NCBI GenBank assembly: GCA_016839915.1
Contig: JAEOTH010000125.1
Span: 1-64,000 of the forward strand
Direction of reading: 5' to 3'
Source of the DNA: Promethearchaeota archaeon
GTDB lineage: Archaea; Asgardarchaeota; Lokiarchaeia; Sigyniarchaeales; SOKP01
DNA: 64,000 nt
The notes beneath the pieces are model-generated. The model saw only the letters and a program-made list of their open reading frames with translations. It searched no databases and was not told where the DNA came from. This document shows, in pieces, positions 1 through 64,000 of the stretch. The position numbers and the translations under genes are program-made. Positions within the stretch are counted from its first letter, which is position 1. Each line of letters opens with the position of its first letter.

Positions 1-742
1 GATACATTCGTTTATATAATTTTATTGGAGATTTTAATCCAGTCATTGTAAACAAAGGAAATAGTCCGCCGAATGTATCTCTTGTAGATACAGGACAAGG
101 GATATTTTTCCTTAACTCAAAAACATCTTGCCAGACCTTCCCCATTTCAAAAGAATTTTTTGCAACCTCTTTTCCCTTTTCAGGATTATATTCATGACCA
201 GTTACCTCTGTTATAAAATCTAATAATTCCCAAAGTTGTTCAATTATATATTTCTTAAAGTACTCACGTTGTCTATTAGTTGTATTACTTACAACATGAG
301 GTACATCTATGGTAAAATGAGGTACATTTAGTCTTTCTGCTTGTACTTGAAACCAATTAACGTGAGTATCACAGATTACATCACTGGATAACATAAAAGT
401 CGGTTTTCTTGTTCCACCTACGCTCATATCAGCCTGACTCAATACCGCACCAACGTTCGTTTTAAAGTATGAACATAAATCATAAGAAAATCCTTCTGCT
501 TCTGCTAATTCTATGAAGTCTTGAGACTTCTTTAAGGCGGCTGAGATAGTCGCTGAATTTTCTGGTAACATTGGTTGTACGTCCATAGTATACAAAAATT
601 CAACTGGCGTCCCGGCTGTTGCCCATGCGGTAGGTTTTCCATCTCTATAAGCTTGCTCAATAGCTAAGAAATGTCTTCCCATCTCATTTTTTAATTTATT
701 TGTAGCGTTTAGCATTTTTCCTGTTTTCTTGACTGCTGACAT
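1..742 (-). CDS. 2-hydroxyacyl-CoA dehydratase / benzoyl-CoA reductase family subunit (partial)
   Basis: The first 247 residues are visible; the C-terminus runs off the left edge of the window. I translated the minus strand from the ATG at 742-740. It follows a strong Shine-Dalgarno (AAAGGAGGGG, about 5 nt upstream). The N-terminal region (RHFLAIEQAYRDGKPTAW, then TPVEFLYTMDVQPMLPEN) matches the HgdB/BcrC-type subunits of the 2-hydroxyacyl-CoA dehydratase family. These enzymes carry a [4Fe-4S] cluster and dehydrate 2-hydroxyacyl-CoA or reduce benzoyl-CoA after ATP-driven electron injection by an activator protein. The second subunit lies 13 nt upstream, so the pair is probably co-transcribed leftwards. 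The activator ATPase is not in the window. The family is clear; the substrate cannot be told. Confidence 0.85.
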   Translation of the reverse strand, partial: MSAVKKTGKMLNATNKLKNEMGRHFLAIEQAYRDGKPTAWATAGTPVEFLYTMDVQPMLPENSATISAALKKSQDFIELAEAEGFSYDLCSYFKTNVGAVLSQADMSVGGTRKPTFMLSSDVICDTHVNWFQVQAERLNVPHFTIDVPHVVSNTTNRQREYFKKYIIEQLWELLDFITEVTGHEYNPEKGKEVAKNSFEMGKVWQDVFELRKNIPCPVSTRDTFGGLFPLFTMTGLKSPIKLYKRMY

Positions 743-755
743 TTTTTCCCCTCCT

Positions 756-1796
756 TTAAATTATTTCTTTAAATGCTTCAAATCTTGTAATTAATTGTTT
801 ATATGATTCTCTATTGTATTCTATCTCAACAAATAGATATGGAATTTCTAATTCTTTAAACTTTTTACTAAAATAGGGATGATCATATAAAACTGGCTCA
901 CAGAATTTCTGAGCAATATTTATGACTCCATCAACATTATATTTTTTAGCTAAATCTTTTATATTTTCAAATCTTTTATAAGAAGGAAATTTAGTAGAAT
1001 ATATCGGCTTATTCAAATGATACTCTGCCAAAGCCTTGAGAGGTTCCTCAGTTTCATTAACATTTTTCCAAAAATATTTTGTTCCTATGCAGAGATCATC
1101 AATTACAATATGAAACCCTAGACTTTCGAGAAACTTGATGAATTCTGTATCATCTATTACCGAACCCGTTAATAAGATTTTTTTTAAGTTCTTATCTAAA
1201 TGTGGTTTCTGTGTTTTTAAAGCTTCAAGTCTAGATAAAAGCATCTCTAAAGCTTCATTTTTATCCATTTGTTGCACTCTCTTAACTAAAGAATGAAATT
1301 CAGAACCGTTCAATATCATTTTTATTCTGTACTCAGAAATTTCTCTTAATACTTCCCTAATTTGGTTCATTTTTTTTATTGCTTCACTAATTTTCTCTGA
1401 TGTTATATCCACATTAAAAGCTTCTTCCAATTGATAAATTAATTCTTTCATATCAGCAATAAAAAATTTTAGAGCAGCTTCATTGCGTTTCAAGGGAGCA
1501 TTGAGGAAAAATAAAAACTCAAGATCTATACATTCTAACCATATATCAAACTCTCGATTAGTACAATCACATCCATGCGTAGTGATAACCCCTTTGATTT
1601 CATCTTTAAACCCTTTAATTGCCTGTTCTAAAATATTTTTCGCCCATATACAATGATTTGGGGGGATATGCTCGTTAGCTTTATCAACTCCTATTGTAGG
1701 ATCTCCAAATAATCTAACAGGAACCATATCAGCAGCTATAATAATTTCTTCTGGGGTTTCAACGGAAGCATCAAAATATGCAATTTTTTCGATAAT
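756..1796 (-). CDS. Second 2-hydroxyacyl-CoA dehydratase family subunit, probable ATT start
   Basis: This is the partner of the neighbouring dehydratase subunit. It shares the family layout, with a GVITTHGCDC segment, a central helical region and a Rossmann-like half (KKILLTGSVI, then GFHIVIDDLC). The first in-frame ATG (1727) would cut off PEEIIIAADMVPVRL, the conserved N-terminal strand-helix of this family. The frame is open upstream to a TAA at 1871-1869 but has no ATG, GTG or TTG there. An AGGTGA Shine-Dalgarno at 1806-1801 is followed 4 nt later by ATT (1796-1794), then ATC. I take ATT as the start, giving 346 codons beginning MIEKIAYFDASVETPEE. Family assignment is confident; the start is inferred. 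Confidence 0.8.
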   Translation of the reverse strand: MIEKIAYFDASVETPEEIIIAADMVPVRLFGDPTIGVDKANEHIPPNHCIWAKNILEQAIKGFKDEIKGVITTHGCDCTNREFDIWLECIDLEFLFFLNAPLKRNEAALKFFIADMKELIYQLEEAFNVDITSEKISEAIKKMNQIREVLREISEYRIKMILNGSEFHSLVKRVQQMDKNEALEMLLSRLEALKTQKPHLDKNLKKILLTGSVIDDTEFIKFLESLGFHIVIDDLCIGTKYFWKNVNETEEPLKALAEYHLNKPIYSTKFPSYKRFENIKDLAKKYNVDGVINIAQKFCEPVLYDHPYFSKKFKELEIPYLFVEIEYNRESYKQLITRFEAFKEII

Positions 1797-1924
1797 TTTT
1801 TCACCTAGACAATTATTATCCCAAAATCCTATACTTCTAAATCTTGAAATATTTAAAAAAATATTTATTTAATCCTTCTATTTAAACCTTATATTTAGAA
1901 TAATTTTAAGGAGTTTTCATTTAG

Positions 1925-2233
1925 ATGTCTCAGCAAACCATTCATAGAACTTTATCAAAAGCAATCTTAAAACCATCAGTAAGAATTAAGTTAAAGATTT
2001 GGAATACTTACTTAACCGGTAAACTTGCTAAGTTCGATAATTATATGAATCTTATTGTCAAAGATGCAAAGGAGATTTATTTTGGACGTGGTGGAAAACG
2101 AAGTAAAGATTTAGGAACAGTAATGATTCGGGGCGCCTCAATAATCTTTGTAGCTCAAGATCGTGAAAAATTAATATTTGCTGATACTGATGAAGAAAAG
2201 TTATTGCATAGGGAAGAAGTTGACGAAGGATAA
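1925..2233 (+). CDS. Sm-like (LSm) RNA-binding protein
   Basis: A 102-aa protein with both Sm motifs. Sm1 (about residues 29-50) reads YLTGKLAKFDNYMNLIVKDA. Sm2 (about 63-74) is the LGTVMIRGASI stretch with the diagnostic I-R-G. Such proteins form heptameric rings that bind U-rich RNA and act in RNA processing. It is a little longer than typical archaeal SmAP (about 75-80 aa), with an N-terminal extension and an acidic tail (DTDEEKLLHREEVDEG). AAGGAG lies about 11 nt before the ATG. It is 20 nt upstream of L37e, the classic archaeal Sm-L37e gene pair, and divergent from the dehydratase operon. Confidence 0.92.
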   Translation: MSQQTIHRTLSKAILKPSVRIKLKIWNTYLTGKLAKFDNYMNLIVKDAKEIYFGRGGKRSKDLGTVMIRGASIIFVAQDREKLIFADTDEEKLLHREEVDEG

Positions 2234-2253
2234 TCAAGAAGAGGTAATTGAAA

Positions 2254-2454
2254 ATGGGAAAGGGAACACCAAGCAAGGGAAAGAAAAATAAAGCAGCATC
2301 TCATAAAACTTGCAGAAGATGTGGAAGACATTCCTACCATCGTCGAAAAAGATTTTGTGCTTATTGCGGATTTGGAAAAACTGCTAAACTTCGAACCCCC
2401 AGTTGGAGAAATAGACATAGACATTTTAATGGAAATAAAGGTTTCTATAGATAA
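2254..2454 (+). CDS. rpl37e: Large-subunit ribosomal protein L37e
   Basis: A 66-aa basic zinc-ribbon protein of the large ribosomal subunit, found only in archaea and eukaryotes. It begins [13 protein letters not shown] and carries a zinc site CRRCG and CAYCG (C-x2-C pairs about 12 residues apart) within the family core [20 protein letters not shown] start at the ATG at 2254 because GAGGT (2241-2245) sits 8 nt upstream; the TTG two codons earlier lacks proper spacing. It follows the LSm gene by 20 nt and is presumably co-transcribed with it. Confidence 0.95.
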
Positions 2455-2552
2455 GTAACTCAATTCTAAAATTTTAAATACATTTGCCTTATTTTCTAAT
2501 TTTAAGTTATATAGTTAAAATCAAAATTCTTTAGAGTAATAGTTATAACAAT

Positions 2553-2936
2553 ATGATAATCAATGATACAATAATAATCAATAAACTTAATAAAGAACTT
2601 GAAAGATTAGAAAATTTTGGAGAAATTGTTGGCTCTGCGATTGTAAACCGTAATGGGTTGCTAATATCTTCAAGATTACCTAGAGAGATTGATGGGAGAA
2701 AATTAGCATCAATGGCGGCAATTATGTACGCAAGCATCGAAACTGCTACTTCAAGTTTTAAAACTAATGAACTTAAGAATGTAACTGTGGATTATCAAGA
2801 TTATAAACTTACAGTTGTAACAATAAATGATGACGTAATTATAGTCTCATTATTTGATATAAATGCTAATTTAGGTTTAGTATTTATCGAGATTGAAGAG
2901 TGTATTAAAAATATTAAAGAAATCATTAAGATGTGA
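2553..2936 (+). CDS. Roadblock/LC7 domain protein
   Basis: A 127-aa single-domain protein. The Roadblock/LC7 fold shows as an N-terminal helix (NKLNKELERLENF), then strand VGSAIVNRNGLLISSRLP, then the long helix KLASMAAIMYASIETATSSF, then strands VTVDYQDYKLTVVTI and VIIVSLFD, and a closing helix. Asgard genomes carry many Roadblock proteins, which in other organisms act as scaffolds or regulators of Ras/Rag-like GTPases (for example MglB and Ragulator). Its TGA stop (2934-2936) is directly followed, in the same frame, by the coding region of the E1-like gene, so the two are transcriptionally and probably translationally coupled. Confidence 0.85.
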   Translation: MIINDTIIINKLNKELERLENFGEIVGSAIVNRNGLLISSRLPREIDGRKLASMAAIMYASIETATSSFKTNELKNVTVDYQDYKLTVVTINDDVIIVSLFDINANLGLVFIEIEECIKNIKEIIKM

Positions 2937-2942
2937 TGTATT

Positions 2943-3680
2943 ATTTTAACCGATAGCCAAAAGAAAAGATATTCAAGGCAGATAATATCACCTTCGATTG
3001 GGGAGGATGGCCAAGAGAAAATCTCGAATTTAAAAGTGCTTCAAATTGGTACAGGAGGTTTAGGAAGCCCTTTTGCTTTGTATTTAACAGCTGCAGGGGT
3101 TGGTGAATTGACTATTATTGACAATGATATTCTAGATATCTCAAATTTACAAAGACAAATCCTATATAATGAAACTCAAATTGGCGAAGCTAAGGTTAAG
3201 TCAGCTAAATCAATATTGAATAAGCTTAATTCAGATGTTAAAGTTAACGCTTATAGAGATTATGTTGATGAAAATTCCATAAAGAAATATCTGAAAGAAA
3301 AACATTATGATTTTATTGTAGATTGTAGTGACAACTTTAAAACTAAGTTTTTAGTAAATCAAATTGCTATTAAAAACAATCTAAAGTGTGTGATTGCTGG
3401 AATCAAGGATTTCTATGGGCAAATCATTACGATTAATCCCAAGATAAGCGCTTGTTATCACTGTGTTTTTTCATCTATTGAAACGCCTTCAGATAAGAGT
3501 CCCTTACCAGTAATTGGGGTTACTCCTGGAATATTAGGAACTCTAGAAGCTTTGGAAGTTATCAAGACTACGTTAGGCCTTCCAAACTTGGAAAATAAAA
3601 TTTTGATGGTTAATCTAATAGATTTGAGGTTTAATATAGTAGATATCATAAAAAATGAGAAGTGTTTTTGCTCTCAATAA
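2943..3680 (+). CDS. E1-like ThiF/MoeB/UbaA adenylyltransferase, probable ATT start
   Basis: This is an E1-superfamily enzyme that adenylates the C-terminal glycine of ubiquitin-like or sulfur-carrier proteins. The nucleotide-binding loop is QIGTGGLGSP, followed by IDNDILDISNLQRQ, with the arginine finger in the NLQRQ motif, and DFIVDCSDNFKTK. Paired cysteines (ACYHC near the middle and CFC at the C-terminus) fit the structural zinc site. The first GTG (3036) would delete the conserved N-terminal helix RYSRQIISPSIGEDGQEKI. The frame is open upstream to the Roadblock TGA but has no ATG, GTG or TTG. A GTGAT sequence 5 nt before ATT (2943) suggests that start, giving about 245 aa (MLTDSQKKRYSRQ). 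It could serve ubiquitin-like, thiamine or molybdopterin/2-thiouridine chemistry. Confidence 0.85.
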   Translation: MLTDSQKKRYSRQIISPSIGEDGQEKISNLKVLQIGTGGLGSPFALYLTAAGVGELTIIDNDILDISNLQRQILYNETQIGEAKVKSAKSILNKLNSDVKVNAYRDYVDENSIKKYLKEKHYDFIVDCSDNFKTKFLVNQIAIKNNLKCVIAGIKDFYGQIITINPKISACYHCVFSSIETPSDKSPLPVIGVTPGILGTLEALEVIKTTLGLPNLENKILMVNLIDLRFNIVDIIKNEKCFCSQ

Positions 3681-4234
3681 GTTTTAAAAGTGGAATAATC
3701 TGGATTTTTTTGAAAGAAATCTTTAAACCTTTTACCATTATTTACATAATCACCAGCAGTCTTCTCACCTATTAATTCTTCCTCTTCAGGAAAGGTTTTT
3801 AACAATTTAGCTGGAACTCCAGCCCATAATTGCCTAGCTGGTACTTCTTTATTTGTAATTACAGCACCCGCAGCGATCATCGACCCGTCATTCATTTTTG
3901 TGTTATGAAGTACATTACTCCCAATACCGATCAAGCAACCATCTCCTATTTCTACGGGGCCATGAATCATGGCATGATGTCCAATTATGCATTTTGAGCC
4001 AATAGAAACAGATGATCCTATTTCCATATGAATTGTAACATTTTCCTGAATACTAGTATTCTTATCAATTTTAATTGGACCCGAATCTCCTCTTAGAACA
4101 GCTCCAAACCAAATATTACTCAATTCTCCAATTGTTACATCTCCGATGATAACAGCAGTGGGAGCAATATATACAGATTCATGAATTTTCGGTTTTTTTC
4201 CCGTTCTTGGACATGGCATTATAATTGGCATCAT
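3674..4234 (-). CDS. Gamma-carbonic-anhydrase-like hexapeptide-repeat protein
   Basis: A 186-aa left-handed beta-helix protein with regular hexapeptide repeats (for example VIIGDVTIGELSNIWFGAV and VEIGDGCLIGIGSNV). The three zinc-ligand histidines of the gamma-CA/YrdA/PaaY group are visible at H69, H86 and H91, in NVTIHME, IIGHHAM and MIHGP. The proton-shuttle glutamates of true Cam are not obvious, so activity could be carbonic anhydrase or an unknown metal hydrolase. A short helical tail follows. The gene converges on the E1-like gene and overlaps its 3' end by 7 nt. Confidence 0.85.
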   Translation of the reverse strand: MMPIIMPCPRTGKKPKIHESVYIAPTAVIIGDVTIGELSNIWFGAVLRGDSGPIKIDKNTSIQENVTIHMEIGSSVSIGSKCIIGHHAMIHGPVEIGDGCLIGIGSNVLHNTKMNDGSMIAAGAVITNKEVPARQLWAGVPAKLLKTFPEEEELIGEKTAGDYVNNGKRFKDFFQKNPDYSTFKTY

Positions 4235-4250
4235 AAATTTTCACCCTGAA

Positions 4251-5924
4251 TTAATTAAATAAATTAGCTTCTTTTATTATTTTTTTATGATCAAATGCTA
4301 ATTCGATATCTTCTAATTGTTCTTTTGAGATAAGTTCTACATCCTTTGAGTCATCACCACTTCTCATTGTAGAAGTATCATAAACAATGCATTTATATGC
4401 TGTAGAATGAATGATACCTCGAGGATCACGTCCTTCTTCATCAAATACTCCTATTTTCTCTATTATTTCTACATCTAAATTTGTCTCTTCTTTTACTTCT
4501 CTGAGTAATGCTTGTTTTGGTTTTTCACCTGATTCTATAAACCCTCCTGGAAGTGCATAGAATCCTTGAAATGGTGGGTATTTGCGTTTTATTAATACTA
4601 AATTTCCACTTTTATCTTCTATCACAGCATCGACTGCATGAGCAACTTTCACTTTTTTAACTTTAATCCTCATGTAAATATTAAAAATTATAGTAGCAGT
4701 TAAAATACTTGATATAATTAATGTAATTATAAAATTTATAAATATAGAAGCAAAATCACCTTCTTGAATGCTAAAGGCAATTAAAATAACTCCACCTAAA
4801 TCTGCTAGAATCCCTGCTCCAAATAAAAGATTTAGAAGATTAAGACCTTTTACTGTTACTTTTTGAATTTCTTCATTTTTCTTCTGATATAATTGTTGCA
4901 TTGAGTCATAGATGATATTAAATTTCTCATTAATCCTGTTTACAATCCGTTCAATTTCAAATTCTCTTAAGAGATGTTTTAATACTGTTGTATAATGTTG
5001 TCTTCTATTGTAGTCCAATTCATTATAAATTGCGCTTAATTTAGTCTGAATTAAGCCTCTCAAAAATCTTAAATTTCTTATTTTGTTTTCAATAGTTTCT
5101 ACATCCATAAACTCCTCTGATTGTACTTTCAAAAATAATAAGTCAAGTGATTCATTAATCAACCTTAAGGCAAACAATACTGTTCTCATTTTTGGCGTTG
5201 GTGCCAGAACATATTCTTTCATATAGGATTCAAAGAAATCTTCATAATTTTCCTTTGCCATATATATAAATCCAGAATTTCTACGAATGAAGTGTAACTC
5301 AGAAAGTCGATTTGATAAATTATTTTCAATACGTCTACTATAAAGATCTTCGGAATAATCTTCCCATTGCCCAGAATATATTTCTGTCCAATATCCAATA
5401 CTTTTTTTAAATTTGCTAATATTTTCTCTAGTCCATTCGATGTTTTCTGTTTTAGCTTTATTAGAAGTTACAAATACATAAATAGGACTTTCTAGATCGA
5501 AGATGATACCTCTATTTTCTTCTTTTTTAGCATAATCTTTCATAAGTGCTAATAAAATCTGTGGTATCTGTTGAATAAAGTTTGATTTAATATTCTCTTT
5601 TTTGGATGGCTCATTTTTAAAATATTCAACATCAAATTGAAAAAATCCAAGTGTATCATATTTCCTTTGGCTATTTTCATCCTCATAAGGAAAGTTCTCT
5701 AAATATGGCACCCATTTACAAGATATTGATACATTTTTCGCCAGCTCCATTATGTTATTGCCAAATTCTTCCCTAATTTTATAATAAATATCCTCTTTTT
5801 TGAGATTATTCAAATTTTCTTTAACGTAATCCTCGATTTCCTGGCTTTTTTCGTTCCCATCAGCCAATGAGGTGTTTAAAAAAGTGCTAATAAACCAGAA
5901 CTCTTCTTTATATATAAAATCCAT
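4251..5924 (-). CDS. Membrane-anchored protein with C-terminal Nudix hydrolase domain
   Basis: A 557-aa protein. Residues 1 to about 365 form a largely helical region that I do not recognise, ending in a likely coiled coil (YDSMQQLYQKKNEEIQKV). Two membrane segments follow (LFGAGILADLGGVILIAF and FINFIITLIISSILTATIIF, about 370-415). The last 140 residues are a Nudix domain: AVIEDKSGNLVLIKRKYPPF leads into the Nudix box GFIESGEKPKQALLREVKEE. The box keeps the catalytic REVKEE core. Nudix enzymes hydrolyse nucleoside diphosphates linked to another moiety. Tethering one to a membrane behind a large helical domain is unusual. GGGAGAGG precedes the ATG. The substrate is unknown. Confidence 0.75.
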   Translation of the reverse strand: MDFIYKEEFWFISTFLNTSLADGNEKSQEIEDYVKENLNNLKKEDIYYKIREEFGNNIMELAKNVSISCKWVPYLENFPYEDENSQRKYDTLGFFQFDVEYFKNEPSKKENIKSNFIQQIPQILLALMKDYAKKEENRGIIFDLESPIYVFVTSNKAKTENIEWTRENISKFKKSIGYWTEIYSGQWEDYSEDLYSRRIENNLSNRLSELHFIRRNSGFIYMAKENYEDFFESYMKEYVLAPTPKMRTVLFALRLINESLDLLFLKVQSEEFMDVETIENKIRNLRFLRGLIQTKLSAIYNELDYNRRQHYTTVLKHLLREFEIERIVNRINEKFNIIYDSMQQLYQKKNEEIQKVTVKGLNLLNLLFGAGILADLGGVILIAFSIQEGDFASIFINFIITLIISSILTATIIFNIYMRIKVKKVKVAHAVDAVIEDKSGNLVLIKRKYPPFQGFYALPGGFIESGEKPKQALLREVKEETNLDVEIIEKIGVFDEEGRDPRGIIHSTAYKCIVYDTSTMRSGDDSKDVELISKEQLEDIELAFDHKKIIKEANLFN

Positions 5925-6096
5925 CTCTTTCCTCTCCCTTTTCTCTCCCTTCTCTTCTCTTATCTAATTTCGTTGAACTCTACTGCATCTAACTAAATTT
6001 CAATATCAATCTCATCATATTCATAATGAATTAAAAAACTTATTTGTATTTAATTCTTTTAATGACATAGTCTGATTACAATCTTAATAATTTAAA

Positions 6097-7038
6097 ATGA
6101 CAGTTAAAGAATTACTACAAGAAATTCTTAAATTAAAGCAAGAAAAAGATGTTCTTATCCTCGCTCATTATTATCAACCAATAGAAATACAAGAAATTGC
6201 TGATTATGTAGGTGACTCACTTGGACTATCTCGTACGGCCAGGAAAACTAATACGGAATATATAATATTCGCGGGTGTAGATTTTATGGCCGAAACCGCG
6301 TCTATAATAAATCAAGATAAGCATGTATTAATTCCAAATTATGAGTCTTGTTGTCCAATGGCGGCTTTTCTTACTCCCGAAATCGTTAAAACATATAAAA
6401 AAGAACATCCTGGACTTCCAGTTGTAGTATATGTTAATTCAACGGCAGCAGTTAAAGCAGAATCTGATATTTGCTGTACCTCTTCAAATGCGGTCAAAAT
6501 AGTAGAAAAGATTAGTAAAGAATTTAATACGGAAGCCGTATTATTTGGACCAGATGCAAACCTCGCAGATTACGCAGAACAACTATCTGGCGTTAAATGC
6601 TTGAAAATGCCAGATGTAGGCCACTGTTATGTGCATTCCCAGATTAAACCAGAGCATATCATAAACGTACGAGATATATATCCTAAAGCAAAGCTTCTCG
6701 TTCATCCTGAGTGCAAACGAGACGTTAGAGAACTCTCGGACTTTGTAGGATCAACAGCACAAATGTATAATAGAGTTAAGAATAGTCCTTCTGAGGAAAA
6801 GGAATTTATTATTGGAACTGAAATTGGACTCTTAGAAAGAATGGCCCAAGACTTTCCAAATAAGAATTTTTACCCTGTTATGGATAAAGTGATCTGCTTT
6901 AATATGAAGAAGCATTCTCTGGAACTTATTAAATACGTGTTAGAGCATTTAGATGATAAAGCCTTTGAGATTAAAGTTCCTCCAGAAATTGCAAAACGTG
7001 CAATAACACCAATTATGAGGATGTTAGATTATTCATAA
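6097..7038 (+). CDS. nadA: Quinolinate synthase A
   Basis: A 313-aa [4Fe-4S] enzyme that condenses iminoaspartate with dihydroxyacetone phosphate to give quinolinate for NAD biosynthesis. The N-terminal motif LILAHYYQPIEIQEIADYVG is diagnostic. All three cluster cysteines are present: in YESCCPM (about 85), in DVGHCYVH (about 176) and in KVICFNM (about 267). Substrate-binding HPEC and FVGSTAQM motifs are intact. The partner enzymes, L-aspartate oxidase or dehydrogenase and NadC, are not in this window. The gene is divergent from the Nudix gene and followed by a membrane protein after about 30 nt. Confidence 0.96.
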   Translation: MTVKELLQEILKLKQEKDVLILAHYYQPIEIQEIADYVGDSLGLSRTARKTNTEYIIFAGVDFMAETASIINQDKHVLIPNYESCCPMAAFLTPEIVKTYKKEHPGLPVVVYVNSTAAVKAESDICCTSSNAVKIVEKISKEFNTEAVLFGPDANLADYAEQLSGVKCLKMPDVGHCYVHSQIKPEHIINVRDIYPKAKLLVHPECKRDVRELSDFVGSTAQMYNRVKNSPSEEKEFIIGTEIGLLERMAQDFPNKNFYPVMDKVICFNMKKHSLELIKYVLEHLDDKAFEIKVPPEIAKRAITPIMRMLDYS

Positions 7039-7068
7039 ATTCAAAGAGATTTCTTGAGAAAGGTAGAA

Positions 7069-7863
7069 ATGGCAAATTTGATTTTTATAACTTGTTATAT
7101 TATTACAATCTTCAGTTTTGGAAGCATAATGGTTTTTATTTACATAAAAAAATACAAAGGATTACCTATTGATGTATGGAAACCGGGTGCTGCTTGGATA
7201 CGTGCATTGATCTATTTTTCCTTCTGTAATATAATTATTGCTGCTACAGGTACACTAGAACAGATAATTATAAAACCTATATTTACTACTGAAAATATTA
7301 GAAGTCCAAATTGGATAGCCTATTGCATATTTTGTTTTATCTATATTTTTCTCGCGTATTGGATTTTATGGTCTCGCATGACACTCACTTTCAACCGTAA
7401 ATATTACCTCGGTTCAGAGATAATATTGGGAGTTTTATGGGGATTCAGTACAGGAGGGTTGCTCCTTTCTTTCTATCACCTTTGGAGATTGACAGGAACA
7501 ACTGGGTGGGCAATATATTTGCTTAGTTTCATCTGCATGGGTCTTTGGCAGTATTTTATTCAAGATTATTTTTGGGATGTCTACATCAGTCCCGAACACG
7601 ATACTCCCAAGTCAATAATTATTAAAACTGTTGTTTGTCATATCCCTAATATAGCAATCTGCTTAGGATTTCTTACTATTTGGAATAATTATGCTATTTA
7701 CGTAGTACTACAGACATTCGCTTTAGTTGCATCAAGTATTTTCCAAAAATTCCCTGCTCCTTGGGCTAAGGGAGAATTTCATGCTCCCATGGTAAAACCA
7801 GGAATTGGTGGCCTCCCACACGGTTCGGGATACTTAGGTGAAAAAAACATTGAAAAGAATTAA
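7069..7863 (+). CDS. Seven-helix integral membrane protein, unknown function
   Basis: I do not recognise this family. From the ATG at 7069 (AAAGGTAG just upstream; a TTG at 7054 is possible but less likely) the 264-aa product shows about seven hydrophobic segments, for example NLIFITCYIITIFSFGS, WIAYCIFCFIYIFLAYW and AIYVVLQTFALVASSIF. The C-terminal tail is hydrophilic with several Gly, Pro and His residues (HAPMVKPGIGGLPHGSG). The high tryptophan and aromatic content suits a membrane enzyme or transporter but names neither. It follows nadA by about 30 nt and may share its transcript. Confidence 0.7.
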   Translation: MANLIFITCYIITIFSFGSIMVFIYIKKYKGLPIDVWKPGAAWIRALIYFSFCNIIIAATGTLEQIIIKPIFTTENIRSPNWIAYCIFCFIYIFLAYWILWSRMTLTFNRKYYLGSEIILGVLWGFSTGGLLLSFYHLWRLTGTTGWAIYLLSFICMGLWQYFIQDYFWDVYISPEHDTPKSIIIKTVVCHIPNIAICLGFLTIWNNYAIYVVLQTFALVASSIFQKFPAPWAKGEFHAPMVKPGIGGLPHGSGYLGEKNIEKN

Positions 7864-7879
7864 ATATAATAAATATGTA

Positions 7880-9481
7880 CTAAAAGAAAGATGTTATTCT
7901 TCTTTGATATCTTTTGTTATCTAACCATTTCTTAAAATCATTTGTTACTCTTCCTGACCATATTGCATTTTTTGAGGTTTCTTCATTAAATCTATAGATT
8001 TCCTGATATGAAAACTTATTCTGTAGCATAAGGTGTCTTATTTTTAATAACCATTCCACAAATTTTTTGTATAGCTTATTATCTGATGAAGCAACTCTAT
8101 TGTATGAATTCTCATAAAAATTTTTATCATCTTCATTATAACCTGTGAAAAATCTATAATTTTGATTCATCCAAAAAAACTTTTCTGTAGATTCAGAATA
8201 CTTTTTAATATTACAATTCCATAATTTTATCGTTTCAAGGGCGGGTAAATCGTTTAATATTTCAGGTATTTCGGTAATAGTTGGATTATTTGATAAATCA
8301 ATATGTTTTAGATTAATTAAATTTATTAGACCATCAATTTTTATAATTCTGTTATCCCTCAAAAATAATTTTTCTAATCTCTTAAGATTTTCCAATCCCT
8401 CCACTTTTGTAATTTCATTGTTATTCAATTTTAAGACGTGGATATTTGAAAATTTCTCAATCCCACTCAGATCGGATATTTGATTATTACTCAGATCTAC
8501 CTCATTAATTGCATCTAATTTCTCATTTGCATCTAGACTTGATATCTTTCGAATGTTTTGATTATTCAAATAAATTTTATCATTTCTAAAAATAGCTACA
8601 ACCCTGCCTTCATATTTTATGAAATTAAATTCAAACTTAAAATCTTTAAAATACTCAAGGTGTTTATTCACGTATTGAATCAATGGAAATTTTTGTCTAT
8701 CTCTTAGTATTTTATAAATATCTTTAACTAAACCATCTCTATAGTTTTCTGGAATTTCATTCAAGATTTTCGAAGTGATGAATGAAACATGTTCAATTCC
8801 AAAATCCCTAATTATTCTAAGGATTAAAAAATTTATTTGAGATGATAAATCTGTACCTGGATTATGTTCAATTATGGATCTTAAATCAGTTGTAACATCA
8901 CGCAAAAATGTTGGACTTAAGTCATCTAAAATACTTTCAAACTCATCAGGATTCAAATATCTTAAATATCCATTTTGAGTTAAATATTGAATTACAGATG
9001 GATGTTTACTCGCAAGTCTTATGGCAATTTCCTCGGAAAATACTCTTTTTGCCATAGGATCTCCAACTTCACTTAATCTCTTTAACAGGGGGAAAGCTAA
9101 ATTTCTATGAAGAATTCTAGTATCATAACCATTTTCCGCCCACACTTGAATATTAGAACAATGACCTTGAAACTCTTCTTCAGGAGTTATTCTCCTGGTG
9201 AAATTATTATGATGCCCTTCCATAGATCTGTCTAACTTCTCCGCTGCTTCATCAATAGATTCAATCTCATCATATTCTTCTATTCGATCAACAGAGATAT
9301 TAAGCAATAAGTACATACACTGTTGGAATCTACGGCCTTTTACATAGATATTAGTTGTTCCCCCTTCAAGTTTCAATTTAAGATACGGATTAATTTCAAA
9401 TTCTTTTACCCTATAAAGAGGCCTGATTGAAATGAAAAAAACAATAATTGAAATAATTAACAATGAAAATATCTGATACAT
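7880..9481 (-). CDS. Membrane-anchored leucine-rich-repeat protein
   Basis: A 533-aa protein. An N-terminal hydrophobic anchor (IFSLLIISIIVFFISI, residues 4-19) leads into a helical region with HEAT-like hints (AIRLASKHPSVIQYLTQNGY). A block of SDS22-type leucine-rich repeats lies at about 315-430: VDLSNNQISDLSGIEKF, VLKLNNNEITKVEGLENL, KLFLRDNRIIKIDGLINL and HIDLSNNPTITEIPEIL, each about 22 residues. A charged C-terminal domain (about 440-533) follows. LRR blocks bind proteins. The anchor has no clear cleavage site, so topology is uncertain. It converges on the 7-TM gene. Confidence 0.8.
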   Translation of the reverse strand: MYQIFSLLIISIIVFFISIRPLYRVKEFEINPYLKLKLEGGTTNIYVKGRRFQQCMYLLLNISVDRIEEYDEIESIDEAAEKLDRSMEGHHNNFTRRITPEEEFQGHCSNIQVWAENGYDTRILHRNLAFPLLKRLSEVGDPMAKRVFSEEIAIRLASKHPSVIQYLTQNGYLRYLNPDEFESILDDLSPTFLRDVTTDLRSIIEHNPGTDLSSQINFLILRIIRDFGIEHVSFITSKILNEIPENYRDGLVKDIYKILRDRQKFPLIQYVNKHLEYFKDFKFEFNFIKYEGRVVAIFRNDKIYLNNQNIRKISSLDANEKLDAINEVDLSNNQISDLSGIEKFSNIHVLKLNNNEITKVEGLENLKRLEKLFLRDNRIIKIDGLINLINLKHIDLSNNPTITEIPEILNDLPALETIKLWNCNIKKYSESTEKFFWMNQNYRFFTGYNEDDKNFYENSYNRVASSDNKLYKKFVEWLLKIRHLMLQNKFSYQEIYRFNEETSKNAIWSGRVTNDFKKWLDNKRYQRRITSFF

Positions 9482-9590
9482 CTTTCAGATAGACTAGGAT
9501 TTTTGGTGAGAAAATTAAAGATAGATTTCTTTTTCAATATTAAAACCCCAACGATTTTAAAATTTATTCTTATTTAGGGTTATTGTAATA

Positions 9591-10691
9591 TTAATTCGGA
9601 ATTAGAGTAAGCATATTAAAATTCAGATCGATATTAGAACCATCTAAAATAGCCTGCTGTATGAATTTTCCTTCTTCTGATAGTAATAAGCTTTTTGATT
9701 GAGCAACGCCTTCCATAAATTTTTCTCTCTCTATATCTAAAAAACCCATTTCTATAGCATTCTTAATAATTAAATTCAATACTAATAATTGAAATTGTTC
9801 TTGAATAGCATCCCATATTAAACCCATTTCATTTAGTTGATTAGCAATTTCTTCAGCCATAATGTCAAGATCATATATCATTTCATAGATTCCTTCTTGA
9901 AGATTAATGATTTCATCAATTAATTTATCCTTAATGAGTCTAAGTGTTGTAGTCCCCAATAAATCTTCCTCATGAAAAAAGAAATCATTCAATTCACGTT
10001 TAATTAAATAAAAACCAAAGTCATTTTTTATAAATTTAGATCTTGCTAAATAATTAATAGCTTCTCTTGAAACAGAATAAACTTCACAATACTGATCTAA
10101 ATTTAATTTGTATCCTTCAAATTTCTGAGAACTAGATTCATCAAAATGCCAATAATTTCTTGCAAAAGCACCTTGACCTAGAATGGAGTTATAGAAAATA
10201 TAAAAAAGAGACAAATATAAGTCCCTATCTTGCTGTAACTCAAAAAAATTATCTCCTATTTTGGATATAATCCTTACAATATGGATAATAAAAGGATCTT
10301 CCACATTAATTTCTTTATAAAAATCTATTAAATCCTCGAGTTTTCTTACATTCTCTTTTAATTCATTAAGCATAAATGATTCATTTTTTAGTTTTAAAGG
10401 TTCCAATCCAAGCGTTTCGATTCCAATTTCTGTAATTACATAACTTTGGTATTGTTTATTTGTTTGTCTATTTGTGATTAACCTTTGCTCTATATTTTTA
10501 TTCTTTTTGTGATGAGAAAGATACTTTGAGACTGTGGATCTACTTAGATTCGAATATTTAACTAAGTTAGTAAATCTTTGTGGCCCCAGATTTCTAAGAA
10601 TGAATAATATCCTCCTACTATTGTCTTCAATGTTCCCAGATTTTTTTAATAATTCAATCTTTAATTTTTTTGATATATTCCAACTTTCCAT
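9591..10691 (-). CDS. Winged-helix transcriptional regulator with large helical C-terminal domain
   Basis: A 366-aa protein with an N-terminal winged helix at about residues 20-95. The helix-turn-helix reads QRFTNLVKYSNLSRSTVSKYL and the wing contains NKQYQSYVITEIGIETLG. The remaining 270 residues are helix-rich and acidic, with no recognised ligand-binding domain. They may be a sensor or oligomerisation region. The ATG is preceded by an A/T-rich stretch of about 180 nt shared with the divergent small coiled-coil/proline protein at 10871. That places likely operators there, although I see no clean palindrome. Confidence 0.7.
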   Translation of the reverse strand: MESWNISKKLKIELLKKSGNIEDNSRRILFILRNLGPQRFTNLVKYSNLSRSTVSKYLSHHKKNKNIEQRLITNRQTNKQYQSYVITEIGIETLGLEPLKLKNESFMLNELKENVRKLEDLIDFYKEINVEDPFIIHIVRIISKIGDNFFELQQDRDLYLSLFYIFYNSILGQGAFARNYWHFDESSSQKFEGYKLNLDQYCEVYSVSREAINYLARSKFIKNDFGFYLIKRELNDFFFHEEDLLGTTTLRLIKDKLIDEIINLQEGIYEMIYDLDIMAEEIANQLNEMGLIWDAIQEQFQLLVLNLIIKNAIEMGFLDIEREKFMEGVAQSKSLLLSEEGKFIQQAILDGSNIDLNFNMLTLIPN

Positions 10692-10870
10692 AATATTAAA
10701 ATGTTAGTCAACATATATAAATATATACCGTTTTTTTAGACTTAGACTTAAATGATTTTAAAATACAAATATGTTAATTTTTAGTATATAAAACAAAGAA
10801 TTATTCAAAAAATTTTAAAAATTAGAATTTAATGGAAATATAATCAAAATTAATTATAAATTTAGTAATA

Positions 10871-11068
10871 ATGGGAATAAACGAACCGAATGTATTAAAA
10901 CGGATTAAGACTATTGAAGAAAGGTTAGATAAAATCGAAGAACGTATTTCAAGCTTAGAAAATAGATTGGGTCGCTTTCCATCTCCACCATCACCAAGAC
11001 CCAGCCCGATACACCCTCCAAAACCACCTGGTCCTCCAGGAACGCCCCCAGAACCTTTTCGATTTTAA
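10871..11068 (+). CDS. Small coiled-coil protein with proline-rich tail
   Basis: A 65-aa protein in two parts. Residues 8-33 form a short coiled coil with heptad spacing (IKTIEERLDKIEERISSLEN). Residues 36-65 are about half proline, with motifs such as PSPPSPRPSP and PPKPPGPPGTPPEP. Such sequences form polyproline-II helices that bind profilin, SH3 or WW domains in eukaryotes. Asgard archaea encode profilins, so a cytoskeletal role is conceivable. That is inference. The low-complexity tail could instead be a simple linker or anchor. The gene sits 157 nt upstream of the ubiquitin-like gene. Confidence 0.6.
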   Translation: MGINEPNVLKRIKTIEERLDKIEERISSLENRLGRFPSPPSPRPSPIHPPKPPGPPGTPPEPFRF

Positions 11069-11225
11069 ATAGTTTATAAACATTCATTTTAGGCAATGAA
11101 AAAGTCAATTCGTTTTCATTTTAAACCTTAGTTCAGATTATTGGACAAAAATCCTTAATATCTCATTTTGATAATAGTTATCTAATAAAAAGTAAATTAA
11201 AAAATAAAAAAGGTTGTGATTTAAA

Positions 11226-11510
11226 ATTACCCAATATCGATTTCGGCTAACGGGTGTGCCCCCTGACCAAGCCATCAAGCTTATCGAGCTAGATCCAAAC
11301 AATTCGATAGCAGAAATTAAGAAAACTGTACAGCGTGAGTATAAGCTAAATCCAATATTAGCTATACAATTTATATTTAAAGGAAAGGTCCTACCAGATC
11401 AATTAAAGTTCGCAAAGATTGGAATCCATCCAAAGAAAGACGTTATAAAACTTTAGAGCTTTCCTCTAAGGTATAGAACGGTCATGGCTACGCAAGCGGG
11501 TGGATACTAG
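11226..11510 (+). CDS. Ubiquitin-like protein with diglycine tail, interrupted by a 30-nt bulge-helix-bulge intron
   Basis: A beta-grasp ubiquitin-like modifier. Strand 1 is QYRFRLTG, the alpha helix SIAEIKKTVQREYKL, and later strands AIQFIFKGKVLPD and IGIHPKKDVI. In the raw sequence the frame stops at TAG (11454-11456) without a glycine tail. The same frame resumes after it as V-M-A-T-Q-A-G-G-Y-stop. Removing 11449-11478 gives DVITVMATQAGGY, an 84-aa precursor with GG at 82-83 and a one-residue tail that would need trimming before conjugation. The first GTG (11256) would remove strand 1, so I place the start at ATT 11226, which has GTGAT 5 nt upstream. Whether E2, E3 or deubiquitinase genes lie nearby cannot be told; none is in the window. 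Confidence 0.85.
11449..11478 (+). other. Predicted 30-nt archaeal (bulge-helix-bulge) intron in the ubiquitin-like mRNA
   Basis: The fold was built by hand. Intron stem: 11450-11458 pairs with 11464-11472, nine contiguous pairs including one G-U, closing a 5-nt loop. Bulge 1 is AA|A at 11447-11449. The central helix pairs 11443-11446 with 11473-11476, four pairs including one G-U. Bulge 2 is AA|C at 11477-11479. On the exon side there is a G-G mismatch, then 11439-11441 (GAC) pairs with 11481-11483 (GTC). Cutting each bulge after its second nucleotide, the rule for archaeal splicing endonuclease, excises 30 nt, removes the in-frame TAG and keeps frame. The exon-side helix is weak, but all other parts are canonical. 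Confidence 0.75.
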
Positions 11511-11556
11511 TCAATAAAGCATTCGAATAGGAGATATATTTATCACGGGGTTAAAT

Positions 11557-11603
11557 GGGAGAGAATAACAATGTTATTTCTCCCTAATTAATTTTTTTTT
11601 TTT
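11557..11603. terminator. Hairpin terminator with T-tract
   Basis: An inverted repeat GGGAGAGAATAAC-AAT-GTTATTTCTCCC (11557-11584) forms a 12-bp stem with a single bulged base. It is followed by a T-run at 11592-11603. It lies after the ubiquitin-like gene and before the 3' end of the converging longin-like gene, so it may end transcription from one or both sides. Confidence 0.6.
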
Positions 11604-11632
11604 AATTATGAAGTTCAAACTAAGTTTGTATT

Positions 11633-12058
11633 TTAATGCTCAATAGTTTGGAAATTCATGAAATCTTCAGAATTGAGAATTTCGACAATCTTTTCAGAAA
11701 AAGTTTTAAAATTGGAGATCTCTCCATTAAAATCTTCTAAAATGTCTTTATATTGGTTAATAAAGCTCGTAAGAATAGTTTCAGATATTGATTCTAATAA
11801 TTTTTTATCAAAATCTCTGTTTTCGCATTTTAGAACTAAATGGAAAAGAGATTTATGGGTATAAAAGAAAAATATAAAACTGTCAAGTACTAAGGTTCTT
11901 AAACTTTCTTTAAAACTTTGTTTTGTAAACCGACAGATGATGTCAAAATAACTTGCTAGGGATTGTTCATCGCCTATTTTTTTTCTATCAATAAAATTGT
12001 GATAAAATAGCGCTATCCCTGCTTCATTTATAATCATTAGTTGTTGGATCATTTTCAC
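11633..12058 (-). CDS. Longin-like domain protein
   Basis: A 141-aa protein. The pattern MIQQLMIINEAGIALFYHNF, followed by SLASYFDIICRFTKQSF, FFYTHKSLFHLVLKC and a long C-terminal helix, matches the longin/adaptin-small-subunit fold of two alpha helices around a five-stranded sheet. In eukaryotes, longins sit in SNAREs, AP small subunits and Mon1-Ccz1-type GEFs. Asgard genomes contain many of unknown role. No transmembrane segment is visible. The fold is inferred from secondary-structure pattern and not from strict motifs. Confidence 0.6.
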   Translation of the reverse strand: MKMIQQLMIINEAGIALFYHNFIDRKKIGDEQSLASYFDIICRFTKQSFKESLRTLVLDSFIFFFYTHKSLFHLVLKCENRDFDKKLLESISETILTSFINQYKDILEDFNGEISNFKTFSEKIVEILNSEDFMNFQTIEH

Positions 12059-12203
12059 TAATTCTTATTGATTCCTGTTATTGGAGATTTTATATCAACT
12101 AAAAATATGTACAAATTTATTTTTAAACTTTTATTTTAAAATTTATTAAAATTAGAATAATTTTTCAATTATCTTTATTAAATATGATATGAAATAGACT
12201 TCA

Positions 12204-12407
12204 ATGGTGATCTTTAATATGGCATGGGGGGGTTCGCTTAATGAAAATGGTTCTAAACATATTCGAATGCTCAGACAAGCAGAAAAAATTATCGAATTTT
12301 TAGAAATCCTTAAAGATGATTTAGATTTTGAGGAGCGAGCAAATCTTTCAAAAACTATAGAAATAATCACTGATTATGTTTTAAAAATTTCAGATAAAAA
12401 AAAATAA
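12204..12407 (+). CDS. Small hypothetical protein
   Basis: A 67-aa ORF between two minus-strand genes. It begins with an ATG (MVIFNMAWGGSLNENGSK) and continues as two charged amphipathic helices (RMLRQAEKIIEFLEILKDD and NLSKTIEIITDYVLKISDK). The composition looks like real protein, and the opposite strand gives only a shadow frame. An internal ATG at codon 6 is an alternative start. There is no recognised family and no clear Shine-Dalgarno. Confidence 0.45.
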   Translation: MVIFNMAWGGSLNENGSKHIRMLRQAEKIIEFLEILKDDLDFEERANLSKTIEIITDYVLKISDKKK

Positions 12408-12414
12408 TAATTTC

Positions 12415-12984
12415 CTAAATTTTCTTTATCAATTCTTTTATAATTAATATTATCTCATCTGCTACTTTTTGAATACAGTTTGTGAGATTAAATTCAAAAA
12501 AGGGAAGATCTTCATTCATATTGCGTTCTTCGAGAGAATATTCACGTTCTTTATAAAATTTTAATTTTGTAAAGCCCTCAAGACTTTCTGGCACAATTCC
12601 TATCATAAAAACGTTTAAATGAGGTAATTTTTCTATTAATAAATCGATAAATATATGAATTGGAATTGTATGAGATGAAATTGGAACAGAGGCTTTTACG
12701 TTTTCTCGTTCTATTATAGCTACTGTCCCAGGAGGTTTTTTTAAGGTGCATGTGTCTATTAAAACGAGATTAGTTGCTTGAAATTCTATAATTTCATCAA
12801 TTCTACTCATAGGATCAATTCCTGCATTAATAAATAAGAATTTTCCATCTGAATAACTCAACAACTCACTAATAATATAGGGTCCAACGCCATCATCACT
12901 TAATTTTTCTTCGCCAATACCTAAAAATACTAATTTCTTAGCATCCTGCAACTTTCTGATGAGCTTAGATTGAAATTCCTTCAT
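12415..12984 (-). CDS. Hydrogenase maturation protease (HycI/HyaD family)
   Basis: A 189-aa endopeptidase of the family that removes a C-terminal peptide from the large subunit of [NiFe] hydrogenases after nickel insertion. The nickel-sensing motif is VFLGIGEEKLSDDGVGPYI. The second acidic segment is LVLIDTCTLKKPPGTV, and the histidine motif ISSHTIPIH supplies the third ligand. It is longer than HybD or HycI (about 160 aa) because of a C-terminal helical extension. No hydrogenase subunit gene is in the window, so its substrate must be encoded elsewhere. The N-terminal ATG is the only sensible start. Confidence 0.85.
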   Translation of the reverse strand: MKEFQSKLIRKLQDAKKLVFLGIGEEKLSDDGVGPYIISELLSYSDGKFLFINAGIDPMSRIDEIIEFQATNLVLIDTCTLKKPPGTVAIIERENVKASVPISSHTIPIHIFIDLLIEKLPHLNVFMIGIVPESLEGFTKLKFYKEREYSLEERNMNEDLPFFEFNLTNCIQKVADEIILIIKELIKKI

Positions 12985-13225
12985 TGATAAAAATTTATTT
13001 TTATTAAATAATTGATGTCTTTTTTTGTATATGACAGTGAAACGACTTATTTATATTATGAAAAACTAATTAACTTGTAGATTAATATTTTTATATTTAA
13101 AAAACATCAAACTAAATTTATTTAGATATTTATATAGATCATTCAAAATTACGCTTATATTATAAATGATGAGTTTCTTCACTATAGAATCAAATTTAAA
13201 AAAAATACTTATGAGTGGATGATAT

Positions 13226-15088
13226 TTGGATATCAAGAATAACGAAGAAGCTCTAGATACTAAGAAATTTCAAGAGATAATAAATAATTTAGATATAGCA
13301 TATTTCAGAGGAGTATTCAAAGGTAAATTAATAATTCATAATACAGCTCTTAATAGAATCTTAGGTTTAGATCCATCAATAGTTTTAACCAGATCTCAAG
13401 CATCTCAGTTTTTTTCTGATCCTGAAGTCCAGCAGAAATATTATGATGAATTAGAAAAAAATGAATTTATTAAAGATTTCATTGCGTCTATAAAGAAACC
13501 TGATGGTTCAACACGCTATCTGCAAATTAATTCTCACCTAATTACAGGCGAAAACCAAAAAAATAAAATTGTAGAAGGAACTGCTATTGATGTTACAGAG
13601 AAATTTAAACTAGAGCGAGAATTAAAGGAAGCAGAAAGAAAATTTTTACTGATTTCAGAAAATGCTAATGATTTAATTGCAATTTTGGATAACACTTTTA
13701 AACATGTGTATATCAATAAAAAAGCTTATTTAAATGTATTAGGATATACTGAAAATGAGGTTCTTGGAAAGTTAGTAAGAAATTTTACTCATCCTGAAGA
13801 CATAAAACGAGTTTCTATAGCTACAAAAAGGGGATTACTTAGGGGAGAGATGCTTGAGGAATTTAGAATTCAACATAAAAAGGGGCATTATATTTGGGTA
13901 GAATGTAAGGGGAGTTTCATAAAAGAAAACGGAAATATTATTGGAGCCATATTTATATCAAGAGATATAACAGAAAAGAAAGAAGCGGAACAAAGATTAA
14001 AAGAATCTGAAAATAAATACCGTACTTTATTTGAATCTAGCACTGATGGAATTTATTCAACAGATATGGAAGGGAACTTCATTGAATTTAATGAGGCTTT
14101 CCTTAAAATGCTCGGATATACAAGGGAAGAGCTTTTAACTAAAAATGTTCGGCAAATAACTCCATCAAAGTGGTATGAAAAAGAGGATGATATTGCTTTT
14201 ACACAATATTCAGAAGAAGAAAGTATTATTTATGAAAAAGAATTTATTCGAAAAAATGGGTTAGATTTACCGGTTAATGTGAGATTTTGGGTTTTACTAG
14301 ACGAGCAAGGAGATCCATATAGAATTTGGGCAATTATAAGGGATATTGCAGAGAGAAAAAAAATGGAAAATGAACTAAAGGAGATTAATAGATTAAAATC
14401 TGAATTTTTAAGAAGAGCTTCTCATGAGTTAAAAACCCCACTTGTATCTATTAAAGGTTTTTCCAATTTAATTTTATCAAAATATTCTGAAGATTTAAAT
14501 CCCAAAATAATTTCAAACTTGGAAGAGATAAATGATGGATGTGAAAGATTGCAGATTATAATAAATAACCTTTTACAAACATCCAAAGTAGATTCAGTTG
14601 AGTTAAAACCTAAACTTGAAAGAGAGGATTTAACATTCCTAATTAATTACTGTGTTGAGGAATTGCACCCTCTCGCAGCTAAAAGGGAACATTCGATTAA
14701 TACAGAAATTCAAGGGCCAATAATGACCTTTTTTGAAAAAGAAGAAATTCACGATGTAATTTCAAATTTACTAATAAATGCGATAAAATACACTCCACCG
14801 AAAGGTTGGATTGATATTACAGCTGAAATCAAAGAGGATTTTGTAATTGTCTCAATTAAAGATAACGGAATAGGTTTCACAAAAGAGGAAAAGGGCAATT
14901 TATTTAAGCAATTTGGAAAAATTGAACGATATGGACAAGGTCTTGATTTAGATATTGATGGAACTGGATTAGGTTTGTATATATCAAAAAAAATTGTAGA
15001 ATCTCATGGTGGGAAAATTTGGATGGAATCTGAAGGAAAAAGTAAAGGAAGTACTTTTTATTTTTCATTACCACTTGTTAAAGAATAA
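13226..15088 (+). CDS. Soluble multi-PAS sensor histidine kinase
   Basis: A 620-aa kinase with no membrane segment. Three PAS domains occupy about residues 10-125, 130-250 and 262-385, each ending in a typical motif (TAIDVTEK, FISRDITEKKEAE, AIIRDIAERKKM). The HisKA H-box is RRASHELKTPLVSIKGF, with the phosphorylated His near residue 400. The HATPase domain carries N-box NLLINAIKYTP, G1 DNGIGF and G2 GTGLGLYISKKIVESHGG. It starts at TTG directly after an in-frame TGA, with GGATGAT just upstream. No response regulator is adjacent, so it is an orphan kinase, probably a cytoplasmic redox or ligand sensor. Confidence 0.93.
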   Translation: MDIKNNEEALDTKKFQEIINNLDIAYFRGVFKGKLIIHNTALNRILGLDPSIVLTRSQASQFFSDPEVQQKYYDELEKNEFIKDFIASIKKPDGSTRYLQINSHLITGENQKNKIVEGTAIDVTEKFKLERELKEAERKFLLISENANDLIAILDNTFKHVYINKKAYLNVLGYTENEVLGKLVRNFTHPEDIKRVSIATKRGLLRGEMLEEFRIQHKKGHYIWVECKGSFIKENGNIIGAIFISRDITEKKEAEQRLKESENKYRTLFESSTDGIYSTDMEGNFIEFNEAFLKMLGYTREELLTKNVRQITPSKWYEKEDDIAFTQYSEEESIIYEKEFIRKNGLDLPVNVRFWVLLDEQGDPYRIWAIIRDIAERKKMENELKEINRLKSEFLRRASHELKTPLVSIKGFSNLILSKYSEDLNPKIISNLEEINDGCERLQIIINNLLQTSKVDSVELKPKLEREDLTFLINYCVEELHPLAAKREHSINTEIQGPIMTFFEKEEIHDVISNLLINAIKYTPPKGWIDITAEIKEDFVIVSIKDNGIGFTKEEKGNLFKQFGKIERYGQGLDLDIDGTGLGLYISKKIVESHGGKIWMESEGKSKGSTFYFSLPLVKE

Positions 15089-15206
15089 TTTTGAAAGTAT
15101 TATCTTAAAAAACAAACATTCCAACCAATCTTTTATATTTCTATTTACCCTTATTTAAAACTAGAGAAAAGTACATTAATTATAATTAATTCATATTTAA
15201 TGTTAT

Positions 15207-15824
15207 ATGACGGAAGATTTGGCTGAAAAAACTGAGAAAATTCAATTAGAGGGAATAATTGAAAAAGATAAGGTTATAATTTCTGATAAGAATGGGATTG
15301 AAGAATTTTATAATACATCTTATATAGGAACAATAAAGAAACATAGTAAAGGTCAAGAATTTTTAATGCTTGAGCCAACAGAAGTATTGCTTCTATGTGA
15401 ACGGAACCGTATATTAGTATGGGAAGATAATGATAAAAATCAGAAATTACATGATTTTGAGAGTCTGCTCACTTATTTCACTCAATATGATGATAGGCTT
15501 TGGCAAAAGTACATAATTTATATGGATTTACGAAAAAGAGGCTATATTGTCCGTACTGGTTATGGAGACGGATTAGATTTTCGAGTATATAAAAGGGGAG
15601 CTGATTTTGAAAAAGATTCAGCGAAGTTTCTAATATTCCCTGTATTTGAAGGGGGTCCCATTGAACTAAGAGATTTAGATAAAATGTCTAGAGTTGCCCT
15701 GAGTTCTCGAAAGGATTTGATTGTTGCTACCGTAGATAGATTAAGTAAACCAATTTATTACAGTGTTAAAAAGTTCCAGATTTTAAATAGAGGAGAGGAT
15801 ATTGATATAGATAATGCCAGATAA
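15207..15824 (+). CDS. tRNA-splicing endonuclease EndA-family subunit, catalytic His replaced
   Basis: A 205-aa single-unit EndA-type protein. The C-terminal nuclease domain reads KYIIYMDLRKRGYIVRTGYG, then DFRVYKRGADF, then SSRKDLIVATVD. The catalytic Tyr (in DFRVY, about 127) and Lys (in SSRKD) are kept. The histidine expected in the next motif (HS-x-YLV in Methanocaldococcus, from memory) is Asp137 here, in FEKDSAKFLI. This suggests a structural subunit of a heteromeric enzyme, or an altered active site. The enzyme family cuts bulge-helix-bulge motifs in tRNA, rRNA and some mRNA introns. It overlaps the PIN-PilT-KH gene by 11 nt, so the two are co-translated. Confidence 0.88.
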   Translation: MTEDLAEKTEKIQLEGIIEKDKVIISDKNGIEEFYNTSYIGTIKKHSKGQEFLMLEPTEVLLLCERNRILVWEDNDKNQKLHDFESLLTYFTQYDDRLWQKYIIYMDLRKRGYIVRTGYGDGLDFRVYKRGADFEKDSAKFLIFPVFEGGPIELRDLDKMSRVALSSRKDLIVATVDRLSKPIYYSVKKFQILNRGEDIDIDNAR

Positions 15825-17472
15825 ATTCGTATGTGACACGTCTATTATTTTTAATGGCCAGATTCTTAACCTAATCGAGAAAGGAGAATTAGGGGATAAA
15901 CCTGAAATATTTATCTCAAATATAGTTATCGCTGAGGTTGAATATAGAACTAACATTCACAAAGAAATTGGTTTCTTCGGATTAAATGTTCTAAAACAAT
16001 TAAGACAATTCCATGATGAAGGTGTGATCACGCTTCATGTTATAGGCAAAAGACCATCTAGAGAAGAGATAAAAATGGCTCCGGGTGGAGAATTAGATGC
16101 TTTAATTAGAGAATCTGCTTTGGAAAACAGTGCGGTTCTCATCACTGCTGATAGAATTCAGGGCGATGTTGGAGTTTTCGAGGGTTTAGATGTATTATTT
16201 GCTTGGGAAAAGAAGATTCTGAAAGAAAAAGAACCTCTTTCACTAAAATTGATTGATTATTTTGACGAAACTACTATGAGTGTTCATTTAAAGCGAAATT
16301 TAGCCCCTTATGCAAAAAAAGGTTCTCCAGGGAATTGGAGACTTGAAAAGGTAGATAATGAACAAATTAGTCCTCAGATGATCGAAGATATAGCTTTGGA
16401 GATAATAGAAAATGTACGAGACGATGAGCATTCCTTTATTGAAATTGAAAAAGAAGGAGCTGTTGTCGCGCAATTACGTGAATTTAGAATAGTGATTACT
16501 CGCCCTCCTTTTTCAAATGATGTAGAAATCACTGCAGTACGACCTCTTGTAAGTTTAAGCTTATCTGATTATTCGATTGATAACAGATTACAGAAAAGAT
16601 TGCAAAAAGCAGAAGGTATTCTTGTAGCAGGTTCGCCAGGAGCAGGAAAATCAACATTTTCGGCAGCATTAGCTAATTATTATTTGAGTCAAGATAAAGT
16701 GATTAAAACACTTGAAAGTGTTAGAGATTTACAAGTAGAGCCTGAAATAACTCAATATACTAAACTAGAGGGAAACCTTGAAAATTCAGCAGATATCCTT
16801 TTACTTGTAAGACCTGATTATACTATTTTTGATGAAGTGAGAACCACAAAAGACTTTGAAATCTATTCAGATTTCCGCTTATCTGGTGTAGGCATGGTGG
16901 GGGTGGTTCATTCATCATCTGCTATAGACGCAATTCAAAGGTTTATTGGTCGTATAGAACTTGGAATGTTACCTTCTATAATTGATACGATTATCTTTAT
17001 TGAAGGTGGTGATATTTCAAGCGTTTTAATAATTAAAATGACTGTTAAAGTTCCTTCAGGATTTAGAGATAGAGATCTTGCTCGACCGGTGGTAGAAGTA
17101 AGGGATTATAAAACTAGGCAATTAGAGTATGAAATCTATTCCTTTGGTCAAGATATCGTAATAAATCCTATAAAGCCTCAGAAACCAAGATATAAATCAG
17201 ATCAGTATAGAGAGTTAACTAGATATGGAAAAAAGAAAATTGAAAAGGAAAGAATTAAACTTGACATAGAAGTAATATCAGATAAGATTATCCTAAAAGC
17301 AACACCGGAATACGCTAGTAAAAATATTGTTATATATTCTGGACAAGAAGAAATATTTACTGGTTCATTAAGCCGGAAAGGTGAAATTAATCTAGCATTA
17401 TCTAATAAAGAAGGAAGAAAAATTCTAAAAGAATTTGATAGAAATAAGGATATTTATGCAAAGATAAAATAG
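15814..17472 (+). CDS. PIN-PilT-KH domain ATPase (COG1855 type)
   Basis: A 552-aa three-domain protein found widely in archaea. The N-terminal PIN domain (1 to about 140) has acidic metal ligands in KFVCDTSIIF, AEVEYRTN and GGELDALIRES, ending with VLITADRIQGD. The PilT-like ATPase has Walker A GSPGAGKST (about 273-281), an acidic Walker-B-like LLLVRPDYTIFDEVRT, and GMVGVVHSSSAIDAI. A KH-like RNA-binding domain lies at about 475-545. PIN nucleases cut RNA; together with the overlapping splicing endonuclease gene, RNA processing is likely. Its exact substrate is unknown for the family. Confidence 0.92.
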   Translation: MPDKFVCDTSIIFNGQILNLIEKGELGDKPEIFISNIVIAEVEYRTNIHKEIGFFGLNVLKQLRQFHDEGVITLHVIGKRPSREEIKMAPGGELDALIRESALENSAVLITADRIQGDVGVFEGLDVLFAWEKKILKEKEPLSLKLIDYFDETTMSVHLKRNLAPYAKKGSPGNWRLEKVDNEQISPQMIEDIALEIIENVRDDEHSFIEIEKEGAVVAQLREFRIVITRPPFSNDVEITAVRPLVSLSLSDYSIDNRLQKRLQKAEGILVAGSPGAGKSTFSAALANYYLSQDKVIKTLESVRDLQVEPEITQYTKLEGNLENSADILLLVRPDYTIFDEVRTTKDFEIYSDFRLSGVGMVGVVHSSSAIDAIQRFIGRIELGMLPSIIDTIIFIEGGDISSVLIIKMTVKVPSGFRDRDLARPVVEVRDYKTRQLEYEIYSFGQDIVINPIKPQKPRYKSDQYRELTRYGKKKIEKERIKLDIEVISDKIILKATPEYASKNIVIYSGQEEIFTGSLSRKGEINLALSNKEGRKILKEFDRNKDIYAKIK

Positions 17473-17499
17473 AATCCTACTATCAAGAATAAGTATAAT

Positions 17500-17526
17500 G
17501 AGCCCTTTTTTTCAAGTTTTTTCTTT
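17500..17526 (+). terminator. T-rich transcription termination tract
   Basis: After the PIN-PilT-KH stop, GAGCCC is followed by broken T-runs (TTTTTTTT, TTTTTT). Archaeal termination typically needs only such T-tracts. It separates the EndA operon from the converging chemoreceptor gene. I see no strong stem. Confidence 0.35.
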
Positions 17527-17542
17527 ATCAATAGTATTCTTT

Positions 17543-18481
17543 CTATTTTTTTCGTTTTTGAAAGCATTTGCTGTTAATTAGTTTTCTGATTTCCCCATTA
17601 TTCTCCATTTCTAATTTTTTTTTGAGATTTTCAGTAAGCAAATTTAATTTATTTGCAGTAACCGTTATCTCCTCCATTGAAGTACTTTGTTCTTCTGAAG
17701 AGTTACTAATATCATCCATATCTGTTGACATTTCTTCAATATTTTTAATAATTTCATTTACTTTTCTACTAGTGTTCAATACGGCTCTTTTAGACTCATC
17801 TGCTAACTTTCTTACTTCGTCTGCTACAACAGCAAACCCTTTACCAAGCACACCAGCCCTTCCCGCCTCTATACTTGCATTTAGCGCAAGCAAGTTAGTC
17901 TGATTTGAAACATCTGTTATTATCTTCATTATCTCTTGAATATTTCCAGTCGAGGCCATAACTTCTTGACTTCTATCAGCAAGTCTTTGAGTATTCAAAG
18001 AAATCTCTTCTGCTGATGCACTAACTTCATTAGCACTCGCCGCTAATTCTGTTGTAATATTCGCTATATCTATAGATGCATCCGAGCTAGCTTTTATAAC
18101 ATTTTCGACAAGATTTTTCAATTGCTTGGTTTTACTTTTTATAGTTCGAATAGTATACCAACCGCTAAAAAACATAAAAGGTATCCCAATTGCTATCATA
18201 CTGAGAAAAATTAATGGATTATTTGGATCAATATTCTGAGATAGAACAACCATGAAAGCTGTTGAAGCTAATCCTAATACGGCCACTCGATATTCTAAGG
18301 ATTTTATTTTTCTATCTGCCATAACCCAATAGGCAATTGACATACAAGCAATAAAACCAACAATTATTAAGGGATTTACTTTAGTGATTCCTTGATAAAA
18401 CATAATTAAATTTTTTATTAAGTAGTCAGAAACTAGTTTAATGTCAATAATTTTTATATTTAAAGTTAACTTTTTAAACAA
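17543..18481 (-). CDS. Methyl-accepting chemotaxis-like protein with membrane N-terminus
   Basis: A 312-aa protein. The first 110 residues hold about three to four hydrophobic segments ([51 protein letters not shown]) and no extracellular sensor domain. The rest is an MCP signalling hairpin. The tip carries [18 protein letters not shown] followed by [18 protein letters not shown], the CheA/CheW contact region. The cytoplasmic coil is short for an MCP. No che or archaellum genes are in the window. It may sense through its membrane helices, or act outside chemotaxis. Confidence 0.85.
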
Positions 18482-18570
18482 AATTTTTCCAAAATAATTG
18501 AATAAAAACTAAAAATCAACTAATCCATGTAAAGGAAGGAGATTTTCAAATTTTTATTAATGAGGATAAA

Positions 18571-19380
18571 TCAATTAGATTTTACTAATTCTTTTACATT
18601 TTCCATAATTGATGGAAGTACTTCTTCAATTAAATTGTCAAATCTTATATCTGCCACGTGATCATATGGAGTATCACCTTTATTTAAAATAATAAGTTTA
18701 GCTCCATTTTCCTTTGCATACCTTGGCATATTTGCTGCGGGTGTAACTACTAAGGATGATCCAATTACAAAGAACACATCAGATTTTTGAGATCGTTGTA
18801 TCGATTCTTCAAGTTCATCATAGGGTAATGGATCACCAAAATTTACAATACTAGAGATTAATCTTCCCTCACAATGAGGACAGGTTGGTTGACCTTCTCG
18901 AATAGGATATGTTCTATATCCTGGACCCCATTTACTTTGGTCCCAACCGGCTTCCTCGAATAACATTTTTTTATTGCATGATAAACACTTCATAAAAAAT
19001 TGATTCCCATGAAGTTCCGCTAGAATATCAAAAGGAATTCCCGATTTAGCATGAAGTCCATCTACATTTTGAGAGATGAGATAATACAGTTTTCCCATTT
19101 CCATGAGTTCCACAATCGCATAATGATTAGAGTTTGGTTTCACTTGATCCCAAGCTATTCTTGGTTTAGGGGGTGGTAATCCCTTATCACGGCGAGTCCA
19201 TACACCATCAGGGCCTCTATAGTCAGGTAATCCACTTCCAGTAGAAATTCCTGCACCAGTAAATATTACTAATCGTTTTGATTCAGCTATCCATTTAGCT
19301 GCTAAGTCAATTTTTTCTGCTAAATTCATAAAAGTCATAAAAAAAGAAGGCTTTAAAAGATTTTTGTTATGTCTATTCAA
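18571..19380 (-). CDS. Sirtuin (Sir2-family NAD-dependent protein deacylase)
   Basis: A 269-aa sirtuin. The NAD-binding motif is FTGAGISTGSGLPDYRGPDG (about 39-58). Further motifs are SQNVDGLH, the catalytic His in ELHGNQF, the zinc pairs CLSCNK and CPHCEG, and IGSSLVVTPAANMPRYA. It removes acyl groups from lysines using NAD; archaeal targets include chromatin proteins such as Alba. The 14 residues before MTFMNLAEK may be untranslated, since that inner ATG is also plausible. With the first ATG it overlaps the MFS gene by 8 nt, so they are translationally coupled. Confidence 0.94.
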   Translation of the reverse strand: MNRHNKNLLKPSFFMTFMNLAEKIDLAAKWIAESKRLVIFTGAGISTGSGLPDYRGPDGVWTRRDKGLPPPKPRIAWDQVKPNSNHYAIVELMEMGKLYYLISQNVDGLHAKSGIPFDILAELHGNQFFMKCLSCNKKMLFEEAGWDQSKWGPGYRTYPIREGQPTCPHCEGRLISSIVNFGDPLPYDELEESIQRSQKSDVFFVIGSSLVVTPAANMPRYAKENGAKLIILNKGDTPYDHVADIRFDNLIEEVLPSIMENVKELVKSN

Positions 19381-20638
19381 TATCGCTTAAATTCACACCT
19401 TTCGTTTCCTTTAAAAATCTAAGAACTAGAAAAAACACAACAATGAATAATAAACTAAATATTAAAAAAGACACTGCTAATCCTTTATTGAATGTAATTA
19501 TACTACTTAATATGAGTCCGACTGTAATCCCAACTGAACTTGCTAACGTTTTTAATCCTACTCCAGTCCCTCTTGATTGAGTAGGTATAATTTCTAACGC
19601 CATGATACTAATTAATATTCGTAAGCCCCAGTATGATAAGTTCGCGAAAGCAGCCCCTATCGTAACCAATGTCAAAGCTCCCTCAGAAAGATTAACTCCT
19701 AAAACAATAAGTAATATAGAAAGTGGAAATATAATTGAAAATATGTAACATAAAGATTTCCTTCCTATTTTATCTGCCGTTGCCCCTGTTATAAAATAAC
19801 CTATTATTGAAGCAATACCCATAACCCACACTATCATATCGACATCATCTGCAGTAAAACTATCAGATAGAAAATCTTCTCCAACTAAAATGAAAACATT
19901 ATTCAATCCAACAATCAAACTTATAATTAGAATTATTATGAATTCTCTTCTTCTTGTGGACTTAAATATTGTTTGGAGATTTTCTTTGAAAATTTTTCGC
20001 TTTTCTTTTACTATTGAGTTATCCATTTTTATTTCTAAATATTTTGAAGTTTCTTTAAAACTAAAGAAGATAATTAAGCTTAATGGAATTCCTAATATAA
20101 TAGCGAAATATGTCATACCTCTCCAATTAATAACAATATCATGAAAAACAGGTATGAGTAATGCCCCAACTACTCCACCGACCAATACAAGGTTAGTATA
20201 TAAAGCTCTTTTGTCAGACGGACTCTCCTCATTAATATAAATAACCCAAATATCTGAATTAAAGAAAAAATATAATAAAAACAAAAAGATAGTATAAACA
20301 ATAATATTATTCGCGAAATTAATGAATAGTGAGGCAATACCCATCCCAAAAACAGTAAAAGCTAAAAGAAGTTTTCTTCCCACTTTATCTGCTAGATATT
20401 GGTTAAGAAAGACAAAATACATACCTAATGTTGCTATTGCCACAAAAATTTGAAAAAATGAGATAGCTGCATTTGGTAATAAATATGGGAAAAATTCGCT
20501 TGATATTTCAGAAACTACAACATTCAAACTATTAGTAGTGTAGGTATCGAGAATTTCAACGAATATTAAGATAAAAATCATATATTTAAAATATGAGAAG
20601 AATTGTCTTTTCACTGGTTTTAATTTATGATCACTCAT
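19373..20638 (-). CDS. MFS transporter
   Basis: A 421-aa protein with twelve predicted membrane helices. Major facilitator loop signatures are present after helix 2 (NQYLADKVGRKLLLAF) and after helix 8 (ITGATADKIGRKSL), with another motif near SRGTGVGLKTLASSVG. It resembles sugar or organic-acid porters of the sialate/sugar:H+ symporter type, but the substrate cannot be read from sequence. It is the first gene of a two-gene unit with the sirtuin. Confidence 0.88.
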   Translation of the reverse strand: MSDHKLKPVKRQFFSYFKYMIFILIFVEILDTYTTNSLNVVVSEISSEFFPYLLPNAAISFFQIFVAIATLGMYFVFLNQYLADKVGRKLLLAFTVFGMGIASLFINFANNIIVYTIFLFLLYFFFNSDIWVIYINEESPSDKRALYTNLVLVGGVVGALLIPVFHDIVINWRGMTYFAIILGIPLSLIIFFSFKETSKYLEIKMDNSIVKEKRKIFKENLQTIFKSTRRREFIIILIISLIVGLNNVFILVGEDFLSDSFTADDVDMIVWVMGIASIIGYFITGATADKIGRKSLCYIFSIIFPLSILLIVLGVNLSEGALTLVTIGAAFANLSYWGLRILISIMALEIIPTQSRGTGVGLKTLASSVGITVGLILSSIITFNKGLAVSFLIFSLLFIVVFFLVLRFLKETKGVNLSDIE

Positions 20639-20844
20639 GTTTACTTATTTCTACCTTGATAAATTAAAATCTTCTTCTTTTTATAATTTCAAAAATAGCG
20701 CATTTTAAATAATTATAGTCAAATAAAAAATAGCTAGATACTAAGTGTCAGCAAATAGAATGGTTAATATAAGACCTTATAAGTTTTTGCATTAATCAAT
20801 ATTTAAATAAAAAATATTTGATCATTGAATTAGTATAACAAAGG

Positions 20845-21249
20845 TTGAGGATCATTTTATCATATAGAATTAATTTTGATATGGAAGCTTTAAAAACGAC
20901 AGAAGCTAATTATGTAAAAGTAAAATATACATTAGAACAGAGTAAATTAATTGAAGATATATCTAGGGTATTATGTATAATTATCCAAATTTCAGAAGTG
21001 GCAATGAGAGGTATTGTTTGGAATGCTCTAAGAGAATGGCAATTAAAAAACAATAAAATTATTGCGGAAATAGCAGAAATGCCTATTGCGAGACGCTTAA
21101 ATGCTGTGAAAGAGATATTTTATCTAGGAAACAAAATATTAAAAAGAATGTTAAGACAACCAAAATCTAAAAATGAAATTATCCTTGACATAGCATTTGA
21201 AAAATCATTCAAATATTACCTTAATTATATAAGTAAAGATTCTCGATAA
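20845..21249 (+). CDS. Small hypothetical helical protein
   Basis: I do not recognise this protein. The frame is open from a TTG at 20845, which overlaps a purine-rich AAAGGTTGAGGATC. The first ATG is at 20881 and would give 122 aa (MEALKTTEANYVKVKY). The product is basic and predicted mostly helical (KLIEDISRVLCIIIQISEV, ARRLNAVKEIFYLGNKIL), without transmembrane segments. It is flanked by a divergent MFS gene and a converging PHP gene, so it appears monocistronic. Confidence 0.55.
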   Translation: MRIILSYRINFDMEALKTTEANYVKVKYTLEQSKLIEDISRVLCIIIQISEVAMRGIVWNALREWQLKNNKIIAEIAEMPIARRLNAVKEIFYLGNKILKRMLRQPKSKNEIILDIAFEKSFKYYLNYISKDSR

Positions 21250-21280
21250 TCATTTGTTTATTAAATGTTACTTAAAAAAA

Positions 21281-22033
21281 TTAAATCGAGATTTCTTGTT
21301 TATTCTTGTATTTAAAATCAAGTAAGTTAATGAGAATATCAAAATTTCTTTCGAGATTATAATATTTAATCATTTCGAGGGGTTCTCCGTAATTATCCAG
21401 GGATTTAAGGTTATGTGAATCACATCCAATACCAACCGGGATTTCATATTCTCTTAATTTATCAAAAAATCTTTTATATTTAGGAGAATAAAATGAAGGA
21501 TAGCTGGAGTTAAATTCAAAATATATATTATATTCTTTGAGAAATCTCATTAAAACATCAAGGTTAGTTAATATGAAATATGAAGGATCAAAATGTGCTA
21601 AACCTAAAACCGGGAATTTATTCTTATCAATTATTTGCTTTTTCCAATGATGAACTATATTTTTTACAAAAGCAATTGTCTCATAACTTTGAAGATATTC
21701 AAATAAAATCAACTCAAATCTATCTGCTTTCAGACGCTTTTTAATAAATTGTTCTGTACTTGCAAGATCTATTTCAATGCCTTTAAGCAGTGTTAAATGT
21801 TTATGATTTCTTATTAAATGGTTTTGACAAATCGAAATTTCTCTTAAATATTCTGTAATAATCTCGTTATTATTTAGTTTAGAAACCCATGCTTTCCATG
21901 AGTTTGTAAAATGATCTGTTATTGCGATATACTCTAATTCAAGTTTAAGTGACTTATCGACAATTTTAATAATAGTTTGTTTTCCATCAGAATAATTCGA
22001 ATGTATGTGTAAATTTAATTTTGGGAATTGCAT
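21281..22033 (-). CDS. PHP-domain phosphoesterase
   Basis: A 250-aa metal-dependent phosphoesterase of the PHP superfamily, as in histidinol phosphatase and polymerase X-type PHP domains. The four metal-binding motifs are visible: HIHSNYSDG near the N-terminus, AITDHF at about 38-43, GLAHFD at about 150, and VGIGCDSHN near residue 212. The fold is a TIM-like barrel. Histidinol phosphatase is one possible role, but no his genes are nearby, so the substrate stays open. It follows the APC permease after 17 nt and is likely in its operon. Confidence 0.85.
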   Translation of the reverse strand: MQFPKLNLHIHSNYSDGKQTIIKIVDKSLKLELEYIAITDHFTNSWKAWVSKLNNNEIITEYLREISICQNHLIRNHKHLTLLKGIEIDLASTEQFIKKRLKADRFELILFEYLQSYETIAFVKNIVHHWKKQIIDKNKFPVLGLAHFDPSYFILTNLDVLMRFLKEYNIYFEFNSSYPSFYSPKYKRFFDKLREYEIPVGIGCDSHNLKSLDNYGEPLEMIKYYNLERNFDILINLLDFKYKNKQEISI

Positions 22034-22050
22034 ATTTAATTAAAATCCTT

Positions 22051-23919
22051 TTAAATTCCGAGAGTTTTATTCTCTTTATTTAAAAATAAACTAAAAATAC
22101 CACCAAATAATAGCGTAGTAGCAAGAAAAACTAAGATCGCGCCAAATATGTATTCTGCCGCTATTTGAGTTATAATTGTTCCACCAAAAATAAATGGATC
22201 TATAGAAATTATATTTATTGCAAATAAGGAGACTAAAATGAAAATAAATGATGAAGAGACAATTTGGATTATATTAATGACGATGTTAATATTATAAATT
22301 AATTTCGCTTTGCTCTTTTTCAACTCAATAATCTGTCCGATTCCAATATCAATAGCTACTTCCTTTTTATTGACTTTTTTAATAAAGAAGTACACTACTT
22401 CTTTTAATGGGATTATGTCAAAAAATATGGTCCCTAATGCAAAAATACAGAAAAATATGAGAATACGAATTAAAGTAGATGAAAAGATTGAAGAAAAGCT
22501 ACTAAGATTGTTTAAAACCCAAATGAAAATTCCCATAAGTACAACTGCAAAAAATTTCAATCCGGCTAAAGTTAAAATAACTGAATGACGATCTGCGATT
22601 GTTAATAAATAATATGTTATTCCAATGACCAATATAATCAGACCTAGAAGTATAGCATTTGGATTTAACACAAAACTTATAATTAAACATGTGGAGCCAA
22701 CAATTACAGGCAAATAAGGAAAAAATGGTGCTTTAAAGGGGCGATCTAATTCTTTTCTTTTATATCTTAGAATAACAGCAGCAAAATTAACAAAAGCCAA
22801 TCCAAAAAAATATATAAAAGTTGTGATATTCGCTGTAAATCCAATATTTGCAAAGAGAATTGCCAAGACAGTAAAAAATATCGCTATAACTGTTGATACA
22901 ATTATTACTAAAGTAGGTACCTTTGCTTTTTTACTTACCTTTAAAAATCTTTTTGGAATATAATTATCTCTTGCTAGAGCATACATTACAGCCACAGCAG
23001 AACCTAAAGAAGCATTCATTGCGATAAATATTGAAATTGTTGCTGCGATACCCATCAACAAATACCCTGGAAAACCTAATACATTATTCATTATTAATGC
23101 TAATAATATTGGAGATTCATCTAACCCTGTTGTGTCAGAACCAATATTAATCATTACAACAATAGTCATAGATAAGTAAATAAATAGCGTTATTAGAATG
23201 GCAAAGATATTAGTTTTAGGTATATTTTTTGATGGGTTTTTCAAATTTACATTTAAATAAGCTAGATTCGAAGTAATACTAGTAAAAAATATGAATAATG
23301 ATGAGAACCAAACAATAACGGCAAAGAAGTTAGTTTCAGAAAATAAAAAACTTGGATCAAAGTTAGATAAATTAGTAGTAGGAGCAATAAAAAAACCTGC
23401 AAATATAAAAAATCCAAAAATAATTAACAAAACAATTGTAAGTAAAATAAGAGTTCTCAACGCAAATTTATGAGTTCTGAAGATCACTATTGCTGTAAGA
23501 AGAATTGCCAAAATTGCTATTGGAATAAATAATGTTTGAATAATTGTACTAGGAAAAAAGGCCCCTAATACGACTGTAAAAGCTTGAGCTGAAAATGAGA
23601 ATGTTGCGATATTAGCTATCCATAAAAAGAAACCAGTTATAAACGCTAAAAATCCTCCTAAAGCTTGTTTACTAAAGTTGTAAGCTCCACCAGATATGGG
23701 CAAGCTAGTAGATAATTCACTATAGTTTAGAGCAGTAATAAATATTAATACACCACCTAGAATAAGACTAATCAACACTCCAGATTGAGCGTCGTAAATA
23801 GCATCCCCTAAAAGGATAAAAATTGAACCCCCAATACCACATCCAATTCCATACAAGATCCCTGCCAACAATCCCACATGTCGAGTCGGAAGTGCTTGTT
23901 CTTGATCTTTTTCAGTCAA
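22051..23919 (-). CDS. APC-family amino-acid permease, extended C-terminus
   Basis: A 622-aa transporter of the amino acid-polyamine-organocation superfamily. The N-terminal signature GILYGIGCGIGGSIFILLGD, with the unwound G-x-G-x-G helix 1, and GGAYNFSKQALGG are typical. About twelve helices carry the core. Some 150 further residues add several more membrane spans, making it longer than the usual 430-500 aa. It is the upstream gene of a pair with the PHP phosphoesterase. Substrate unknown. Confidence 0.9.
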   Translation of the reverse strand: MTEKDQEQALPTRHVGLLAGILYGIGCGIGGSIFILLGDAIYDAQSGVLISLILGGVLIFITALNYSELSTSLPISGGAYNFSKQALGGFLAFITGFFLWIANIATFSFSAQAFTVVLGAFFPSTIIQTLFIPIAILAILLTAIVIFRTHKFALRTLILLTIVLLIIFGFFIFAGFFIAPTTNLSNFDPSFLFSETNFFAVIVWFSSLFIFFTSITSNLAYLNVNLKNPSKNIPKTNIFAILITLFIYLSMTIVVMINIGSDTTGLDESPILLALIMNNVLGFPGYLLMGIAATISIFIAMNASLGSAVAVMYALARDNYIPKRFLKVSKKAKVPTLVIIVSTVIAIFFTVLAILFANIGFTANITTFIYFFGLAFVNFAAVILRYKRKELDRPFKAPFFPYLPVIVGSTCLIISFVLNPNAILLGLIILVIGITYYLLTIADRHSVILTLAGLKFFAVVLMGIFIWVLNNLSSFSSIFSSTLIRILIFFCIFALGTIFFDIIPLKEVVYFFIKKVNKKEVAIDIGIGQIIELKKSKAKLIYNINIVINIIQIVSSSFIFILVSLFAINIISIDPFIFGGTIITQIAAEYIFGAILVFLATTLLFGGIFSLFLNKENKTLGI

Positions 23920-23982
23920 TTTTTTCTCATTAAAGTTATAATAAGAATTATAATTTAATTGTTAATTTAAAAAGTCGAAATA

Positions 23983-25437
23983 TCAAGACTTTTCCAAATG
24001 GAATATACCCGAGATAATTGATAAAATAGCTCCAATTAATAAGAATAAACCCATTATATAATTGTTTAAATTTCCTAAATTCATAAAATTATAAAATACT
24101 CCTAGAGACCAGATAATAAAAAAAACACCCATCCCTATTAAGATCCCTCCAAAGAATTTAGACGCTCGATAAATAGCAGATAAAACTTCTAATCTATGTA
24201 TTCTGCTTTCCTTATCTCTGATTTCTTTTTCTTGACTTTCTAATTCTAATTTTAGTTTTTGTAAGATTGTTCTTGAATCATTGGTGCTAGTTTCAATAGC
24301 ATCTTTTGCCTTATTCAATTTATCATGTTCTGCGTCCATATGTTTTAATTTTTCAGTTAATGCTTCTAATCTTTCTTCTCTTTGAATATATTCTGTGTTT
24401 GATGTTTCAATATCTTTTTTTAGGTCTAGTATCCTTTTTTCGTTAGCTTCAATGAGGTTCTCTTTAGCAATAATTTGTTCAATCAGGGAATTTGTGGAGT
24501 CATTCAATTCTTGTATTCGAGATTCAATCTCAATCAATTGTTGCTGTTTATCAGTTAATTGTATTTTATATTTAGCAAGGAGTTCTTCATAGGTTTCTCT
24601 TTGTTTTTCCATTTCAGGAAATCCTTCTTTATATTCTTCTAATCTTAATTCGATTTCTTTAATTCTGCTACCTTTTTTATCAATTTGCTCGGTTAAAAGC
24701 TTTTTTTCTTCTTCCTTTGCTTCAATTTCTGAATTTGAGTGTTCTAATTCAAGCTTATTTTTGCTTATTGTGACTCTTAAAGTCTCATTTTCGGCTCGTT
24801 GACTCTTTAGTTTTTTTTCTAATGCTTCTGCTTCTTCCCTCTGTTTTACAAGTAAATCCTCGTTAGATTGTATTTCTTGATTCATTTTTGAAATTTTATT
24901 ACGAAGTTCTTCTTGAGTAGTAATTTTCTCCTTAATCGAGTCAGTAAGTACAATTAAATCCACTTGTCTGGTCTCGTATGCTTTTACTAATTGTTCATTG
25001 TTTTTCAAAAGTTCCATATATTCTTGCTCTAAATTTTCTTTACTTTCTGTTGTAATATTTAGTCTCTCCTCGACATTATTCATCTCTTCTGTTTTATGGA
25101 TATGCTTCTCTTCAAGCTGCTTGATCGTCTCTTCAATTGCAGTAAGATAATCTTCTTTATCATCAATCTTTTTATTAATACTATCAAGCTTTTGTTGAGC
25201 TTCTTTTATTTCTCCGCTAATCTCTTCTATAGCTTTCTTCTCGGTTTCTTTTTCTTCTGCTGTTTCTCCATTAGTTATGGTTTCTGATATATCTTCAATA
25301 CTATTTTCGAAGGTTCTTAGTTTTTTATCTATCATATCTCTTGAGTTTTTAGCTTTAGATAAGTATTCCTTATCTACTCTATCATCTTCCCTTTCCGATT
25401 TAGTTTCCTTTTCTTCTCCTTTAAATTCGTCCGTCAT
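23983..25437 (-). CDS. Long coiled-coil protein with C-terminal membrane hairpin
   Basis: A 484-aa protein. Residues 20 to about 425 are nearly continuous charged heptad repeats (for example IEEISGEIKEAQQKLDSINK and DKESRIHRLEVLSAIYR). The C-terminus has two hydrophobic segments separated by a short loop (GGILIGMGVFFIIWSLGV and YIMGLFLLIGAILSIISGIF). There is no signal peptide. The layout is a cytoplasmic rod fixed to the membrane by its tail, like eukaryotic tethers or golgins in shape. There is no sequence-level homology that I can name. Confidence 0.75.
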   Translation of the reverse strand: MTDEFKGEEKETKSEREDDRVDKEYLSKAKNSRDMIDKKLRTFENSIEDISETITNGETAEEKETEKKAIEEISGEIKEAQQKLDSINKKIDDKEDYLTAIEETIKQLEEKHIHKTEEMNNVEERLNITTESKENLEQEYMELLKNNEQLVKAYETRQVDLIVLTDSIKEKITTQEELRNKISKMNQEIQSNEDLLVKQREEAEALEKKLKSQRAENETLRVTISKNKLELEHSNSEIEAKEEEKKLLTEQIDKKGSRIKEIELRLEEYKEGFPEMEKQRETYEELLAKYKIQLTDKQQQLIEIESRIQELNDSTNSLIEQIIAKENLIEANEKRILDLKKDIETSNTEYIQREERLEALTEKLKHMDAEHDKLNKAKDAIETSTNDSRTILQKLKLELESQEKEIRDKESRIHRLEVLSAIYRASKFFGGILIGMGVFFIIWSLGVFYNFMNLGNLNNYIMGLFLLIGAILSIISGIFHLEKS

Positions 25438-25803
25438 TTTATGAATATTGGATTATAATATTTTATACCTCATATAGAATTAGAATTGGAAGGTTTATTT
25501 AATTTCTGCAAAAGCAAAATATTTGATTAAACAAGTGTCGATTTAAATAATTAATCATTAACTCATACACTTCTTAAAACTGTTTTATGAAATATTAAAA
25601 TTACAGATATTTAAATTTTGATTTTTCTCTTTTTTTATTTTGATATTAGGATGAAATAAATGAATAAATTTATATATGATTATGTTTTAAATGGTGATTT
25701 GAATTTACTTGAGAAATTTAATCAATATATATGGGATTAGAGTATCTTTTGACTTGAATGAAAGATATCGGTGATATTAGTTTAGCGGAGCTAATAGACA
25801 TAT
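25438..25803. other. Gene-poor intergenic region with a possible 26-codon micro-ORF
   Basis: This 366-nt stretch lies between the coiled-coil gene and the sugar kinase. It is A/T-rich with no stem worth naming. A 26-codon ORF on the plus strand at 25660-25740 (MNKFIYDYVLNGDLNLLEKF, then NQYIWD) follows TTAGGATGAAATAA. It is too short to call as a gene without expression data. Nothing else was seen. Confidence 0.3.
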
Positions 25804-26784
25804 TTACAATAAATTTTTTTTCATTAATAGCATTACATCCTCATATGAAGTATCAGCCATAGGCCCAAAAGATTCAACTTTTAGTGCTCCTGCAGTATTT
25901 GCAAATTGTGCAATTTTTAGAAGATCCCAACCTGCTAAATATCCTATGATAAATGCTCCTCCAAAGGAATCACCTGCTCCAGTAGGATCTTTTTCAATAA
26001 CTTTATAACCTTTTACTTTTAATCCCTTTGATTCATCTGTTGTAAAAACTGTACATCCTTTCTTTCCCTGTTTTAATACAATTATTTTTGGTCCCATCTC
26101 AAGTAATTTTTGACAAGCATTTTCAGATCCTTTTATTCCAGACAACATTTCAGCTTCTTCTCCACTTGGAAGCAAAATTTCTGTGGTCTCTAAAACAGGT
26201 TTACATATTTTTAATATTGTTTCTAAGTTTAACATTTCAGGTCTAAGATTTGGATCAAATGATATTATTACATCTGGATTATGCTTTTTTGCAATCTTGA
26301 TTGCTTTATAGCATGCCTCTCGAGATTTCTTGCTAATTGAGAGAGCACTCCCCGTTATGTGGAGATTTTTAATATTCGAAAAATATTCTGTTTTAATATA
26401 TTTAGGTGATGTATCTCCAGCAGCACCTTTAGCAAAAATAAATTTACGGGATCCATTAGAATTATATTGATTAAATGCAATTCCCGTAGTCAATTCTTCT
26501 GTAAATTTTACTTGAGAGATATCAACATTATCTTTTTTTAATTTTTCAATTATACAATTACCAAAGTTGTCTTTGCCTATTACTCCAATAAATCCAGTAG
26601 ATAAATTAAATGGTTTTCCCATGCGAGAAGCGGAGTCAATAAAGATAGCAGGTGCCCCACTTGGAAAGGGTCCTCTATAAATTGCGCCAATCTCTCCATG
26701 TGGGGTATCTAATTTATCACGCATTATTTCAACTAATAATTCCCCTAATGAAATAATATCAGGATACTTTTTTTCCATTATCAA
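25804..26784 (-). CDS. PfkB/ribokinase-family sugar kinase
   Basis: A 326-aa ATP-dependent carbohydrate kinase. N-terminal substrate motifs include ISLGELLVEIMRD and FPSGAPAIFIDSASRMG. The C-terminal PfkB signature DPTGAGDSFGGAFIIGYLAG contains the catalytic Asp and anion hole. It most resembles fructokinase or KDG kinase-like members, but the sugar cannot be assigned. A second ATG two codons in (MEKKYPD, 26778) is an equal candidate start. It lies 100 nt downstream of the coiled-coil partner of the GTPase, probably as a separate unit. Confidence 0.9.
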   Translation of the reverse strand: MIMEKKYPDIISLGELLVEIMRDKLDTPHGEIGAIYRGPFPSGAPAIFIDSASRMGKPFNLSTGFIGVIGKDNFGNCIIEKLKKDNVDISQVKFTEELTTGIAFNQYNSNGSRKFIFAKGAAGDTSPKYIKTEYFSNIKNLHITGSALSISKKSREACYKAIKIAKKHNPDVIISFDPNLRPEMLNLETILKICKPVLETTEILLPSGEEAEMLSGIKGSENACQKLLEMGPKIIVLKQGKKGCTVFTTDESKGLKVKGYKVIEKDPTGAGDSFGGAFIIGYLAGWDLLKIAQFANTAGALKVESFGPMADTSYEDVMLLMKKNLL

Positions 26785-26884
26785 TTTTTCTGTTGCATCA
26801 TGTAATTATTATAAAATAATTTGAAATTCAAAAAATAGTTTCTTTAAGTTTTTGAATGAATAACAAAAAGTTTTGAAAAAAGAA

Positions 26885-27766
26885 TTACTTTACAAATTTC
26901 TGTTTAAATGAGTTGATAGTGCTTGAAATTTCATTGATATGAAGTTTTAATTCTTTTGGGTGCATATCCTTTAACTTATCTAAATTACCAATAATTTCTT
27001 TTAATTCTTCAATCCATAAATTCATAAGAATTTCTTTTTCTTTGTTCTTGCATACTAATTTTATTTCATCAGTAATCCATTCTTTTGCATTTTCTCTTAT
27101 TTGTTTTTTCAGCACATCCACAGTTATTTTTACTAAATCTTGTTCACTTTTAAGGTTCTCTAGGACAGGGTTAAGACTATTTTTAAACTCAATGTTCTCT
27201 TCATTGTATTTTTTAATCATATCTCTAAGAATCTCTTCTTTCGTATTAAATTCTTCTTTGAAATTACTTAAATTGGTTGAAAAATCTGTATTCATATCTT
27301 TTATATTCTTTATAAGAGATTTTATCTTATTCTCGAGATTACTTACATTATCATCTAACTTCTGATCAATTATTTTCAATTTATTTTCAATGTCTAAATT
27401 AAGGGTCTTAATATTTTCATCTAATTTAGTAGAAAGAGTAGTGAATTTATCTTTTAATTCCCTTTCAAACATATTTGCTAGATCTTCGATTTTCTTATTC
27501 ATTGAGTCTCCTTGATCTCTTGATTTTTCATTTACTTTTTCAAGTTGATCAGTTGATTTCCCATCAAGATTAGCAACTTGTTCATTTAGATTTTTTTCAA
27601 GTTTTTTGATTTGATCAGATAATTTCTTTTCTAAATTGTTTATTTGTTCACTTCCTTTTTGCTCAGATTTTTTTAATTGATCATTCAGTTTATTTTCTAA
27701 CTTACTAACTTGTTCTTTTAATTTCTGGAAATCCTTTAAAGAAATTTCTTCTGAAATTTTGTCCAC
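26885..27766 (-). CDS. Coiled-coil protein paired with a small GTPase
   Basis: A 293-aa protein made almost entirely of coiled coil. An N-terminal stretch of near-repeats at roughly 11-residue spacing (QLKKSEQKGSEQINNLEKKL, SDQIKKLEKNLNEQVANL) suggests a regular rod. The C-terminus (about 225-293) has a more varied helical bundle. It contains no catalytic motif or membrane segment. It begins 37 nt after the Ras/Arf-like GTPase, whose own C-terminal half is a coiled coil. The two products therefore likely interact. Confidence 0.65.
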   Translation of the reverse strand: MDKISEEISLKDFQKLKEQVSKLENKLNDQLKKSEQKGSEQINNLEKKLSDQIKKLEKNLNEQVANLDGKSTDQLEKVNEKSRDQGDSMNKKIEDLANMFERELKDKFTTLSTKLDENIKTLNLDIENKLKIIDQKLDDNVSNLENKIKSLIKNIKDMNTDFSTNLSNFKEEFNTKEEILRDMIKKYNEENIEFKNSLNPVLENLKSEQDLVKITVDVLKKQIRENAKEWITDEIKLVCKNKEKEILMNLWIEELKEIIGNLDKLKDMHPKELKLHINEISSTINSFKQKFVK

Positions 27767-27803
27767 CTTTTTTCTATTTAAATTTCGATTAATTATGAGT
27801 AAA

Positions 27804-28817
27804 TTACTCGCTAGATTGATTTATTAATTCTAGTCGATTTTCTTTAGCTTTAGAGATAATCTTAACTAATTCAAATTCTTCTCTATTCAATTTTTCTATT
27901 AAGTCAACGCTTTTTTCAAAGTCTTTCTTGGATGGTATAAAAAGTCCTTTCAAATTATCAATTAAATCAATCGCCGATTTAGAGTGAGATTTCTGTATGT
28001 GTTTAATAGTTTTATCAAGTTCAGAGATATCAATTAAAAATTGATCTAGAACATCGTTTTTTTGAGCTTCGTTTACTTCTAACTCTTTTTTAAGGAAATC
28101 ATAATATTTTAATTCTTTAATTTCCTTTTCTTCTATACTTTCCTCTTTATCTTTTGGTTTTACTACGTACTCTTTCAATACAGAATCTAAATTAGTGATA
28201 CTTACAAGTAGAGCTCTCAATTCTTTTTCTTTTTTTCCAATTAATTCTAAAAATTCATTAGCAGTATCTTCAAGGACAACATCAGGATCCATTACTTCTG
28301 CTTTTCTCAAGAAAGTGTGGATCAGTAATTCAAAGCATTCATTTATATTTTCTTTTGTTTTTGTTGATGTAAATAATATATGATCTCTTTTACCTAGAAA
28401 GTGATTCATAGCATTTTTAAGTTTATTTCCGTCTGTTAATAAATCTAATTTGTTCCCCACAATAATAGAGATAAAATCTTCAGAATAATTTTGAACGTTT
28501 TCTAAATATTCTTGCTTGATGTTCTTTAGCGTCTCATTTGGTTTAGATAAATCGAAGACAAATATAGCAACATCAATATTCTTAAAGAACGCTGGATTGA
28601 AAGGATTAAATGATCTTTGACCTCCGAAATCCCATATATTTACTTTGATTGTTGTTGGTTGTTTTTTTAATTCATAATCTTTTCTTAAAGTATTACTTCC
28701 TATAGTCGGAAGATATTCACTAGAAATCTCATTATTTATAAAAGTATTAACTATTGAAGTCTTTCCGACTCCTCCTTCACCAAGAAGGATGAACTTTAGA
28801 TCAATAGTTTTTTTCAA
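27804..28817 (-). CDS. Ras/Arf-like small GTPase with C-terminal coiled coil
   Basis: A 337-aa Asgard-type GTPase. The G domain is residues 1 to about 175: G1 GEGGVGKTS (13-21), a switch-I Thr in PTIGS, G3 WDFGGQ (62-67) with the catalytic Gln, G4 NKLD (122-125) and G5 TSTKTKEN. A 160-residue charged helical tail follows (for example LIGKKEKELRALLVSITNL), unlike typical 170-200 aa Ras proteins. There is no lipid-modification CaaX box; the protein ends INQSSE. It heads a two-gene unit with a coiled-coil protein. Confidence 0.92.
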   Translation of the reverse strand: MKKTIDLKFILLGEGGVGKTSIVNTFINNEISSEYLPTIGSNTLRKDYELKKQPTTIKVNIWDFGGQRSFNPFNPAFFKNIDVAIFVFDLSKPNETLKNIKQEYLENVQNYSEDFISIIVGNKLDLLTDGNKLKNAMNHFLGKRDHILFTSTKTKENINECFELLIHTFLRKAEVMDPDVVLEDTANEFLELIGKKEKELRALLVSITNLDSVLKEYVVKPKDKEESIEEKEIKELKYYDFLKKELEVNEAQKNDVLDQFLIDISELDKTIKHIQKSHSKSAIDLIDNLKGLFIPSKKDFEKSVDLIEKLNREEFELVKIISKAKENRLELINQSSE

Positions 28818-29097
28818 ATTAAATTACCTGCAATTTTAATAAGAAATCTAGCACTTACTCAAAATTTTAATTCTTAAAATCTAAATAGGATACATATATT
28901 TAAATTTATTTTTAACAAGCTCTCGTTATTACTTTAGATTATTTTAAGTTATTATCAATTAACAGAAATAAAAAAAAGTAAAATATGATATACATTTGAA
29001 CTCCTTATAAATGACTATAAAATTTTTTATAATCTCTATATTTTATCCAATTAATATTATTAAAAATATTAATCAAGGAGTGTAGTGGTATAAGTAT

Positions 29098-30135
29098 ATG
29101 GTATTAAAAACAAATATAACAGAAATGTTAGGAATTAAGCATCCGATTATTTCTGCTCCAATGGGACCATTTTACACAAAAGAATTAACAGTAGCGGTTT
29201 CTGAAGCTGGCGGTCTGGGAGTATTAAGTCATACCAATCTATTTGGGAAAAATAGTTTAGCAGAAATGAAATCAGATATGGAGTATGTAGTTGAACATAC
29301 AGATAAACCCTTTGGGTTTAATATTAGAACATCAAGATTACAACTTGATGCTCCAGGTCTCTGTCGTGGGATATCAAGATTTATCATGGATAATCCAAAA
29401 ATAAAAGAACAATGTGTATATGCGGTTACTAGCGCAGGATCTCCAAAAACATTACCAAAAGCTAAGACATATCAAAGATTAAAAGAAAGTGGTTCTAACA
29501 TTAAGCATTTCCATGTAGCGCCTGCTTTATGGCTTGCTGATAAATGTGTAACATCTGGAGTTGATGGTATGGTTGTTACTGGTTGGGAGGGTGGAGGACA
29601 TCAAAGTTATGAAAAAATCAGCACCCTAGTTTTACTACAACAAGTTACTAAGAAATATTCAGAGACTCCAATAATAGCATGCGGAGGTTTTAGCACTGGA
29701 GAAGGTTTAGCTTCAGCTTTAGCTATGGGGGCAGGAGCAATTGCGATGGGTTCAAGATTTATTGCTTCAAAAGAAAGTGAATTCCATGATAAATATAAAA
29801 ATATTGTTCCATCTGGAAAAGCGGATGATACATTATGGGTTACTGGAGTTCTTGGTCCAATTCGTCTCTGGAAAAACAATTATTCCTCACACCATGGGGT
29901 TGTAACAAGTAAAGAGGAAAAGATGGCTATGGAAGCGCAGATAACTCCACAGATAGCTATGGAAGACCAAAAACATTATGAAATGACTTATGCTGGCAAT
30001 ATCGAGGATGGGGCTGTTCTATTAGGTCAAAGTATTGGTGTAATTAATTCTATAGAAAGTGTTAAAAACATTGTTGATGATATTATAAAAATTGCAGAAA
30101 AAAGACTAAAAGAAGCAAATAATTATATTTTATGA
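29098..30135 (+). CDS. Nitronate monooxygenase / FabK-like FMN enzyme
   Basis: A 345-aa TIM-barrel flavoprotein of the 2-nitropropane dioxygenase family, which oxidises alkyl nitronates or, in FabK, reduces enoyl-ACP. Motifs seen are HPIISAPMGPFYTKELTVAV at the N-terminus, GLGVLSHT, GMVVTGWEGGGHQ (the G-x-E-x-G-G-H motif), and the FMN phosphate site IIACGGFSTGEGLASALAMG followed by GAIAMGSRFIAS. GGAG lies about 20 nt before the ATG, so a GTG nearer to it (29085) was considered. The ATG fits the conserved N-terminus. Confidence 0.88.
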   Translation: MVLKTNITEMLGIKHPIISAPMGPFYTKELTVAVSEAGGLGVLSHTNLFGKNSLAEMKSDMEYVVEHTDKPFGFNIRTSRLQLDAPGLCRGISRFIMDNPKIKEQCVYAVTSAGSPKTLPKAKTYQRLKESGSNIKHFHVAPALWLADKCVTSGVDGMVVTGWEGGGHQSYEKISTLVLLQQVTKKYSETPIIACGGFSTGEGLASALAMGAGAIAMGSRFIASKESEFHDKYKNIVPSGKADDTLWVTGVLGPIRLWKNNYSSHHGVVTSKEEKMAMEAQITPQIAMEDQKHYEMTYAGNIEDGAVLLGQSIGVINSIESVKNIVDDIIKIAEKRLKEANNYIL

Positions 30136-30147
30136 TTTTATGCAATC

Positions 30148-30172
30148 CTTATATTTTTTTTTTTCTTATTTT
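30148..30172 (+). terminator. Poly-T terminator after the flavoenzyme gene
   Basis: An uninterrupted run of eleven Ts (30154-30164) lies about 18 nt after the stop, followed by more T-rich sequence. This is typical of archaeal intrinsic termination. There is no obvious stem. Confidence 0.45.
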
Positions 30173-30280
30173 ATTATATTTTAATTAGAACTGCTTAATT
30201 AGAAATGAATTCAAAGAAAAAAATGCAATTAATGGATGGTATAATAAGGGGTCCTTATATTAAATATGGAGGTGTTTGTT

Positions 30281-30496
30281 ATGAGTAAATATGATGCTGA
30301 AGATTATGTTTATTGTAAAAATTGCGAGAAAGAAATACTCCAAGATAAAGCAATTTATGTAGGTGGAAAACCCTATTGCAAAAATTGTTATCGTGATGCT
30401 GAAGAGTATGAGACCATTGATGTATATAATGATGAGGAGGAGGATAACGATGAGGATGAAGATGAGGAGGATGAAGATGAGGATGAAGATGATTAA
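30281..30496 (+). CDS. Small LIM-type zinc-finger protein with acidic tail
   Basis: A 71-aa protein. It holds one zinc knuckle, YCKNCEKEIL followed by KPYCKNCYRD (C-x2-C-x17-C-x2-C), the shape of one half of a LIM domain. The last 25 residues are almost entirely Asp and Glu. I start at 30281 because GGAGGTG (30268-30274) sits 6 nt upstream; an earlier ATG at 30266 overlaps that Shine-Dalgarno. LIM fingers bind proteins, often at the cytoskeleton. The acidic tail could mimic nucleic acid or bind basic partners. Both roles are inference. Confidence 0.75.
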   Translation: MSKYDAEDYVYCKNCEKEILQDKAIYVGGKPYCKNCYRDAEEYETIDVYNDEEEDNDEDEDEEDEDEDEDD

Positions 30497-30578
30497 ACTT
30501 TTTTACATTGACTTATGACAATTTTTGATAAGAAATAGATAATATTGATAATATATTTTGTTAAGAAATATTATAAAA

Positions 30579-31055
30579 ATGTCAGGAACTAGGCAAGAAA
30601 TTGGGCCATATGAATATATGGATCATTTTAAGAAGAATACAGCGTTAATTGTCTCGATGGATAAAGAAGGAAAGCTCAATGTTATGGCTCTAGATTGGAA
30701 GACTATAGAAGAATTAGACGGTAACTCTGTTATTAGAGCACAAGTAGCATATACACGATATACATATGAATTACTTACTGAAGGAGTAAATGAATTTACT
30801 GTAAATATACCTTCAAATGAAATTAATCATGCAGTGGATATAGCAGGTTCCTATTCGGGAAGAAATATCGATAAAATTAAAGAAGCAAGATTAGAAACGA
30901 TTCCAGGAAAACGAACAAAAGTACCAACCATAAAAAATAGTTTACTAAGTTATGAGTGTCAAATTGTTCATTCATGTAAATCAGATATGAGTAGTCACCA
31001 CTATTTTTATGGTAAAATTTTAATCGCTTATGCTTCTGATGACATAACTAAATAA
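30579..31055 (+). CDS. Flavoredoxin / flavin-reductase-like protein
   Basis: A 158-aa protein with the split-barrel FMN-binding pattern. The core is NTALIVSMDKEGKLNVMALD, then VAYTRYTYELLTEGVNEFTV, then AVDIAGSYSGRNIDKIKEA, similar to flavin reductase-like proteins that bind FMN and transfer electrons. I choose the ATG at 30579; a TTG at 30558 would add seven residues. It is monocistronic by spacing. Confidence 0.75.
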   Translation: MSGTRQEIGPYEYMDHFKKNTALIVSMDKEGKLNVMALDWKTIEELDGNSVIRAQVAYTRYTYELLTEGVNEFTVNIPSNEINHAVDIAGSYSGRNIDKIKEARLETIPGKRTKVPTIKNSLLSYECQIVHSCKSDMSSHHYFYGKILIAYASDDITK

Positions 31056-31168
31056 CTATTATTATTTCTAATTATCAAAAGCAATCATTAGAGTTTATTG
31101 TAAATTAATTTTATAAAGACTGAAAAATTCAAAAAACTAGGAACAAATATTAAAGGCGATAAAAAACA

Positions 31169-31753
31169 TTGAAAAATGAAGAAGAAACAGCCCCAAATGA
31201 CTATAAAGGGCGCTTCTCACCGCGCATAATTTTAAACCTTTCACTAATAGGAGTATTTTCTGCCCTTATTTGTATATTAACAATGGTAATATCAATCCCC
31301 ATTCCAGCTACTCAGGGCTTCATTAATATTGGAGATGCTGGAGTAATGATTTGCGGTTTGTTATTTGGTCCGATAATAGGGGGTTTTTCTGGAGGAATTG
31401 GTTCATCTTTAGCTGATATCTTTTTAGGGTTTACTATATATGCCCCTGGAACTTTAATAATTAAGGGTTTAGAGGGTTTTTTAGTAGGAATCATCGCCAA
31501 CCCTAAAAAATATTATAAAAAATTAAATTATAGAGACATTTTGGCTGTTTTAGCCGGAGGTTCAATAATGGCATATGGTTATTTTTTATATGAGGTATTC
31601 GTTTTTGGTTTACAAGCTGCATTATATGAACTCCTGTTAAATGGTTTAATTCAATTTGGATTAGGAGGATTGATCGCGCTGATATTTATAAGTACTGCAC
31701 GAAAACCTATAATTGATAATTTACCACAAGTGTTCGATAAAATCTTTATGTAA
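31169..31753 (+). CDS. ECF transporter substrate-binding (S) component
   Basis: A 194-aa membrane protein with five to six hydrophobic segments. The first helix (LSLIGVFSALICILTMVI), then QGFINIGDAGVMICGLLFGP and GFSGGIGSSLADIF, matches the ECF-type riboflavin/thiamine-like S-component family. These proteins bind a vitamin or cofactor and dock to a shared EcfA-EcfT ATPase module. Neither EcfA nor EcfT is in the window. The start is a TTG. The vitamin cannot be assigned, and no riboswitch is apparent upstream. Confidence 0.8.
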   Translation: MKNEEETAPNDYKGRFSPRIILNLSLIGVFSALICILTMVISIPIPATQGFINIGDAGVMICGLLFGPIIGGFSGGIGSSLADIFLGFTIYAPGTLIIKGLEGFLVGIIANPKKYYKKLNYRDILAVLAGGSIMAYGYFLYEVFVFGLQAALYELLLNGLIQFGLGGLIALIFISTARKPIIDNLPQVFDKIFM

Positions 31754-31778
31754 TACAAGAAATTAAAAAAAAATAGGT

Positions 31779-32735
31779 TTAAAAGTTAGAATAAGTCATA
31801 AATTTATTTCCAGACCCTAAACTGTATAGTTCAAATTTTGATCCTCTCTTTGTCTCACAGAACATTTGAATCATTGGAAATAAGTAAATTTGAGTGGTAA
31901 TTTGGGCATCATTATCTTTTTCATGTTTTTTATGATCGTTTCTCGCGGCTCCAATAGTCTTACTTATATTTTTGTTCATATACCCAAGCGAAGCCTCTGC
32001 CTTGGACTCCAATTCTTTAAAATCATTGAATCTAATTCCTTCTACCTCTTCAATCATTTTATGAAGATCTTCTCCAATTTCTTTTTCATATTTCGTTTGG
32101 GCACTACTATGTAGTATTGGGACTCCTGTTACTACTGTTTTGAATGGTACGGGAAGAATTTCATATTTATACATGTTTTTGTGACCCTCACACTCTTTAC
32201 ATGGCTCAGTTTTATTTCCGGTTCCATAGCAGGCGCCACATGGATAAGAGAATGGTTTCTTCTCTTTATTTTGTTCTTCACCTACTAAAACCGTAAAAGT
32301 TTCCTCTATTTTTCCAGTTCCTTTACAAGTCTTACATTTATTTTCTAAATACCCTTTACCTCTACAATTCTTACAGGGAACTGCTTGAATTGACTCAAAT
32401 TGAGGGCCTTTTTCATCGCCTTTCCAATTTTCTTTATTTATCTTTGTAGCACCTTTAAAGGAATAGAATTGTTCTCTACCCACTCTTGGGGCAGAAACTA
32501 AATTTTCTTCTTTCCCTGTTGGAGCGGGACCAAGAGATTTTTTAACAGCAAAATATATTGCTGCTTCTTTCATAGTATCCTTAACATATTCTGCTGCGCT
32601 TATAGCGTCTAAAGAAAAAACTGCTCCTTTAGTCCCAAACTGCTTTTCCATCTTCTTTTTATCAGTTCTTGCGGCTTTCTGCTTCCATTTTAGCCATATT
32701 TCATCAAGATTGGGGGTTTTAATCCTTGTTGACAT
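31779..32735 (-). CDS. DnaJ-type zinc-finger protein without J domain
   Basis: A 318-aa soluble protein. Its middle (about 118-190) carries four C-x-x-C-x-G-x-G-type motifs (CKNCRGKG, CKTCKGTG, CGACYGTG, CKECEGH), the cysteine-rich zinc module of DnaJ/Hsp40. No J domain (HPD motif) is present. The rest is not recognisable and ends in a beta-rich region (TTQIYLFPMIQMFCE). It may bind unfolded or specific client proteins. It starts with MSTRIKTPN and follows a purine-rich Shine-Dalgarno (GAGGAAA). Confidence 0.7.
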   Translation of the reverse strand: MSTRIKTPNLDEIWLKWKQKAARTDKKKMEKQFGTKGAVFSLDAISAAEYVKDTMKEAAIYFAVKKSLGPAPTGKEENLVSAPRVGREQFYSFKGATKINKENWKGDEKGPQFESIQAVPCKNCRGKGYLENKCKTCKGTGKIEETFTVLVGEEQNKEKKPFSYPCGACYGTGNKTEPCKECEGHKNMYKYEILPVPFKTVVTGVPILHSSAQTKYEKEIGEDLHKMIEEVEGIRFNDFKELESKAEASLGYMNKNISKTIGAARNDHKKHEKDNDAQITTQIYLFPMIQMFCETKRGSKFELYSLGSGNKFMTYSNF

Positions 32736-32885
32736 TTTCCTCTCATTTTAAAATTTTAATTAAAATTTCATTAACTTTATTTAATTGATTTAGAATTATA
32801 AAAATATAAAATAGAATGATTTATAATCTTTATATAGAAGAAAATAATTAATAGAAACAAATAAAAGAGAAAAGTCGAATTAATA

Positions 32886-33047
32886 ATGTCTGCTGAAGAA
32901 CGTCAATCAGTTGATTACTTCTTACAATGGATTCAACAGGGTGGCTTAGGTCAATGGTTGGAGCATTTCCTAAATCAAGGGGATGAAGCAAAACTTAGAC
33001 AAATTAAAGAGGTTTATGATAAAATAAAACGGATATTTGGGTTTTAA
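32886..33047 (+). CDS. Small hypothetical protein (53 aa)
   Basis: A short ORF in the gap between two larger genes. It reads MSAEERQSVDYFLQWIQQGG, then LGQWLEHFLNQGDEAKLRQI, then KEVYDKIKRIFGF. It has an ATG start, balanced composition and clear amphipathic helices (LGQWLEHFLN, KLRQIKEVYDKIKRIF). It is more convincing as protein than any other frame in this stretch. Upstream AAAAGAGAAAAG is a weak Shine-Dalgarno. No family recognised. Confidence 0.6.
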   Translation: MSAEERQSVDYFLQWIQQGGLGQWLEHFLNQGDEAKLRQIKEVYDKIKRIFGF

Positions 33048-33162
33048 TTTTTAAATTCTTTTTATTATCTATTTTTCTGAATACTCTACTTTAAATTAGA
33101 AAATTTGATTTGGTAGCTTTCATTTTTTCTAACAATATTTAAATAAATTAATGGTTTCATAG

Positions 33163-35829
33163 TTGAGTATTCCTTTAAGAAATTTTTTTATAGTTCTTGA
33201 TAGAAATCGTGATCGTAAGAAAGAAATGATTTTTAATATCAATTTCTTCTATCTTAAATCATTTAAAAAAAAAAAGTTTACTTTTTCTTATGTAAATGAA
33301 CCATTTTTTAGAGGAACAGCTATTTTTGGTTTAGATTTTAAAAATAAGATAAGAACATTAAATTTTAACAAAATTGAGAAAGATGGGAGCTCACAACCAA
33401 TTAATCCACATTTATTAAGAAAGTTCATACTATCAGATAATAATAAATTTATTGCTTTTTCAAGCCAAACTTCCTCCAAAGACGTTTCTCCTGTGAAAGA
33501 AATGCTAAAAAGTTTTCATTATAACACGGATAGTATTGTTACTTTAACCTTGTGTAATTCTTGTATGGAAAAACATAAATTTACTTTATTAAATAAAAAA
33601 TTGCAGATTAAATCTTACAAAAGTCAAATCATTTGTTCTGAATGTGCTTTTGAAATAATATTAAATAGAATTAAACTTTCCGGGCTAATTTGCCAAGAAA
33701 AAATAAGCCCTAAATTAAAGAATTTTATAATGCATTTAATATTCAAATTTAGAGACATTAGAAAGGTATTAGAAGCATTTAAGCCCGATTTTGATCCTGT
33801 AATCAATAGAGAAATAACCCTGTATGATATTGAAAAAACTCCTTTAATTAATCAGAAATTTCTTAATCAAAAAATTGAGGATTTAGATATACCACTGAAT
33901 TTTAAAAATGTATTAACACGTTTGAAGTTAGAAACTTTATTGCCAATCCAAGCTATTTCCATTGAAAATGGGTTGTTAACAGAACGCAAAAATCAATTAA
34001 TTATGGCACCTACAAGTGGAGGAAAAACTTTAGTAGGAGAATTAGCGGGAATTTCAAATGTTTTAAATGATAGAAATGCGAAATTGTTGTATCTAGTACC
34101 AATTGTCGCTTTAGCGAACATAAGAACTGAAGAATTTAAAGAAAAATATGAATCAATAAGATTAAAAATCATTAAGAGAATTGGAGAATCTCTATTTGGT
34201 AAAAAAGAGGAAGTTAATATTGAAGATTTAGCTAATGCCCACGTTATTATTGCAACTTATGAGGCAATTGACTATATTTTAAGAAGTGGTAAAAAAGAGC
34301 TCTTAGGTAATTTTGGTACGATAGTTATTGATGAAATTCAAACTTTGATCGATTCAGAACGAGGTTTTTTATTAGATGGGTTGATTTCTAGATTAAAAAC
34401 ACAATTTAATTCTCAATTTCTATATTTAAGTGCAACCTTGGGAGAGCCAGATTTATTAGCTGGAAAATTAAATTGTGAATTAATTAAGTATAATAATCGC
34501 CCAGTTCCGATTGAACGCCATTTATTATTGTGTCAAAATGAAGCTCAAAAGCAAAAATATATATCGAGATTAATTAGAGCAACTTTTTCTGTGAACTCAG
34601 AATATGGCTACAAAGGTCAATCTATTGTATTTACAAATACTCGTAAAAAGTGTGAATCAATATCAGCATATCTGCAAAAGAAAGGTATAAATGCATTAGC
34701 TTATCATTCAGGTTTAACAAATGAAGAAAGAAAAGTTATAGAAAAAAAATTTCAAACTCAGATAATAAGTGGTGTGGTAGCAACTGCAGCTTTAGCAGCA
34801 GGTGTAGATCTTCCAGCTCGTCAAGTAATCTTTGAATCCCTAGCAATGGGAATAAACTGGTTAAGTGTAGCGAGCTTTGAACAGATGTTAGGACGTGCTG
34901 GCAGGTTAAAAAAACATGAAAAGGGTCTAGTATATATAATGGTTGAACCCGGTAAAATATATTCTCCTAAAATGAAAATTACTGAAGAAAATATAGCAAT
35001 AAAATTATTAGGTGGGAAAATTAAAGATTATGAGCTCATCCCTGATGAAGATAGGTCTCAAACAGAAATTCTTGCCTTTATTTCTATGTTTAACCATTGG
35101 ATTTCAAAAAAAAAAATCTATGAATTCTATAATTACTTAATTAATACAGATTTCAATTTAGAGGAAATTATTAAAAATCTAATTTCTCTTAATTTGATTC
35201 GAATTAAAGAAGATTTGAAAATTAAAATAACTCAATTAGGAAAAGCAATTGCTAATTCTTTTTTAAGTGTAAATGAAAGCCTTGAAATAATAAATAAACT
35301 AAAATCTAAATTGCAAAAGCCTATAGAGATTGCTTTAGAATTAAACACTCTCAGAAATGTATATTTATCTAAAAAAGTAGTGGCAGATTTATCCGCCAAC
35401 GTTAATATGAAATATTTCTCAAATAACTTATTCAGTGCAAGTGTACTATCTTTAATGAATGCTGAGTATGTACGGAAGAGAAAATCATTTTCACGTGATT
35501 TTATAGATTTTATAATGAAATTAACTTCTGATATTTTTAATTGCAATTGTAAAGATAATCCCTATTGCGATTGCGGACGATTGAATCTTGAAAAACTGAT
35601 ACTAAATTTGAGAGTAAGAAAAAACATGACTATTGAAGAAATTTCGAATTATTTATCTGAACAATATAGGATATTGGTTTTTAAAGGAGACCTTATTGAT
35701 TACTTAGAAAATTTAATTTACAATATGGAAAGTATTAAAAATATTGCTGATGGTATATCCTATTTAGGCGAGAATTATAAAATGGAAGTTAAAGAAATTC
35801 CCTTTTTAATAGAAAAAATCAAATATTAA
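33163..35829 (+). CDS. Ski2-type superfamily 2 helicase with cysteine clusters
   Basis: An 888-aa DEAD/DEAH-like helicase related to Ski2/Hel308. Motifs are: Walker A APTSGGKTLVGE (about 282-293), Ia LVPIVALANIR, II VIDEIQTL, III LSATLGEPD, IV SIVFTNTRKKC, V VVATAALAAGVDLPARQVI and VI QMLGRAGRLKK. The N-terminal 200 residues are poorly conserved but hold a zinc-type site (LCNSCMEK, CSECA). Near the C-terminus a dense cluster CNCKDNPYCDCG could bind a metal. It starts at TTG after an in-frame TAG. It is probably an RNA or DNA unwinding enzyme in repair or RNA turnover. Confidence 0.88.
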   Translation: MSIPLRNFFIVLDRNRDRKKEMIFNINFFYLKSFKKKKFTFSYVNEPFFRGTAIFGLDFKNKIRTLNFNKIEKDGSSQPINPHLLRKFILSDNNKFIAFSSQTSSKDVSPVKEMLKSFHYNTDSIVTLTLCNSCMEKHKFTLLNKKLQIKSYKSQIICSECAFEIILNRIKLSGLICQEKISPKLKNFIMHLIFKFRDIRKVLEAFKPDFDPVINREITLYDIEKTPLINQKFLNQKIEDLDIPLNFKNVLTRLKLETLLPIQAISIENGLLTERKNQLIMAPTSGGKTLVGELAGISNVLNDRNAKLLYLVPIVALANIRTEEFKEKYESIRLKIIKRIGESLFGKKEEVNIEDLANAHVIIATYEAIDYILRSGKKELLGNFGTIVIDEIQTLIDSERGFLLDGLISRLKTQFNSQFLYLSATLGEPDLLAGKLNCELIKYNNRPVPIERHLLLCQNEAQKQKYISRLIRATFSVNSEYGYKGQSIVFTNTRKKCESISAYLQKKGINALAYHSGLTNEERKVIEKKFQTQIISGVVATAALAAGVDLPARQVIFESLAMGINWLSVASFEQMLGRAGRLKKHEKGLVYIMVEPGKIYSPKMKITEENIAIKLLGGKIKDYELIPDEDRSQTEILAFISMFNHWISKKKIYEFYNYLINTDFNLEEIIKNLISLNLIRIKEDLKIKITQLGKAIANSFLSVNESLEIINKLKSKLQKPIEIALELNTLRNVYLSKKVVADLSANVNMKYFSNNLFSASVLSLMNAEYVRKRKSFSRDFIDFIMKLTSDIFNCNCKDNPYCDCGRLNLEKLILNLRVRKNMTIEEISNYLSEQYRILVFKGDLIDYLENLIYNMESIKNIADGISYLGENYKMEVKEIPFLIEKIKY

Positions 35830-37034
35830 GTAGTGTGGATTTCTACAATATCATAATCTTTTAATCTATAATCTAAGCCAACTTTTTTACGCTTCTGACG
35901 GACTCCTTCACGTATAATAACTGCATGATCAAAATTTTCATAAAAACTTCTGTGAATCTTCTCAGCTGTCTCCTTTACAGTTGTTCCTTCATCCATAAGT
36001 AATGGTTTTTTAGCTACAATACCCCCATTCATAGTATATATCCTTATTTTATTTAAAAATTTTAATATTGTTTCACCAAGATCTTTAGGAAAATTTTTTT
36101 TATGGAAACTTGTTCCTAAGATTATAGGAAATTTATTTGAGTATTTTCCCTCTAATATTTCAAAATTCTCCTGTGTGTGAGGAAGATCTCCTTTAGTTCC
36201 TAAAATTATCACTTTTTTATATACTACAGACGGAGTTAAAACGTCAATAATATCATCAAGGTTTATTTCTCCAAAAATTTTTACTATACCATTGCGTATT
36301 CCATTTTCATTTACAATATCCTTAATTTTTTCCGATAACTCTTCTAAATTATCACTAAATTTTGCTTCTCTATTCATATATAGGACTTGGATTTTATTTG
36401 CACCTGTTTTCTCAATTGTCAGAGGTGGTGGAGATTGATTTATCCGAATATCTGCTTTAGATAATTCTTTTAATAATAATCCCATCTGTTCTATAACATT
36501 TCCTGATAAATCTACACATATACATAATAGATCCGCAGATCGAAGTTGTGAAAGAATTTCTTTTCCATTTCCAACTCCTTCAGAAGCACCTTCCATAATG
36601 GAAGGCATATCCACAATCTGAAATCTAATGTTTTGGTAGTTATAAATACCTATTTCTGGAATAGGAGTGAATCTACCAATCTTATCAGTAGCGGCTCCTG
36701 TTAAATAATTTAGAAGAGTTGTTTTTCCTACACCAGGAGTATTAAAATTACTAATGAGTATAATTTGAATTCCTTCTTTTTTTATTGAAAATGGACTAGC
36801 AATTTTTTGAGTGCTTTTCTGTTTTTGTCTCCGCGCTTCTTGTTCCCTTTTCATCTTTGCTAAACGAGATTTATTAAGAGCAACAATTTTCTCTGTTGCT
36901 TTATGTTTAGGAACTAGTGATAAAAATTCCTCTAATTTTTTGATTTTCTCTTCTGTAGAACCAGAATCAAGATACTCTTGATATTTCGCTTTTGCTGCGG
37001 GAGGTAAATTAGAACTCAAAAGAAAACACATCAA
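35826..37034 (-). CDS. DRG/Obg-like GTPase with TGS domain
   Basis: A 402-aa translation-type GTPase. A helical N-terminal region (about 12-75) precedes G1 NTPGVGKTT (98-106), G3 VDMPSIMEGASEGVGNG, G4 LGTKGD and a C-terminal TGS domain (about 335-402, with TTVKETAEKIHRSFYENFDH and YRLKDYDIVEIH). This order resembles DRG (developmentally regulated GTP-binding) proteins, which bind ribosomes. G1 lacks the common aromatic/Ser ending, but catalytic glycines and Lys are intact. It lies 7 nt downstream of a small longin-like gene on the same strand, a likely partner. It overlaps the helicase 3' end by 4 nt. Confidence 0.88.
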   Translation of the reverse strand: MMCFLLSSNLPPAAKAKYQEYLDSGSTEEKIKKLEEFLSLVPKHKATEKIVALNKSRLAKMKREQEARRQKQKSTQKIASPFSIKKEGIQIILISNFNTPGVGKTTLLNYLTGAATDKIGRFTPIPEIGIYNYQNIRFQIVDMPSIMEGASEGVGNGKEILSQLRSADLLCICVDLSGNVIEQMGLLLKELSKADIRINQSPPPLTIEKTGANKIQVLYMNREAKFSDNLEELSEKIKDIVNENGIRNGIVKIFGEINLDDIIDVLTPSVVYKKVIILGTKGDLPHTQENFEILEGKYSNKFPIILGTSFHKKNFPKDLGETILKFLNKIRIYTMNGGIVAKKPLLMDEGTTVKETAEKIHRSFYENFDHAVIIREGVRQKRKKVGLDYRLKDYDIVEIHTT

Positions 37035-37041
37035 TATTAAT

Positions 37042-37497
37042 TTAAAATAAAGAACGGAATCTATCTTCTGTTTTTAGTTTTAAATCTCCTAAAATTTCAT
37101 TAATTCGACTCTCAAATTGCTTGAAGTATTTAGGTTTTTTCGAAAAGATGTCATTAAGAGGATACCGATTGAGAAAATAATTGATTATTTGACTTAACTG
37201 TTCTTTTACTATTGAGGCATCTGTTTCTTTTTCTATAATTGCATATGATAATAAAGGTTGTTTATTGTTTTCATCATCTGATGGTAACATTATCATCTCA
37301 CAATAGCATACTAACTTAAAACTCGCTAGACTGATGACATTTATATTATCTCCAAAGACTTCTGAGGTGAATGACTCCAGAGCTGTTAGGAAACCAGCAC
37401 GTAAATTTGGATCCAAGACATCATCTGAGGATAAATAATATTTAATCTCAACTAAATTGTTCATGCCTAAGTTTATTCCTACTTCAAGAATAGCCAT
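37042..37497 (-). CDS. Longin/Roadblock-like small protein paired with the DRG-like GTPase
   Basis: A 151-aa protein. The pattern LVEIKYYLSSDD, then LRAGFLTALESFTSEVFGDN, then INVISLASFKLVCYCEMIML, then a helix, matches the longin-like fold in many Asgard proteins. The A-G-F-L-x-A-L helix recurs in the 434-aa protein at 57.9 kb. Longin and Roadblock proteins often pair with GTPases, and it sits 7 nt upstream of one. There are no membrane segments. The fold is inferred. Confidence 0.6.
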   Translation of the reverse strand: MAILEVGINLGMNNLVEIKYYLSSDDVLDPNLRAGFLTALESFTSEVFGDNINVISLASFKLVCYCEMIMLPSDDENNKQPLLSYAIIEKETDASIVKEQLSQIINYFLNRYPLNDIFSKKPKYFKQFESRINEILGDLKLKTEDRFRSLF

Positions 37498-37707
37498 TTT
37501 AAAATAGTTAGTTTATAAAAAATCTAGATTGTTAATTGTTATTGTAATATTTTACTTATTATTTCTATTTTTCTTTAAAACCATTATATAATATAATTTT
37601 AATTGTTTTTTAAAATGATAAAGAATATTATTGAAAAAATTTTTTTGGATTATCCTATTTTAGATTACTAGTTAATTTCTAATTTACTAGAGTTATTTAA
37701 AAAGATA

Positions 37708-38571
37708 TTAAGAAGCCTCTGTCTGTTTTTTATACAGAGTAAATGTATTTTCACAAAGCATTGCAACTGTCATTGGGCCAATACCTCCAGGGACTGGAGT
37801 TATTTTTCCACATTTGTCTAAAACATCTTCAAAATCCACATCACCACATAGTTTACCTTCAATTCTATTTATACCAACATCTATAATAATTGCCCCCTCT
37901 TTAATTCTTTCTTTAGTTATGAATTTTGGTTTTCTTACAGCAACAATTATTATATCTGCTTTCTGGATATACCTGTCAATATCTTTTGTAGAAGTGTGAC
38001 AAATAGTTACAGTCGCGTTGCGTTTCAATAACATAAAAATTAAGGGTTTTCCTACTAGATTTGAACGATTAATAATTACTACATCTTTCCCTTTTAATTC
38101 TATATCATTATGCTCTAGAATAGATATAATACCTTTAGGAGTACAAGGACCAGATTCTTCAATATAATCAAAAAGTTTTCCTTTATTAATTGGATTTAGG
38201 CCATCTACATCTTTCAGTGGTGAGATTTTCTCCAATAACTCAGGAACATCATTTTTTAAACTTTCTGGGAGAGGTATTTGTAGTAGAATTCCATGTATAG
38301 ATGGATCATTATTAAGTTTATCAATTTCATTTAAAATCATTTCCTTAGAGATATGCTTGTCTAACTCAACGATTTTAGAATTGATACCAACTTCCTTGCA
38401 TGTTCTATGTTTAATATTTACATATACTTTCGATGCAGGATCCTCTCCTATAAGTATTGTTGCCAATTTCGGGATAATTCCTGTTTTTTCTACCGCTTCT
38501 TTGATTTTTTTTTTCAATTCTAAATTTAATTTGTTTGCTAATTTTTTTCCATCTAATATTTTATTATTCAT
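37708..38571 (-). CDS. folD: Methylenetetrahydrofolate dehydrogenase / cyclohydrolase
   Basis: A 287-aa bifunctional enzyme of one-carbon metabolism that interconverts methylene-, methenyl- and formyl-tetrahydrofolate. Motifs are KLATILIGEDPASKVYVNIK, the substrate site GILLQIPLPESL, the NADP site VVIINRSNLVGKPL and the C-terminal PGGIGPMTVAMLCENT. I start at MNNKILDGKKL (38571). The upstream ATG (38625) would add an 18-residue hydrophobic stretch not seen in the family. It could supply formyl-THF to PurH, encoded 9 kb away. Confidence 0.93.
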   Translation of the reverse strand: MNNKILDGKKLANKLNLELKKKIKEAVEKTGIIPKLATILIGEDPASKVYVNIKHRTCKEVGINSKIVELDKHISKEMILNEIDKLNNDPSIHGILLQIPLPESLKNDVPELLEKISPLKDVDGLNPINKGKLFDYIEESGPCTPKGIISILEHNDIELKGKDVVIINRSNLVGKPLIFMLLKRNATVTICHTSTKDIDRYIQKADIIIVAVRKPKFITKERIKEGAIIIDVGINRIEGKLCGDVDFEDVLDKCGKITPVPGGIGPMTVAMLCENTFTLYKKQTEAS

Positions 38572-38654
38572 GATCCTGAGTATAATAACAATTGAAATTA
38601 AAAAAAGGAAATATATTAATATCAAAATAAAAGTATATTACGATTATAAAATCT

Positions 38655-39749
38655 TTATATTCTTCTTCTTTTCCAAAGAAATATAAGTAGAGCAATACCG
38701 AATCCAATAGATCCTAATACAACCGTCAAAATCCAGTAGTTAAATTCAACCATCCAAATTTCCACGTTTAATTTAGATAGGGAGTTAAATATTCTTAAAG
38801 TCTCAAAAGCATAAAAACAAGAAATGACAGAAGATTCAATTTCTTGATATCCATCGGTATTTTCTGCAAACCCACCATCTTTATAATTTTGTCGCGATAA
38901 TACCCATTTTACTGTATCTCCAGTATTTAATTGGCTATCATCCAATATAGAAATTGATTTTGCACAATAATAAGTACTGCTTAATAAAGCGTACTCTGCT
39001 AATTCATCAGGAAGATATCCTCCATAATTATCAAGATCAGCTGAGTTGTCAACATAAAAAGCTTTGATGTAAGTTAAAGTATTGTTGAAATCAACTAAGT
39101 CATAAATGTCACCAAACCGATCATCATCCAATATAAAAACTGTAAAGCATGTAGTTAGATAATTAGACGTTGAACTTGGTTCACCACCATAACCACCATC
39201 AGTATTATTACAAGAAAGAACCCAACTCTTATGAAAGGGAATATTTTCAATAGTTTCATTGATCAATGAGTACAGCTGAATAACATAATAAGTTGAAGCA
39301 ATATTTGCTGAATCAGATGTATTTGAAAAAGAAAAACCACCAGTGATTTGCTCGGTATCATTTAAAAATTTGTAAATTCTATTCGATAAGCCCGAATCAA
39401 TTGAATGCTCTAAAATGTCGATTGATTTCATTAAAAAGTATAAATTATATAAATCAACCTCATCATCATCAAACATTTTTTTAACTCTATTTTCCAAATT
39501 AGTTTGAAGTGTTTCAACTTCTTGAGGATTTATATTGTATTTTTTTAATATATCCAAAGCATAAGCAGTTGCTTCTAAAGAAAGTTCACCGTCAACCGCA
39601 TTAGAAAAACCGCTATTCTTTAATTCACAATCTAATATAAAACTAGTTAAATATGATTGCCGCGATTTCCCTAATACACTCGGAATTGCATTTATTGTTA
39701 AAAATAATAAAAAGATAACAATGATCAAACTCCGATATTTATGTTTCAA
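38655..39749 (-). CDS. Exported, membrane-anchored prenyltransferase/squalene-cyclase-like barrel protein
   Basis: A 364-aa protein with an N-terminal signal peptide (IIVIFLLFLTINAIPSVLG) and a C-terminal membrane helix (ILTVVLGSIGFGIALLIFLW) followed by KRRRI. The rest repeats a helix-hairpin motif with GG turns (TGGFSFSNTSDSANIASTYY, TDGGYGGEPSSTSNYLTTCF, YGGYLPDELAEYALLSSTYY, DGGFAENTDGYQEIESSVIS). These resemble prenyltransferase beta-subunit / squalene-hopene cyclase repeats of the alpha/alpha barrel. No DCTAE or DxDD active site is seen, so it may be a surface-displayed binding barrel. Confidence 0.7.
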   Translation of the reverse strand: MKHKYRSLIIVIFLLFLTINAIPSVLGKSRQSYLTSFILDCELKNSGFSNAVDGELSLEATAYALDILKKYNINPQEVETLQTNLENRVKKMFDDDEVDLYNLYFLMKSIDILEHSIDSGLSNRIYKFLNDTEQITGGFSFSNTSDSANIASTYYVIQLYSLINETIENIPFHKSWVLSCNNTDGGYGGEPSSTSNYLTTCFTVFILDDDRFGDIYDLVDFNNTLTYIKAFYVDNSADLDNYGGYLPDELAEYALLSSTYYCAKSISILDDSQLNTGDTVKWVLSRQNYKDGGFAENTDGYQEIESSVISCFYAFETLRIFNSLSKLNVEIWMVEFNYWILTVVLGSIGFGIALLIFLWKRRRI

Positions 39750-39905
39750 GTGAATTCCCTAAATCTGATATTTTAAATTTTAATCTTTAAAATTTATCTT
39801 GAAATTAAAAATTAACTATATGTTTAAAGAACTTCGAGTGATATCTCAATTTCTTATACTTCAAAAAAGGATATAATTAAAAGGAGAGAGGTTCTTGATA
39901 TTCAT

Positions 39906-41426
39906 TTAAAGAATTTCGCTGATATCTCTATAAAGTAGCTCTTTATTTGTCTGAAATTGTTCAAATGTAATAAATAATTTTCTAAAGGATTCTAAACTTC
40001 CAAGAATTGAGGCTCCATTAAAAATCGCATATTGGAGATTATCAGGAATAAATAATTTGATAATCTTACTTGCCGATTCAATGGATTCGGAGAATTCTTG
40101 AGCGGGAGATTTTTCAGCCACTTCTATCGGGACATCAATAGCCTCTAAAGTTTCTATAGGTTTACCACAATAAGGACAAAATAGTGAATCTGAATCAACA
40201 ACATCTTTCCCACAATGTGGACATTTTCCTTGATATATTTTTTTCTTACCTTGATCTGAATCCCCAATCTTAATTTCTGGTAAAACTAAAACCCCCCCAC
40301 AAGAAGGACATAAGTGTTTTCCATCACTAAGATCTACAAAGGCTCCACAATGCTGGCAAGTATCTTCTATTTTTTTTGAAATTTCAACTGCTTGGAGTTT
40401 AATTAATTCACTTTTGACTGCAGAAAGAGGTGTTACTGGTTTTGGAATTGAACCTAATTCAGAAAGAAGTAGATCTAATTCTGATTCAAAACGTTCTTGA
40501 AAACCGTTATAAGAAAGATTTCCTCCTGAAAATACTATATGAGATAAAAGATCGTACCAATAAAGACTATCAATATTTCTCACACAAGTGATTATTGCCT
40601 GCGGAAGATTCATTATATTACCATAACCGAGCATTCCCGGATTGAATATAACTTCTGGAGCTTGATAAAGAATGTAAGTTGGAACATTTATGGTTGAACC
40701 ATCTGGCATTGGGAAACTAAACATATCTCCTGATTTATGGGGTTTATTTGGATCTAACACAAAGTAACAGTTTTTTTCTTTTATATCTTGGATAATTTCA
40801 TCTGCAGCACTAGAAGCAATACTAACTCCCTCTCTCATCAAAAGGCTTTTGAGATTTTGATTGACATCAATTCCCGCTAGTGGAAGTTTCTGAACTGCAT
40901 GTTGAACTATTGTTCCATTTATTATCGGTACTATCCAAGTAAGGCCGTCACCACTTTCAATTACTAATCCTGTTGTCAAACCAACGCTAAATAGAGAAAG
41001 TAGAGGTGTGGGCATCATCATCAAGCTTCTAACCCGATGAGTCTCAAAAAAAAGTCTCGCAATATATTCTTTAGTTTCTCTTTGTATGAAGGGAGATTCA
41101 CAATAAAATACTGGATACTGACTAAGATCTTCAATTCTAAGTAAGGAATAAAAGATATAATTCAAGATCTCATAGTAGCTTTCCCAATCCATAATTTCAC
41201 CCCTTTGTACTGGGTGTTTAATTTTAAGAACGCCACGCATACGTGATACATCGTTCCCAACGTATATACTTCTAGCACTTACGTCAACCATAACAGATTT
41301 ATATTTTTCAGTTCCAGTAATACAGGGAAACACAAATCTTGGTCCAGGTTCTCCTGCAAATCCTATTTTAACGTATGCTGATCCAATATCAATTATAACT
41401 GGTGTTCCAGGTAAAGGTAGTGCCAT
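39906..41426 (-). CDS. Actin-family protein with two inserted zinc ribbons
   Basis: A 506-aa actin relative. Actin ATPase motifs are present: phosphate-1 IIDIGSAYVKIGFAGE, phosphate-2 VIESGDGLTWIVPI (actin has Asp where this has Glu) and adenosine HIVFSGGNLSYNGF. The C-terminal motif is FNGASILGSLESFRKLFI. Between the last two lie about 130 extra residues holding two zinc ribbons: CQHCG with CPSCGG (about 354-375) and CPHCGK with CPYCGK (about 401-423). Actin itself is 375 aa. It may be an Arp-like protein rather than filament-forming actin. Its 3' end faces an apparently unrelated barrel gene on the same strand. Confidence 0.92.
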   Translation of the reverse strand: MALPLPGTPVIIDIGSAYVKIGFAGEPGPRFVFPCITGTEKYKSVMVDVSARSIYVGNDVSRMRGVLKIKHPVQRGEIMDWESYYEILNYIFYSLLRIEDLSQYPVFYCESPFIQRETKEYIARLFFETHRVRSLMMMPTPLLSLFSVGLTTGLVIESGDGLTWIVPIINGTIVQHAVQKLPLAGIDVNQNLKSLLMREGVSIASSAADEIIQDIKEKNCYFVLDPNKPHKSGDMFSFPMPDGSTINVPTYILYQAPEVIFNPGMLGYGNIMNLPQAIITCVRNIDSLYWYDLLSHIVFSGGNLSYNGFQERFESELDLLLSELGSIPKPVTPLSAVKSELIKLQAVEISKKIEDTCQHCGAFVDLSDGKHLCPSCGGVLVLPEIKIGDSDQGKKKIYQGKCPHCGKDVVDSDSLFCPYCGKPIETLEAIDVPIEVAEKSPAQEFSESIESASKIIKLFIPDNLQYAIFNGASILGSLESFRKLFITFEQFQTNKELLYRDISEIL

Positions 41427-41582
41427 TGTTTTTCAGCTGTAAGTTTTTTTGGTTTTTCCTATTAACTATCTAAATTAATGATTTTTATAATTATTTTATA
41501 GAATTTATAAATAAGAATTCTTTTAATTATTTTTTCAATTGTTTTTTCAGAAAGTTGAGAAGAATTTTTTAAAAAATATTTG

Positions 41583-41963
41583 TTAGCTAGTTTTCATTGT
41601 TTCTCCAAGCTTCTTCTCAATTTTAATAATTTCATTCAAATATTCTTTATAAATTTTTAAAAGATAATGCCCCCAATCATTTAATTTAATCCAGCCACCC
41701 CCACCGCGACCCCCCTTACCTGTTATTACAACAGGCATTCCAGTTCTTTTCTCAATCTTTTTTAAAATGTTCCATGCATATTTATAAGAATACCCGCATT
41801 CCTTAGCAGCTAATGTTAAGGAACCTTCCTCATGGTTTTCAATTCTATCTAACAACTCAGCCCATCCAGAACCCAATATACTTCTATTTTCAAACTCTAG
41901 CCAAAATTTTATACCAAAATCTACTTTAGACTTTAAATCCTCAATATTGGGTTGATTTTCCAT
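41583..41963 (-). CDS. ModE-like winged-helix regulator
   Basis: A 126-aa single-domain protein matching the N-terminal DNA-binding domain of ModE. The core is GSGWAELLDRIENHEEGSLT, then AAKECGYSYKYAWNILKKIE, then a Gly-rich wing (VVITGKGGRGGGGWIKLNDW). ModE represses molybdate/tungstate transport genes on metal binding, but the metal-binding (mop) domain is absent here, as in many archaeal homologues. No mod genes are in the window. The upstream gap contains the divergent MBL hydrolase. Confidence 0.8.
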   Translation of the reverse strand: MENQPNIEDLKSKVDFGIKFWLEFENRSILGSGWAELLDRIENHEEGSLTLAAKECGYSYKYAWNILKKIEKRTGMPVVITGKGGRGGGGWIKLNDWGHYLLKIYKEYLNEIIKIEKKLGETMKTS

Positions 41964-42075
41964 ACAATTATTATTTATTTTTTGTTCATTTAATAATTTG
42001 TTTTATTTTAGAAAAGAAAAACATAAAAGTTAAGCTCATTTTATCTTTTTAAAAGAAGGTATTGCAAGAGAGATT

Positions 42076-42840
42076 ATGTTTTCTTTTAGTAGAGAATCTG
42101 AGAAAAGGGGTAAGGAAATTGTTCGAAATCTTTATTACTTTCCAGAAAATCAAATGTTAGACTGCAATCAATATATCATTGAAGATCCTGATACTAAAGA
42201 ATTAGCTTTATTTGATACTGGTAATGGAATTTCACTTAATGGTTTATTTAAGGGGATGAAACAACTCAATCTTGATCCTATTAATATTTCTAAAGTGTTC
42301 TTAACTCATGAGCATGTAGATCATACGCTGGGACTTTATCCTTTAATGGAATTTTTTAGAGAAAAACCTCCTGAAATTTTAGCATATGGTGAAACAGCTA
42401 AAATTTTAAGAGAAGGGGATATATCCCGAATATTTCCAGGAAACCTTGGAATTAAACCCAGTATGTTTGGAGTGGAAATTATTCCACTGAAAGTAACAGA
42501 TTTAGAAAGAATGAAAGAAATAGAAGTATTTTCTGAATTCAAATTCGAGATCCATTATACCCCGGGACACTCTTTAGGATCAATATCTTATTATGAACCT
42601 ACAAAAAAAATATTAATCCCAGGAGATTTAGTTTTTCAAGCAGAATTACGCTATAACATCGGTAGTTTTGGTCGTTATGATTTTCCAGGAGGATCACTTG
42701 AGACTCTAAAAAAATCAATTGAGTATGTATCTAAACTTAATGTATTAACTTTACTTCCGGGTCATATGAATATCGTAGAGGAAAATGCAGGCCAACATAT
42801 TGCTTTAGCATATAAAACAATCCAAACACTTCATTATTAG
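42076..42840 (+). CDS. MBL-fold metallohydrolase
   Basis: A 254-aa metallo-beta-lactamase-fold enzyme. The dinuclear metal motif LTHEHVDHTLG is at about 74-84. The third-ligand His is in HYTPGHSLGS. The next ligand Asp is in LIPGDLVF, and the last His is in LLPGHMNIV. These match glyoxalase-II-like hydrolases. The substrate is unknown. The start ATG follows AAGAGAG; the gene is divergent from the ModE-like regulator. Confidence 0.85.
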   Translation: MFSFSRESEKRGKEIVRNLYYFPENQMLDCNQYIIEDPDTKELALFDTGNGISLNGLFKGMKQLNLDPINISKVFLTHEHVDHTLGLYPLMEFFREKPPEILAYGETAKILREGDISRIFPGNLGIKPSMFGVEIIPLKVTDLERMKEIEVFSEFKFEIHYTPGHSLGSISYYEPTKKILIPGDLVFQAELRYNIGSFGRYDFPGGSLETLKKSIEYVSKLNVLTLLPGHMNIVEENAGQHIALAYKTIQTLHY

Positions 42841-42986
42841 GATTAATTAAAATATTCTCATGACCATACCTATAATGGTTTAATTCCTACTTTTATATTA
42901 GGTTAAAAACATACTAATATTTAAATAACCCTTCAGTCTATTATTTTTATAATCCTCATTAAATTTAAAAAAAGTGAAAATGTAAT

Positions 42987-43658
42987 ATGTCTGAACAAAA
43001 AAAACAACCTAAACATCCAACTGAAATCTTTTTTCGAACTTATCCCAAGGTTATATTCTTCTATCCGTTGCTTGTCACCTCCTTAATCCTCTGGTTAATT
43101 CAATCAATTATCGTAACTCCAAACCAAGTATTAGGGTATGTATGGTTTATAGTATTCTTTATAAATATATTTGTAACCGCTTTTGATTTTTCTTCTACAA
43201 AATTCTTTGTTTTAATTCTAGCAATTGTCATCATTGTTTTGATTGTCGTTTTCTTAGTTTTACCAAATTTTTCAGTATCTTTTGGAGATTTTAGTATTAA
43301 TATAGCAATGTCATATCAGTTCTACATGTTGATGTCTTTAATTCTAGCTTTTATCTTAGGGATTGTAATTCTTAGTACAAGATTCGAATACTTTAAAATC
43401 GAAAGGAATGAGATCATTCATAAAAGAGGGATATTTAGCTCAGCCGAAAGATTTCCAGTAAAAAGCCTACGATTCAAGAAAGAGATTCCTGATGTTTTTG
43501 AATTTTTCATGTTAAGAGCAGGTCGTTTTACAATCATGCCAGGTAAGGCTGATGAAGTTATGATTTTACCTACTGTTCTGAATATTAATAAAAAGGAAGA
43601 ACAGCTAGACTGGCTTTTAAGCCACGTATCTGTAGAACCAGATGAAGTAGATCTATAA
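42987..43658 (+). CDS. Four-helix membrane protein with C-terminal bacterial-PH-like domain
   Basis: A 223-aa protein. Four hydrophobic segments lie in the first 130 residues (for example VIFFYPLLVTSLILWLIQSI and FFVLILAIVIIVLIVVFLVL). A soluble domain then reads YFKIERNEIIHKRGIFSSAE, followed by RFPVKSLRFKKEIPDVFEFF and RFTIMPGKADEVMILPTVL. The E-R-N-E-I-I-H-K-x-G-I pattern is that of bacterial pleckstrin-homology (bPH2, YdbS/YdbT) domains. The function is unknown. Confidence 0.65.
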   Translation: MSEQKKQPKHPTEIFFRTYPKVIFFYPLLVTSLILWLIQSIIVTPNQVLGYVWFIVFFINIFVTAFDFSSTKFFVLILAIVIIVLIVVFLVLPNFSVSFGDFSINIAMSYQFYMLMSLILAFILGIVILSTRFEYFKIERNEIIHKRGIFSSAERFPVKSLRFKKEIPDVFEFFMLRAGRFTIMPGKADEVMILPTVLNINKKEEQLDWLLSHVSVEPDEVDL

Positions 43659-43758
43659 ATTCAAATTAATTCTCAATACTTTTTTTTAATATTTTATTCT
43701 TTCTGTAATGAATATATTTTAGATAAATTTAAGTGTTAAATAGGACTTTAAAATACAC

Positions 43759-44484
43759 ATGTCTCATCTACCTATAATACTATTTGATTTTGATGGCGTT
43801 ATTATTACTCAAAAAGCTCTTGAATATACAGCGTCTAAGTTAATGAAAAATAAGTTCTATCAATGGAAAAACATAGAAAATATGAGATTAATAGATTTTG
43901 CGAGACTATTTGAAGAATCAGACTCAAAAAATAGACTAGTGGCTTTAAAACGAATAAATAAAGTCTACAAACCATTTATACATAGTATTTGGAGGAGAAA
44001 TTTATTTTTTATAAAATTTAGACGAATATATCCGAAGCTTGAAAAGTTTGAGACTTTAAAACCTAATCTTAAAGAAGTTTTAAATCAACTAAAAAAGAGT
44101 GGAATGATCTTAGGAATTGTTTCTAACACTAGTAAAAAAAGATTAGATAAATTTAGAAAAAGACTAAATTTGGATAAGTTTTTTTCTGTCTTTATTTCTC
44201 GTGATGATTCCCCTTTTAGAAAACCAAGCCCGTACCCAATTATAGCAGCATTAAAGGAACTTAAGAAAAGTATCAATTATTCAATAAATAAAGACAATGT
44301 TTATTATATTGGTGATCTTCCCGCAGATATTGAATGTGCTAAAAATGCAGATGTCAAAAGCATAGCTTTACTTTCTGGTCATGGTACAAGAGAGGGTTTA
44401 GAAAGATCTAACCCTATATTATTGGTTCCAGATGTTAAGGATATTTTGGAAATTGAGCATTTCAAAAAATTCTTATTAGATTAA
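43759..44484 (+). CDS. HAD-superfamily hydrolase
   Basis: A 241-aa HAD phosphatase-like enzyme. Motif I is ILFDFDGVII with the nucleophile Asp. Motif II is GIVSNTSKKRL. The motif III Lys is in DDSPFRKPSPYP, and motif IV is YYIGDLPADIECAKNAD. A helical cap lies between motifs I and II, as in phosphoglycolate phosphatase-type subfamily I. The substrate is unknown. It is followed after 19 nt by the 908-aa gene, so the two may be co-transcribed. Confidence 0.88.
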   Translation: MSHLPIILFDFDGVIITQKALEYTASKLMKNKFYQWKNIENMRLIDFARLFEESDSKNRLVALKRINKVYKPFIHSIWRRNLFFIKFRRIYPKLEKFETLKPNLKEVLNQLKKSGMILGIVSNTSKKRLDKFRKRLNLDKFFSVFISRDDSPFRKPSPYPIIAALKELKKSINYSINKDNVYYIGDLPADIECAKNADVKSIALLSGHGTREGLERSNPILLVPDVKDILEIEHFKKFLLD

Positions 44485-44503
44485 ACACTCCTTAAGATTA
44501 TCT

Positions 44504-47230
44504 ATGTTTAATCTTAAAGAGTTTGAGAATAATTTAATTTTTGAAAAAGTAGATAAATTGAATAAGTATCTAAGTAAAAATAAAGTTGATAAAATTACAA
44601 AGATACTTGATGAATTTCAAAATTTATTAAACAAACAAGAATATATTGTTTCAATAACATACATCTTAAGTATTTTAGCAGAAAAAAGATTTAATCTCAT
44701 TTCTGAAGGATTAATAAAAAAAAGTGGGAGTTTCCTTCACTCCCCAAATGTGAAATTAAAACTAAATTCACTAATTATAATTGGATTTGCAATGCTTGCA
44801 AATTCTAAATATATTGACGAATACTCTCAGGATTTTTTAAAATTGCTTTTTGAAGATTCTGATGATATTAGAAATAATATACATTATTTTTTATTAAAAT
44901 TGGTTGATATAAAACCAAATTTGGCAAAAGGCAATGTAGATATTATTCTAAAAAGTCTAATTAAAGAAAAAAACAAAAATAATATAATTTCTATACTAAA
45001 TTTACTGGATTATTGCGATGAATTTGAATTTGACCAGTTATACCTCTTTAGAGATATTTCAAAATCATTAATTACCTTATTTGAAGATAAAAAAACTTCA
45101 AAAATTTATATTAAATTAATAATACTCATAAAAAAATTCTTTCCACAGCTCAACCAACTTGATCTAGAACCCCTAGATACTAAAAGAATAATAGAATTAT
45201 TGGACAATCAATTCATAATGAAAAGACATAATTTTACTAGATTAAGCAAGAATAAGGATTTAAAATTAAAGGATTATTTAAAAAACTTCATGAAATCTGA
45301 TATAAAAGATAAGAAAATCTATTTTTATGCAACGACAAAAGAAAATATAGTTTTTATCTACGAGTTAGAAAAAAGTAAGCTAAATAGATTCTTTAATGTA
45401 AAGATAAAAATATCTGATAAGAAAATTCATGAAACGTTTTCATCGGTTATCGATAATGATTCAGAACAAAAAATTTTTGTAAAAACTTTAAATAACTTAA
45501 AAATAATTGATGGGTATTATTCTAATATTGGATTTTTTTATCCTTTTGATTACTTTAAGTTAAAATTCTTAGATAATTTGCATAATAGTGGATCTATAAA
45601 TTTAAAGAATTTTAATTTCCTTCCACAGAAATTTATTGATAAGGTCATTAACTACATTTCTAAGTCTACAAATCAGATATTTTTACGAGATAAGGATCAA
45701 GAAATATATACCTCATTAAAATATATTAAAGATCGAATTAATTCTGAAGCTGCAAAAAAGAGTATAATAGAATTGAAATTATATAGAGATATATTATTAG
45801 AGGAAGATTTTATAAAGTTAATAAAGAATATGCCTAGAGAGTACTTATCCGAATTTCATAAAGGAACACAGTGGTTAACTAATTTGGGGGTCCAAAAAAT
45901 TACATATGAAGTTCAAAATTCAAAAATTGTTGGTTATTTTAATATTTCTAAAATTTCAAGAAAACTAAATATAAGTGATCTACTACTATTAGATGTATTT
46001 GATCTTCTAATAGACTATAGAAGTGGAATTTGGGACAAAAATAAAAATATTTTTTATTATTCGAAATATCTCAATGATAAAATCAATGAGATCAGTGTAA
46101 TTTCTGATGAAACTGAAAAATTTAAGCAAATTGAAATGATTTCAAATGAGTTTGACATTGATAAAAATCATATATTATCTAAAATCGATGAAAACTTACA
46201 TTTAATAGCAGAAGAAATAAAACAAAAGGATAAAATAAAAATCAGCGAATATGTTGAAAAAACAGGGATGGAAGTAAATGTTTTTTTGAAATTTATTAAT
46301 GATTTAGGTATATCATATTTCAAAAAAGCAGATTTACTGATATTTAATCCGCTAAAGATAGAAGAAGCAAAAAATGATATAAAGTATATGCTAATTGATA
46401 AATCTAAATCTGTTGATTTTATTAACTTAGGAACAATGATGTCCTCCTCAAGTATAGTCGAAGATTTAATTAAAGATTTACTAGTTGATGGGAAATTAAA
46501 GGGGATTTTTCATGAAACTGAAGGACAAGTAGTTTTTTATACCGAAAGAGGAATTATCAACTTGATGTTAGAGAATAGTGTCCTCTTCTCTTTCCATGAT
46601 TTATTTTTTGAAAAAGATTTAAATCAAGCAGAAATTGATTTGTTAAGAGATGTCTTTGATGATTTAGTAAAGAGTAAAAAACTTAGAGGTAATTTTAATG
46701 AAGAAACACTGACTTTTTCTAGTGATGAGGTAATATTTGCTAAGGATTACAATATAGTCCTATTTGAATTTGAAAAAATGGTTGGGAATTACATTAAGAA
46801 GTTTGAAACAGAATTTCAAAAGATTCAGAAGATTCTGACTAAGGAGGGAGAAACAATATTTCCACAAGAAATAAAAATTATTCAAGAGACTCTTGATAAA
46901 ATTAATGTAAAATATGTCAACTGGAGAAGTGGTTTAGAAGCTTTTATCAGAAGAACTAACAAGAAATTATTAAAAGATCAAGGGATTAATGTAAAGCAAT
47001 ATAAGAAACTGTTTTTAAAAGAAAAGAAAGAAGAAATAAAATCTTTAGAAGATGATCCTGAAGTCCATGAAATATTAAATGATTTTAACAGATGGATAAA
47101 GCTCTTCAATAAATTAGAGCTGAAGTATCCAAATGTACTTTTTTATCAAAAAAGGTTAGTTAATAACCCAAACAATAAAGAATCTCGGGAAAAATATATT
47201 GAATTATTGGAGGAACTTGATTTAAAATAA
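44504..47230 (+). CDS. Large helical-repeat and tandem winged-helix protein, UFL1-like
   Basis: A 908-aa protein with no enzyme motif. Residues 1 to about 230 look like HEAT/ARM repeats (for example KLKLNSLIIIGFAMLANSKY and DIRNNIHYFLLKLVDIKPNL). The middle is beta- and helix-mixed. Residues about 560-740 form tandem winged helices: HLIAEEIKQKDKIKISEYVE, then SSSIVEDLIKDLLVDGKLKG. The order and phrasing recall the winged-helix array of UFL1, the UFM1 E3 ligase, from memory of the human protein. A long helical C-terminus follows. Other PCI/winged-helix scaffolds are possible. It may be co-transcribed with the HAD gene. Confidence 0.5.
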   Translation: MFNLKEFENNLIFEKVDKLNKYLSKNKVDKITKILDEFQNLLNKQEYIVSITYILSILAEKRFNLISEGLIKKSGSFLHSPNVKLKLNSLIIIGFAMLANSKYIDEYSQDFLKLLFEDSDDIRNNIHYFLLKLVDIKPNLAKGNVDIILKSLIKEKNKNNIISILNLLDYCDEFEFDQLYLFRDISKSLITLFEDKKTSKIYIKLIILIKKFFPQLNQLDLEPLDTKRIIELLDNQFIMKRHNFTRLSKNKDLKLKDYLKNFMKSDIKDKKIYFYATTKENIVFIYELEKSKLNRFFNVKIKISDKKIHETFSSVIDNDSEQKIFVKTLNNLKIIDGYYSNIGFFYPFDYFKLKFLDNLHNSGSINLKNFNFLPQKFIDKVINYISKSTNQIFLRDKDQEIYTSLKYIKDRINSEAAKKSIIELKLYRDILLEEDFIKLIKNMPREYLSEFHKGTQWLTNLGVQKITYEVQNSKIVGYFNISKISRKLNISDLLLLDVFDLLIDYRSGIWDKNKNIFYYSKYLNDKINEISVISDETEKFKQIEMISNEFDIDKNHILSKIDENLHLIAEEIKQKDKIKISEYVEKTGMEVNVFLKFINDLGISYFKKADLLIFNPLKIEEAKNDIKYMLIDKSKSVDFINLGTMMSSSSIVEDLIKDLLVDGKLKGIFHETEGQVVFYTERGIINLMLENSVLFSFHDLFFEKDLNQAEIDLLRDVFDDLVKSKKLRGNFNEETLTFSSDEVIFAKDYNIVLFEFEKMVGNYIKKFETEFQKIQKILTKEGETIFPQEIKIIQETLDKINVKYVNWRSGLEAFIRRTNKKLLKDQGINVKQYKKLFLKEKKEEIKSLEDDPEVHEILNDFNRWIKLFNKLELKYPNVLFYQKRLVNNPNNKESREKYIELLEELDLK

Positions 47231-47237
47231 ATCCAAT

Positions 47238-47519
47238 TTACAAATTTTTTCCAATTTGAGAAAGAAAATCCTCCACATCGATTTTCTCATTCGTCAAAAT
47301 TTTATAGGTTTTAGGATTTGTTATTCCATTTAAGGTAAGAATTCCTTCTTCTTCAAGATATTTTAGGGATCTCCAAATAAAATTAATTTTAGAACGATCT
47401 GAAGATTTTATATTGTTACACCTTCTTATTCTCTTAGTGTTAACAAGAGTTATATTATTTTCTATTAATTTGTTAAGCGCTTCCACTGTATCTTTTAAAT
47501 TCTTTTGAAAAAAATCCAT
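47238..47519 (-). CDS. Small winged-helix-like protein
   Basis: A 93-aa protein with a likely winged-helix fold. Helices KDTVEALNKLIENN and NFIWRSLKYLEEEGILTLNG are followed by a wing (TNPKTYKIL). It is basic in the middle (TKRIRRCNNIKSSDRSK). It converges on the 908-aa gene with 7 nt between stops. It could be a transcription factor. The 250 nt downstream towards purH hold only A/T-rich sequence. Confidence 0.55.
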   Translation of the reverse strand: MDFFQKNLKDTVEALNKLIENNITLVNTKRIRRCNNIKSSDRSKINFIWRSLKYLEEEGILTLNGITNPKTYKILTNEKIDVEDFLSQIGKNL

Positions 47520-47772
47520 ATTAAAAGAGCTCCCTTAGTAATATATCTTTAAAAATACTCTCCTCATTTGAAATAAAAAATAAAAAAGTAAAATTGATTT
47601 TTTTTACGTATAATAATTAAGTTTTTTTTGATATATATAGTTTTTTTATCTCAAAAAATGCCTATATAAAAGCTTAGATCCATTAATTTCTCAAATAATA
47701 GAATGATAATTGTGAGAATAATTGCCCAGGAGCATTATTAAGTTAATAAACTTAATGTTAGAAATGTTAGAC

Positions 47773-49374
47773 TTAATGTCTAAAAACTCTTTTACCACAA
47801 AAAACTAGAGCGCAGTTTAATTCATCAGCACGCTTAACTACCATATCATCTCTAATAGATCCGCCAGGATTTATAATCGCTTTAGCACCAGATTCTACTG
47901 CTACTTCTAAACCATCTGGAAAAGGGAAAAATGAGTCTGTTCCCATAACAGAATTTTTGAGTTCTTCTTTATGGCCAAACTCTATAGCCTTTTGGGCGGC
48001 TAATATAACGACATGCACTCTACTCTGTTGTCCAGCTCCAATTCCTATAGTATTTATTCCATTATCATAAATTTGAGCAAAACATGCTGAATTCGACTTA
48101 GCCCATTTAGAAACTTTATAAGCAAATATTAATGCTTCCTTTTCGGTATTATTCACCTTTTTCTTACTTACTACATTCCATTCTTTAATAATTGGTTTAC
48201 TGTCATATTCTTGAACAACTAAACCTCCCAGTACACTTCTAACTTCAAGGTTCTTATATATATCTTCTTTTTTATCAAGGAAATCTTTAAATTCAAGTAT
48301 AATTAAATTTTTTTTTTGTTTTAGAATTTCTAAAGCCTCACTTTCGAATGAGGGTGCTATCATTACATCTAGAAATATTTTTTCTTTATTTACTATAAAA
48401 TCAGCAACATCCTTTTTTAGTTCTTTATTAAACCCCCAGATTCCTCCAAAAGCAGATAAAGGATCTGTACTAAACGCTTTCTTTACTGAGGTTAATTGAT
48501 CTTTTTTATCGATTGCTACACCATTAGGACTCGTATGTTTTAGAATTGATGTAACATAATGTTCTGGACCAAAATCTAAAAGAATTTGCATACAAGAATC
48601 GATATCTAAATAATTATTAAATGATATTTGTTTTCCACTAAGTTGTTTTAAGCTATGGAGCCCAAATTTTGATGATAAATCTCTATAATAAGCTGCTGCT
48701 TGATCCCAATTTTCACCATAGCGACAATCTTGAACTTTTTCAAAAGTTTTGATGAGATATCGTCCCATGATTAAATTGGGGTTATAAATGCTCTGTAAAT
48801 AATTGGTAATTGCTGCATTGTAATCTGCCATTATAGTGAAAACCTCTTGAGCTAATGAAGCTCTAGTTTTATCACTGATTCCTCCAGAATTTCTTAATTC
48901 CTTTAAAATTTCGTTATAATAGTTTGAACTAGGAACTACTACTACATCTAGAAAGTTCTTTGCTGCTGCTCGTATCATGGTAGGGCCCCCAATGTCGATT
49001 TGTTCCAGAGCATCTTGTAAAGTAGTATCTGGTTTTTCTATAGCCTCTTTGAAATTATATAAATTACAAACTACCATATCAATCGGAGGAATATTATATT
49101 TTTGAGCATCTTGAACATCCTTATTTATATTTCTCCGAAAAAGTATTCCTCCTTCGATTTTTGGGTGGAGAGTTTTTACTCTTCCATTAAACATCTCAGG
49201 TGATTTGGTATAGTCAGAAATTTTGATATAATTAATTCCATTTTCTTCTAATAGTTTACCAGTGCCACCTGTAGATAAAATCTCCACATTAAATTCGTCC
49301 ACTAAAGCCTTAACAAAATTAATGACACCACTCTTATCAAAAACGCTAATAATTGCTCTTTTTATCGTTTTCAT
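47773..49374 (-). CDS. purH: Bifunctional AICAR transformylase / IMP cyclohydrolase
   Basis: A 533-aa enzyme of the last two steps of IMP synthesis, the usual length for bacterial PurH. The N-terminal IMP cyclohydrolase (MGS-like) domain has ILSTGGTGKLLEENG, CNLYNFKEAI and DIGGPTMIRAAAKN. The C-terminal AICAR transformylase has the catalytic Lys-His in SILKHTSPNGVAI and PGGSIRDD near the end. Many archaea use PurP/PurO instead, so this bacterial type may be an old transfer. It lies upstream of nothing obvious but next to guaB on the same strand. Confidence 0.95.
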   Translation of the reverse strand: MKTIKRAIISVFDKSGVINFVKALVDEFNVEILSTGGTGKLLEENGINYIKISDYTKSPEMFNGRVKTLHPKIEGGILFRRNINKDVQDAQKYNIPPIDMVVCNLYNFKEAIEKPDTTLQDALEQIDIGGPTMIRAAAKNFLDVVVVPSSNYYNEILKELRNSGGISDKTRASLAQEVFTIMADYNAAITNYLQSIYNPNLIMGRYLIKTFEKVQDCRYGENWDQAAAYYRDLSSKFGLHSLKQLSGKQISFNNYLDIDSCMQILLDFGPEHYVTSILKHTSPNGVAIDKKDQLTSVKKAFSTDPLSAFGGIWGFNKELKKDVADFIVNKEKIFLDVMIAPSFESEALEILKQKKNLIILEFKDFLDKKEDIYKNLEVRSVLGGLVVQEYDSKPIIKEWNVVSKKKVNNTEKEALIFAYKVSKWAKSNSACFAQIYDNGINTIGIGAGQQSRVHVVILAAQKAIEFGHKEELKNSVMGTDSFFPFPDGLEVAVESGAKAIINPGGSIRDDMVVKRADELNCALVFCGKRVFRH

Positions 49375-49587
49375 TAAAAATCAATTTACTAATTTGCTTA
49401 TTTAATATTAGTAATAATTACAAAGAAAAGTTTACTGTTGTTAAAAATTTATTAATAGAGCTTTAATAAGTGAATTTTGAACGAAGAATTTATAATTAAG
49501 AAACAAACACTCTTTTTTGCGATTACGATACAAATGTATAAAAAGGATGTTAACATAAGAATTATCCGAAACGCATCTTATAAGCAT

Positions 49588-51054
49588 TTAAAACTTTCCA
49601 ATAAGATCGTGTGGAGATGTTTCACGCTGCCCAACAATTGAGACAATTCCTATTGATGCTTTTTTCATCTCTTCAATAGATCCCGCACCAGCATAAATCA
49701 TTCCATTAGATAATCCTTCTTTCAAAGTTGCTAAAACACCAGTTACATCTCCCACATAGGCTACATAATCACTAACACCTTCAGTTAACATTTTTGAGCC
49801 TTCAACATAACGGTCTGCTATATAACCTGACACTCTCGCATCTTTACTTCCCATCCCGCGATAAATTTTTACTTTTCTTCCAGCAATAGTATCTATAAAA
49901 CCAGGAGATTCATCTGTACCAGCAAAGAAATGACCTGACATTATTAAATCAGCACCTGCAGCAAAGGCTTTTGGTAAGTCCCCTGGCTTAGTGAATCCCC
50001 CATCTGCAATTAAAGATATTTTCGGATTATAATCTTGTATAGCATCAGCTACTTGCGCTGTAGCAAATAGAGTTGGAGCACCCACACCTGTTTGTATTGA
50101 TGTTGTGCAAATTGAACCAGACCCCATTCCAACTTTTAAACCTATGAACCGTTCCTCTACAAAATCACATTTTGTGATTAAATATTCCGCAGCTTGGTAA
50201 GTTCCAATATTCCCTAAAACAAAATCTGATTCTAAAAGTTTCATTAACTTCATTGTACCGTCGATATCATCTTTCTTATAAAAATCGGCAACGTCTATAA
50301 AAAAAATATCTACATATTTATCAATTTCTTTCAATAATTCTTGATCTTGAGAGGATTCTGGGAATTTAGGGGATAATGCTAAAGCACATAATAAATGTCC
50401 TTCATCATCTTTAGAAGCAAATGGAAATTCTGGAGCTAAATCTTTCTTTGTTATTAAACCTTTCAACAGACCATCTTTATCTATAATGGGTAACTTTTCT
50501 TTACGTGACTCGTATAAAATTTTCAGTGCTTCTTCTCTCGAAGCTCCAGGTTTGATGGAAATTACATCTTTGGTCATATAGTCTTTAATTACCCCATTTT
50601 GTATATCTTTTTCAAAAAAAGGAATGTCACGCTTAGTAAAAATGCCACATACTTTATTAGCTTCATTGACTACTACGATCCCACTGATATTATAATTGTC
50701 CATCATAAATTTCGCTTTAGAGACTTTTCCATTAGGGCTAATTGTTGCTACGTCGTCAATTACAAAAGACCTGGCTCGTTTAACAATTCTTACCATTTCT
50801 AATTGTCTTTCATATGAACAATTACGATGTAAAACTCCAAGACCACCTCGTAAAGCCATATGGATTGCCATACTTTCTTCAGTGACTGTATCCATAGCTG
50901 ATGATAATATAGGAAGTTTGAAATGATAATGACCTAAATTTGAAGATATATCAACTTCTGAAGGCGAGAAATTCGTGAATCCAGGTAGTACTAGTACATC
51001 ATCAAATGTAGCTATAAGTTCTTTTGAATGTATTTTTTCACGGAAATTCGACAT
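49588..51054 (-). CDS. guaB: IMP dehydrogenase with CBS pair
   Basis: A 488-aa enzyme converting IMP to XMP. The barrel motif TFDDVLVLPGFTNF is at the N-terminus. Two CBS domains (about 95-215, for example MTKDVISIKPGASREEALKI) allow nucleotide regulation. The catalytic loop reads GMGSGSICTT, and the Arg-Tyr dyad of the flap is in IADRYVEGS. Typical IMPDH has G-I-G-P-G-S-I-C-T-T-R; here Pro is Ser and the following Arg is Ser, which is unusual. GMP reductase remains a minor alternative. It lies 213 nt upstream of purH on the same strand. Confidence 0.9.
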   Translation of the reverse strand: MSNFREKIHSKELIATFDDVLVLPGFTNFSPSEVDISSNLGHYHFKLPILSSAMDTVTEESMAIHMALRGGLGVLHRNCSYERQLEMVRIVKRARSFVIDDVATISPNGKVSKAKFMMDNYNISGIVVVNEANKVCGIFTKRDIPFFEKDIQNGVIKDYMTKDVISIKPGASREEALKILYESRKEKLPIIDKDGLLKGLITKKDLAPEFPFASKDDEGHLLCALALSPKFPESSQDQELLKEIDKYVDIFFIDVADFYKKDDIDGTMKLMKLLESDFVLGNIGTYQAAEYLITKCDFVEERFIGLKVGMGSGSICTTSIQTGVGAPTLFATAQVADAIQDYNPKISLIADGGFTKPGDLPKAFAAGADLIMSGHFFAGTDESPGFIDTIAGRKVKIYRGMGSKDARVSGYIADRYVEGSKMLTEGVSDYVAYVGDVTGVLATLKEGLSNGMIYAGAGSIEEMKKASIGIVSIVGQRETSPHDLIGKF

Positions 51055-51232
51055 TTGTTAGCCTCGTTAAAGATCTACTATAATTTTCTTCTTATAACGT
51101 AAAATTATATGTTATAATATTAAAGATATTCGTATTATGACAAACTTATAAATTTTTGGTATTGACTATTTAATTAGTATTTCTAAACTAATTATGAGCC
51201 TATAGAATTAAAAAATAAGAAAAAAAATAAAT

Positions 51233-52048
51233 TTAGACGGGAATATCCCGTTTATTAAATATTATTACTGCTGATATTATTAGAACCACAGAATATGTCA
51301 AAAGAATTGCAATATGTAATCCTACATTATCCCAAATATGATTCACAAGGAGATTGGACATATCTGAATAGAAGAATATACTGATACGTTTAATTTCTTG
51401 AGCTCCTTCCGGAAAAGCTTTCCAAAATTGTCCTACTGCATAGAAAAATATTACTACTCCAAACCCAAAAGCTAATGCTCTTTTAGAAGATAAGAATGTA
51501 GAGAAGAAATACCCTGTACTTATTAGAGCAACCATAAAAATGTAACTCCACAGAAATGCAAAAAGAATTTCATTTAAAAAAATGGGAGTAACAGTTGCAG
51601 TTGGAAAAATCATAATACCTAAAAGGACACTCACCATAATACTATAGAAAATGAACAGCATTTCAATTAAGAAAGCAAAATATTTTCCTAAGGTAAACTC
51701 AGTACGTGTAATAGGTTTTGACAATATTATATCAATTGTTTTAAAATCAATCTCCTTTGGGATATTTTGCGCAGATTTTAAAATAAAATATATTCCAAAG
51801 TAGAACCAAGATATTGAAAATAGATAGATGTTAAGAAAACCACCGAATTCGCCAAGAGAAGCGAATTGCCCAACCATTAGGCGAATCGCTTCTGGATAGG
51901 CTTCAAAAGCTTCTTCTAATCCCGCAAGCATTTCCGGATCAAAAAAACTTACAAACCACATAAAGAAAATGGACATCAAAGCCGTGAAAATTAAGATGCT
52001 TTTATAATCCTTTTTCAATTCTTTCCCGATTATATGCATTACTTTCAA
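51233..52048 (-). CDS. ABC-2-type permease
   Basis: A 271-aa membrane protein with six hydrophobic segments. It includes the ABC-2 pattern PKEIDFKTIDIILSKPITRT followed by EFTLGKYFAFLIEMLFIFYS, typical of efflux permeases such as Nod-factor or drug/lipid exporters. It overlaps the ATPase gene by 4 nt (ATGA-type junction), so the two form one exporter. Substrate unknown. The divergent winged-helix genes at 53.2 kb probably regulate it. Confidence 0.88.
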   Translation of the reverse strand: MKVMHIIGKELKKDYKSILIFTALMSIFFMWFVSFFDPEMLAGLEEAFEAYPEAIRLMVGQFASLGEFGGFLNIYLFSISWFYFGIYFILKSAQNIPKEIDFKTIDIILSKPITRTEFTLGKYFAFLIEMLFIFYSIMVSVLLGIMIFPTATVTPIFLNEILFAFLWSYIFMVALISTGYFFSTFLSSKRALAFGFGVVIFFYAVGQFWKAFPEGAQEIKRISIFFYSDMSNLLVNHIWDNVGLHIAILLTYSVVLIISAVIIFNKRDIPV

Positions 52049-53001
52049 GCGATTTTACCTCCTTTTGGTTTGCCTTCATCATAATATTGTAAAAAAATAT
52101 TTTCTAGAGTGGAATGTGCGATTGAAAAGTCTTTAATAGGAAGCCCATCCCAATCTTGTTCACTTATTTCACATAAGATTTTCCGAGCTTGAATCGGTGT
52201 TAATAAAAATTCAAGCTGAGTTAGAAATTCATATTTTATTATTGATTCAGGATATTCAGATTCTAGAAATGATTTAAATTTTTTCATGCTTTCTGGAGTC
52301 TTAAAGATCAATTCTATATGTTTCAAGTTTTTTGCTTTAAGATCGTCTACATTAGATATTTCAACAATTTTACCACTTTTAATAATTGCCACTCTGCTAC
52401 AGAATTTTTCAATTTCAGAAAGCACGTGACTACAAAGAAATACTGTACATTTTGATTCCTTCTGGCGTTCTGATACAATACGATAAAACTCTGATTGCAT
52501 CAATGGATCAAGCCCAGAAGTTGGTTCATCCATTATTAAAAGATCAAATTTTCCCATAAGAGCAGATAAAACTCCTACTTTTTGTTTATTACCCTTACTT
52601 AAAACACCGACTTTTCGATTCATATCTAGTTTAAGACGTTCTGATACTTCTTCAACAAAATTCCAATCGATTTCAATATCATAGAGCTTCGCAAAATATT
52701 TTATTAATTCATTTGCTGGCATATTTTTGTATAATCCTAATTCACCAGGTAAATACCCAATTCGATTCCGTATTTTCACGTCTTTTTTAGGATTGATCTT
52801 TTCACCTAAAATTGTTATATCTCCTGCATCGGCGTTGAGAAAACCAAGTATGCATCTAATGGTGGTAGTTTTTCCAGCTCCGTTTGGTCCTAAATAACCA
52901 AATCGAGATCCCTGGGGTACTTCAAATGAAATATCATCTACAGCTTTAATTTTTCCATGGTCATAATATTTTATTAAGTTTTTAACTTCTATTGCATTCA
53001 T
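52045..53001 (-). CDS. ABC transporter ATPase
   Basis: A 318-aa ATPase. Walker A is GPNGAGKTTTI, the Q-loop segment is GYLPGELGLYKNM, the signature is LSKGNKQKVGV (a variant of LSGGQ) and Walker B is LLIMDEPTSGLDP, with the switch His in LCSHVLSEI. A C-terminal accessory domain (about 225-318) is typical of ABC-2 drug/lipid exporters. It is the first gene of the exporter operon; the promoter lies in the 203-nt gap with the regulator. Confidence 0.93.
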   Translation of the reverse strand: MNAIEVKNLIKYYDHGKIKAVDDISFEVPQGSRFGYLGPNGAGKTTTIRCILGFLNADAGDITILGEKINPKKDVKIRNRIGYLPGELGLYKNMPANELIKYFAKLYDIEIDWNFVEEVSERLKLDMNRKVGVLSKGNKQKVGVLSALMGKFDLLIMDEPTSGLDPLMQSEFYRIVSERQKESKCTVFLCSHVLSEIEKFCSRVAIIKSGKIVEISNVDDLKAKNLKHIELIFKTPESMKKFKSFLESEYPESIIKYEFLTQLEFLLTPIQARKILCEISEQDWDGLPIKDFSIAHSTLENIFLQYYDEGKPKGGKIA

Positions 53002-53072
53002 TTTTCAATCATTTTTAATATTTTCATTTTTAATGAAATTTATTAATCTTCAGATCATTAATATGAAACTGC

Positions 53073-53121
53073 ATATTTAAGTGTTTCACTTTGTGTGAAC
53101 TTCAGCAATTGTGAAATTCAC
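53073..53121. promoter_or_regulatory. TATA-like element and palindromic operators for the winged-helix regulator
   Basis: The gap between the ABC exporter and the regulator pair holds a TATA-like ATATTTAA (53073-53080) and two palindromes. The first is TTCAC-TTTGT-GTGAA (53085-53099) and the second is a perfect GTGAA-A-TTCAC (53111-53121). The same GTGAAA half-site recurs before the paralogous regulator at 62.0 kb. This fits autoregulated dimeric winged-helix proteins controlling the divergent exporter. Confidence 0.6.
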
Positions 53122-53204
53122 TAAATTTAAATAATTAAAAAATAATATTATTTATAAGAATAATTAAAAAATTATGACGTTTACTACCAATTGCAGTAAT
53201 TAAA

Positions 53205-53993
53205 ATGGTTGAACAGAATAGAATTCCAAAATTGTTGGATTTAACACGCAAAATTGCTCAAAATTATTTGGAAAATAATAAAATTAGTCATATAAAACCA
53301 GTAAAAGAAAAAGTTAAAGATCTACTTACTAATCCACTATGGAATGATAAATCAATTTTTCTGTTAAAACAACTAATTGATGAGAAAGATTTATCACAGA
53401 AAGAATTTGATTCTTTATGGAATGATATAGAAGAAATCTTTGATAATTATTATCAAGATTACTTGAAAAAGAAAACCTATATCTTTCAGGGAAAAATCCG
53501 TCAATACGAAAAAAGACTTCTTGATTTTTTTGTAAAAGCAGGGAAGTTAAAAAGTCAAAATTATGTTTTAGCATCAATAATTGGGTGTTTACTTATCCAT
53601 AAATCAACCCCTTTAACTCAAGCTCAAATAAAAGAACTTACTGGACTTTCTAAAGGAGGGATATCTACAAATTTAAAATTATTAGAAATGACTCCAATAA
53701 TTAAAAAAGAATTGATTAAAGGGTCAAGAAAATATTCATATTCATTTGGTGGTGACTTATCAGAGATTGCATCAAACACAGGGCTTTATAAATATGAGAC
53801 TAATGAGATTGTGAAAAATTTCTTAAATGCAAAAGCTTTAGAATTAGAAAATTTCAAAGATAAAAATGGATATAAAATCTTGTCTCAAAGAATTAAAGAT
53901 ATCAATGATAATTTTTTGATGATTCATCGTAAATTAATTAAATTTATTATCGAATCTGATTTTATTAAATCTCTTGAGGGTTATGATTCATGA
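53205..53993 (+). CDS. GbsR/MarR-like winged-helix regulator (first of an overlapping pair)
   Basis: A 262-aa protein. A helical N-terminus (1 to about 105) precedes a winged helix (about 118-175): STPLTQAQIKELTGLSKGGI followed by STNLKLLEMTPIIKKELIK. A dimerisation helix region follows. It is similar to the N-terminal half of the 359-aa protein at 62.1 kb (shared pattern QYEKRLLDFF / KYEDKLVEFL and L-T-G-x-S-x-G-x-I-S-T). Its end overlaps the next gene by 4 nt. It likely represses or activates the divergent ABC exporter. Confidence 0.78.
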   Translation: MVEQNRIPKLLDLTRKIAQNYLENNKISHIKPVKEKVKDLLTNPLWNDKSIFLLKQLIDEKDLSQKEFDSLWNDIEEIFDNYYQDYLKKKTYIFQGKIRQYEKRLLDFFVKAGKLKSQNYVLASIIGCLLIHKSTPLTQAQIKELTGLSKGGISTNLKLLEMTPIIKKELIKGSRKYSYSFGGDLSEIASNTGLYKYETNEIVKNFLNAKALELENFKDKNGYKILSQRIKDINDNFLMIHRKLIKFIIESDFIKSLEGYDS

Positions 53994-54499
53994 GTGATGT
54001 AGAACCATTTGATCTCGAAATCAAAAAAATTGAAGGAGAAATAGTTGATTTTTTACTTAGTAACCCTCTTTTCGCCCTCGAAAAATCCATAATTTCCACA
54101 ATAAAAGCATACTTCATTACAAGAAAAAATTTAACACAGGACATGATTCATAAATTAACAGGTTTTTCAAGAGGAAAAATTTCACAAGAGTTAAAAAACT
54201 TAGTAGAAATGAGTTTTATAGAAAAGACTAATATATCTAGTATGGGAGAAATTACCTATTCAATGAAGTCTGCTACAAAAGCTTTTCTTATTAACTTTTT
54301 GAATGCTCAAAAAGATATTTACGAATTTTATAATGAAATTAATGATTTAAAAACCGAAATGGAAGCAGAAAGAAGTGAATTAGAAAGTCTTTATGGATAT
54401 AAGGATCTTTATGATATTATTTCATTATTTACTATCTCATTACCGTTAACTTCTGAAATTATTAAAATATTAGAAAAAGAATTAATAGATCTAACATAA
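53990..54499 (+). CDS. GbsR/MarR-like winged-helix regulator (second of the pair)
   Basis: A 169-aa winged-helix protein. The DNA-binding segment is TRKNLTQDMIHKLTGFSRGK followed by ISQELKNLVEMSFIEKTNIS. It matches the C-terminal half of the 359-aa regulator at 62.1 kb, with the same layout of SNPLFALEKSIISTIKAYFI against ASPMFSSRDPMFIRIFGYFI. The start overlaps the first gene by 4 nt (ATGA), so the two chains are co-translated and probably form a heteromer equivalent to the fused protein. Confidence 0.78.
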   Translation: MSDVEPFDLEIKKIEGEIVDFLLSNPLFALEKSIISTIKAYFITRKNLTQDMIHKLTGFSRGKISQELKNLVEMSFIEKTNISSMGEITYSMKSATKAFLINFLNAQKDIYEFYNEINDLKTEMEAERSELESLYGYKDLYDIISLFTISLPLTSEIIKILEKELIDLT

Positions 54500-54570
54500 A
54501 GTGGTAAGACCTGAATAGTTTTTAATCTAGGATATCCTTCCTATTAAAAATAAACAAATTACCTAATATT

Positions 54571-55251
54571 CTACCAAATAAGTGGAATTAATTTTTTCTT
54601 AGTTTTTTGAGCATATTCCTTATATCCGTCAAGTTCTTCATGGAGCATTCTATCTTCTAACATAGTGCGGATTATCAATCCAATAACTCCGAGTGCAGTA
54701 GGTATAAGTGAATAGAGAGAACCGAGCGCTAAACAATAAAAAACTATGAATAGAGTGAATCCTAAATACATAGGGTGACGTACAACTCTATAGGGTCCAG
54801 TTGTGATAACTGTATGTCCTCGTTCTTCTTGAATTTCTACTGCTTTTGATAAATATGTGTTTTCTTTCATAACTAAAAAGATAATTATTAATCCAAGAGA
54901 AAGTATGATAAAACCAATAATCTCAACCCAGAATGGAACGAATGACCAACTATACTTACGTTCAAATCCAGGAATGATGAATGTTGGTAAAAATCCGAAT
55001 CCCATTAATATCATGACAGCTTTATCCCATTTTTCTCTGAATTTGGGCTTAGACCTTTGTTGAAGTAATTCAGGGTCGTGCTTACTAAAATATAAAACTA
55101 CCACGGTGAAAAAGATTGTGAAAATAATTAGATAAATCCACGCTTCAAGCCATAAAAAGGTTCCAGCAGGAATAAATAATCCTACCCCAAGGAAAACAGT
55201 AACTATATAAACAGCAACTAATAATGTTGGTTTAGATATTTTTTTAGCCAT
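54571..55251 (-). CDS. ICMT/PEMT-like membrane methyltransferase
   Basis: A 226-aa protein with about five membrane helices. The C-terminal S-adenosylmethionine motif GPYRVVRHPMYLGFTLFIVF and LEDRMLHEELDGYKEYAQKT matches isoprenylcysteine carboxyl methyltransferase and phospholipid methyltransferase families. In eukaryotes ICMT methylates prenylated Ras proteins. Archaeal and bacterial members often act on small lipids or isoprenoids. No CaaX protein is seen in the window, so protein prenylation cannot be claimed. Confidence 0.85.
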   Translation of the reverse strand: MAKKISKPTLLVAVYIVTVFLGVGLFIPAGTFLWLEAWIYLIIFTIFFTVVVLYFSKHDPELLQQRSKPKFREKWDKAVMILMGFGFLPTFIIPGFERKYSWSFVPFWVEIIGFIILSLGLIIIFLVMKENTYLSKAVEIQEERGHTVITTGPYRVVRHPMYLGFTLFIVFYCLALGSLYSLIPTALGVIGLIIRTMLEDRMLHEELDGYKEYAQKTKKKLIPLIW

Positions 55252-55464
55252 AGATAAAACTAGTTCTTATTACATTTAATAGTGTTAGTCTTTTTTAAAA
55301 AAACTAGTCAGGTTTTAATAGAGTTAGAACAATTTTAGTGCAGACTAAAAATTTGAAATCACTTATTTTTTGAAGTCTAATTTTTTTTTCTTTTTTTAGA
55401 AATTCTGTTATTCTTTTAAATTTCAGAAGTCAAAAAGTATAAAAAAAGAAATAAAAAAATGTTA

Positions 55465-56880
55465 TTATTCCGCTTCTATAGCGTTTATTAAGATTTGATG
55501 AGCTTTATCTCTGATTTTTATGATTTTTTCTGAAGATATTGATTCTTCCATGTGATTCAAAGTTATGCTTAGACTACCTCTATGTGTAACCACACCTAGA
55601 ACTAACTCGGTATAAGGAGAACATGAAGGCATCAAAATCAGATTCTTCAAAATTAATTCTCCATATTTTTCTGGAAAACCCGTCCTTCCAAGATTAGTCA
55701 TTATTTGGGCCATTGCGAATCCCTTCGAAAGTTTTTTCTTGATCATTTTATTTACTATATTTTTTTTGTCTGAGATAAATTCTTGAATTTTATCATAACT
55801 TTTTGATGTTGGAGGTATGAGGGGACCAAAAGCAGCGAAGATTTGAGCTTCAATTAATGTTGAGTTTAGTGCAAAAGCGTTTAGAGTACCTACTAATGTT
55901 TTTTTTCTTATTTCATTAGGTGTTACTTTTGTGTGAAATTTTTTAGCCATCTCCCAGAAATTGTCTTTATTGGAATATTTAAATTTTAGCTGTATTCCTC
56001 CCGCAAAAAAACCAAATTGTTCACCTACAGGGTTCTGGAGAAAATCTCTTAAATTCACAGCAAATGAGATATTCTGTAAATATTTTGGAAATTTAGAAGT
56101 TAATTGATTTTGAGCAATATTAAAAGAAATCATTAATGCTGTATTTACAGTCACCCCATATTTACGGCAAGCCATAATTAACGCCTCTGTTTGTTCCTTG
56201 GGAAGCTCATAAAAGTGTGCTTTATAAGTATAATTGTCCCAATAAACATTATGTAGAGCATAAAAATCACCATAGTCAAAAAGCAGTTCATTTTTTTCCC
56301 ATTTCTTGTTGATTGTCTTACCGAAAATTCGCATCGCCAAACTTGGTTTAATGTCAGAAGGTATATTATCTTCGTTAACCAATGGAGCAGGAGGCAATAT
56401 TTCAACTTCTTTCATAGGATCTCCTAAATACACCATTATATCTCTTGCTAAGTATGCCAAGGACATACCGTCACAAATTGTATGTTGACAAAAGATAATT
56501 AAATCTGAAATTTCAGTTGAATGAAGTAATACGAACCTAATTAGGGGCCCTTGTTCCATCTTAAAGGAGATTTTATGTTGTTGAATTATTTCATCCCTCC
56601 ATTGGTCATCCGAGTTACGATTGATAACTTTTAAGGGAATTAATAAATTTTTAGTTGCCACAAGATAGAGATCCTTTTCCTCATGTTGTAAGTGAGCATT
56701 AAGTATAGGATGACGTAGTTGCATTTTTTTTATAACCTCTTTCAAATGATCAATAGAAATATTACCAAGAATAGTTGCTATCATTGATATATTCGAATTT
56801 GGTACTTTTGAGTGCACACGCTCTCTTTGATTTAATTTCTTTTTGAAATATGTATTATTAAATTCAATCTGTTCTAACAT
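55465..56880 (-). CDS. Condensation-domain-like acyltransferase (HxxxDG)
   Basis: A 471-aa protein of the chloramphenicol-acetyltransferase-like superfamily. The catalytic motif HTICDGMSLAYL is at about 138-149, preceded by MQLRHPILNAHL (a typical start motif). A second motif near residue 300 reads AVNLRDFLQNPVGEQFGFFA. This layout resembles non-ribosomal condensation domains, alcohol acetyltransferases and wax-ester/papA-type enzymes. No NRPS or PKS genes are near. It probably makes an acyl ester or amide. It is divergent from a TetR regulator with a palindromic operator between them. Confidence 0.8.
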   Translation of the reverse strand: MLEQIEFNNTYFKKKLNQRERVHSKVPNSNISMIATILGNISIDHLKEVIKKMQLRHPILNAHLQHEEKDLYLVATKNLLIPLKVINRNSDDQWRDEIIQQHKISFKMEQGPLIRFVLLHSTEISDLIIFCQHTICDGMSLAYLARDIMVYLGDPMKEVEILPPAPLVNEDNIPSDIKPSLAMRIFGKTINKKWEKNELLFDYGDFYALHNVYWDNYTYKAHFYELPKEQTEALIMACRKYGVTVNTALMISFNIAQNQLTSKFPKYLQNISFAVNLRDFLQNPVGEQFGFFAGGIQLKFKYSNKDNFWEMAKKFHTKVTPNEIRKKTLVGTLNAFALNSTLIEAQIFAAFGPLIPPTSKSYDKIQEFISDKKNIVNKMIKKKLSKGFAMAQIMTNLGRTGFPEKYGELILKNLILMPSCSPYTELVLGVVTHRGSLSITLNHMEESISSEKIIKIRDKAHQILINAIEAE

Positions 56881-56901
56881 TTTTTAAGACCTAAAAATTT
56901 A

Positions 56902-56939
56902 CATTATTGTTAAAGTGAGGTTTGCTCACTTTCAATAAT
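56902..56939. promoter_or_regulatory. Palindromic operator between acyltransferase and TetR genes
   Basis: A perfect 8-bp inverted repeat AAAGTGAG-GTTTG-CTCACTTT (56912-56932) lies in the 129-nt divergent gap. It extends imperfectly to ATTATTG on the left and CAATAAT on the right. The size and position fit a TetR-dimer operator controlling both genes. Confidence 0.7.
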
Positions 56940-57009
56940 TGTATATAACCAGAATATTTAAATGTTTTTGTGATTAATATTTAAATAAAAGTGAATAGTT
57001 TGCACAATT

Positions 57010-57585
57010 ATGTCTTCTCATAGAAAACGTTACGCGAGAGATAAGGATGAAAGGATTACCCAAGTTGTAAGAATCTCGCAAGAAATAATTGAAAATGAGG
57101 ATTATGATAATCTTTCAATGAATGTATTGCATAAACGTACAAAGATTCCTATAGGTACGTTATATAAGGATTTCCCTGATGGTAAAGAGGATGTTCTATT
57201 AGAAATATTGAAGGGTTTTAAGAATAAGTTTGATGAAAAATACAAAAAAATCGATGACGACAGTTTAAGAGATTTCTTCTACAATTCTTTAGATATTGGA
57301 CGAAAAAGAAGAAAATTCCTGATTGCGCTTCAGCTTGAAACATTGAGAAATCCAGATAGTTTTATTATGAAAGCAAGAAAATATGCTAATGACATTGACT
57401 TCAATCTATTTAAGCAAGTTATAGAATATATTTGTGGTCATTCAATAGAAAATGAGAAATTATTGGATATGCTAGCTATTTGGAAAGCTGTAATTCGTCA
57501 ACATATAATATTTAGGAATCTTTACGGTTCTGATGAAAAATTCATGAATCTGATTATTAAAATAATGAGAGGGTTAGGATCCTAA
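57010..57585 (+). CDS. TetR/AcrR-family transcriptional regulator
   Basis: A 191-aa regulator. The N-terminal helix-turn-helix lies at about 10-55: ITQVVRISQEIIENEDYDNL followed by SMNVLHKRTKIPIGTLYKDF. The remainder is a helical ligand-binding/dimerisation domain. The TetR fingerprint G-T-L-Y-x-x-F is intact. It is divergent from the HxxxDG acyltransferase and most likely autoregulates through the palindrome between them. The ligand is unknown, possibly an acyl compound. Confidence 0.87.
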   Translation: MSSHRKRYARDKDERITQVVRISQEIIENEDYDNLSMNVLHKRTKIPIGTLYKDFPDGKEDVLLEILKGFKNKFDEKYKKIDDDSLRDFFYNSLDIGRKRRKFLIALQLETLRNPDSFIMKARKYANDIDFNLFKQVIEYICGHSIENEKLLDMLAIWKAVIRQHIIFRNLYGSDEKFMNLIIKIMRGLGS

Positions 57586-57862
57586 GATAACAAGGAATTT
57601 CAATTCTTTAGAATTAAAATCTAAGATTTAAATATCTGGTTTTAATAGAGCTAAAAAAATTTTAGTCATCATCTTAACAAAGTCTTCTTCGCAAATTTTT
57701 CTTTTATTTTTTTGATTGTGGACACAGAAATTTTTAGTTCGTGAGATGCTTACGACTATTTTTAAAATATATATTTTATTTATATTATAATCATTTTTAT
57801 TATACTACTTAGATGTAAATATAAATAATTATTTTTTTTAGTTTAAAGGATTAAGTGGAAAA

Positions 57863-59167
57863 ATGGGAACCGAAACAGAGCTTAATATTGATAATATTAT
57901 TCCATACTTGATAGAAAGAAGTAACAGGAAGATTGGTTTATTTTCTATTAATTATGTCTTAATTAATTGCACAATTAAAGAATTACTAGAATTTATTCGG
58001 GATTATGGGATATTACTTCCTGATAAACCATTTATCTCTAGATTTGAATATATAAAATATATTGTTCTACGTTTAACTAGTATTTACAACACAACTGATT
58101 GGCAAAAGAAATTTGCTGATCCTCTAGAATATTGTGGACATGCGATGATTAATTCCAAAACGTTCAGAAAGTATATATATCATTTAGATTTTATAGCAAA
58201 ACAAGATTTAATTGAGATTTTTGCAGATCATTGTGCTGATCTTGAAATAACAGTCCATAATACAACCATAGATTCTATTACACCTAAAATGGATATGTTT
58301 TTAACTGAAAAAAAGTCAAAAATAAAAACTAGTGCTGTTTTTGTTATGAATGGGATCAACATTGATACCCAGTCGTATGGAGAAATAAAAAAATCAATAG
58401 ATAAAGCTTCAAAAGTTGCTAGCTGGAAGATTTTTGTAACAACACCAATCGGTGTGCTTAAAATTGGTTTAAAAAATCTAATTTTGGATATGCGAAAATT
58501 AAATTGCTGGGTCTACGTGGTTGATCCATCAAGAAAAATAGTCTATGGAGTAATAAAAGGTAGAAAAAACGAAGACTATGATCCTGAAATTAGGAATGCA
58601 TTTATAAAAAAACTTCCAAGAGAACCTATGAGAGCACCATCCCAAGTTATTAAGTTATCAGATTATTATTTTGATGAGCAAAATTCATTTGATTCAATTA
58701 ATTTTAGACTCTTTGATATTTATAATGATTTAGAGCATAATAAATTAATGCTTAAGGAAGGCAGAACCCCAAAATATTCAGAAATATTCAGAGATTTAAT
58801 AATAATGGAAAAAACATCTGGAACACCGATTATAAATTATGCTAGTGATAACTTCAAGGAACAAGCTTTAGTATCAGGTTTTCTATCTGCAATGGATTCC
58901 TTTGTTTCTCAAATTGGAGGTTCAAAAATGGAAGAAATTAGTTATAAAGGATTCTATATTCAAGCCTCTTATGGTAAAGATATAGAATTAGTCTGTTTTC
59001 TTTTTAAACCTTCGGATTCAAGTTTTAAAGAAAGGCTTAATTATCTTACTAATCTTTTAGAAACACATTACCAAGAAGAAATTCAATTATTTAAAAAAAC
59101 TAGTGATGCTAATTTATTTAATGAAGAAGAAATTTTCTCTATTACAAAAGAAATCCTTGATATCTAG
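57863..59167 (+). CDS. Protein with C-terminal longin-like domain
   Basis: A 434-aa soluble protein. Residues about 1-150 are helical (ITIIPYLIERSN-type start, FRKYIYHLDFIAKQDLIEIF). The middle (about 165-260) is alpha/beta. The last 100 residues (ALVSGFLSAMDSFVSQIGGS, then KGFYIQASYGKDIELVCFLF) match the longin-like pattern also seen at 37.0 kb. I do not recognise the N-terminal part. The gene stands alone between a TetR gene and a converging nitrilase. The 277-nt upstream gap is A/T-rich with no clear operator. Confidence 0.55.
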   Translation: MGTETELNIDNIIPYLIERSNRKIGLFSINYVLINCTIKELLEFIRDYGILLPDKPFISRFEYIKYIVLRLTSIYNTTDWQKKFADPLEYCGHAMINSKTFRKYIYHLDFIAKQDLIEIFADHCADLEITVHNTTIDSITPKMDMFLTEKKSKIKTSAVFVMNGINIDTQSYGEIKKSIDKASKVASWKIFVTTPIGVLKIGLKNLILDMRKLNCWVYVVDPSRKIVYGVIKGRKNEDYDPEIRNAFIKKLPREPMRAPSQVIKLSDYYFDEQNSFDSINFRLFDIYNDLEHNKLMLKEGRTPKYSEIFRDLIIMEKTSGTPIINYASDNFKEQALVSGFLSAMDSFVSQIGGSKMEEISYKGFYIQASYGKDIELVCFLFKPSDSSFKERLNYLTNLLETHYQEEIQLFKKTSDANLFNEEEIFSITKEILDI

Positions 59168-59220
59168 ATTTTTTTCAAATAAATTAAAATGATTATTCCA
59201 TATATCTTTTTAAATTTCTT

Positions 59221-60123
59221 CTAAGGTTTGTTGAAAATATCAAACCGAGAATAATGGCCACTAATATCTAAATTCTGGCGTTCTTGGATTGCTAATAAAG
59301 GATCTATATCAGCATAAATGATTCCTTCCTTATCTATTAATGGCCCGGCAATAGTTTTACCTGTTGGATCAACTATCATTGAACCACCATTTTGCCAACT
59401 TTTAGTACGACTCTCCATAATCTCTTTCATTGGGAAATCAGTTTCACTCAAATGAGAAAAATCAGTTGACCGGAGTAGCCCTGAAGTTGATACTGCCCAT
59501 GATCTACCTTCAAGGGCTATAAAACGGGTAATGTCTTGAGTTGTACTCAAACTTCCAGGCCATACAGCAACATGAAGGATTTCTTCTTGAAGATGTAAAG
59601 TCGCACGAGCTAAAGGAAGCCAATTTTCCCAACAGTTCAAACCTCCTACTTTGATATTTTTCAGATCGTAAGTTTTTAGGCCCAATCTATCACCATCAGC
59701 CCAAACTAGCCTTTCTTCATAAGTTGGTTTAATTTTGCGATGACGACCCAGTATCTCACCATCTTGACCAATTGTTAATAGCGTACAGTATATTGAACCC
59801 CCAAACTTTTCAGCAATTCCACCCATCATCATAATCTTGAGTTTTTTAGCTAAAGATCTCATTTCTATGATAATATCACTATTATCTAATTTTATAGCCT
59901 CCTGCCAATACTTTGCATAAACTTTCTTCTGTTGGGGATCATTAAACCTAGCACCTCCTGAAGGTGAAACCCATTGGGGATAACCTGGAATTAAGGTTTC
60001 ACCCCAAGTAACTAGATCAACATCATTAGATTTTGCGTCTACAATCTTATCAACTAACTTTTTCCATGTTTTTTGAGCATCAAGAAAAATAGGAGCAATT
60101 TGAATGCTCGCAATTCGAATCAT
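59221..60123 (-). CDS. Nitrilase-family carbon-nitrogen hydrolase
   Basis: A 300-aa enzyme of the nitrilase superfamily. The catalytic triad is visible: Glu in WGETLIPGYPQW (about 41-52), Lys in RHRKIKPTYEERLVWADGD (about 130), and Cys in GGLNCWENWLPLAR (about 164). The E-x-L-I-P-G-Y-P and C-W-E-N signatures point to the true nitrilase/cyanide hydratase branch, which converts nitriles to acids or amides. It is likely cytoplasmic and monocistronic. Confidence 0.9.
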   Translation of the reverse strand: MIRIASIQIAPIFLDAQKTWKKLVDKIVDAKSNDVDLVTWGETLIPGYPQWVSPSGGARFNDPQQKKVYAKYWQEAIKLDNSDIIIEMRSLAKKLKIMMMGGIAEKFGGSIYCTLLTIGQDGEILGRHRKIKPTYEERLVWADGDRLGLKTYDLKNIKVGGLNCWENWLPLARATLHLQEEILHVAVWPGSLSTTQDITRFIALEGRSWAVSTSGLLRSTDFSHLSETDFPMKEIMESRTKSWQNGGSMIVDPTGKTIAGPLIDKEGIIYADIDPLLAIQERQNLDISGHYSRFDIFNKP

Positions 60124-60206
60124 AACTAAATATAATGGAAAAAAAGTAAAAAGGTTTTCATCAAAAAGTTACTTTTTTTTATAATCTGAAAGAATTAACT
60201 TCTCTA

Positions 60207-61952
60207 TTATAGAATAAGATTAACCCCTATTGCATTTGAAAGCACAGTAGCAAAGAATATTTGAATAATGGTAAAAGAAATTATAACAACAGGATAAAAT
60301 GATTTTATATATTGCAAGATTTTAGTATTTTGTAGAATTACCATTAGGAAAATTATGTACATAAATAAAACACTTGGAAAATGAGATATTTTCATTGTTA
60401 ATAACATCAAAATTATCATTATTATCATAGTTGCCAATATCAAAACTCTATTCTTGGAATTTTCTGCTTTTAAATAATTTAATTGTGGATAAATAACTTT
60501 TCGAAGTAAAATCTCAATTGATAAGAAGACAGGAAAAGCTAAATATCCTAAAGTAAAATGGACTACAAAATTGGATGGCCATATGAAACCAAACGGGTAA
60601 TAAAAAGAAAAAATCATGTAAATTCCTATGAAATACACTGTACATATTATTGTAAACACAATATATTTTAGCTTAAATTGAGAAGTTATTAACTCCTTTA
60701 TTCTTAGTTTACTCCGTTCATGTTTATGTTTCTTCAAGTAAACTAGTAATCTTAATACCGCATAAAAGAAGATTATGTTTAATGAACCATAAAGTATACC
60801 TTTTATGCTAAAAATCCTCTCAAATACTAGCCAATTCAATGAAAAAGAACCGACATAGAGAATTATTTTTAAAATTTGTTTTCGCTTAGTTGAAGTAGTC
60901 AACGATGTTTTATGGAGGAGCGAATCAATTTCCTTAGACTTATACGATTTTCTAAAAAATATTCGACTGGATACTGAAATCAGTGATATGATGATTATGA
61001 ATAATAAAATTATGTTCAGAAAAATTAATACATAGTTTAAATAAAATGTGATAATAACGGGTCCATTTATAGTCATAGATTTAAAAAAGTGGTTCTCAAA
61101 CCAATTAATTGAGTCGATAAGAACTATGTCTGAAAATAACTGATGCCCTCCACCTAATAGTGGTCCTCTTAATGGAATAACAGTACAATTTGTTAACTCT
61201 TGTGCTTTCAAAGCATTTTCTGTAAAATCTAATACTTCATCTTCAACATGCATTATTATTAGTAAATTATGAGTATTTTCTTCATTCAACAAATTTACAG
61301 GAAGATAATCAATAAAATCTGGCTCGTTTATACCTATAATTGCTGGATCGAAGTTAACTGCTGGAGCTAATGCCACTGTCGCTATAAAACGTGGATCTAA
61401 AGCTTGATTCAAAAGTACGACCATTCCTCCAAGTGAATGACCTATTAATCCAATCTGGGATGTATTTATGTTCAAATAAAAAGGTAAAGTTTCCAATTTG
61501 TCTAAAAGTCTTGAACAATCTTGAGCTAATGCCGGAATACCTGTTATAGGATCTATATTAGTAATTTTTCCACTGCTTTCACCATGACCTTGATAATCCA
61601 ATGAAGCAACGTAAAAACCCCTTTTAGTAAATTCAATCGGAATTCTAAGATCGAAATCTCGTTTTGAAGCAAAACCATGGCAATATATTATTAGTGGCTG
61701 CTTTTCTTGAAATTCTAACGTTTTTGATGGATAATATAAGTTAGCAAAAAGAATTGCCCCAGATGATTCAAATTGGACTCTTTCATATTTAATATAACTT
61801 TGTGCCCTATTGAAATTAAGACAAGTTAAAGTAATGATTAAAATGACAGTGAAAATCAAAATTTTTTTGAGATTCTTATGATCTCTGTGAGTCATTTCAC
61901 TAGCTATAATAAAATCAGCTTCTTCCATAACGGATGATTGATTTTTCTGCAT
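60207..61952 (-). CDS. Membrane alpha/beta hydrolase
   Basis: A 581-aa protein. A membrane helix near residues 30-46 (ILIFTVILIITLTCLNF) precedes an alpha/beta-hydrolase domain (about 55-290). This has the oxyanion/Gly motif YCHGFASKRD, nucleophile elbow GHSLGGMVV and catalytic His in GGGHQLF. The remaining 290 residues contain six or seven membrane helices (for example FYLNYVLIFLNIILLFIIII). Esterase or lipase activity on membrane lipids or cell-surface compounds is plausible. It is divergent from the fused winged-helix regulator. Confidence 0.83.
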   Translation of the reverse strand: MQKNQSSVMEEADFIIASEMTHRDHKNLKKILIFTVILIITLTCLNFNRAQSYIKYERVQFESSGAILFANLYYPSKTLEFQEKQPLIIYCHGFASKRDFDLRIPIEFTKRGFYVASLDYQGHGESSGKITNIDPITGIPALAQDCSRLLDKLETLPFYLNINTSQIGLIGHSLGGMVVLLNQALDPRFIATVALAPAVNFDPAIIGINEPDFIDYLPVNLLNEENTHNLLIIMHVEDEVLDFTENALKAQELTNCTVIPLRGPLLGGGHQLFSDIVLIDSINWFENHFFKSMTINGPVIITFYLNYVLIFLNIILLFIIIISLISVSSRIFFRKSYKSKEIDSLLHKTSLTTSTKRKQILKIILYVGSFSLNWLVFERIFSIKGILYGSLNIIFFYAVLRLLVYLKKHKHERSKLRIKELITSQFKLKYIVFTIICTVYFIGIYMIFSFYYPFGFIWPSNFVVHFTLGYLAFPVFLSIEILLRKVIYPQLNYLKAENSKNRVLILATMIIMIILMLLTMKISHFPSVLFMYIIFLMVILQNTKILQYIKSFYPVVIISFTIIQIFFATVLSNAIGVNLIL

Positions 61953-61990
61953 TTTTCACCAAACTTTTTATTTCTTAATTTTCAAATCTT

Positions 61991-62057
61991 GTGAAACTCA
62001 ATAATAGAAAAATTACCTGCATATTTAAATGTTTTTATTTTTCAAAAATTGTGAAAA
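61991..62057. promoter_or_regulatory. Operator half-sites and TATA-like element before the fused regulator
   Basis: The divergent gap holds GTGAAACTCA (61991) and GTGAAAACAT (62051). The second belongs to an imperfect palindrome TTTTCA (62039-62044) / TGAAAA (62052-62057). A TATA-like ATATTTAAAT lies at 62021. The TTGTGAAA core and the GCATATTTAA-x-TGTTT context are shared with the 53.1-kb regulator gap. Confidence 0.5.
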
Positions 62058-62094
62058 CATTTATATATTCATTTATGCTATATTAAATTAAGAA

Positions 62095-63174
62095 ATGACG
62101 GATGAAGAAGATCCTGAAACATATTATCGCCTATTCAACGATAAACTCCGAAAATATGAAGATAAGCTTGTAGAATTTCTTTTGGATATCGCGAAAAGTA
62201 AAAAAGTAATTCCAAAAATTTCCAAAATATCTTCTTATTTACTAATTCACGGTAAATTAACTCAGAAAGAGTTAAAAGTGTTAACAGGATTCTCAATGGG
62301 TTCAATATCTACACTTTTATCAGTTATGATAGGTACAGGAGTTTACAAAAAAGAGCGTATTCCTAAAACTCACACATATATGTATGTATTTTCCGGAAAT
62401 CTCGAGGATCTTACTACAAAGGGATTGGAAATCGCATTAAGAAGTTTTGATTCTTTTGGGATTTATCTGAAAAGTAAAAAGGAAGAATTAAAAGTACTTA
62501 TTAAACAAAATAAAAAAGGTGCGGAACATCTTTCACTAAGAATTGATGAATTGTTGGAAGTCTTTGAATTTTACAATATTTTATACCAAGTAATGATGAA
62601 AAATACTCCCGGGGAAACACAGAAAGAGGTACCCCTAGAAACATTTAGAATCATAAAAACGGAAAAAAAAAATGTAAGGAAAATTCCATTTGATGAAGAT
62701 GTTTATTTAATCGAAAGTGATATGCTAAATCAACTTGCCGCTTCCCCCATGTTTTCAAGTCGTGATCCAATGTTTATTAGGATTTTCGGGTACTTTATTA
62801 CAAGAACATATCTTACTCAAAAAACGCTACAAAAAATTACAGGTTTGTCAGCTGGGAAGATTTCTGAAGAGGTAAATATGCTCTTAGAAAATGGTTTAAT
62901 AGAAAAATCAGATATTTCACCTAAAGGGAAAATTACATATGGTGCTGAATCCGCAGGGATAACATTCCTAAAATTCACTAGAGCTGTTATTAGCAGAATG
63001 GCAAAATGGGATGTTGAGTTACATAAAATGAGATCAGAACTGGAAGAAAATAGAAATGGTTTAAAAACATTAAATGGATATGAAAGAATTTACAAAATAT
63101 TTGACTACCTTTTAGATTCAATATCGAAATATGAGGTTTTCATCGATATGATTGATAAAATTCTTAAGGTTTGA
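62095..63174 (+). CDS. Fused double winged-helix (GbsR/MarR-like) regulator
   Basis: A 359-aa protein with two winged-helix domains in one chain. The first is at about 45-100 (GKLTQKELKVLTGFSMGSIS, then TLLSVMIGTGVYKKERI). The second is at about 225-290 (RTYLTQKTLQKITGLSAGKI, then SEEVNMLLENGLIEKSDISP). Each half matches one of the two overlapping genes at 53.2-54.5 kb. It probably binds a palindrome as an intrachain pseudo-dimer. It is divergent from the membrane alpha/beta hydrolase and likely controls it. Confidence 0.82.
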   Translation: MTDEEDPETYYRLFNDKLRKYEDKLVEFLLDIAKSKKVIPKISKISSYLLIHGKLTQKELKVLTGFSMGSISTLLSVMIGTGVYKKERIPKTHTYMYVFSGNLEDLTTKGLEIALRSFDSFGIYLKSKKEELKVLIKQNKKGAEHLSLRIDELLEVFEFYNILYQVMMKNTPGETQKEVPLETFRIIKTEKKNVRKIPFDEDVYLIESDMLNQLAASPMFSSRDPMFIRIFGYFITRTYLTQKTLQKITGLSAGKISEEVNMLLENGLIEKSDISPKGKITYGAESAGITFLKFTRAVISRMAKWDVELHKMRSELEENRNGLKTLNGYERIYKIFDYLLDSISKYEVFIDMIDKILKV

Positions 63175-63205
63175 AAAAACTTAATCTAACTCTATATTTA
63201 GAGAC

Positions 63206-64000
63206 TTACATTCTTATTAGGTTTTTTCTGGGTAAGTTTTGAATTTTAGGGTCATTTATATAATAATCCAAAGTTTTTATGAACATTTCTCGATCTTCTT
63301 TTATGTTAGAAGAATCTATTGTACAATAATTAGACACATGGTCGTTAAAAACCTGAGAAGTAACGTTTTCACCTAAATTAGCTATTATATCTCTTTCTTC
63401 CTGTATATTTTCTAATGGGGTTAACAATTTAAATTCACCTGACTTCCATTCATCCCAAAGAGGAGTTCCAGGCAAAATATTCAGGGTTCGGAATCTAAAG
63501 ATAGTTGGGTTTATTTCAGTTAATACTCGTGCCGTTTCTTTCACATGATCTTCAGAATATTTATGACTACCTAAACCTAAAATGATGTATAATGATAACT
63601 GAATTCCAGCATTTAAAATTCTCTTCCCTGCTTTTATTATAGATTCAGCGTTAGTTCCTTTTTTCATTATTCTTAATATAGCATTCGAGCCACTCTCTAG
63701 TCCCATATATACAATATCTAATCCAGCTTCTGCTAACATTTTTAATTCTTCATCAGTTTTTTGTAATATATCTAAAGCTTTGGCATAAGAACTGACTCTA
63801 GTTACATTTTTTAACCTTATTCTTACATATTTAACAATTTCAACTAGATAATCTGTTGGTGCTGATGTAGGGTTTCCTCCTGCTAGAAAAACTGGGAACC
63901 CATGATAATTATTTTCCGCAGCCTTATCAATGTCATTTTTAACATCTTCTAAAGCTCTTATAGCATAATCTTGAGTTACTCCATATATACCCTTATAAGT
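63206..64000 (-). CDS. Radical SAM protein (partial, N-terminus beyond right edge)
   Basis: A 264-residue C-terminal part of a radical SAM enzyme. The frame is open to the right edge; the ATG at 63739 is internal, since coding clearly continues upstream (FPVFLAGGNPTSAPTDYLV, then TRVSSYAKALDILQKTDEEL). The barrel signatures GNPTS, YMGLESGSN and YIILGLGSHKYSEDHVKETA fit Elp3/HemN-like radical SAM barrels. The C-x3-C-x2-C cluster motif must lie outside the window. The reaction is unknown. Confidence 0.85.
   Translation of the reverse strand, partial: TYKGIYGVTQDYAIRALEDVKNDIDKAAENNYHGFPVFLAGGNPTSAPTDYLVEIVKYVRIRLKNVTRVSSYAKALDILQKTDEELKMLAEAGLDIVYMGLESGSNAILRIMKKGTNAESIIKAGKRILNAGIQLSLYIILGLGSHKYSEDHVKETARVLTEINPTIFRFRTLNILPGTPLWDEWKSGEFKLLTPLENIQEERDIIANLGENVTSQVFNDHVSNYCTIDSSNIKEDREMFIKTLDYYINDPKIQNLPRKNLIRM

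Follow-up and report, generated by a model that had tools for sequence, protein, structure and literature searches.

Comparison of orthologous sequences makes it close to certain that AUU, and less often AUA or AUC (together AUH), are genuine translation starts in the Lokiarchaeal lineage studied here. The recurring near-cognate start that had been proposed from three genes in a sequence-only reading of this DNA is borne out: it occurs in several gene families across the genus and in some sister genera, is enriched genome-wide, and is accompanied by a stronger Shine-Dalgarno sequence than is found at AUG-started orthologues. NCBI translation table 11 permits AUU, AUC and AUA starts, and the codons themselves are thus not new; what appears to be new is their conserved use across a lineage, and the presence of AUU at the gene for initiation factor aIF1. 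Lokiarchaea are relatives of the ancestors of complex cells.

The window – the whole stretch of 64,000 nucleotides that was analysed – comprises positions 1-64,000 of contig JAEOTH010000125.1 from assembly GCA_016839915.1 (Promethearchaeota archaeon; Lokiarchaeia). The genome to which it belongs (G000, the own genome below) is a fragmented metagenome assembly of 3.65 Mb in 221 contigs, with the window on contig C81. Comparisons drew on 18 other species of the same genus (g1) and on many members of the family (f1); more distant classes were compared by means of aIF1 patterns and orthologue alignments.

The E1-like gene (ThiF family, PF00899, 222.9 bits) occupies positions 2943-3680 of the forward strand and encodes 245 aa counted from an ATT at 2943-2945, a start that rests on orthologue alignment. 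A ThiF match alone is compatible with either a dedicated ubiquitin E1 or an enzyme of MoeB/ThiF type; close relatives of the gene in named records come from Candidatus Lokiarchaeota MAGs. The start region reads TGA TGT ATT ATT TTA ACC GAT, and the Shine-Dalgarno core GTGAT (2933-2937) lies exactly 5 nt before the ATT. The core overlaps the TGA (2934-2936) that closes the frame and that is also the stop codon of an upstream ORF in the same frame (2553-2936, forward strand; Roadblock/LC7-like, a family assigned by eye only): the two genes are probably translationally coupled. The first ATG, GTG or TTG is the GTG at 3036, within the Rossmann fold. At the codon aligned with the window ATT, 14 of 15 genus members have AUH (ATT in seven species, ATC in five, ATA in two), the sole exception being G014, which uses a nearby GTG; in sister genera the codon is ATG in nine cases, ATT in four, GTG in one and another codon in one. 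In most genus members (A/G)GTGA and a further 6 nt precede the start codon, and the TGA within that motif generally terminates the gene before it. Mapped onto the E1 tree, these states require four changes between AUH and NTG; ATT, ATC and ATA swap freely, with 11 codon changes on the tree.

The ubiquitin-like gene (11226-11510, forward strand) shows the same arrangement. Its start region is TGA TTT AAA ATT ACC CAA TAT, with the ATT at 11226-11228 and GTGAT at 11216-11220 (duplex -9.6 kcal/mol), again 5 nt upstream; an in-frame TGA stands at 11217-11219 and the first canonical codon is the GTG at 11256. The aligned codon is ATT in nine and ATG in four of 13 genus members, and ATT in four and ATG in eight of 12 other members of the family. 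Since four genus members have ATG, AUU is not essential in this gene. For both genes, then, the proposed ATT start holds: at the aligned codon relatives have ATT, ATG or, in the E1-like gene, ATC or ATA, behind a conserved Shine-Dalgarno sequence.

The ubiquitin-like gene of the window also contains a 30-nt in-frame insertion, AAACTTTAGAGCTTTCCTCTAAGGTATAGA (11448-11477, forward strand), that includes an in-frame TAG (11454-11456) and a 9-bp hairpin. The insertion sits between PKKDVI and TVMATQAGGY and is absent from the 29 relatives compared; PF00240 matches the homologous form without it, and the protein loses its GG tail unless it is removed. Many tRNA genes of the own genome (L260, L261, L263, L264, L266-L271), most of which ARAGORN misses, give matches of 100-112 nt to the tRNA model, a length that implies introns of about 30 nt. 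Since these inserts are of similar length, the ubiquitin insertion is possibly a very small intron of an archaeal mRNA, although it shows no canonical bulge-helix-bulge. One motif for the initiator tRNA gene, tried on the genome stretches examined, gave no match, which leaves some room for an altered initiator tRNA in this lineage.

The third gene encodes the D-component of a 2-hydroxyglutaryl-CoA dehydratase (HGD-D; PF06050, 269.6 bits). On the minus strand its start region reads AGGTGA AAAA ATT ATC GAA: the AGGTGA (1806-1801; duplex -8.3 kcal/mol) lies 4 nt before the proposed ATT (1796-1794), and the first canonical codon is the ATG at 1727. Here the near-cognate start stands, but its position shifts by one codon. 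The start ATG of most relatives aligns with the ATC at 1793-1791, as does an ATT in G002, where no canonical codon occurs before codon 24; the start is therefore probably this ATC (1791-1793, minus strand), one codon after the proposed ATT, and the gene would span 756-1793. For all three genes the coordinates confirm a frame open to the preceding stop, the absence of a usable canonical start, and the claimed spacings of GTGAT and AGGTGA. Sister homologues with ATG at another aligned position had been named as evidence that would count against the claim: in the E1-like and ubiquitin-like genes the ATG falls at the same codon, while in HGD-D it falls one codon later.

The 3' end of the own genome's 16S rRNA is GGATCACCTCCT (locus L264), so the assumed anti-Shine-Dalgarno sequence is correct, and the pairing attributed to GTGAT and AGGTGA agrees with it. 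The median duplex energy is -7.1 kcal/mol at AUH starts (n=51) compared to -4.35 kcal/mol at AUG starts of orthologues of the same genes (n=26; p = 7e-6), a difference driven by the E1-like and ubiquitin-like genes, there being none for the GPN-loop GTPase described below. AUG-started genes of the own genome have a median of -3.3 kcal/mol (n=337). Stronger pairing at AUH starts is the pattern to be expected if it compensates for a weak codon.

The frequency of such starts was estimated by a survey blind to homology, based on 1,667 genes predicted ab initio in stretches of five genomes (514 kb of the own genome and 400 kb each of G004, G009, G030 and G042). To be kept, a codon had to lie within coding sequence and to follow a Shine-Dalgarno match of 5 nt or more, counted as a full-length alignment, at a distance of 3-5 nt; in addition, its frame could contain no ATG, GTG or TTG upstream or in the next 12 codons. 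Six control offsets supplied the control sites. ATT was found at 13 of 36 sites compared to 8 of 141 control sites (Fisher p = 9e-6), and ATA at 4 of 36 compared to 4 of 141. The sequence-only reading had pointed to a genome-wide count of spaced ATT codons in genes whose family N-terminus lies upstream of all canonical starts; a count of a similar kind, in stretches of these five genomes, supports it. Among Shine-Dalgarno matches of at least 6 nt, ATT and ATA together account for 11 of 15 sites, and 14 of the 17 ATT/ATA sites share one common spacing. These sites fall in 17 of the 1,379 genes from family f1 (1.2%) and in none of 288 genes of G042, from another family (p = 0.04): AUH starts thus appear, on these counts, to serve about 1% of genes in this Lokiarchaeal lineage. 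When codons were counted at sliding offsets from loose Shine-Dalgarno matches and the counts pooled over the genus, the ATT excess was weak (p = 0.13); the clear enrichment emerged once the analysis was limited to genes without a usable canonical start. Looking for coding sequence that extends far upstream of every canonical start returned few genes and several masked stretches.

Genes with AUH starts are functionally mixed and include a GPN-loop GTPase, a ketopantoate-reductase-like protein and a pterin dehydratase. This mixture, together with the ATG of the ubiquitin-like gene in four genus members, leaves unsupported the earlier suggestion that the purpose of such starts is to keep ubiquitin and E1 levels low. 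The GPN-loop GTPase (G004; PF03029), one match picked from the survey list for an orthologue check, starts with AUH in 15 of 15 genus members (ATT in 12, ATA in three), the own genome included (G000:C53). Elsewhere in the family the start is ATT in four species, ATG in three and an ATG one codon upstream in one; in other families the position holds ATG or GTG, and the tree carries three changes between AUH and NTG. Only a few residues separate the start from the P-loop, which makes a far-downstream start impossible, while a TTG at codon 3 of four orthologues is a possible alternative. Two further genes, for an AN1-finger-like membrane protein of G004 (L150, minus strand, offset 15148) and a small protein of G030 (L249, minus strand, offset 11742), have CTG as their apparent start, preceded by GGTGA or GGTGG.

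The gene for aIF1 is itself AUU-started. The own genome contains a single SUI1 match (G000:C41:3027 onward, locus L319), whose closest PDB match is the aIF1 chain of 4MO0 (E 3e-27) and whose only Pfam match is PF01253; on both counts it is SUI1/aIF1, and a place in the IF3 family as an infC homologue was rejected, the likeness to infC being one of arrangement only. Counted from the ATT, codon 7 opens the zinc-knuckle motif CPICSFPKELCIC, and no ATG, GTG or TTG occurs before an ATG at codon 86. In all 14 readable genus loci (among L309-L324) the start region consists of AAGGTTGTGA, a few bases, and ATT AAA RAC GAC GA, and the leader and first codons are conserved at the nucleotide level. Codon 1 is ATT in 14 of 14, while all other positions among the first 60 codons that are Ile in all species vary at the third base; the GAC at codon 4 is invariant. 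A pattern allowing ATA, ATC or ATT gave 17 matches among 196 Asgard genomes sampled across the phylum, all of them ATT and all in genera g1, g2 and g6; an NTG version of the pattern gave no match in the same genomes. The pattern is narrow, so its silence in other genera reflects a diverged N-terminus and not a known ATG. Alignments and patterns together place the ATT start in 22 species (15 of g1, six of g2 and one of g6); in family f2 the start region has ATA in two species and TTG or GTG in others, and in f4 ATG. The Shine-Dalgarno sequence GGTTGTGAT lies 3 nt further from the ATT than in most other AUH genes, and because of this longer GTGAT spacing the aIF1 start is less well placed. RNAalifold predicts a weak structure in the leader (-7.1, z -3.5 relative to column shuffles), which we do not claim as a conserved hairpin.

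Two genomes depart from the single-copy arrangement. G014 has two aIF1 genes (L317, L332), one ATT-started and the other a diverged copy with an upstream ATG and GTG. In the single-contig G004 a long distance separates the N-terminal coding segment from the remainder (L312; G004:C1:1032042, 1385131), which stands behind a tRNA-like stretch and masked letters: a split gene, a second copy or a misassembly.

In Sulfolobus, according to work cited in PMC6237735, aIF1 discriminates against non-canonical starts. A factor that would reject such starts, and whose own gene is AUU-started, parallels E. coli infC, the gene for IF3. If the parallel extends to mechanism, then a strong Shine-Dalgarno duplex would position the 30S subunit such that initiator Met-tRNA pairs with the AUH codon at the P site, the first residue would be Met, and initiation would be of low efficiency; in some AUH genes, ribosomes that have terminated on the gene before may also re-initiate. 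By destabilising initiation complexes on non-AUG codons, aIF1 would set how often AUH starts fire, and with its own gene starting at AUU it would most likely repress its own synthesis, as IF3 does via the infC AUU. Other AUH genes (E1-like, ubiquitin-like, GPN-loop GTPase, HGD-D and others) would then be tied to the level or activity of aIF1. The sequence-only reading had suggested a tie to IF-type factors: one such gene is indeed ATT-started, which lends the suggestion real support. We consider the explanation as a whole – AUH initiation with aIF1 control and feedback – reasonably probable, and feedback of aIF1 on its own gene, argued from the analogy with IF3, the best reading of that gene, at slightly better than even. 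Somewhat short of even, and thus tentative, is the proposal of an aIF1-centred start-codon regulon, in which aIF1 would limit itself at AUU while conserved AUU, AUA and AUC genes, the ubiquitin-like modifier and the E1-like enzyme among them, would follow initiation stringency: a separately arisen archaeal counterpart of IF3 and eIF1 autocontrol.

The main rival accepts AUH starts as real but unregulated: start choice would be relaxed wherever the Shine-Dalgarno sequence is strong, with genes drifting neutrally into and out of the state. The mixed functions of the genes, the interchange of ATT, ATC and ATA in E1 with its 11 codon changes, and the toggling of the ubiquitin-like gene between ATT and ATG within the genus are all as drift would have it, and genes other than aIF1 fit it equally well. 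The aIF1 gene does not: its codon is exactly ATT, never ATA or ATC, in 22 species drawn from three genera, behind a strongly conserved leader, and it is the gene in which a non-AUG start has a known regulatory logic. We judge drift unlikely, though a serious competitor to control by aIF1.

That the starts are artefacts – of sequencing or assembly error, of pseudogenes, or of misplacement, with the true start lying downstream or in a different frame – is very improbable. The own genome is fragmented, and an out-of-frame ATG at 2936 precedes the E1-like gene of the window, but this ATG is not conserved; the frames are intact and conserved; a downstream start would cost the GPN GTPase its P-loop, or aIF1 its zinc knuckle; and numerous independent assemblies show the same state, with E1 genes of two single-contig, chromosome-level records (CP070805.1, CP070831.1) in the AUH set, so that sequencing error does not explain it. 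Equally improbable is a supply of the N-terminal residues by stop-codon readthrough, frameshifting or an mRNA intron carrying AUG: the window E1 frame does continue that of the upstream ORF across the TGA, and there are the apparent tRNA introns of ~30 nt and the ubiquitin insertion, but E1 orthologues have two or three consecutive stops before the codon (the TGA TAA TAA directly 5' of the ATC in G012 rules out readthrough in E1), the ubiquitin-like gene is not immediately preceded by a gene from which readthrough could come, and sister genera simply have ATG at the same codon.

AUH initiation has practical consequences: gene callers limited to ATG, GTG and TTG truncate or miss aIF1, the E1-like enzyme, ubiquitin-like proteins and the GPN GTPase, and several AUH-started genes figure in arguments about the origin of eukaryotes. 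It also opens a direct question, namely whether archaeal aIF1 represses AUU starts. In the titles, abstracts and passages of the open-access literature consulted we found no earlier report of AUU starts in archaea, of aIF1 autoregulation or of non-AUG starts in Asgard archaea. AUG, GUG and UUG are the starts listed in a review of archaeal initiation (PMC7531240), and Shine-Dalgarno sequences have been called rare in Lokiarchaea (PMC12993045). The genes described here resemble standard archaeal initiation in being Shine-Dalgarno-led on leadered mRNA, and differ from it in using AUH codons, tied to the minority of genes that have Shine-Dalgarno sequences.

Outside the archaea the closest likeness is to bacterial infC, through which IF3 autoregulates its own gene, from an ATT start in E. 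coli and an ATC start in Streptomyces (PMC5472188). As in E. coli, the gene for a factor expected to reject non-AUG codons is AUU-started in the case of Lokiarchaeal aIF1; unlike infC, aIF1 belongs to the SUI1/eIF1 family and to an archaeal host, the AUH set includes other conserved genes, and the feedback is presumed from the arrangement. Streptomyces sigR, whose GTC start is repressed by IF3 as shown by experiment (PMC5472188), offers a parallel for genes that do not encode the factor yet have a very rare start, here AUH as opposed to GTC; in Lokiarchaea a response to the fidelity factor would follow by analogy. The weak site on which eukaryotes rely is an AUG in poor context, with scanning. 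Autoregulation of eIF1 through initiation context is reported by Ivanov et al. (2010), as cited in PMC6237735. Lokiarchaeal aIF1 shares with eIF1 a homologous factor and a weak start site on its own gene, through which self-control would act, but the site consists of a near-cognate codon with a Shine-Dalgarno sequence instead of an AUG in poor context. Should the feedback prove real, start-codon fidelity factors limit themselves in each of the three domains, by codon devices that differ between them, and in an archaeon close to eukaryotes this happens at an AUU.
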